This document shows, one piece after another, positions 1 through 34,117 of a DNA stretch of 34,117 bases. The notes under the pieces were generated by a model, which was given only the letters and a program-made list of their open reading frames with translations, had not been told where the DNA came from and ran no database searches. Numbering within the stretch: the first letter of the stretch is position 1; each line of letters begins with the position of its first letter. Location: positions 1 to 34,117 of the forward strand of contig MIAO01000020.1 of NCBI GenBank assembly GCA_001829155.1. Direction: 5' to 3'. The translations under genes were made by a program, and so were the position numbers. This stretch comes from Spirochaetes bacterium GWB1_36_13. Lineage in GTDB: Bacteria > Spirochaetota > GWB1-36-13.

Positions 1-91
1 CTTGCGAATTTTCCGCTTCTTTTTTATGATTTATTCTTTACTGTAAAGGATTTTTTTACTTTTTCAGGGTTGACTATTTACTTTTCAAAGA

Positions 92-754
92 TCAAAAGTT
101 TTTTCTGAATTTTAGAATCAACTCGATTTCTCCCTGAGACATTTTCAACTGCTTGGCTATTTCTGTCAGATTCATACCGCTTTGAGAAAGAATGTCTATC
201 TGTTCCTGAATAGTGGGGGCGCTTTCTTTTTCAGACGCTGCCTCCTCTTTCTTTTGTTCAGAAAATTCAGGGATAAAAACAACTTCCTCGTCTATTTTTT
301 CTTCTTTCTTTTCCAAAGGAATGTTTTTCAGCTTTTCTTCATTTTCGTTTAATAAAACCATCTGCTCTTTTATTTTTGCTTCTACTTTTTTATAGGTTTC
401 ATGGATTTGATTATTTTTCTTGAAATTTTCATCTACAAGCGCTTTCTGGTTTACAATAATAGTATTGAGCTTGATTTCAGACTCTCTGATTTCTTTTTCA
501 AGAGTTTCTTTCAATTTTTTCATATAATCCAGCTGGCTTGCTATTTCTTTCGAAATCGCTTTTGCCAGAGAAACCCTTTCTTCAATCAAAGCAATATTCT
601 GCTCTGCCGACTGATTAAAGGTTGCAATCAGGGAAAGAATTTCGTTTTTCAAATCATCCGATATTTCTAAATTCAGATGATTGATTCGTTTTGAAATCCG
701 GAAATAAAAAAATATAAAAATAACAATCAAAATAAAAAAATAAATCCAATTCAT
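92..754 (-). CDS. SwrB/DUF6115-like membrane-anchored coiled-coil protein with C-terminal HTH-like motif
   Basis: N-terminal TM (MNWIYFFILIVIFIFF), long charged coiled coil, C-terminal 'NLTEIAKQLKMSQGEIELILKFRKNF' resembling the C-terminus of SwrB/YlxL/DUF6115 proteins. Confidence 0.6.
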   Translation of the reverse strand: MNWIYFFILIVIFIFFYFRISKRINHLNLEISDDLKNEILSLIATFNQSAEQNIALIEERVSLAKAISKEIASQLDYMKKLKETLEKEIRESEIKLNTIIVNQKALVDENFKKNNQIHETYKKVEAKIKEQMVLLNENEEKLKNIPLEKKEEKIDEEVVFIPEFSEQKKEEAASEKESAPTIQEQIDILSQSGMNLTEIAKQLKMSQGEIELILKFRKNF

Positions 755-755
755 A

Positions 756-1301
756 TTACAGTTTCAATTTTTCAATAAAAATCTGTTTTCTGTAAGGAAT
801 GATACTGCTTTTTAATTTCGCATAAATTTTAATCGTCCATTCTCCCTCTTTGGGTATTTTTGTAAATTCAGTTTTAAAAGAAAAATCTTTTGAGCCGCCT
901 CCCGAAAAAAGAGAAAAAGATTTTTGATCGTAAATGATTTCATCGGGTGAAAAAAGTTCGTAAAAAAGCTCAAAAGACTGATTGGATGGATTAATCACTT
1001 TGAGTTCTATTGTAAGATATTTTTTATGAGAGACTTCATAGGAAAAGTCAGGAATGCTGGGATAACTTGTAATCAGCATAATAAAAAGCGAATAAAAAAC
1101 TCCGATCAAACTGAAAAAGATAATTGGAATAAACTGTGTCAATTTCTTTTTTTTCTGCTGAAGTATCTGTTTCGCTTTTTCATAATATTGCGAAGGAATA
1201 TTTAATTCGTTCAATGCCTGCTTATCGATTGACTCATTGCCTTTATTTTTTTCTTTTTCATACAATTCAACAGCTTTTTTAAGGATTTTATCATCGTTCA
1301 C
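756..1301 (-). CDS. Hypothetical membrane protein
   Basis: ORF with one strong TM segment (FIPIIFFSLIGVFYSLFIMLI); 1-bp overlap with the neighbouring ORF. Confidence 0.65.
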   Translation of the reverse strand: MNDDKILKKAVELYEKEKNKGNESIDKQALNELNIPSQYYEKAKQILQQKKKKLTQFIPIIFFSLIGVFYSLFIMLITSYPSIPDFSYEVSHKKYLTIELKVINPSNQSFELFYELFSPDEIIYDQKSFSLFSGGGSKDFSFKTEFTKIPKEGEWTIKIYAKLKSSIIPYRKQIFIEKLKL

Positions 1302-1615
1302 TATTCCCCTCCTTTTTGAGTCGATTTTTCTATAGCGGAAGTCTGTGATGGAGTTTTACTCATAGAATCGGATTTCTGTAGCGGTTTTACAGGGATCAGC
1401 ATCAAAATAAAAAGAATAACAGCAATTCCAATCAATAATAGACTCCCTGTTTTTATTATTTTTTTTCTTATCCGAAGATTTTCAGCCGCTTTTTCCAGAT
1501 AAAAAGCAGGAAGCTCAGACTGGTTCGAATCCAATTTCATATCTGCCAGTAATTTTTTTTTCATATCTTTTTGATAGAGTTTTAAAGCAAGAAATTCTAT
1601 TTTTTTTCCGCCCAT
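1301..1615 (-). CDS. Hypothetical small membrane protein
   Basis: ORF with TM (TGSLLLIGIAVILFILMLIPV) and SD-like aggagcg upstream; N-terminal half resembles that of the adjacent 756..1301 product (short '...LPxxYxEKAxxxLxxxKK' pattern). Confidence 0.6.
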   Translation of the reverse strand: MGGKKIEFLALKLYQKDMKKKLLADMKLDSNQSELPAFYLEKAAENLRIRKKIIKTGSLLLIGIAVILFILMLIPVKPLQKSDSMSKTPSQTSAIEKSTQKGGE

Positions 1616-1630
1616 GAAGCGCTCCTTTTA

Positions 1631-2128
1631 TTATCGATAGTTTCCAAACTCGATAAAAACTCCAAAATCTTCTGTTTTCAAAAGCTGCATTACTTCCTGA
1701 AGTTCATCCTTGCTTTTTCCGACCACACGGACCAGATCTCCCTGAATCGATGATTGAACCTTTACCTTTGAATTTTTAATCAATTTTACAATATCCTTGC
1801 ATTTTTCCAGAGGAATACCCGATTGAATTTTCACTTTCTGCCGTTTCATCCCACCGCTGGCATCTTCTTCACGAAGATATTCCAGAGCTTTTAAAGAAAT
1901 TCCCCTTTTTGCCATTTTGCTCTCTAAAATATCCCGGATTGATTGGAGTTTGTAATCATCATCTGCCAGAATACTGATTTCCTCATCCTTCTGATTCAGT
2001 TCTATAGTACTCTTGGTTCCTTTAAAATCATAACGGCCGATCATTTCTTTGCTCGCCTGATCCACAGCATTTTTTACTTCTGTCAGATTGACTTTTGCGA
2101 AAACATCAAAAGAACAGTCTTTAGCCAT
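1631..2128 (-). CDS. yajQ: YajQ family (nucleotide/c-di-GMP-binding) protein
   Basis: Characteristic 'FDVFAKVNLTEVKNAVDQASKEMIGRYDFKGTKSTIEL' and C-terminal 'VRVVGKSKDELQEVMQLLK..DFGVFIEFGNYR'. Confidence 0.93.
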   Translation of the reverse strand: MAKDCSFDVFAKVNLTEVKNAVDQASKEMIGRYDFKGTKSTIELNQKDEEISILADDDYKLQSIRDILESKMAKRGISLKALEYLREEDASGGMKRQKVKIQSGIPLEKCKDIVKLIKNSKVKVQSSIQGDLVRVVGKSKDELQEVMQLLKTEDFGVFIEFGNYR

Positions 2129-2196
2129 CTTTTTTCTCCTTTTTATGCAAAATCATTGTCTTGATTTTATTAAATATAATATCTATATTTTATATC

Positions 2197-2481
2197 ATGA
2201 AAAAAGTAAACAAAAAAGTAAGAATTGGTCACAGCCATGGAATTCATATCCGGATTGCTCAGGAGATAGTAAAAGCAAGTCAGCAGTTTACTTCAGAAAT
2301 TACCCTCCTGAAACCTTTTCAGCCGGATGAACCGATCAATGCCGGGGCAATTCTCGATTTAATGACAGCCGGCATCGGCTTTAATGAAGAAGTGGAAATT
2401 ATCTGCATTGGAGAAGACGCAGATAAAGCAATTAAAACAATTGAATATATTCTGATCTCTAATTTTGACAAAAATGGTTGA
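2197..2481 (+). CDS. HPr-like phosphocarrier protein, divergent, no Ser46 equivalent
   Basis: 'SHGIHIRIAQEIV' matches the HPr active-site His motif; 'INAGAILDLMTAGIGFNEEVEIICIGEDADKAI' matches the HPr C-terminal half. Start taken at ATG 2197 rather than the track's TTG 2161. Confidence 0.8.
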   Translation: MKKVNKKVRIGHSHGIHIRIAQEIVKASQQFTSEITLLKPFQPDEPINAGAILDLMTAGIGFNEEVEIICIGEDADKAIKTIEYILISNFDKNG

Positions 2482-2788
2482 ATCAATGAAAGTTTTCAGA
2501 GAAAAGACAAAAATTAAAAACATGAACGGATTTCATGTCAGACCGGCTACTCAAATAGCAAAAGAAGCCTTGACATTCAAATCGCTGATTTATTTTTATA
2601 AAAATAATGAAAATACCCCGATCGACGCAAAAAGCAGCTTGGATATCATAGCGAATTACTTTGCGTTTGACGATGAAATTACAATAGAATGCAAGGGAGA
2701 AGATGCCAAAGATGCTATATTGAAAATCAAGGAACTGGTTGAAAAAGAGTTTGATTTTCCTGATGCTCATCCTGTTCCGAAATTCTAA
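2465..2788 (+). CDS. HPr-like phosphocarrier protein
   Basis: 'NMNGFHVRPATQIAKEA' active-site His15 region; 'DAKSSLDIIANYFAFDDEITIECKGEDAKDAI' with a Ser46-like position; true start may be ATG 2474 or ATG 2486. Confidence 0.87.
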   Translation: MTKMVESMKVFREKTKIKNMNGFHVRPATQIAKEALTFKSLIYFYKNNENTPIDAKSSLDIIANYFAFDDEITIECKGEDAKDAILKIKELVEKEFDFPDAHPVPKF

Positions 2789-2898
2789 AAACAACTTTTT
2801 GGCATTTTTAATAAAAATCTCTTTCTTATTTCTTTGTATCAATGTTTTTTTTATATAAATTATATAATATTCTCTATTAAAAAATTGGGAAATAATCT

Positions 2899-3423
2899 AT
2901 GAATCAATTCGGACTGCCGATACTGCTGGCAGCTGTAACCGCTTTTATTACACTACTGGGAGGACTCTTCGGAAGAGTCGATTTCCTGACAGTTGTAAAA
3001 CGGATTTTTATGTTTTCTCTTTTAATGGGAGGACTGGGTTTCGGATTAACGGTTTTGTTGTCAAAATGGGGCATTGACCTTGCTTCAGACTCAAATCAGT
3101 CAGAAGATTCTCAAACCTCTTTAGACAGTGAAAGCGTTCAGAATACCGATTTTTCTTCTCATGAAGATGTCCCGATTAATATGTCCGAGTCTTTGAAAGA
3201 AGAAAATTCTGGAAATAAAGATGATGAGGGAATGTTTGACTATACGGTAAAAGATGACGATGATGAAGAAATAGTTTTTAAACCACTGGATGAAAGCCTT
3301 TTGAGTAAAAAATTAGGAAAACATCAGATAAATCTAAACGGAGAAAAAATGGATATAGAACCGCAGAAAGCCGCTATGGCAATCCGGCAGTTATTATCCG
3401 AGGATAAAGAGAATGGAGAATAA
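2899..3423 (+). CDS. Hypothetical protein: two TM segments plus acidic tail
   Basis: Hydrophobic N-terminus, acidic low-complexity middle, C-terminal 'MDIEPQKAAMAIRQLLSED'; 11-bp overlap with next ORF. Confidence 0.7.
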   Translation: MNQFGLPILLAAVTAFITLLGGLFGRVDFLTVVKRIFMFSLLMGGLGFGLTVLLSKWGIDLASDSNQSEDSQTSLDSESVQNTDFSSHEDVPINMSESLKEENSGNKDDEGMFDYTVKDDDDEEIVFKPLDESLLSKKLGKHQINLNGEKMDIEPQKAAMAIRQLLSEDKENGE

Positions 3424-4453
3424 TAAAGAAAAAATTATTTTAGAAATTTCTGCGGGCAGCGGGTATGACCCTAAAATGATTGAACTTCTCTATGATTTTA
3501 CTCATGGAGATAAATCGGGTATTGAAAAAATACTTTCTTCTATTCATAAAAATTTTATGCTGGTAAAAGTTAATTTTGACGCCAAACCAATTGAAAAACA
3601 GGGTTTTTTCTATTTTGTTTATGACATAGCAAAAAACGATTTTATTGAAAGAAATTTTTTTGCTTATAAAAATTTTACTCCGGTAGATCTTTCCCTGCCA
3701 TGGGAAAAAAACCGGGAAATTATTTATGAGTTCAAAGGAAAAGACAAACATGATCATGTTCTTTGGGGTATGTTTGAAAAAGAAATAAGACAGGAAAATT
3801 TTCAGAAAGAATTAAAGAGGATTGTTTCGGATTTTTTTGCTTCTCAAAAATTTCAAACTCTATTAGAAACCCTTCTTCAAAAAGGACTTACCCCTGTTTT
3901 TTTTAATAAGGCTTTTACTCTGGATGTCAAATACGAAATGCTTGACCCTTTTATTTTCTTTTCCCCTATGGAAGATAAAAAGAAAGAAGCCAGAGAAAGC
4001 GAAAAAGAAAATGAACCAAAAGAAGAAGAAAATATTATTGTCCGCTTGAAAGTCAAACCTGTCTTAGACCCGCTGGAAGGGATTCCGATCAAATCTCTTT
4101 CTCAGGAAAATCCTGTTCTTTTTGAACTCAAGGATGAAAGAGAAGCGGCTTTTTATATCGGAGAACTTTTACAGAAAAAAAACAGCGGAAACGCTATGAT
4201 CGGTTATGTGAAAAGTTATTCTGTCGTCGATCAGGATACTCTTAAATTAAATATTTTTTTTGCCCCAGGCATTTGGGGAGAAGCTTTAGTAGCAAACACT
4301 TTGCGCGTTCATGTCGTAAAACCTGAAGAAGAGGTTGAAGAAGAAGAAAAAAAAGAAAATAAAAAATTTATAAAAATTTCACATAAGTCTTTTATTATAG
4401 GAATAACAGTTATTATTTTTATTATATTATTATTCTTAATATTTACCAATTAA
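3413..4453 (+). CDS. Hypothetical protein with C-terminal membrane anchor
   Basis: Long ORF, charged, ends in one TM (SFIIGITVIIFIILLFLIFTN). Confidence 0.7.
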   Translation: MENNKEKIILEISAGSGYDPKMIELLYDFTHGDKSGIEKILSSIHKNFMLVKVNFDAKPIEKQGFFYFVYDIAKNDFIERNFFAYKNFTPVDLSLPWEKNREIIYEFKGKDKHDHVLWGMFEKEIRQENFQKELKRIVSDFFASQKFQTLLETLLQKGLTPVFFNKAFTLDVKYEMLDPFIFFSPMEDKKKEARESEKENEPKEEENIIVRLKVKPVLDPLEGIPIKSLSQENPVLFELKDEREAAFYIGELLQKKNSGNAMIGYVKSYSVVDQDTLKLNIFFAPGIWGEALVANTLRVHVVKPEEEVEEEEKKENKKFIKISHKSFIIGITVIIFIILLFLIFTN

Positions 4454-4470
4454 TGCCAAAGGAGTAACAT

Positions 4471-5304
4471 TTGAAATACAAGAACGAAGAGCTGATCAAT
4501 TTATCTGAAGAAGAAGAGCTGGTTTTATGGCAGACTTATAAAAATGAAAAAACTCCCCAGCCTAAAAGAGAAGAAATTAGAGAAAAACTGATTTTAAAAT
4601 ACGCTCCCCTTGTAAAATATGTTGCTGGTAAAGTTGCGATCGGGATGCCGAAAAAAATTGAGTTTGACGATTTGGTCGGGTATGGCATTTTTGGGCTTCT
4701 GGATGCAATTGACAAATATAAGCTGGATAGAAATACAAAATTCAAAACTTATGCGATTACAAGAATCAGAGGGTCGATTTTTGACGAACTGCGCTCTATC
4801 GACTGGGTCCCCCGTACGATCCGCCAGAAAACTAAACAACTGGAAAAAACGATTTATGATCTGGAAGAAAAATTTGACCGTACCCCAACCGATGAAGAAA
4901 TTGCCCAGGCAATGGAAATCACCACAAAAGAATTGGAAAAACTCTATCTGAATGCAAGCTATACAGTGGTCACATCTGTGAATGACTCTCTTTTTTCTGA
5001 AGAACAGGACGATGAAAAAAACAGTGTTGTCAATGTTGTGGAAGCTCCGAATTCTTATAATCCGGACACTATCTCGGAACGCCTGGAGATCAGGAATATG
5101 ATTGCGGGAATTATTGATGAACTCGCTGAAAAAGAAAAACAGGTGCTCATCCTCTATTACTATGAAGACTTAACGCTGAAAGAAATAGGAAGCGTATTGG
5201 AAGTCACTGAATCCAGAGTCTCTCAGCTTCATACCAAAGCGATTTTGAGGCTGAAAAGCAAACTGAAAAAACTCGAAAAAAAATTACGAAAGATTACTCA
5301 ATAA
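4471..5304 (+). CDS. RNA polymerase sigma factor of the FliA/WhiG (sigma-28) family
   Basis: 'LVKYVAGKVAIGMPKKIEFDDLVGYGIFGLLDAIDKYKLDRNTKFKTYAITRIRGSIFDELRSIDWVPRTIRQK' and region 4 'EKEKQVLILYYYEDLTLKEIGSVLEVTESRVSQLHTKAILRLK'. Confidence 0.95.
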   Translation: MKYKNEELINLSEEEELVLWQTYKNEKTPQPKREEIREKLILKYAPLVKYVAGKVAIGMPKKIEFDDLVGYGIFGLLDAIDKYKLDRNTKFKTYAITRIRGSIFDELRSIDWVPRTIRQKTKQLEKTIYDLEEKFDRTPTDEEIAQAMEITTKELEKLYLNASYTVVTSVNDSLFSEEQDDEKNSVVNVVEAPNSYNPDTISERLEIRNMIAGIIDELAEKEKQVLILYYYEDLTLKEIGSVLEVTESRVSQLHTKAILRLKSKLKKLEKKLRKITQ

Positions 5305-5402
5305 TCCGATAAATTATTACTCATACAATTGAATATTTTTTGTTATTTTATTCAATGAGAGAACTTCATAAAAGAATTTTTAGAGAATAAGTAGGATTAA
5401 CT

Positions 5403-7349
5403 ATGAAATTAAATCATCTTGCTGAAATGATTGAAAAGAACAATGAGAACTCAATCGAAATTGAAGCCAACTCTTTAGAAGACGCTTTAAAAAGGGGCGC
5501 CGATTCTTTAAAAACATCCATTATTAATTTAGATTATGAAATTATCGAAAAAGGGAAAAAAGGGTTTTTAGGACTGGGAAAGAAAAATTTTGTGGTCCGT
5601 ATCTGGAAAACCGGTGAAATAGATCTGGGAATTATTAATCAATCTCTTGCCAATCAAGAAGCAGAAAGAGAAGAAATTGAGCTGAATCTTCCCCGGGACG
5701 GTGAAGGAAAAGTGAAAATCAAGCGCTCTGGAGTTTTTTTAAAAGTAATACCGCCAAAAAACGGAGGCGTTCCAGCAGAATTAAAAGCTATTGAAAACCT
5801 TCTTTTTAAAAGAGGGATTCATCACTTCGACCGTCGTCAGGTCAAAGATATTTTAAAAAAAAGCGATGAAAGCTGGGTGAAAATCGGGGAATGGGTGCCC
5901 AACCCTGAATATGACAGCAAAATTACAATTTCTGTTGCGGCGGATGAAATGGAAGCCAGTATTACGATGAGCGCACCTATTTATTCCGGACGGACACTGG
6001 AACCGGAAGAGATTATCAATGCCTTGGAATCAGAAGGCGTGAAATACGGAATTCTTTATGATAAAATCAGAGAAATAGCAGATGATGAAATTGTCAATAT
6101 TCCGATTGTAGTTGCCCAAGGTATCCCTCCAAAACATGGGAGAGATTCTGAGATTGCTTATAAATTTAAGACAGGTTTTGAAACCGGTCCTCTTTTTGAT
6201 AAAGAGGAAGAAGTGGTGGATTACCGCGAATTAAACCGGGTTCAAAATGTTTTGGCAGGGCAGATTATTGCTGAAAAGATTCCTGCCGGAAGAGGAGAAT
6301 ACGGCCGCACTGTTAAAAACAAGGTGATCGAAGCCAGAGATGGAAAAGACTATCTTTTTAGAGTTGGAAAAAATGTCCGCCTTTCAGAGGACGGATTCAC
6401 CGCCTATGCCCAGAAAGACGGTCAGGTTTTTTTATCCGGGGGGGAGCTGGTTGTCCGCGAAATTTACGAAGTCCGGGGAGATCTGGATTATAATGTCGGG
6501 AACATAGATTTTGTCGGTACCGTTATAATCCACGGTGATGTGAAAGAAAATTTTCTTATCAAGGCGGCCGGAGATGTTTTTATTGTTGGAAGTTTTTACC
6601 GCTCAGAAATCATCGCTCAAGGAAAAGTGATCGCGAAAGGCGGGATAAAAGGCGGAAAAATCAAGGCCGGAAGAAGCATTTACTCAAAATACATCGATAA
6701 TGCAAATCTTGAAGCAGGACTCGATGTTATTGCCAGTGAAGAAATTATGAACTGCGATATCAAAGCCAGCGGAAGAGTGATTTGTATTACAGGAAAAGGC
6801 GGAATTATTGGGGGAAGAGTGATCGCCGCTCTCCAGATTATCGCAAAAAAACTCGGCGCTGAAAGCTATACAGGCACTTTATTGGAAGCTGGTGTTGACC
6901 CTTCTATTAAACTGAAGCTTTCTGAACTGGAGAAAGAAAAAAAGACAATGGATGAAAAATTTGATACGCTTTTGACTTCTTTGGAAAGAATAGAAACAGA
7001 AAAAAAAGAACAGGGACTTTCGCCTAAAAAAGAAAAAATTCTGAAAAAAATGATTGCCGCAAGAATGGTCTATTCCAAAAAACTGGCTTTTATTGAAGAT
7101 AAAATAAAAAAACTCTCTATTTACCTCAGTAATCTGGAAAATAAAGGCTCTATTTCATCCCGTTATATCACCTATCCCGGGGTCAAAGTGACAATAAAAA
7201 ATGCTGAAATGGAAATTAAAAATGAATATAAATCTGTCACATTTAAGTATTCGGCCGGACATATTGTTCCATCCAAATATGAATTCAATGAGCTGGATAA
7301 GGAAATCCGTCAGGAAATCAGAAAACTGAAAGACAGGGAGAAAGGGTAG
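5403..7349 (+). CDS. FapA/DUF342 family protein with N-terminal Jag_N domain
   Basis: Jag_N-like 'IEIEANSLEDALKRGADSLKTSIINLDYEIIEKGKKGFLGLGKKNFVV'; DUF342 polymer-like repeats 'YEVRGDLDYNVGNIDFVGTVIIHGDVKENFLIKAAGDVFIVG'. Confidence 0.9.
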   Translation: MKLNHLAEMIEKNNENSIEIEANSLEDALKRGADSLKTSIINLDYEIIEKGKKGFLGLGKKNFVVRIWKTGEIDLGIINQSLANQEAEREEIELNLPRDGEGKVKIKRSGVFLKVIPPKNGGVPAELKAIENLLFKRGIHHFDRRQVKDILKKSDESWVKIGEWVPNPEYDSKITISVAADEMEASITMSAPIYSGRTLEPEEIINALESEGVKYGILYDKIREIADDEIVNIPIVVAQGIPPKHGRDSEIAYKFKTGFETGPLFDKEEEVVDYRELNRVQNVLAGQIIAEKIPAGRGEYGRTVKNKVIEARDGKDYLFRVGKNVRLSEDGFTAYAQKDGQVFLSGGELVVREIYEVRGDLDYNVGNIDFVGTVIIHGDVKENFLIKAAGDVFIVGSFYRSEIIAQGKVIAKGGIKGGKIKAGRSIYSKYIDNANLEAGLDVIASEEIMNCDIKASGRVICITGKGGIIGGRVIAALQIIAKKLGAESYTGTLLEAGVDPSIKLKLSELEKEKKTMDEKFDTLLTSLERIETEKKEQGLSPKKEKILKKMIAARMVYSKKLAFIEDKIKKLSIYLSNLENKGSISSRYITYPGVKVTIKNAEMEIKNEYKSVTFKYSAGHIVPSKYEFNELDKEIRQEIRKLKDREKG

Positions 7350-7684
7350 TGGCCATAAAACCTCTGGATCTTCAAACCAATATTCTGCATATGGATAAAG
7401 CTGTCAAAGAAATGAGCAAGCAGAAAGAAATGGACATTGAACTCCAAAAACTGGCAGCTGCTCTCCAGGAAAAAAAGACGATTGAACAGGAAAATAAAAT
7501 TGAGGAAGTAGCATTTTTAGATCCAAGTCTTCAAGTTCTTGATCGCGAAGAAAAAGACCGAAACCAGAAATTTCAGGATAAAAAAGAAAAAAAACAGGAA
7601 AAAGAGAAAGAAGAGAAAAAAGACGCCTCGGATTCTCTTTTTAAAGATCCCTCTAAAGGTCGTTTGATCGATATTAAAGAATAA
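7349..7684 (+). CDS. Hypothetical Lys/Glu-rich coiled-coil protein
   Basis: ORF starting (GTG) at the FapA stop; charged low complexity. Confidence 0.6.
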   Translation: MAIKPLDLQTNILHMDKAVKEMSKQKEMDIELQKLAAALQEKKTIEQENKIEEVAFLDPSLQVLDREEKDRNQKFQDKKEKKQEKEKEEKKDASDSLFKDPSKGRLIDIKE

Positions 7685-7695
7685 TTCTTATTTTA

Positions 7696-7802
7696 ACAGA
7701 TAAAACAGCAAATGAGCCGGCTCCTGTACCGGGCAAAGCCGAGGTGTTTACACTTTGACTTCGCTCAGTGACCAAAATAAAACTATTAAAGATTTTATCT
7801 GT
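7696..7802. repeat. MITE-like/palindromic intergenic element
   Basis: Perfect 10-bp terminal inverted repeat ACAGATAAAA (7696-7705)/TTTTATCTGT (7793-7802) around a GC-richer core with palindrome GAGCCGGCTC and 'gacttcgctcagtgacc'. Confidence 0.55.
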
Positions 7803-7977
7803 CATAATTAAAATATTGTTGTTATTTAAGTTTGAACTTATTATTCTTTATATATAAGAATAATTAATTTGTTTAAACAAAATATTGCTTTTTATAAAAA
7901 ATTTCAAAAGGAAAATATTGAACTAAATAATACTTATCCTATTTATTATAATTTTCTCCTCACCAAAGGAGCTTTTT

Positions 7978-10407
7978 ATGGCGGCTTATTTTAATCAAGA
8001 ATGGTTTGAAAAAAACGGTTTTGTCAATTTACTGAATCTTTTAAAAAATAAGATTCCTCTTGCTGTTTCGTTAGCTATTTCAGAGGAAAATAAAATCATT
8101 TCCAAGGGTTTTAAAAAACTCTGTTCCTATTACCATCAAAACAATGCTTTGGCTCAATCAAAATGTATTCATTATCAGAAAGTTCTTTTTTCTCAAAATG
8201 AAAAATTTAAAGAAATAATATGTGAAAACGGTCTCCGGCATCTGGTTGTTCCCGTTATGCTTGAGGATAAAGCAATCGCTTTTTTTTCTCTGGAACAGTA
8301 TTTTTTAAAAGAAGAAAACGAGCCGGACCTTCAATTTTTTAAAAACCTTGCGAAAACCTACGGATTTGAAGAAAAAGAATACCTTCAGGCAGTCAAGGAA
8401 ATTCCTATTCTATCTTATCAGGAAAGAGATAATGCCGGGCTTTTTCTGAATGAATTCGTCCGGCTGATTACAAATATTGCCTTTGAAATTGCTGAAAAAA
8501 AACAACTTGAAGATATTTTTCAATGTATTTCGATTGCTGTCTGTCTTCATTCATCTAAAAAATTTAACCAAATCTATCATAATAATTTATTTGAAAGAAT
8601 TTTTAAAGATATTTCCAAGGACATGAATTTTGAAACATTGATTCAAACCATTTATCAGAAAAAAGAATATAAAAATCTCAGGAAAAATATTTTTTCATCA
8701 CTTTTAACTCAAGAAAAATTCATAATTAAAAACAAGCAAATTGAATTTTCCACTGCTCATAAAGAAAGTATGTTCTTGAACATTTCTCATATTGCTATCC
8801 ATAAGGGAAAATATATTTTAACCACTCTGACGGATATTTCTGAAGAAATAAATAATAAAAAAAATTTCAAGCAAGCAGAGGATTTTTTTCAAAAAGCATT
8901 TGAAGCGTCTGTGAATGGAATCGCAATCGTAAGCCTTGAGGGAAAATTTTTACAGGTCAATCCTTCTTTATGCAAAATGCTGGATTATTCAAAAGAAGAA
9001 CTCATCAACAAACATTTTCATGAGATCACTCATCCGGATGATATGGAAAAAGACCTTAGCCTGGCAAAAAAACTTTATAAGAATCAAATCCCTCATTATT
9101 TTATTGAAAAACGCTGCCGCTGCCGAAATGGCGAGTATATCTGGGTAGTTTTAGGAGTCAGTCTGTTAAGGGATGAAAATGGAACGCCTTTAAACTTTAT
9201 TGTCCATATCCAAGATATCAATGATCAGAAAAGATCTGAAAAAGAACTGCTTCTTGCAAAAGAAAACGCTGAGAAGGCCAATCTCACAAAAAGCCTTTTT
9301 TTGGCAAACATGAGCCATGAAATCAGAACTCCAATGAATGGGATTATCGGAATGACTGATATTCTATTTAAAACAGAGCTCACTCAGGAACAAAAAGATT
9401 ACCTTGAAGTGATAAGGATTTCTGGAGAAGGGCTTCTTGAAATCATCAACGGTATTTTAGACCTTTCAAAAATTGAAGCAGGAAAAATGGAAATTGAAAA
9501 ACATGATTTTGACTTGCAGCAAATTCTTTTTTCAATTATTGAAAATTTCAGAGTTCTTGCTGAACGGAAAAAACTGCATTTTATTTATCTCATTCCTGAC
9601 AAACTCCCGAAGAACATGTTTGGAGACAGTGGAAAACTCAAACAAATTCTTTTTAATCTTCTGGGAAATGCCTTGAAATTTACAGAAGAAGGAGAAATCC
9701 GTTTTTTTGTAAATATGATTGAGGAAAATGAGCGGTTTATCCGATTTTTATTTGAAATAGAAGATACAGGCATTGGAATCCCTAAAGAAAAAATCAGTTC
9801 CATCTTTCATATTTTCACTCAAGCGGAAAGTTCTTTGAATTGGAAATACGGAGGGACAGGACTGGGACTGAGTATCTCAAAAAGACTTTTACAATTAATG
9901 GGCGAAGAGATTTATGTCGAGAGCGAAATAGGAAAAGGAAGTATTTTTTCATTTCAACTTTCATTGGATTTAAATTTAAATAATATCAAAGGATCTAAAG
10001 ATGAAAAACAAAAAATTAATATGGAAAACACTATGAAAAAAACAAAAATCCTGCTGGCAGAAGACAACCGCATTAATCAGATGACCACAAAACTCATGCT
10101 TGAAAAACTCGGTTATGAACCGATTATCGTATCAAATGGAAAAGAGGCAGTGGATTATTTAGAAAAAGAAAATGACATATCCCTTGTTTTCATGGATGTT
10201 CAAATGCCGCTTTTAAATGGAATAGAGGCTACTGAAATAATCCGGTGTTCGAAAAAAGGGAATAACATTCCTATTATTGCTCTGACAGCTTATGCCTTAA
10301 AAGGGGATCGTGAAAAATTCATTGAAAGCGGAATGAATGACTATCTTTCCAAACCCTATGGAATCGTTGAACTCAAAGAAATAATTGAAAAATACATCTT
10401 TGTTTGA
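7978..10407 (+). CDS. Hybrid sensor histidine kinase (PocR-like N-terminus, PAS, HisKA, HATPase_c, REC)
   Basis: PAS 'FQKAFEASVNGIAIVSLEGKFLQVNPSLCKMLDYS'; H-box 'FLANMSHEIRTPMNGIIGMTDIL'; N/G boxes 'NLLGNALKFT','DTGIGIP','GGTGLGLSISKRLL'; REC 'ILLAEDNRINQ..VFMDVQMPLLNG..IIALTAYALKGD'; N-terminal Cys-containing sensor region resembles PocR. Confidence 0.92.
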   Translation: MAAYFNQEWFEKNGFVNLLNLLKNKIPLAVSLAISEENKIISKGFKKLCSYYHQNNALAQSKCIHYQKVLFSQNEKFKEIICENGLRHLVVPVMLEDKAIAFFSLEQYFLKEENEPDLQFFKNLAKTYGFEEKEYLQAVKEIPILSYQERDNAGLFLNEFVRLITNIAFEIAEKKQLEDIFQCISIAVCLHSSKKFNQIYHNNLFERIFKDISKDMNFETLIQTIYQKKEYKNLRKNIFSSLLTQEKFIIKNKQIEFSTAHKESMFLNISHIAIHKGKYILTTLTDISEEINNKKNFKQAEDFFQKAFEASVNGIAIVSLEGKFLQVNPSLCKMLDYSKEELINKHFHEITHPDDMEKDLSLAKKLYKNQIPHYFIEKRCRCRNGEYIWVVLGVSLLRDENGTPLNFIVHIQDINDQKRSEKELLLAKENAEKANLTKSLFLANMSHEIRTPMNGIIGMTDILFKTELTQEQKDYLEVIRISGEGLLEIINGILDLSKIEAGKMEIEKHDFDLQQILFSIIENFRVLAERKKLHFIYLIPDKLPKNMFGDSGKLKQILFNLLGNALKFTEEGEIRFFVNMIEENERFIRFLFEIEDTGIGIPKEKISSIFHIFTQAESSLNWKYGGTGLGLSISKRLLQLMGEEIYVESEIGKGSIFSFQLSLDLNLNNIKGSKDEKQKINMENTMKKTKILLAEDNRINQMTTKLMLEKLGYEPIIVSNGKEAVDYLEKENDISLVFMDVQMPLLNGIEATEIIRCSKKGNNIPIIALTAYALKGDREKFIESGMNDYLSKPYGIVELKEIIEKYIFV

Positions 10408-10419
10408 TAAGGAGTTTAT

Positions 10420-11025
10420 TTGTATTGCACTGGCCATATTTTATCCACATCTTTATTATCTTTAGGAGTCGCAAAAAGATTTGAACAGTCTTTTTTCAGG
10501 CTCTATTTTTGGATGCTTCTGGCAAATCTGATTGATTTCGATCATCTTATATTTTATTCCATGGACAGCGGGGGTGCCAATTCCCTGATTTTACATCCCC
10601 TTCATATCTATTCTGGCACCTTGATCTTTTTTTTGTTTTTAATGGGGATGATTTTTAAAAACCGTTTTTTTATTTTTATTCCGACCGCCATGAGTCTTTC
10701 GTTACACCTTGCGGCAGATGCTCTTGCCTATTTCATCTCCTACTCTGTCTTGATTTTAGCTTTTCTGGATATTTTAATGTTTAGTTTTCTTTTATTTTTT
10801 CTCAGAAAATTCCTACTGAAAAAACCGGTATTCAAATCTCTTTCTTTTTTTTACTCTATTCTCCTGATTTTTCCTTCTCTGATTCAGGCATTTGTCCATT
10901 ACGGACTAAAATTAAAACCTGAGGAAAACTTTTCTGTCTATTTAATCTGTCCGCTGATTATTCTTTTGACCGCGTTGATTTTCGGTTTTCTTTACAAAAA
11001 AAGATTTGAAGAAAAAATCTTATGA
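10420..11025 (+). CDS. DUF6122-like membrane protein (metal-dependent hydrolase-like His/Asp motifs)
   Basis: TTG start with SD 'aaggag'; 'LLANLIDFDHLIFYSMDSG..LILHPLHIYSG..LHLAADALAY' in a polytopic protein. Confidence 0.6.
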   Translation: MYCTGHILSTSLLSLGVAKRFEQSFFRLYFWMLLANLIDFDHLIFYSMDSGGANSLILHPLHIYSGTLIFFLFLMGMIFKNRFFIFIPTAMSLSLHLAADALAYFISYSVLILAFLDILMFSFLLFFLRKFLLKKPVFKSLSFFYSILLIFPSLIQAFVHYGLKLKPEENFSVYLICPLIILLTALIFGFLYKKRFEEKIL

Positions 11026-11130
11026 TTTTCACTTCTTTTTCAATGAACTAAATCAAAAATAATAATCAAAAAATATCTTTTTTTCTCCGATAATATACTG
11101 AAATAATTTTAAATTGCAAAAAATTCATGT

Positions 11131-11229
11131 CATTCTCCGGCTTGACCGGGGAATCTATTAGCAAGATAATCAATTTACTGGATTATCCGGTTATACTTCG
11201 GCTCTGCTCAGTACAAGCGCCGGACAATG
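11131..11229. repeat. MITE-like imperfect inverted repeat element
   Basis: Outer arms CATTCTCCGG (11131-11140)/CCGGACAATG (11220-11229), 9/10 inverted match; inner arms CCGGGGAATC (11146-11155)/GATTATCCGG (11181-11190), 8/10; contains 'GGCTTGACCGGGGA' also found at 15193. Confidence 0.6.
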
Positions 11230-11314
11230 AGAATTTGGGGTTGAAAAAATTTGCAATTTATATTCCTGCGTATAGGATTAAATTTTTTATACAACTGTCC
11301 AAAATGAGGTAAAG

Positions 11315-13264
11315 ATGACTATTCAAAAAAAGCTGACTTTTAATGCTGTTATGAATTTAATCATTCTCTTGTTTTTTGGATTTTTTACTGTTAATCAAAT
11401 TGTTAATATAAAAAACAATATTTCTCTTTTTCAGGCAAAAGAAAAAAACAGCGATATCATGAGACAGATCCAGCTGAATAATGCCTTGACCTGGCAGTAT
11501 CTGACCGATGCGTCTCTTACCCGGAAAAAAGAGGTAATAGAACAGGAAGCAAAATCCAGTTTTGACCAGCTTAATTCATTAGTATTTACCTTGAAAAAAC
11601 TGAACTCAGATAACCAGCTTATTATAAAAGAAGTTGAAAGTTTGGAAAAAGAACTTCCAGACTACTGGGAAACAGGTGTCCGGATGCAAAGCGCATATCT
11701 GGAAAGTTTTGAGAAAGGCAACGAAGTCATGACGGTTTTTGATGAAAAAAGCTCTCAAATGATTCAAACAATAGACAGCTTGGTTCATGAAATCGAAAAA
11801 GAAAAAAACACGGTTTATGAAAAAATAAGCGGAATGATATCTGATATTATTAAAATTATTATTGTCATTTTATTCTTTTTGGCAGTTTTTTCGATTACAG
11901 TCAATAAAAAGATTCATTTTGTTTTATCATCTTCAATTAAAAAATTGAAAGATGTCATTTCAAAGATCGCGACAGGCAATTTAACGCAAAACTACCCTCT
12001 GAAAAAAGTCAACTGCTCCTCTGTCAGAAAATGCGGCAAAACAGACTGCCCTGAATATTTAAAAAACGGTGTTCTCTGTTTTTTTACCGTGGGAAGCTAC
12101 GCCCCTAGTTTTGGCAGGGAAATCAAGTGTCCGGCTATTTCATCTGGAAAATTCAAAGACTGCAAAGAATGTAAGGTTTATGGAATGGTCTGCCGGGATG
12201 AAATAGAAGAACTGGGAGCTTATCTCAACCAATTTACCAATATTTTAAGAGGATTTATTCAAAATCTGGGAAAACAGACTGAATTCATTTTTCAAAGTAC
12301 GGCAAATTTAACGGGACATACTCAGGAAAATGCAGCTGCGCTGGAAGAGATTTCAGGCACATCCCGATCTTTATCAGAAAACATCAATTCGCAAAAAGAA
12401 AAAACAAAATGGTCGGATCAACATCTCAAAGAAATAGCGGAAGGAATTTCAAAAACGAACACTACTGCGAAAGAAAACCAGAAAAAACTGGAAACGACTC
12501 ATTTCTCAGTGGAAAAAATGGCTTCTCAAATCAGTAAAACTTCTGAAAAAACAAATCTTGCAAATCAAATTTGCTTAAATCTCATTTCTACCTCTCATCA
12601 GGGAAATAAAAACATTGAAATTTTATCCCGTTCTATTGAAGATGTTTCTTCCGAATCTGAAAAAATTACTGAAATGGTTCAGCTTATCATGGATATCTCG
12701 GAACAGACCAATCTCCTTGCAATGAACGCTGCAATTGAAGCGGCTCATGCTGGAGAATATGGAAAAGGGTTTGCGGTTGTTGCTGAAGAAATCCGTAAAC
12801 TGGCTGACAAAAGCTCGAAAAGCGCGAAAGAAATTCAGGATGTTGTCAACGGAATCTCTGGGTTAATTCGGAAAAATTACCAGTATTCAGAAAAAACAAT
12901 TGAAAGTTTTGGTATCTTAAAAAAAGAAATAGAAACAATAAAAAATGAAAATGAATCCATTAATGGCTTTATTGAAGAACAAAAAATATCCAGCCACGAG
13001 ATTCTATCCACGATTCTTGAAACCAGCCGCTTTATTTCTCAACTCAATACTCAGATGGATATTCAGATGAAAGCTATTTCTGAGATCAAAATTAATTCTC
13101 AAAGCAATCTGGAAATGAGTGAAAGCAATTTTCTTGGGATTGAAGAACAAAGCCGAGCGCTGGAAGAAATTGCAAATACTTCTGAACTGGTCAATAAAAT
13201 CGGTCAGGAATTAAAATTGCAGACAGAAAAGACCGAAGAAGAAATTCATTTTTTTAAATATTAA
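11315..13264 (+). CDS. Methyl-accepting chemotaxis protein with Cys-rich insert in HAMP region
   Basis: Two TMs; signalling hairpin '[48 protein letters not shown]'; 8 Cys between HAMP AS1-like and AS2-like helices. Confidence 0.93.
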
Positions 13265-14360
13265 ATTGTTTTTCAATAATTTTAAAAAACTTTTCAGAAT
13301 CAACAAGGCTGTTTCCCGCTCTGGAAACAGTCTTCAGGCTTTCCTTTGTTTCCTGCATGTCTTTCTGCGTCAGACCGTAATCTTTCCAGCAAGTTGAAAC
13401 TCCCAGTTTTTTAAAAAAATTCCGGATAGAACTGCTTCCTTTTTCTTTGAAAATCTGAAAAAGCGCCTGATCGATTTCCCTATCCTGACCTGATACACTG
13501 TCTATGATATCGGGAAGGGTAAAGCTGCAGGCTGTCCCGTGGGGAATCCCGAAACGAATCGTAAGATCATAGGAAACAGCATGCGCCAAGGCTGTCTGAG
13601 TATTTGAAAAAGCAAGCCCCGCTTTTAAAGAAGCATCAAGCATTTTTTCACGAAGAGGTAAGGATAATGGATTTTCAATGAGTTTCGGAAGCGTGTCCAG
13701 AATTTTTTGAGATGCGGTTACGGCATAAAGCGTAGAAACAGGGTTCCTGTTTTTATTCCACAAAGATTCCAACGCATGAGAAAGCGCATCCAATCCTGTG
13801 GAAAGGGTAACAGGTAGCGGAAGATTGAAAGTAAGCTCAGGATCTAAAAAACAAGCTTCCGCCCAGAGATCCGGAAGGTGAAGCGAATATTTTTTCATTT
13901 CCCGATTATCCCAGACAGTTGCCCAGGGAGTCACCTCGCTGCCTGTCCCGGCAGTAGTAGGAATCAAAATCATTGGAATGAGGCGGTAATCCTCTTTCGC
14001 TCTCTTCCCTTTAATGAGATTTTCTACAAAATGAAATTTCTTTTCAGAATTGGAAACTGAAAAAACCTTTGCACTGTCTAAAACACTCCCGCCTCCGACA
14101 GCGAGAATCAATTCAAAGGATTGGCTGAAAGCATAGACTTTTATCCAGTTTTTTCTTAAATGATCAAAATCAGGATTCGGCATAATATCGTCAATCACCT
14201 GAATAATTTCAGGATATTTTTTTACAAGGGTATCTACGATCCCGTTTCTGACAAAAGATGGAGAAGTTACTAAAAGTGTTTTTCTTCCCTTGAAAAGACT
14301 TCCGATATTTTCCAGCTTGTCCCGGATAATTTTAACCGGGTTGTAAAAAGAAAAATTCAT
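13254..14360 (-). CDS. Iron-containing alcohol dehydrogenase, PsrA/phosphonoacetaldehyde reductase-like
   Basis: '[15 protein letters not shown]', '[19 protein letters not shown]', '[20 protein letters not shown]', '[22 protein letters not shown]'; 4-bp overlap with the upstream nucleotidyltransferase. Confidence 0.85.
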
Positions 14361-15079
14361 AGAAAGAGTGATTTCGCTTTTTCGTAGTCATCGATAAAGT
14401 CGATTTCGGTCCACGGCAATTCCATGGTTGAAGAACAATAAATTTTATACCCGTCTGCTGCCATTTCTGAAAAAGCTTTCGTGTCATAATGATTTAATCC
14501 TTCTTCAAAAAGCACTTTTGAAAAATATTTGAACACTGCTTCCGAATTCCGGATATAAGTAATGCCGGTCCATTCTCCTGCCGCTTTATCCAGAGGAATT
14601 TCCTTACTGGATTCAATCAGATAATTTTCTTTTGTGATTCTGACTTTCATAGACTCTTCATCGTGCCGGGTAAAATCGGTCACCAGTTCAATATCATCCT
14701 TTCTTTTCAGGAAAGACTGAAAGGTCTGTGAAAAAATCTTTTCATCATAAATAATGTCACCATGCATATAAACAATCGGGTCATTATGAACAAAATTTCT
14801 AGCAAACCAGAGTGAACCCAGATTATTGCAATGTTTATAAAAAGGATTGGGAATATAGGTAATCGAACTGTCCAATGCTTCCATGATCATTTCTTTTTTA
14901 TATCCTACCACTACGGCAATATCTTCTATCCCGTTTTTTCTCAGTATCCCGATAGATCTTTCCAGAAGAGATTTTCCCCCTACAGGCAGCAACCCCTTCG
15001 GTCTTTCCAGAGTCAGGGGATAAAGACGGCTTGAAAGTCCGGCTGCAACAATGACAGCTTTTTTAATTTCCATTTTCAC
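14357..15079 (-). CDS. Sugar-phosphate-type nucleotidyltransferase (LicC/PntC-like cytidylyltransferase)
   Basis: 'AVIVAAGLSSRLYPLTLERPKGLLPVGGKSLLERSI', 'NNLGSLWFAR', 'MHGDIIYDEKIF', 'WTEIDFIDDYEKA'. Confidence 0.85.
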   Translation of the reverse strand: MKMEIKKAVIVAAGLSSRLYPLTLERPKGLLPVGGKSLLERSIGILRKNGIEDIAVVVGYKKEMIMEALDSSITYIPNPFYKHCNNLGSLWFARNFVHNDPIVYMHGDIIYDEKIFSQTFQSFLKRKDDIELVTDFTRHDEESMKVRITKENYLIESSKEIPLDKAAGEWTGITYIRNSEAVFKYFSKVLFEEGLNHYDTKAFSEMAADGYKIYCSSTMELPWTEIDFIDDYEKAKSLFL

Positions 15080-15192
15080 GCTCCCTTATTTCATCAGATT
15101 AAAAATAGGATAAAAAACCTTTATTAAAATTATCAAAAAATTATCCTGAAAACAGGATTTTTTTAAAATCAGAAACCTATTTAAAAATTGAA

Positions 15193-15219
15193 GGCTTGAC
15201 CGGGGATTCAAATCCCCGG
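15193..15219. repeat. Repeat-element fragment with perfect hairpin
   Basis: GGCTTGACCGGGGA shared with 11139-11152; perfect inverted repeat CCGGGGATT (15200-15208)-CA-AATCCCCGG (15211-15219). Confidence 0.6.
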
Positions 15220-15465
15220 CTTTATTTGATTTGAAATTGAGATTATTTTTTTTATCTCATCTAATGAAAGCCCGGTTCCCTCTGTTATTTGCTCGATAGA
15301 AAGCCCAAGACGATAAAAATTTTTAGCCGTTTCGATCTTTCCTTCTATTTTCCCTTTGATTTCCCCTTCTTTGATCCCTTTTTTATAAAAACTGTTGATT
15401 AAGGATTTCTCATCTTTCCGTTTTTTTTCTTGATATTCATAAATTTCTCTCATTTTATCGTCCAT
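15208..15465 (-). pseudogene. C-terminal remnant of a Rpn/PD-(D/E)XK nuclease family transposase-like protein
   Basis: 85 aa only: 'MREIYEYQEKKRKDEKSLINSFYKKGIKEGEIKGKIEGKIETAKNFYRLGLSIEQITEGTGLSLDEIKKI', typical of Rpn C-termini; N-terminal nuclease domain absent; 3' end runs into the repeat fragment. Confidence 0.65.
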
Positions 15466-15691
15466 GGTGAATTTTTTGTATTCCTCTTTGTATTAAAGAT
15501 AGCATTTTTTGAAAAAGATTCAAAAGATTTTGAACTCGCAAAAATAGCAAAAAATCACTTATCTTTCCATTTTTTTTGTCCAGTTTCTTCACAGACTATC
15601 GTTTTTTAACTTGAAAATTGAGTTTTTCAGGGTTGAACTGTAATGTTTCACTAGGACATGATATTTATTTTCATATTCATAGCTCTCTGTA

Positions 15692-17380
15692 TCAGTAAAA
15701 TAATTTTAACTCAAACATTTTTAATAAATTTAACACAACCACTGTTTTATTGGATCCCAAAGTTATCAGCCCCGCGGCAATTTCTGTTTTATTCCGTAAC
15801 GCAGTCAATTGTTTGACCACCATTTTTCTTTCAAATAAAACTTTTGAAACAACCAATCCTATGACATTGTTTTTTATCTTAAGCACAAGTGTGATAGTAT
15901 CATTTGGATTGTCAAAGTTATGTAATTTTAATATTGTGTCCAGATAAAAAAGTTGAATATATTGTTCATTATTTTGGTAAAATAATTTTCTATCGATAAT
16001 TTTAATCTTATCTTTTTTAATATCAATGATTGATAAAATATAACTGGAAGGAATAGCAAATATCTGCTGTGCTGTTTCAAAAACTGTGATAGAATAAAGA
16101 GAGGTAATCAGGGGTAATTTTAAAATAAACTGGGTGCCATGATGAAATTCCGATGAAACAATAAGCTCACTGTTTAATGCTCTCATAATATCGGCTACAA
16201 TATCCATGCCAACCCCTCTCCCTGAGATATCAGTCACCTGTTCCGCCGTTGAAAAACCGGATTGAAAAATAAAATCAATGATTTGTTCTTTACTGAGAGA
16301 CTCTGCTTTTTCTTTTGAAACCATGTTCTGCTTAATTGCTTTCTGTTTGATTAATTCTATATCCAGCCCTTTCCCGTCATCTTTGAGTTCAATAATAATA
16401 TTATCTTGAACAACTGCCGCTTTTAACTCAATTCTGCCGCATTCTGTTTTTCCTTTTGCTTTTCTCTCTTCCGGCATTTCTATTCCATGATCAATCGCAT
16501 TTCGGATAATATGCATGAGCATTATTTTTACATCTTCAATCAACCTTTTATCAATACCGACCTCGCTTCCTGTTATAACGATCTCAGATTTTTTTCCTTT
16601 TTCTAAAGAAATATCTCTGACTAATCTAGGCAGATTATTAAATATAGAAGACAATGGGACTAGTAATAATTCAGAAATATTATCCTGCAATTGTCTGGCA
16701 GACAATTTATAAAAGTTAATTTCATGTTCATATTGGTTTAGTATTTTTTCAAATACTCTATTTTCCTCATCATTCTGTAAATAGTTGGAGAAATCTTTTA
16801 ACTGGTTTAAAAAAAAATCAAACCGTCCATAATAATTATTGAAAATATTGCAAAAGTTGAGAAGAGATTTCACTTTATCACCTTTTACATAAATAAATTC
16901 ACTCCGTCTGCTTGTTTTTTCAATTATATCAGTTTCGTCTGGTTCTTTTTCTTCCTGCTCAAATATCTGGAAAGGGGGAATCTCTTTCTTGGATTCGGGA
17001 GGATGTGAAATATCAAGGTTTTCTAAAGAAGAGATATCAATCTGAATCTCTTCATCCGGAAGTTTGTTTATTGCCTTTTCGATGTTGTCCATTATATATA
17101 ACATATTGGTAATAATTGTATTGTTAATGAGATCAGGATTTTCTTCGAATTCTTTAAAAAAGTTTTCCAGAATATGTGTCGCTTGATTGATATTTTTCAA
17201 TCCCAGCATCTTTGCGGCGCCTTTTAAAGTATGCACCTCTCTCTTAATATCATTGATAATAGAAATTTGAATTCCATTTTTTTCTAAATTTAAAAGATGA
17301 TTAATGGTTCTGTTGATTCTTTCCTGAGCCTCCAGTACAAAAACGGAAAAAATTTCCGGATCAATATTTATTCCAGACAT
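15692..17380 (-). CDS. cheA: Chemotaxis histidine kinase CheA
   Basis: Hpt 'REVHTLKGAAKMLGL'; kinase boxes 'HIIRNAIDHGIEMPEER', 'DDGKGLDIELIK', 'SGRGVGMDIV'; C-terminal CheW-like domain; no obvious P2 domain. Confidence 0.93.
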   Translation of the reverse strand: MSGINIDPEIFSVFVLEAQERINRTINHLLNLEKNGIQISIINDIKREVHTLKGAAKMLGLKNINQATHILENFFKEFEENPDLINNTIITNMLYIMDNIEKAINKLPDEEIQIDISSLENLDISHPPESKKEIPPFQIFEQEEKEPDETDIIEKTSRRSEFIYVKGDKVKSLLNFCNIFNNYYGRFDFFLNQLKDFSNYLQNDEENRVFEKILNQYEHEINFYKLSARQLQDNISELLLVPLSSIFNNLPRLVRDISLEKGKKSEIVITGSEVGIDKRLIEDVKIMLMHIIRNAIDHGIEMPEERKAKGKTECGRIELKAAVVQDNIIIELKDDGKGLDIELIKQKAIKQNMVSKEKAESLSKEQIIDFIFQSGFSTAEQVTDISGRGVGMDIVADIMRALNSELIVSSEFHHGTQFILKLPLITSLYSITVFETAQQIFAIPSSYILSIIDIKKDKIKIIDRKLFYQNNEQYIQLFYLDTILKLHNFDNPNDTITLVLKIKNNVIGLVVSKVLFERKMVVKQLTALRNKTEIAAGLITLGSNKTVVVLNLLKMFELKLFY

Positions 17381-17842
17381 TTAAATATCTCCTATTGTGT
17401 GCGCATCTTCATCATAAGATAAAGTTTTATTTATTTTTAATAACTGACGGGATGATTCATAAAAAGACAATAAAAGGATTTTTCTCTCATTGCTTTCAAT
17501 TATTCCATAAAATAAAGGGATTTTTAGTTTTTTAAAGATAAATTCCGGCATAGGAAAAACATCTCTCAAATTTACTTTGAAAAGTTCTATAGTCTCCGGA
17601 ACATGGATACCAATTTTTTCATCACTGTTAAACAATTGAATTACAATAATTTTACAAGAAGACAAGGTTGTTTTTAATTTAAGGATTTCTTCCATTTTTA
17701 AAATTTCTTTAATATGAAATTGATTATAAAATTCATAAACTTTTTGTTGTCTGCTGTCAAATATCTTATCTATTTCATTTTCCAATATTCCGAACCATCT
17801 GTTGTCAATCTCAAAAATAAGTATTTCAATTTCCCTTGACAT
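17381..17842 (-). CDS. Divergent CheW-like protein
   Basis: CheW-like pattern 'ILIFEIDNRWFGILENEIDKIF...IGIHVPETIEL'; adjacent to cheA and cheW. Confidence 0.55.
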   Translation of the reverse strand: MSREIEILIFEIDNRWFGILENEIDKIFDSRQQKVYEFYNQFHIKEILKMEEILKLKTTLSSCKIIVIQLFNSDEKIGIHVPETIELFKVNLRDVFPMPEFIFKKLKIPLFYGIIESNERKILLLSFYESSRQLLKINKTLSYDEDAHTIGDI

Positions 17843-17857
17843 AAAGCCTTCTCTTTT

Positions 17858-18370
17858 TTATTTGAGAAAAATGGATGAAAACAGTCTGGGCATATCGATA
17901 ATTCTGACAATATTGTTGTTATAATCAAATTCTTCAAGTAAAAAAATATTACTGCTATTCTCACCCAGCGCCTTACTTCTTATCTTCTTTTCATCTAATG
18001 AAATTATTTCATAAATTTCTCTTGCTGCAATCGCGGTTTTAAATGCAACTTCAATTACAACTGCATATTGAAAAAAAACATCTTCTTGAGTAAAACCCAG
18101 CATTTTCAGCGTAGAAAGCACCGGAATCATTTCTCCGCGGATATTTAAAACACCAAGAATATAATCATCGAGCAAGGGTATGGTAATTAATTCATTGGTA
18201 TTTTTTATTTCTACTATTTCCAGAATGGCTTCCAGCGGAACCGCAAAATAATCTTTGCCATCGAGAAATACAAAATAGTTTTTTTTACAAATGATTTCTT
18301 CCTTGTTTTTCTGGCTGATATTTTGCATTAATTCTTGAATAGGGTGTTCCATATTTATTCTCCAATACAT
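17858..18370 (-). CDS. cheW: Chemotaxis coupling protein CheW
   Basis: 'YFVFLDGKDYFAVPLEAILEIVEIKNTNELITIPLLDDYILGVLNIRGEMIPVLSTLKMLG'. Confidence 0.88.
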   Translation of the reverse strand: MYWRINMEHPIQELMQNISQKNKEEIICKKNYFVFLDGKDYFAVPLEAILEIVEIKNTNELITIPLLDDYILGVLNIRGEMIPVLSTLKMLGFTQEDVFFQYAVVIEVAFKTAIAAREIYEIISLDEKKIRSKALGENSSNIFLLEEFDYNNNIVRIIDMPRLFSSIFLK

Positions 18371-19560
18371 TATTTCTTTTCAATTCCGATTAAAGTAACA
18401 TCATCATCAATATTATTATTAGAAAAACAATTCACATCCTCCAGTATTACTCTTATAATTTGTTTTAATGGAATAGAATTATTCATCTTCAATAACTTAA
18501 GTAATCTATCCGAGCCATAAAACTCTTTTTGATGCTTTGCCCGCGCTTCCAGAAGCCCGTCTGTAAAAAGAAAAAAACGGTCTCCTGAAGCAACTGGAAT
18601 CTCAGTAATTTGAAAACCTGCCTCATCCTGTTCGGAAATGCCTAATAATTTGACTGCACTATTGTTTAAAAGGTTGATGCCGGCATCTTTTGAAACAAAT
18701 ATTATTGGATTTTGAAAAGAATTGGTAAAAGCAAGGGTATTTTTTTCTTCATCAATAATCAGATAGGAAACAGTCGCATACATTCCCTGCGGAAAATATC
18801 TTTGCAGCGTTTTATTCAGCAGATACATTGCTTTATCAGTCGGTAAATCATTTTTCATGATGTCATTAACAAGAAATTTCAGCCCGAAAAGCAATAGCGC
18901 TCCGGGGATTCCGTGCCCTGAAATATCCGCCAGGATCACTGCTGTCCGTTTTTGCGACAGGGTTTTGGTCGTAAAAAAATCGCCGCCTATTATATTGGAT
19001 TGTCGGTTATAAATTTCAATATTAAAATTCTGGCATTGGTCTTCCCGGATGTTAATTTCTTTGGTCATGTATTTTGCCAGAGACAGCTCAGACTGCATTT
19101 TTTCATCCCGGAGTTTCAACTCATTTAATAATCGAATATTATCTTTTCTCAATTGATCTTTCTCAAAAGTCTGACCAATGATAAAAATTACTTCTTTTTT
19201 TATGCTGTCAAGCTCATCTTTGACAATATAATTGTCAGCCATTCTCATCAGATCCACTACAGTTTTCCGTTCTGCCTGAGCACTTAAAACAATGACAAGA
19301 ATATCAGTGTAATTTTTCTTTATTGTTTCAACCAATTCCTTGCCGTTCATTTTCGGCATATCAAAATCTGAACAGACCATATCGTATTTTTTCTGGTCGA
19401 TTTTTTTTATTGCTTCCAGACCATCCTCAGCAGTATCTACATTTTGGTAACCAGCCTGATTTAATATTTTTAGCAGCAGTATCCGGATGAGATTTGAATC
19501 ATCAACGAGCAGTATTTTTTTTTCATAAAACATACTTTTTATCCTTTTCATAAAACTCAT
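18370..19560 (-). CDS. Response regulator with PP2C/SpoIIE (RsbU-like) phosphatase output
   Basis: REC 'KILLVDDSNLIRILLLKIL...DMVCSDFDMPKMNGKEL'; PP2C motifs 'IIGGDFF','ILADISGHGIPGALL','FLFTDGLLEA','DDDVTLIGIEKK'; start may be internal ATG at 19533. Confidence 0.93.
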   Translation of the reverse strand: MSFMKRIKSMFYEKKILLVDDSNLIRILLLKILNQAGYQNVDTAEDGLEAIKKIDQKKYDMVCSDFDMPKMNGKELVETIKKNYTDILVIVLSAQAERKTVVDLMRMADNYIVKDELDSIKKEVIFIIGQTFEKDQLRKDNIRLLNELKLRDEKMQSELSLAKYMTKEINIREDQCQNFNIEIYNRQSNIIGGDFFTTKTLSQKRTAVILADISGHGIPGALLLFGLKFLVNDIMKNDLPTDKAMYLLNKTLQRYFPQGMYATVSYLIIDEEKNTLAFTNSFQNPIIFVSKDAGINLLNNSAVKLLGISEQDEAGFQITEIPVASGDRFFLFTDGLLEARAKHQKEFYGSDRLLKLLKMNNSIPLKQIIRVILEDVNCFSNNNIDDDVTLIGIEKK

Positions 19561-20965
19561 TTATTTCTTTATAAATCAAGAGCTTATTTTCTTCAATTAA
19601 AGGAAAAATCATTTCGTTGATATTCTTCGATTTCTGAAAAGCAAGCCGCATAAAATCATCGTGTTTCTGATAGTCTTTCTGATAAAAATTTAATTTTGCA
19701 AGATAAAAATAGGCAAACAGCGACTGGCTGTCATTAAGCAATGCGGTCTGGAGTTCATAAGAAGCAAAATCCGGCATTTCCACTTCCAAATAAATTATTC
19801 CCAGTAACAAATGGGCGCAAAATGAATTCGCGTTTAAAGAAATTGCGATTTGAGAATTTTTCATTGCTTCAAAATATTTTTTTTGTTTCAAATAACATTC
19901 CGCAAGATAGATATAGGCATGCCAATCTCTGGGATTGCAGCCGATATAGTTTAAGAGTTTTATCTCAACTGCAGAATAATGTTCCAAACAGTATTCTTTA
20001 ATAAGATTTTCTATGAATTGGTTATCAAGTCTTTCGTAAATAATTTCCTGTTTAGTATAATTGTCTGAAGCTGGATTATGTTCCAGTCCCGGGTTTTGCT
20101 CATTCATTTCTGCCTGGAATCGTTCGCTTTGTAAAAATTTTTTTTTCTGATAGAAAAAAGTATTCTCGTTCCATACAACTTCAAACAGATGAGGAAACAT
20201 CTGAAGAGTTTCCGAGTAACCCAGAAAAAGAACTCCATTTTCGCTTAAAACAGAATGAAAATTTGAGATTAATTTTTGAATAGTTTGAATATCAAAGTAA
20301 ATAATAACATTTTCACAGAAAATAATATCAACATCATGATATTCTTTTAAAAGAAAAGGTTCAGCATTTAAATTTCCCTGCCGATAGGAAATCAGTTTTT
20401 TTATATTTTCATTTATTAAGTAAGATTTATTGTTTATTTTCTTAAAATATTTTTGAATATAGTAAAAATCCAGATTTCTTAGTTTATACTCGCTGTACTC
20501 TCCCTTGAGCGCTGTTTCGATCGGTTTAATATTAATATCAATTGCAATGATTTGAATGTTCCATTTTTCAATATCATTGAGCAGATCAACTAACAGCATA
20601 GCTATGGTAGAAGGTTCTTCACCGGTGGAACAGCCCGCTGAAACGAGAATGATTTTCCTGTCTCCCTGTTGTTCTTTTTTTTTGATTAAATCAGGTAGAA
20701 GTTTATATTTCAGTGTATTGTAATGTTCTTTGTTTCTGTAAAAGCAGGTTTCATGAATTGTGAAAAAAGATGAAATCAGATCAATTTCTTCAGCGCTGTT
20801 TTCTAAAAATTGAATATATTCCTTTATTTCAAGCTTTTTTGTTAATAATCTTAGATTAACAATAGTATTGAGATGATCAAATTTTTCTTCATGTACCGAA
20901 ATACCGGCTTTGTTTGTAATTATTTCAGCAATTTTTCCTATATTTTGAAGGTTCGCTGTTTCCAC
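19523..20965 (-). CDS. cheR: CheR methyltransferase with C-terminal TPR repeats
   Basis: 'ETCFYRNKEHYNTLKYKLLPDLI', 'LVSAGCSTGEEPSTIAMLL', 'DIIFCENVIIYFDIQTIQKLI..FHSVLSENGVLFLGYSETL'; TPR-like 'DWHAYIYLAECYLKQKKYFEAMKNSQIAISLNANSFCAHLLLGIIYLE'. Confidence 0.93.
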   Translation of the reverse strand: METANLQNIGKIAEIITNKAGISVHEEKFDHLNTIVNLRLLTKKLEIKEYIQFLENSAEEIDLISSFFTIHETCFYRNKEHYNTLKYKLLPDLIKKKEQQGDRKIILVSAGCSTGEEPSTIAMLLVDLLNDIEKWNIQIIAIDINIKPIETALKGEYSEYKLRNLDFYYIQKYFKKINNKSYLINENIKKLISYRQGNLNAEPFLLKEYHDVDIIFCENVIIYFDIQTIQKLISNFHSVLSENGVLFLGYSETLQMFPHLFEVVWNENTFFYQKKKFLQSERFQAEMNEQNPGLEHNPASDNYTKQEIIYERLDNQFIENLIKEYCLEHYSAVEIKLLNYIGCNPRDWHAYIYLAECYLKQKKYFEAMKNSQIAISLNANSFCAHLLLGIIYLEVEMPDFASYELQTALLNDSQSLFAYFYLAKLNFYQKDYQKHDDFMRLAFQKSKNINEMIFPLIEENKLLIYKEINEFYEKDKKYVL

Positions 20966-20972
20966 TATTTAA

Positions 20973-22106
20973 TCACTCCACGGGTTCTTTTAAACTTAAT
21001 TTTACTAAATATTCAGAAATATCTTTTAAATTGATGATTTTATCAACATTTCCGCTTTCAATAGCCGCTTTCGGCATCCCGTATAATATGGAGCTTGTTT
21101 CATCCTGAGCAATAGTAAATCCGTTATGTTTTTTGATATGATAAAATCCTTCTGTTCCATCCTGTCCCATGCCTGTTAGAATCAAAGCAATAACACGCTC
21201 CTGATAAATCTGCGCCAGAGAGGTAAACAGTATATCCGCAGAAGGCCGTAAGCCGACAATAGGCGGTGAATCATTATAGTCAAACCTGCCGTTTTTATCA
21301 AAAATCAAATGATAACCTGAATGAGCAATATAAATATTGCCGGGTTCAGGCAGGGAGCCTTTTTTTGCAAAACAGATGGGCACTTTAGAATAACCGGCGA
21401 GCCAGTCCCTGAAACTTTCGAAAAAACCTTCGCTGAGATGCTGAAGAATAATGATAGGCAATGCAAATCCGGCAGGCAGAGACTGTATAATGTATTTTAA
21501 TGTCTGCGGACCGCCGGTAGAAGAGGCAATCGCAATAATTGGATAATGTTTCAATTTAAATATTTCGGAGATTTTTTGAACAATATTTTTTTTGGAAACC
21601 TGATGACCAGCAGAATGTTTTTTTGTGTAATCTGAAAAGTCAAGATTAGTTGATTTTTGCCGTTTAATGACTCTAAAATCTTTGAATAATCTTACTTTCT
21701 GCAATAAGGAATTTTCAATAATTTTTTCAAATTCACTGTAATTATTAACTAGCGGTTTTTCTATAATATCTACTGCCCCCAGTTCAATTGCTTGAAATGA
21801 AAGGTCTGCGATTTTTTTTCCTGCTCCTGAAAAAATAATAATAGGATTCGTTTTTTCCTCCAATATTTTCGCAATTGCTTCCAGTCCATTCAGGTGAGGC
21901 ATTTCCACATCTGTAATCATAACATCAAAATCGATTTTTCGGGCTAACTGAATTGCTTCCAGTCCGTTGTAAGCGTTTCCGACAACTTCAATATCCGGGG
22001 AAGTTTTTTTGATAACTCTTTCTATCAGGGTGTGAACTATTGCTGAATCATCAACCAATAAAACTTTTATCACTTTAAGCCTCCTTGTCTTTTTTCCGGA
22101 TTTCAA
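20973..22106 (-). CDS. cheB: Chemotaxis methylesterase CheB (REC + CheB domain)
   Basis: 'VLLVDDSAIVHTLIERVI'; 'IAIASSTGGPQTLKYII', 'IILQHLSEGF', 'ALILTGMGQDGTEGF'; likely true start GTG at 22073 preceded by aaggagg. Confidence 0.94.
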   Translation of the reverse strand: MKSGKKTRRLKVIKVLLVDDSAIVHTLIERVIKKTSPDIEVVGNAYNGLEAIQLARKIDFDVMITDVEMPHLNGLEAIAKILEEKTNPIIIFSGAGKKIADLSFQAIELGAVDIIEKPLVNNYSEFEKIIENSLLQKVRLFKDFRVIKRQKSTNLDFSDYTKKHSAGHQVSKKNIVQKISEIFKLKHYPIIAIASSTGGPQTLKYIIQSLPAGFALPIIILQHLSEGFFESFRDWLAGYSKVPICFAKKGSLPEPGNIYIAHSGYHLIFDKNGRFDYNDSPPIVGLRPSADILFTSLAQIYQERVIALILTGMGQDGTEGFYHIKKHNGFTIAQDETSSILYGMPKAAIESGNVDKIINLKDISEYLVKLSLKEPVE

Positions 22107-22120
22107 ATTTGAAAATATTT

Positions 22121-23896
22121 TTATTTAAATTTTTCAACAGTTTGTTCCAGCATATCAGACAGTGATACCAGTTCCCGGATAGCAATCATGCTCTGCCGCG
22201 CGATCTCCGAAGACTGCCGGGCACTGCCTGACATCTGTTTCATTGTTTCCGCTGTCTGCTTTGAGCCGTTTTCCTGCTGTTTGGTAGAGACATCGATCTT
22301 TTGAATAAATCCATTGTTATTGTTAATTTGCTGCCCCACTTCCTCTATGCTGTGAAATATTTTTTTCATGAGCTCCACACATTTTTGAATGGCAAGCACT
22401 TCTTCTTTTGCACCCTGCATAATTTTTTCAATAAAATTTTGAATATCATTCGCGGCAATATTTACTTTTTTAGACGAAATGATTGTTTCTTTTGAGAGTT
22501 CCCTGATTTCAGAAGATACCACACTGAAACCGCGTCCGTATTCTCCGGCTCTGGCAGCCTCTATTGAAGCATTTAAAGATAGTAAATTGGTTTTATTGGC
22601 AACTTCAGTGATAATGCTAACCATTTCATTAATAATTTTGGAACGGGTGCTTAATTCATTTATTTTAGCTGAATTTTCCTTGCTTACATTTTCCATTTCA
22701 GAAAGCGTGGAGACAGTTTCTTCCAGTTGTTTCTGGTCTGTATTTAATATTTTCATGATTTCCTGGCTGGAAATGAGAAGTTCACCTGTATTCCGCGCAA
22801 TTTGTTTTGCTGTTATGGACAATTCTTCCACTGTAGCGCTGATTTCAGTAATACCACTGGCTTGTTCGGTAGCGGCGCTTGTCTGTTCTTCGGATGAGGC
22901 TTCAAATTCTTTTGTGGCGGAGGTAAGCTGAGAGATTCCGTTTTTAACATTTTCGATTACATTTCTTAAATTATTGATCATTTTTTTAAAAGCGAGACCG
23001 ATATCTCCCGGAAGCTCTTTATCAAGTATTTCAGCATTTAATTCTCCCTCTGACATTGCTTTTGCCTGTTCAATTAAAATCATAAGCATATTGTTCATTT
23101 GATTAAATGAATTTGCCAGCTCTGCGATTTCATCATGGCTCCTAACTTGTAAATTGAACTGTTTGATATCTCCGGTTGAAATCATATTAGCAATAGAGAC
23201 TACCTGTTTAAGGGGTTTTGTAATCAGGGAAGAAATAAATTGAATAATAAAGACCAGAATAACAACAGTTGCAATTATAATAATCAATGTAATCCATTTG
23301 AGTGAATTAAAACTATTGATTGAACTATTATAATCTTTTTGAATCGCGGCAGATTCGAGGTTCTCTAATTCTTTTAAACTGGCAGATAAAGCAGTAAAAT
23401 AATCTTCTGTTGTATTGATATAGACAGAAGCGGTGGTAATATCATTATTTTCGATATCGGCGATATCAAAAATCATCTTGGTCCCTTCTTTATAGCTATT
23501 TAATGCGGCGAGTATTTTTTCAAATATTGTTTTTTCATTGTTTAAAAGTTCATTATCAAGTATATCCTTGGTAAACTGAATGAGCTGGTCGATAGTTTCT
23601 ATTTGATCCGATATTTCTTTTGTAATTTTTTTAATTTCAATTCCCGTATCAATAAAATTGAGTATTTTATAAAGTTTATTGTGAATTGTTTGAAATTGAA
23701 TAGAAATAACCGCACTATCTTGGATTTTTTTTATTCTTTTATGATAAATATCACTGATAATATTTTTTTGTTCAAATAACCCATAGAAAGACATCCCTCC
23801 TAAAACAAGACTGGAAAAAACAGCCAATCCTAAGATAACCATCAGTTTATATTTAATCCTAAAATTGAAAGAAAATGGTTTTATACTTTTCATCAA
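22121..23896 (-). CDS. Methyl-accepting chemotaxis protein (4HB-like periplasmic domain, HAMP, MCP signal)
   Basis: Two TMs, HAMP, 'TEVANKTNLLSLNASIEAARAGEYGRGFSVVSSEIRELSKETIISSKKV'. Confidence 0.93.
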   Translation of the reverse strand: MMKSIKPFSFNFRIKYKLMVILGLAVFSSLVLGGMSFYGLFEQKNIISDIYHKRIKKIQDSAVISIQFQTIHNKLYKILNFIDTGIEIKKITKEISDQIETIDQLIQFTKDILDNELLNNEKTIFEKILAALNSYKEGTKMIFDIADIENNDITTASVYINTTEDYFTALSASLKELENLESAAIQKDYNSSINSFNSLKWITLIIIIATVVILVFIIQFISSLITKPLKQVVSIANMISTGDIKQFNLQVRSHDEIAELANSFNQMNNMLMILIEQAKAMSEGELNAEILDKELPGDIGLAFKKMINNLRNVIENVKNGISQLTSATKEFEASSEEQTSAATEQASGITEISATVEELSITAKQIARNTGELLISSQEIMKILNTDQKQLEETVSTLSEMENVSKENSAKINELSTRSKIINEMVSIITEVANKTNLLSLNASIEAARAGEYGRGFSVVSSEIRELSKETIISSKKVNIAANDIQNFIEKIMQGAKEEVLAIQKCVELMKKIFHSIEEVGQQINNNNGFIQKIDVSTKQQENGSKQTAETMKQMSGSARQSSEIARQSMIAIRELVSLSDMLEQTVEKFK

Positions 23897-24075
23897 TATT
23901 CCTCTCTAAAAATTTTTTACGCTGTCTCAGTCTAACATAAACAAAAAAATAACAGATCGGAGTTTCTTCTAAATCGATTGATTGACCGCACCGCATCAAC
24001 AGAGCGGTCAATAGTATGTTTCCTGGCTATGCTATCTTTTTAAAATCCAGAACAGTGCCTGATTTATTTTCAGTT

Positions 24076-24540
24076 TTAATACCCTCCGCATACAAGCAAA
24101 TTGGTTCCGGGAATTTTTTCTATATAAGTGTTTTTATTAATCATTTTTTTTGTTATCTTATGCGGCCACACATAACTTACCCAGCCTTTGCCCGAAGTAT
24201 TTGCCGTTTTAATAAAATCTTTTACGAAATATTTCCCATTGCTATCTTTAAAGTCAATTACATTTTTGTTATTTAATTTTGGCACTCCGCCATTGACAAT
24301 AGTCAATCCATCATCCCGTAAAACAAATAAGTAAAATTCCCCTTGGAGAAAAGCTCCTTTTTTGTTGGCAAATTCTTCTTTTGCTTTTTCAATACCATTG
24401 GTTTTAATGAATTCAACTCCCCGTTGCACCAATTTTACAACAATAGACTTTTTTTCTTTTTCTGATAATTCTTCCGCGAAGCTGATACTGCAGCAAAGTA
24501 ATAAGAGCATCGCAAGAAATTGAGATTTTGTCTTTTTCAT
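24076..24540 (-). CDS. Secreted single-Cache-domain protein
   Basis: Signal peptide 'MKKTKSQFLAMLLLLCCSISFAEE'; sCache-like 'GIEKAKEEFANKKGAFLQGEFYLFVLRDDGLTIVNGGVPKLNNKNVIDFKDSNGKYFVKDFIKTANTSGKGWVSYVWPHKITKKMINKNTYIEKIPGTNLLVCGGY'; no second TM or cytoplasmic domain. Confidence 0.8.
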   Translation of the reverse strand: MKKTKSQFLAMLLLLCCSISFAEELSEKEKKSIVVKLVQRGVEFIKTNGIEKAKEEFANKKGAFLQGEFYLFVLRDDGLTIVNGGVPKLNNKNVIDFKDSNGKYFVKDFIKTANTSGKGWVSYVWPHKITKKMINKNTYIEKIPGTNLLVCGGY

Positions 24541-24769
24541 ACTATCCCCCGCCTTATATTAGTTTAAAACTAAAATAAAATATAGATATAAAAAAAAATG
24601 AAAACAAGCGCTTGCCCTGACAAAGGGTCTTTTTTCTGAAAAACCAGGGTGTTAAAACCTATTAAAACGAGCAATTGAAATGATAATGAATGTATATTTG
24701 TTTTTTATAATTTATTTCTTAATCTTATTTCAAAGCAGAAAAAAATTTGAAGAAAAAATAGGAGATTGT

Positions 24770-26428
24770 TTATTTTTGAATATTTTTCGGCAGCCTGATT
24801 TCAAAACAGATGCCTGTTTCATCCGGAGTGTCTTTGCAAAAGACATGTCCTTGATGAAAGCGGATGCTTTCGCGGACAATGGAAAGCCCCAGTCCGCTTC
24901 CTGAAACACTACCTGTTCTGCTTTTGCTGACCCTGAAAAAACGCCTGAAAACATCTTCCCTGTATTCCCTCGCAATTCCTGGACCGTTGTCACAGATTGT
25001 AATCACTGCTTTTTCTTTTTCTTCAAAGACCCTGATTTCAGTTTTGCCTTTTTCTTTATCATTGTATTTGATTGAATTTTCAATCAGATTATAAATTGAA
25101 TAATAAAGGATTTCTTCAACAGCTTTTAAATGAATCGTGTTTCCTTTAGTAAATCTAAGATGAATATTTTTCTTTTCCGCAGCTGGCTGGAGCGCTTCCA
25201 CAACTTTATCAACAATCTGTGTCAGTTCGGTTTCTTTCTTGTCTCCAAAAACTGAAGCATATTCAATTTTTTCGAGCCGGATCAAGTCGTTGATGATTTC
25301 AGAGAGGCGGGAAAGGGCGTTTTTGGTTTTTTCCACATAGTATTTATTTTTATCGTCAATCTGATCTTCCAATATTTCCAAATAACCTAAAATAATAGCC
25401 ATCGGGGTTTTAAACTCATGGACAATATCTGAAATAAACTGTTCTTTCAGGCGGTTTAATTTTTCGCTTTCAGTAATATCGCTTAAAACCAGAATCACTT
25501 TTCCGCTGATATAAAATGCCTGGAAATTGTAAATCGCTTCCCGGTCAACCCGGACAACCGGTATTTTCAGGCTCACTTCTTTTTCAGTTTCGTAGCATTC
25601 TTTGACCGATTCTACAATTTTGGAATGAAAAAAAGTCTCATAATAAAGTTTTTTGACTTTTACAGGATTATTTAAAAGGACTTCCAGTTTAGGGTTGTAA
25701 ATTTCTACTTTTCCTCTTTCATCCAGGAGTGCCACGCCTACGGGAAGATTTAAAATAACGGTTTCAATGGTTTCTTCTCGTTTTTGTAAAAGAGAGTAGT
25801 TTTCTTCAATCATTCTAGCCATTGTATTGAGATTTTTGACAACCGGTTCGATTTCACCTTTTCCGAAGTAGTGAATCCGGGCTGAGTAGTCTCCTGTCCC
25901 GAATTTCTGTGTAAATTGAATCAGTTCTTTGAGAGGCTGGAAAACTTTTCCGGCAAATAAAAAGAAAATTGTAAGAATCAAGAGGCTCCCAAAAAGAGTC
26001 CATTTGTAAAATTCAGGAAGGATCAATTCAAAATAACGGCTCTTTTTTTCTATTCCAAGCCTTAAAATCATTTTTTCATTTTTCCCAGCCAAGTAAATGT
26101 ATTCTTTGCCATTGTCCATCCGGATCGAGTAGCCGTTTTTCACTTCTTCCGCATAAAAAATAAAGAAAGGTTCCTTGACAAAGGAATCATAATAAGTGTG
26201 CCCGTTTGGGAGGGCAAGGGTAACGCGTATGTCTTCCGATTCTAAAGCGGGGATCATTTTATCCGAGAAATCAGATAAGTTTGAAACCAGCACTTTTTTA
26301 AGCATATCTTTCCGGTTTTCAATCGAAACACGGTAAAGGTCGTTTTTCATAAAGATAAGCATGCCGACCATGAAAACCAGAAAGACAAATAAAAGAAGAA
26401 GAATCAGTTTTAAGCGTATTTTAATCAT
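24770..26428 (-). CDS. phoR: PhoR-type sensor histidine kinase
   Basis: Two TMs, HAMP, PAS-like, 'FISDIVHEFKTPMAIILGYLEIL', 'NLIENSIKYN', 'DNGPGIAREYREDVFRRFFRVSKSRTGSVSGSGLGLSIV'; adjacent to phoU. Confidence 0.88.
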   Translation of the reverse strand: MIKIRLKLILLLLFVFLVFMVGMLIFMKNDLYRVSIENRKDMLKKVLVSNLSDFSDKMIPALESEDIRVTLALPNGHTYYDSFVKEPFFIFYAEEVKNGYSIRMDNGKEYIYLAGKNEKMILRLGIEKKSRYFELILPEFYKWTLFGSLLILTIFFLFAGKVFQPLKELIQFTQKFGTGDYSARIHYFGKGEIEPVVKNLNTMARMIEENYSLLQKREETIETVILNLPVGVALLDERGKVEIYNPKLEVLLNNPVKVKKLYYETFFHSKIVESVKECYETEKEVSLKIPVVRVDREAIYNFQAFYISGKVILVLSDITESEKLNRLKEQFISDIVHEFKTPMAIILGYLEILEDQIDDKNKYYVEKTKNALSRLSEIINDLIRLEKIEYASVFGDKKETELTQIVDKVVEALQPAAEKKNIHLRFTKGNTIHLKAVEEILYYSIYNLIENSIKYNDKEKGKTEIRVFEEKEKAVITICDNGPGIAREYREDVFRRFFRVSKSRTGSVSGSGLGLSIVRESIRFHQGHVFCKDTPDETGICFEIRLPKNIQK

Positions 26429-27126
26429 CAGGACAACGGCTGGTGTTTAATGTTTTTTCCCTCAATCATATAAATTGTATCCTGACAGATGTTGGTGCAG
26501 TGGTCGCCGACTCTTTCCAGATTTTTGGAAATGCTGATCAGACTGATAAAAAATTCAGCCTTGTCCGGCTTGTCTGAAATTTCGGCAATGCATTTCATAA
26601 TCATTGATTTGTTATATGAGTCGACAAGGTTGTCCATTTTAATCACATCCCGTGCCAGATGAGTGTCTTTTTCAATAATGCACTGAAGGGTTTTATCGAT
26701 CATTTCATTGGCTTTGGCCGCCATATATTTCAGTTCCTGATAATTTCCAAGCTGGCTAAAAAGTCCGTAATAATCGTTTTGAATAAAATCAATGACTCTT
26801 TCGCTGATATTCACAGCCATATCCCCGATTCTCTCAAAGTCGTTGTTCATTTTTAAAACCATCACGACAAAGCGGAGATCCACTGCAATCGGCTGCTGTA
26901 AAGCGAATATTTTCAAGGATTCTTCATCGAGTTTATTTTCCATCATATCGATCATAGTGTCTTTTTCAACAACGCTTTTTGCCAGATTCTCATCTTTTTC
27001 AAACAATGCCCTTGTGGAATAAACAATGGCTTCATTGACCATATTTGCCATTTGAAGAAGGTTTCTTCTAAGTTCTTCGATGACTTCATCTAAATGAATT
27101 TTCATTACTGCCTCTCTTATTTTCAT
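26428..27126 (-). CDS. phoU: Phosphate signalling complex protein PhoU
   Basis: 'ALQQPIAVDLRFVVMVLKMNNDFERIGDMAVNISE' and 'SKNLERVGDHCTNICQDTIYMIEGK'; likely start is the internal ATG of 'MKIHLDEVIEELRRNLLQMANMV'. Confidence 0.95.
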   Translation of the reverse strand: MKIREAVMKIHLDEVIEELRRNLLQMANMVNEAIVYSTRALFEKDENLAKSVVEKDTMIDMMENKLDEESLKIFALQQPIAVDLRFVVMVLKMNNDFERIGDMAVNISERVIDFIQNDYYGLFSQLGNYQELKYMAAKANEMIDKTLQCIIEKDTHLARDVIKMDNLVDSYNKSMIMKCIAEISDKPDKAEFFISLISISKNLERVGDHCTNICQDTIYMIEGKNIKHQPLS

Positions 27127-27139
27127 AAAGTTTTTAATT

Positions 27140-27895
27140 TTATCCGAATCTTCCGGTAATATAGTCTTCAGTCAGTTTTTCCCCTGGGTTGGTAAAGAGT
27201 TTTTCAGTATAATCAAACTCCACCATTTCTCCGAGGTAGAAAAAAGCTGTTTTATCTGATATTCTGGCTGCCTGCTGCATATTGTGGGTTACAATCACAA
27301 TGGTGTATTTCTTTTTCAGTTCCAGTATCAGTTCTTCTATTCTTTTGGTGGATATCGGGTCTAAAGCTGAAGTTGGTTCATCCATTAAAACAATATCGGG
27401 ATCAACTGCCAGGGTTCTTGCTATGCAGAGTCTCTGCTGCTGCCCGCCCGATAGTGAGAGAGCGTTTTCATTGAGTCTTTCATGAACCTCTTCCCAAAGG
27501 GCGGCTGCTTTCAAACTTCTTTCTACAATATCGTCCAGTTTTTTCTTGTCTTTAATACCCCAAATTCGAGGTCCGTAGGCAATATTATCGTAAATCGAGA
27601 AAGGAAAAGGATTCGGTTTTTGAAAAACCATACCGACTTTTCTTCTAAGAGTGACCACATCTGCATTTTCCTGATAAATATTTGTATCTTCAATAAATAC
27701 CTTTCCATTGATGGTTACATTGTCTATCAGGTCATTGAGGCGGTTCAGTGTTCTTAAAAAAGTGGATTTTCCGCATCCGGAGGGACCGATAAAGGCGGTG
27801 ATGCTTTTTTCGTTCATTTCAAGAGAAATGTTTTTCAGAGCCTGTTTTTTTCCGTAAAAAAGGTTGAGTTCTTCTGCTTTAATAATCGGTTTCAT
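27140..27895 (-). CDS. pstB: Phosphate ABC transporter ATP-binding protein PstB
   Basis: Walker A '[20 protein letters not shown]', '[25 protein letters not shown]', '[36 protein letters not shown]'. Confidence 0.97.
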
Positions 27896-28773
27896 TGACC
27901 ACCTTCCAGTCTTTTTAGTTTTTGTCTCACAAAGAATGCGATTGAACTTAATAGAAATACAAAGAGAATCAGAATCAGGGTGGCGCCGTAAGCAATCGGG
28001 CGCACCTTGACAATCTGGGCGTGCTGGGTTGCAAGGGAAAAAATATGGTAAGGAAGCGCCATAAATTTATCCATGAGGGTTCCCGGCAGATTGTTGAGGT
28101 AATAAGCCGCACCCGTAAAGAGAATGGGGGCTGTTTCTCCGGCGGCTCTTGCGATTCCTAAAATAATTCCTGTGATAATCCCAGGTCCTGCCGAAGGAAG
28201 AAGAACTTTTCGGATCGTCTGCCACTTGGTAGCGCCAAGACCGAGAGAGGCTTCCGCAAAAGATTCAGGCACCCTTTTTAAAGCTTCTTCCGTAGTGGAA
28301 ATAATCCAAGGCAGAGTCAAAAGCCCTAAAGTCAGACCTGCTGAAAGAATCGAGCCTCCAAAACCAAACAAGTCTACAAAAAGCGCCATTCCGAAAATAC
28401 CGTAAACAATTGATGGAATCCCCGCCAAATTCCGAATCGTCAGTTTGATAATCCTTGTAAAAAGAGTGTTTTTTGCATACTGTGCAAGGTATATCCCTGT
28501 CATGATCCCGATCGGAATAGAGGCGATTGAAGAAAGGAGAGTGACATAAACCGTCCCGATAATAGCCGGCATAATTCCGCCCGCTGTCATTCCTTTCTCA
28601 GGATATTCTGTTATAAAATCGAGAGAGAGCGAAGGAAATCCTTTGATAATAATGTCGATAAAAATAATTAAAAGAGGAACAATCACCAAGGCTGCCGCTA
28701 TAATACAAAGAACTTGAAAAGAACGGTTTATAATATATTTTTTTAGGAGATATTTTTCTGGGTTGTTTTTCAT
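27892..28773 (-). CDS. pstA: Phosphate ABC transporter permease PstA
   Basis: '[14 protein letters not shown]', '[56 protein letters not shown]'; 4-bp overlap with pstB. Confidence 0.96.
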
Positions 28774-29660
28774 ATTTTTCTCCTGTTAATCATTCTGTCC
28801 GCAATTAAATTTACTCCAAAGCTCAAGATAAATAAAACAAACCCTAACGCGAAAAGACCGTGAAAATGGGTTGAACCGAATGCAACTTCACCCAATTCTA
28901 TAGCAATAGTAGCAGTAATGGTTCTGATCGAATCAAAAAATGAAGTGGGAAGAGCTGGGCTGTTTCCTGTTACCATCAAAACTGTCATCGTTTCTCCGAT
29001 AGCCCGTCCTGTTCCAAGCATAAAACTTGCCATAATCCCGGATTTTGCAGCCGGAATCACAATTTTTGAAATCGTCTCCCATTTGCTGGCACCCATGGCA
29101 AGGGATGCTTCACGGAGACTTTTTGGCACATCACGGATACTGTCAGCCGAGATGCTGATAATAGTCGGCAAAGCCATCAAAGCCAAAAGAATCGAGCCTG
29201 TCAAAGCATTGAGACCGTTCGTTTGCCCTGTGAGTTTTCCGATAAAAGGCGCTATCAGAACCAGTCCGACAAATCCTATGACTACTGAAGGAATCGAAGA
29301 TAAGATTTCCACTGAAAACTTTAATATCTCCGATGTCCGCCCCTTTGCATATTCTGAGAAAAAAACTGCTGTTCCGATTCCGATCGGGATTGCAATCGCC
29401 ATTGCTCCTACTGTTGCTATAATAGTGCTTACGATGAGCGGAAGCGCTCCGTAAGTATCAAACTCAAAGGCGTTTGGGTTCCACGCTGTCCCTGCGATAA
29501 AATCAAAAAAATTGACTTCCTTAAAAAACGGAAGAGATTCTTTAAAAAGAAAAAGAACGATAAGGCCTAAAATAACAATAATCAAAATCCCTGAAAACTT
29601 GAAGATATAAGCCGCAATTTTGTCAAAAACAATTACTTTTTTCGTTTCTTTTGACTGCAT
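28770..29660 (-). CDS. pstC: Phosphate ABC transporter permease PstC
   Basis: 'AWNPNAFEFDTYGALPLIVSTI', 'SSIPSVVIGFVGLVLIAPFI', 'SLREASLAMGASKWETISKIVIPAAKSGIMASFMLGTGRAIGETMTVLMVTGN'. Confidence 0.96.
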   Translation of the reverse strand: MQSKETKKVIVFDKIAAYIFKFSGILIIVILGLIVLFLFKESLPFFKEVNFFDFIAGTAWNPNAFEFDTYGALPLIVSTIIATVGAMAIAIPIGIGTAVFFSEYAKGRTSEILKFSVEILSSIPSVVIGFVGLVLIAPFIGKLTGQTNGLNALTGSILLALMALPTIISISADSIRDVPKSLREASLAMGASKWETISKIVIPAAKSGIMASFMLGTGRAIGETMTVLMVTGNSPALPTSFFDSIRTITATIAIELGEVAFGSTHFHGLFALGFVLFILSFGVNLIADRMINRRKI

Positions 29661-29681
29661 TGTTTCTCCTATTAAAAAAAA

Positions 29682-29697
29682 ACCGGGAAAACCCGGT
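29682..29697 (-). terminator. Hairpin between pstS and pstC
   Basis: ACCGGG (29682-29687)-loop-CCCGGT (29692-29697); followed on the minus strand by a T tract (the plus-strand A run 29674-29682). Confidence 0.75.
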
Positions 29698-29704
29698 CTT
29701 TTTG

Positions 29705-30586
29705 TTATTTAAACAGTTCTGGATTTAATTCCTTTGCTCTTTCGTCTAAAGGATAAAACCCTGTTTTTTTAACAATGGCTTGTCCTTCGGGTGAAAGTTC
29801 AAAAAGTACAAAATCCTTAACCGTTTGTGTCATATTTTTGTTGACATACTGGTAAAGAAATCTTGAAATTGCGTATTCTCCTGAAAGAACGGCTGATTTG
29901 TCTGAAGGAAGGACTGCTCTTCCGCTTTTTCCAACTACTGCCAAGACTTTTACACCGGGTTTAAAGCTGCCGTCTTCATTCATGACATATCCGAGCCCCT
30001 GATATCCGATTCCGCCGATATCTGCTTTAACACCTTCAAACATCTGAGCGTTCCCGTTCATTCTCTTCATTTTGTCTGAATAGTTTGCTTTCAAGATATG
30101 TTCTTGAAAAAAAGCATAAGTCCCTGAGTTTTCCTGTCTTCCGTAAAGAGAGATTTCAACATCCGGTCCGCCCACTTCTTTCCAATTCTTCACTTCGCCT
30201 TTGTAAATTGCAGCCAGCTGATCGGTTGTCAGCTGATTGATAGTGTTGGAAGGATTGACGACAATTGCGATTGCATCGATTCCGAGTTTGACTTCAAGAG
30301 GTTCGATCCCATTTTCTTTTGCCTTTTTAATTTCTTTGTCTTTGATTTGTCTGGAAGCATCCCCAATATCAGTATTGTTATTGACAATTCCTGCTACGCC
30401 TACTCCCGAACCGCCGCCACTGACATTGACCGCAATCCCTGATTTTTTGATATACACTTCTCCCATTTCCTGAACGAGTTCAAGAAGAGTGTCTGATCCT
30501 TTCACTTCGATTCCTTTCTGAGAACCTTTTCCGCATGAGAAAAGCCCGATAGAAAGAATAACGAGTAAACTTAAGATTTTTTTCAT
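29705..30586 (-). CDS. pstS: Phosphate-binding lipoprotein PstS
   Basis: Lipobox signal 'MKKILSLLVILSIGLFSCGKG'; 'VKGSDTLLELVQEMGEVYIKKSGIAVNVSGGGSGVGVAGIVNNNTDIGDASRQIK'; ATG at 30586 with upstream ggagg used instead of the track start 30655. Confidence 0.95.
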   Translation of the reverse strand: MKKILSLLVILSIGLFSCGKGSQKGIEVKGSDTLLELVQEMGEVYIKKSGIAVNVSGGGSGVGVAGIVNNNTDIGDASRQIKDKEIKKAKENGIEPLEVKLGIDAIAIVVNPSNTINQLTTDQLAAIYKGEVKNWKEVGGPDVEISLYGRQENSGTYAFFQEHILKANYSDKMKRMNGNAQMFEGVKADIGGIGYQGLGYVMNEDGSFKPGVKVLAVVGKSGRAVLPSDKSAVLSGEYAISRFLYQYVNKNMTQTVKDFVLFELSPEGQAIVKKTGFYPLDERAKELNPELFK

Positions 30587-30637
30587 TTGTTTCCTCCAAT
30601 TTGTTTTAAAAGTCTGATTTAAAATTAGAGCAGGGTT

Positions 30638-30666
30638 GTTACAAAAATATGACAAAATTATGAAGG
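30638..30666 (-). promoter_or_regulatory. Candidate Pho box upstream of pstS
   Basis: Minus strand CCTTCAT-aatt-TTGTCAT-attt-TTGTAAC: 7-bp units at 11-bp spacing, about 52 bp upstream of the pstS ATG. Confidence 0.5.
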
Positions 30667-30801
30667 TTTTTTTAAACTTTCCAAGAGATTGAAAACTTTA
30701 GTTTTGAATCTTCTGTTCCATACCGTTAAATTTATTATATTGTAAAATTGAAAAAAAACATTATTATAAAAATATAAGATAATCTATAAAAAGGCAAAAA
30801 A

Positions 30802-32400
30802 ATGAAACGATTTTTTTTATTGATCTTATTGCTGGGAGCTTCTTCGGTTCAGGCGAAAGTAGATTCCTTAGGACACCTTCCTTATTATTTAAAGGGAGCG
30901 TCATCTGAAAATCTTTTGTTTGAGCAGGGGTATTCTGCTTTTGCGGTAGAGAGTGTCAAAGAAAGAAAAGCATCGCTTTCGTCTTTTTATGCCCATCAAT
31001 ATCTTTTTGATAAAAAAAATGAATCCAATAACCTGACTTTAAATACTTTTTCTATTGGAAACGATCTTTTTGATGTTTATGACAGCAGTTTTTATTCTAT
31101 GCAGGCTGCAGAGGGGCTCCCGATTCTTCTGGGAGGGGCTTTTCAGATAAAAAATACATCTTTTAGTTTTAATGAATTATCCCCTGAGAAGGAAAAATAT
31201 GCGCCGATTTATGCCAAACTGCTTTTTTCAGGAAAGTATGAAGGTTTTTACCTGGGGGCTTTCCTGCTTTATCAGTCGGTGAGTTATGATACTCCTTCCA
31301 ATGCTTCAAAGACTTTTCAAGACACTCATTTTTATTACCATCTTTCAGCCGGCTATAAACTCTCTGATTCACTGACCTTTCTTTTTCTTTTTGATAATGT
31401 GTTCAATCTTTATAACGAAGAGCGGGATTATTCAATTTCTTCTTCAGAACTGACCGCTGTCCCGATTCTTCCCTATCAGACATTAAAAATATTCCGTTCT
31501 CCTCTTTACCGTTTCAATGCTTCTGCAAAGAGCAGCCGGGTTTATGAAGATCAGATTGATGTGGGAGGAGGAGTCTATCACCAATTTAAAGAAAGTATTA
31601 CTGATTCTTCACCTTTGAGGCTGAAAACCGGAATCAGCTACCAGTCTGATTTTCTGAATTTTATTTTTGAGCTCAATTATCTTAAAATTTCCTATCAGAG
31701 TGAGATGGGAATTAAACTTTCCAGCAGTTCTCTTTATTCAAATTATGAGAAAACAGGTTCTTTTCAGAGCGTTTACTATAAAATGACTGCTTTTTTTAAG
31801 CCTTCTTCGCTTTTTGAGGAATACAGATGGTATTTTCTTGTGGACGCGGAAGGAGATTTTTATTCAAAAATAAAAGAAAATATTATAGGGACAAATACAT
31901 TCGATATTGAAACTGATTACGGGCGAAATAAAATCGGAATGGTGATCGGCAACCGGAACAAGGCGAGAGAGTTCTGGTTTTATGGAAGCATGACTCTTTA
32001 TAAAACACTGGTTTTGGACTATACTTCAGATTTAAACGATACAACACCTCTTTATAATAATATTTATATTTCAGAAGAGGAGATGACAAAGACCAGAAAG
32101 AAATCGTGGATTCTTTTTCTGGGCGGGCTTGCCTCCCGATATACCTGGCAGGAATGGGTACTGGATATGGGAATCCATCTTGGGGTGATTAAACTTCCTG
32201 CCTCAGTGGACCAGACTTATCTGGATCTCACTTTTGGGGCTTCTTATCGTCTTAATCCGGAGTCTGAGTTGAAATTGAGCTATTTAAGAAGGACTTATTT
32301 TTCTTCAAAGCTTTATATTCAGGTGGATAATGAAAGCAAGGGTTATTCTTTTCAGGGCACTGAAACTTCTTTTCTGCTGTCCTATTTGTATTATTTTTAA
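30802..32400 (+). CDS. Putative outer-membrane beta-barrel protein
   Basis: Signal peptide 'MKRFFLLILLLGASSVQA', alternating aromatic strands, C-terminal '...FLLSYLYYF' ending in Phe. Confidence 0.7.
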   Translation: MKRFFLLILLLGASSVQAKVDSLGHLPYYLKGASSENLLFEQGYSAFAVESVKERKASLSSFYAHQYLFDKKNESNNLTLNTFSIGNDLFDVYDSSFYSMQAAEGLPILLGGAFQIKNTSFSFNELSPEKEKYAPIYAKLLFSGKYEGFYLGAFLLYQSVSYDTPSNASKTFQDTHFYYHLSAGYKLSDSLTFLFLFDNVFNLYNEERDYSISSSELTAVPILPYQTLKIFRSPLYRFNASAKSSRVYEDQIDVGGGVYHQFKESITDSSPLRLKTGISYQSDFLNFIFELNYLKISYQSEMGIKLSSSSLYSNYEKTGSFQSVYYKMTAFFKPSSLFEEYRWYFLVDAEGDFYSKIKENIIGTNTFDIETDYGRNKIGMVIGNRNKAREFWFYGSMTLYKTLVLDYTSDLNDTTPLYNNIYISEEEMTKTRKKSWILFLGGLASRYTWQEWVLDMGIHLGVIKLPASVDQTYLDLTFGASYRLNPESELKLSYLRRTYFSSKLYIQVDNESKGYSFQGTETSFLLSYLYYF

Positions 32401-32451
32401 TCTAGTTTGAATAAGTGCTTTTTTAAAAAGTTAAATGGATAGGGGAAAAAA

Positions 32452-32469
32452 GGACGGGAAGTCCCGTCC
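32452..32469. terminator. Bidirectional terminator between the barrel protein gene and glnA
   Basis: GGACGGGA (32452-32459)/TCCCGTCC (32462-32469) perfect stem arms between convergent genes; A-rich 5' side gives a T tract for glnA. Confidence 0.75.
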
Positions 32470-32482
32470 TCTTTGTGAAAAA

Positions 32483-33907
32483 TTAGATATCGTAGTAGAG
32501 GAAGAATTCATGTGGATGAGGTCTTAACTCAACTTTATTGATTTCTTCTTTGATTTTGTATTCAATCCAAGTTTCGATCACATCTTTTGTAAAGACTTCG
32601 CCTTTCAGAAGGAATTCATGGTCTTCTCTTAAATGCTCAAGAGCGTCTCTCAAGTATCTCGGAGTGCTTTCAATCTTAGAAAGTTCTTCGGCAGGAAGGT
32701 CATAAATATTTTTATCCAGAGGTTCACCCGGATGGATTTTGTTTTGAATACCATCGATTCCAGCCATAAGAAGAGCTGCGAATGCAAGGTACGGGTTACA
32801 AGACGGGTCTGGATATCGGACTTCGACTCTTTTTGATTTAGGGTTGTTTGAGTACATAGGAATCCGGATTGCCGCGCTTCTGTTTCTTGCAGAATAGGCA
32901 AGGTTGACAGGCGCTTCAAATCCTGGCACCAGTCTTTTGTATGAATTGACAGTAGGGTTGGTGATTGCTGTCAGAGCTTTAGTGTGTTTTAAAATTCCCC
33001 CGATAAAATAGAGGGCAGTTTCAGAAAGACCTGCATATTCATTTCCGCCGAAAAGAGGTTTTCCGTCTTTCCAGATAGACATGTGAGTGTGCATACCGGA
33101 ACCGTTGTCTCCGAAAAGAGGTTTAGGCATAAAAGTTGCACTTCTTCCATATTGATAGGCAGTGTTTTTAACTGCATATTTAAAGAACATCAGTTTATCA
33201 GCCATCGCAAGGATTTCGTCGAATTTCATGTCGATTTCGCACTGACCTGCTGTTGCTACTTCATGGTGCTGAGTTTCGATCACAAGACCTAATTTCTGCA
33301 TATTAACAACCATTTCTGATCTTAAATCCATGAGAGTATCTGTAGGCGGAACAGGGAAATATCCTTCCTTGTGTCTGACTTTGTATCCGAGGTTCCCGCC
33401 TTCTTCTTTTCTTCCTGTGTTCCAGACTGCTTCGTCTGAATCAATAAAAACGAAAGACTCGTTTGAAGAGCTGTTGTATCGGACATCATCAAATACAAAG
33501 AATTCAGCTTCAGGACCGACGAAACAGGTATCCCCAATTCCTGTTGATTTTAAATAATTAACAGCTTTTTTCACAATATGTCTTGGGTCTCTTGTATAAT
33601 CCTGTCTGGTGAGAGGATCTTTGATATCACAGACCATGATCAGAGTTTTATGTTCAGTAAATGGATCAATGACTGCTGTGGTTGGATCAGGCACGAGAAG
33701 CATATCGCTTTCGTTGATTGCCTGCCATCCTCTGATGGATGAACCGTCAAATCCCTGCCCGTTTTCAAATGAATCTTCATCAAAAGTCTGAGTCGGGATA
33801 GTGGTGTGCTGCCACATGCCTGGGAAATCCATAAATCTTAAATCGACAAACTGAACTCCCTCTTTTTTTATAAAATCTACTACTTCTTTTGCTGTTTTAA
33901 AACCCAT
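32483..33907 (-). CDS. glnA: Glutamine synthetase type I
   Basis: '[21 protein letters not shown]', '[24 protein letters not shown]', '[22 protein letters not shown]', '[34 protein letters not shown]', 'NIYDLPAEE' (adenylylation-type Tyr region). Confidence 0.98.
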
Positions 33908-34117
33908 TCGGTTTCCTCCTCAAAAAAATAAATTCAGCGGCTATCTTATAACAAAAACCATACCAAGAAAAATAAATAATTTTAAAATTGATAATCATGT
34001 TTTTTTCAAACCGGTATTAAAACACTGCCTTTTTTTTAAGCTTTGATGAATTTATTTTGATTAAAATTTAAGCATATTTTATTTTTCAAAGACTTGTCAA
34101 CAATGTTTTATTCAGGC

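Follow-up and report, generated by a model that had tools for sequence, protein, structure and literature searches.

The window, that is the whole stretch of DNA analysed here (contig C20 with its 34,117 bases, from a 3.04-Mb genome assembled in 151 contigs), carries a chemosensory gene cluster without a stand-alone CheY whose apparent output is a protein that joins a receiver domain to a serine phosphatase domain (REC-PP2C). Judged from gene content and gene neighborhoods, the MCP, CheW, CheW-like, CheA, CheR and CheB proteins of this cluster probably form a self-contained array to which the REC-PP2C protein is dedicated as the output, with a STAS protein as its most likely target.

Seven minus-strand genes (15692-23896) constitute the core of the cluster, in the order MCP, CheB, CheR, REC-PP2C, CheW, divergent CheW and CheA (Table 1). 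They are separated by intergenic gaps of only -38 to +15 bp, and the CheR and REC-PP2C genes overlap by 38 bp. A first-pass annotation of this DNA had described eight minus-strand genes, counting a gene for a secreted sCache protein; all eight open reading frames are present at the positions and on the strand listed in Table 1, and their proposed domains were borne out by Pfam. MCP, CheW, CheR and CheB are thus encoded in one cluster with CheA, as expected for a Che system. The stand-alone CheY that serves as the in-cluster output of canonical chemotaxis is missing from the cluster of the window, as had been claimed, when its open reading frames and domains were inspected, and it is likewise missing from the clusters of four relatives. 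The further claim that the window is devoid of STAS and RsbW-like genes also held, as neither gave a match on contig C20; a linked STAS/RsbW pair, a common but not obligatory companion of REC-PP2C proteins, is consequently ruled out.

Table 1. Features of the chemosensory cluster in the window, and the corresponding receptors of Brevinematales (locus:positions).
Feature	Position	Strand	Evidence
CheA, 562 aa	15692..17380	-	Pfam Hpt + HATPase_c + CheW; Brevinematales orthologs 38-39%
Divergent CheW, 153 aa	17381..17842	-	Pfam E=9e-4, below curated cut-off; predicted fold
CheW, 170 aa	17858..18370	-	Pfam E=4e-18; orthologs 30-32%
REC-PP2C (SpoIIE/RsbU type), 396 aa, apparent output	18370..19560	-	Pfam REC 6e-22 + SpoIIE 9e-39
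CheR, ~200-aa C-terminal extension	19523..20965	-	Pfam CheR 8e-49; one marginal TPR match
CheB (REC + methylesterase)	20973..22106	-	Pfam 3e-55
Transmembrane MCP: 4HB sensor, HAMP, signalling domain	22121..23896	-	Pfam 4HB-HAMP-MCP, 1e-28
Perfect 9-bp inverted repeat ATTGACCGC...GCGGTCAAT	23981..24012	.	sCache-MCP gap
Secreted single-Cache protein	24076..24540	-	Pfam sCache_2/dCache_2
HydS-MCP cluster receptors (Brevinematales)	L120:13080-15302, L121:4339-6600, L233:4919-7192		

The CheA protein has its P1 (Hpt) histidine, His50, in the motif HTLKG, and the N and G boxes and a GRGVG motif are present in addition to the P4 HATPase and the CheW-like P5 domain; Pfam gave no match for P2 and did not recognise P3. 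The assignment of the divergent CheW protein is substantiated by its predicted structure, which matches those of CheW and of the P5 domain of CheA (Foldseek probability 1.00, E=2.8e-7), and by orthologs (19-26% identity) that occupy the same position in the clusters of the relatives. In the REC-PP2C protein, the phospho-acceptor Asp and the metal-binding and catalytic motifs of the phosphatase had been regarded as intact, and these residues are not only present but invariant across the five orthologous proteins, both in the receiver (D20, D21, D65, S93 and K114) and in the PP2C domain (D194, D212, D334, D386 and D387). The protein hence combines the DD, D, S/T and K signature of a response regulator with the set of metal-binding Asp residues of SpoIIE-type phosphatases. 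Its structural model (pLDDT 79) consists of the REC domain, a long helix (residues 117-167) and the PP2C domain, and is closest to RssB from P. aeruginosa (TM 0.58-0.65), followed by SpoIIE, Rv1364c and SiaA.

Conservation of the phosphatase gene next to this cheA was the test on which the first-pass annotation had staked its interpretation. When separate profiles for CheA and REC-PP2C were each searched over 393 Spirochaetota genomes, both identified the same five genomes, with a single copy of each protein (the genome of the window, G000, and G014, G025, G044 and G103), and nothing further above threshold; the two genes are accordingly linked one-to-one, and the central idea of that annotation withstood the test. 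The REC-PP2C proteins form one clear ortholog set with 42% identity, the next matches having ~25-32%, and the nearest named orthologs stem from metagenome-assembled genomes of the Brevinematales, an order of the Spirochaetota. Where the neighborhoods of the weaker matches in other spirochaetes were viewed, they lay outside che clusters. The order cheR, REC-PP2C, cheW, divergent cheW and cheA is kept in all five genomes, which represent three families, and MCP and cheB genes precede cheR in each of the four genomes whose contigs extend that far (the contig of G014 stops at CheR). As this order is maintained at only ~40% identity, CheA and REC-PP2C can be viewed as a conserved unit. Their linkage is strong, albeit drawn from few independent lineages, since the five genomes come from three families and three of them share one genus. 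A search of viral contigs with CheB gave no match.

The receptor of the cluster is not of the same kind in all of these bacteria. In the Brevinematales genomes G025, G044 and G103, it is a soluble fusion in which two 4Fe-4S motifs, an [FeFe]-hydrogenase domain and a C-terminal FeS motif are followed by an MCP signalling domain. All three retain the Cys residues of the H-cluster, lack an equivalent of the proton-transfer residue C299 and possess an exact Cx2Cx4Cx16C motif, the signature of the putative sensory HydS enzymes (PMC8163306). The MCP of the window has a 4HB-HAMP module in place of HydS, and no HydS-MCP is encoded in its genome. HydS-like matches were detected in 94 of the 393 Spirochaetota genomes, mostly in open reading frames of ~700 amino acids (e.g., L280:8935-11148), and at the 19 other spirochaete loci that we read, the HydS-type gene had no CheA/CheW cluster within eight open reading frames. 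The Brevinematales receptors are chimeras: in the sensor half, they share 51-59% identity with these orphan HydS fusions and have no detectable similarity to the MCP of the window, and in the signalling half they are 51-54% identical to that very MCP, with no other MCP in the comparison exceeding 31%. The signalling halves of the cluster receptors and of the MCP of the window group in one clade with a tree support of 100/99. The signalling half consequently tracks the CheA/REC-PP2C module and the sensor is exchangeable; on these sequence comparisons, the input of the CheA/REC-PP2C clusters is exchangeable and the output is fixed. HydDB lists MCP-linked [FeFe]-hydrogenases as group C2, "chemotactic (putative)", with an undetermined role (PMC5037454). 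The Brevinematales receptors resemble this group in being HydS modules fused to an MCP (PMC5037454; PMC8163306), but unlike the other spirochaetal HydS-MCPs that we read, which are orphans, they belong as receptors to a cluster that has REC-PP2C as its output.

These data also bear on the proposed input. The sCache protein had been considered a part of the system and the signal to be extracytoplasmic. Neither suggestion gained support: the sCache gene lies 179 bp upstream of the MCP gene and was not found in the orthologous clusters of the relatives, which places it outside the conserved core, and a soluble hydrogenase fusion as the receptor of the relatives does not speak for an intrinsically extracytoplasmic signal. 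Within the gap between the sCache and MCP genes, the 9-bp inverted repeat was matched in none of 100 shuffles and possibly serves as an operator. No copy of it was present in any other locus that we fetched. The window has further features outside the cluster. A PhoR/PnpS-like histidine kinase gene adjoins phoU (24770-27126), with no response regulator gene seen next to the kinase gene. Just downstream of cheA, a short Lys/Glu-rich open reading frame on the minus strand (15200-15470), with a strong terminator-like hairpin near its end (15200-15219), may be what is left of the C-terminal part of a transposase-like gene of the Rpn/PD-(D/E)XK kind. Genes for a WhiG/FliA-family sigma factor and, following it, FapA (4471-7349) are situated ~8-11 kb from the che cluster.

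A search of the genome for STAS proteins and anti-sigma kinases, as had been suggested, yielded 14 STAS matches and four clear RsbW-like kinases, all of them unlinked to the cluster, along with 36 SpoIIE-type PP2C matches; the latter number leaves room for doubt about the specificity of the REC-PP2C protein as an output. A target for partner switching is therefore available, but elsewhere in the genome. None of the STAS genes of this genome is specific to cluster-bearing genomes. Three types with a phosphorylatable Ser are candidate targets, with no preference among them: the one on contig C136, adjoining an NAD kinase gene, has relatives in all five cluster-bearing genomes, that on C61 in three of the four relatives (76-78% identical), and the C145 type in at least two of the four. 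The genome also harbors further chemosensory clusters. One of them, on contig C116, consists of cheA, a gene for a CheW-CheR fusion (cheWR), cheX and cheY, an arrangement that we take to resemble the treponeme motility operon. As this cluster has its own CheA, the CheA of the window is not required as the motility kinase, although crosstalk is possible. A che cluster on C145 (L100:7447-14156) has two STAS genes ahead of CheY-CheA, one of them coding for Ala at the position usually taken by the phosphorylated Ser, and a weakly RsbW-like protein is encoded after CheB; its gene order recalls that of stage-1 F7 clusters. Contig C124 contains a second pairing of chemosensory proteins with a phosphatase, CheA-CheW-PP2C(TPR), in which the PP2C protein has no receiver and which has no MCP, CheR or CheB genes nearby (L105:6913-10638). 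This pairing is kept in the order-mate G001 (L310:5805-9427; PP2C 56% identical). In Brevinematales, there are also PP2C-RsbW fusion proteins (L246:5008-7807, L247:7991-10303 and L249:6641-8191), the one at L246 being encoded directly after a STAS gene.

It is unlikely that the CheA of the window signals mainly to a distally encoded CheY, and hence to the flagellar motor, with the REC-PP2C protein as a side branch or phosphate sink. Such a route would be in keeping with the several CheY-like proteins of the genome (encoded on C98, C145, C136 and C116) and with the missing P2, a domain that often confers specificity; yet the motility-type cluster is equipped with both a CheA and a CheY, the CheA of the window and REC-PP2C are strictly co-conserved, and a pure sink would not need an intact PP2C active site. 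That the phosphatase acts on a phosphoprotein other than a STAS protein, for instance one phosphorylated by a eukaryotic-type Ser/Thr kinase, is decidedly unlikely. The PP2C fold does not dictate the substrate and the cluster lacks a linked STAS gene, but the characterised REC-PP2C proteins act on STAS proteins (PMC10950880, PMC5085249), and outside the spirochaetes, on a Chimaeribacter plasmid and in Vibrio sp. THAF190c, REC-PP2C genes adjoin STAS and RsbW-like genes.

We consider it highly improbable that the REC-PP2C protein operates in the manner of RssB, not as a phosphatase but as an adaptor, controlled by phosphorylation, through which proteins are degraded or sequestered. RssB provides the closest solved structures and is also the best NCBIfam match, well below its cut-off. 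The PP2C domain of E. coli RssB is truncated and inactive (PMC12143880), however, and all PP2C metal-binding and catalytic motifs are invariant in the proteins studied here. The two roles are not mutually exclusive, since RssB from P. aeruginosa is active and an adaptor as well. The latter protein (3eq2/3f7a) has the same REC-linker-PP2C architecture at 20-21% identity; unlike the REC-PP2C protein of the window, it is a sigma-S adaptor that resides outside chemosensory clusters.

REC-PP2C enzymes are already known, and so are chemosensory clusters that include genes for a phosphatase and for STAS proteins. Both RsfR (PMC10950880) and HsbR (PMC5085249, PMC6482189) are REC-PP2C proteins acting on a STAS protein, and the pathway envisioned for the window would resemble the RsfS-RsfR system of M. 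smegmatis and the HptB-HsbR-HsbA system of P. aeruginosa in that a histidine kinase or Hpt protein passes a phosphoryl group to a REC-PP2C protein, which then dephosphorylates a STAS anti-sigma antagonist (PMC10950880; PMC5085249; PMC6482189). In those systems, the phosphoryl group comes from an ordinary histidine kinase or an Hpt protein, whereas in the window it would come from a CheA embedded in an MCP/CheW/CheR/CheB set. HsbR is, furthermore, also a kinase, while the REC-PP2C protein of the window has no RsbW domain. The stage-1 F7 clusters of gamma-proteobacteria likewise contain two cheW-like genes and combine chemosensory genes with those for anti-sigma antagonists and a serine phosphatase (PMC7184735), but they keep CheY, CheD and linked STAS genes, all of which are missing from the cluster of the window, where the receiver is carried by the phosphatase. 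Relative to stage-1 F7, the arrangement is new in that it lacks CheY and has its receiver on the phosphatase. We found no description of a CheA with a REC-PP2C protein as its output in the open-access literature that we searched.

The array with a dedicated REC-PP2C output lends itself to the following model. The receptor would set the autophosphorylation of CheA at His50, from where the phosphoryl group would be passed to Asp65 of the REC-PP2C protein and, for adaptation, to CheB. Phosphorylation of the receiver should alter the helical linker (residues 117-167) and thereby switch the PP2C domain. Linkers have been proposed to switch the PP2C dimers of RsbU and RssB, with receiver domains among the exchangeable sensors (PMC12143880), and we infer by analogy that the linker of the window's protein could work in this way. 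The PP2C domain would then dephosphorylate a protein phosphorylated on Ser or Thr. The likeliest such substrate is an anti-sigma antagonist of the stand-alone STAS type whose gene lies elsewhere in the genome, and its dephosphorylation would feed a partner switch acting on a sigma factor or another effector. Both the phosphotransfer from CheA to REC and the STAS target are plausible from the sequences. The sign of the control by phosphorylation is not predictable here, because RsfS-RsfR and HptB-HsbR have opposite signs.

A broader view, which we put forward tentatively and hold at somewhat less than even odds, is that of a CheY-less array in which the output, from CheA to REC-PP2C, is fixed and the input is a plug-in part, a membrane receptor in some spirochaetes and a sensory [FeFe]-hydrogenase in others. 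Through such an array, with its methylation-based adaptation, H2 or redox state would be converted into Ser/Thr dephosphorylation and partner-switched gene expression. If this is correct, a single enzyme would connect adapting receptor arrays to partner switching, and the array would be a unit that accepts different inputs and retains one output. The Brevinematales version would then offer a concrete route for testing the role of MCP-linked sensory hydrogenases.
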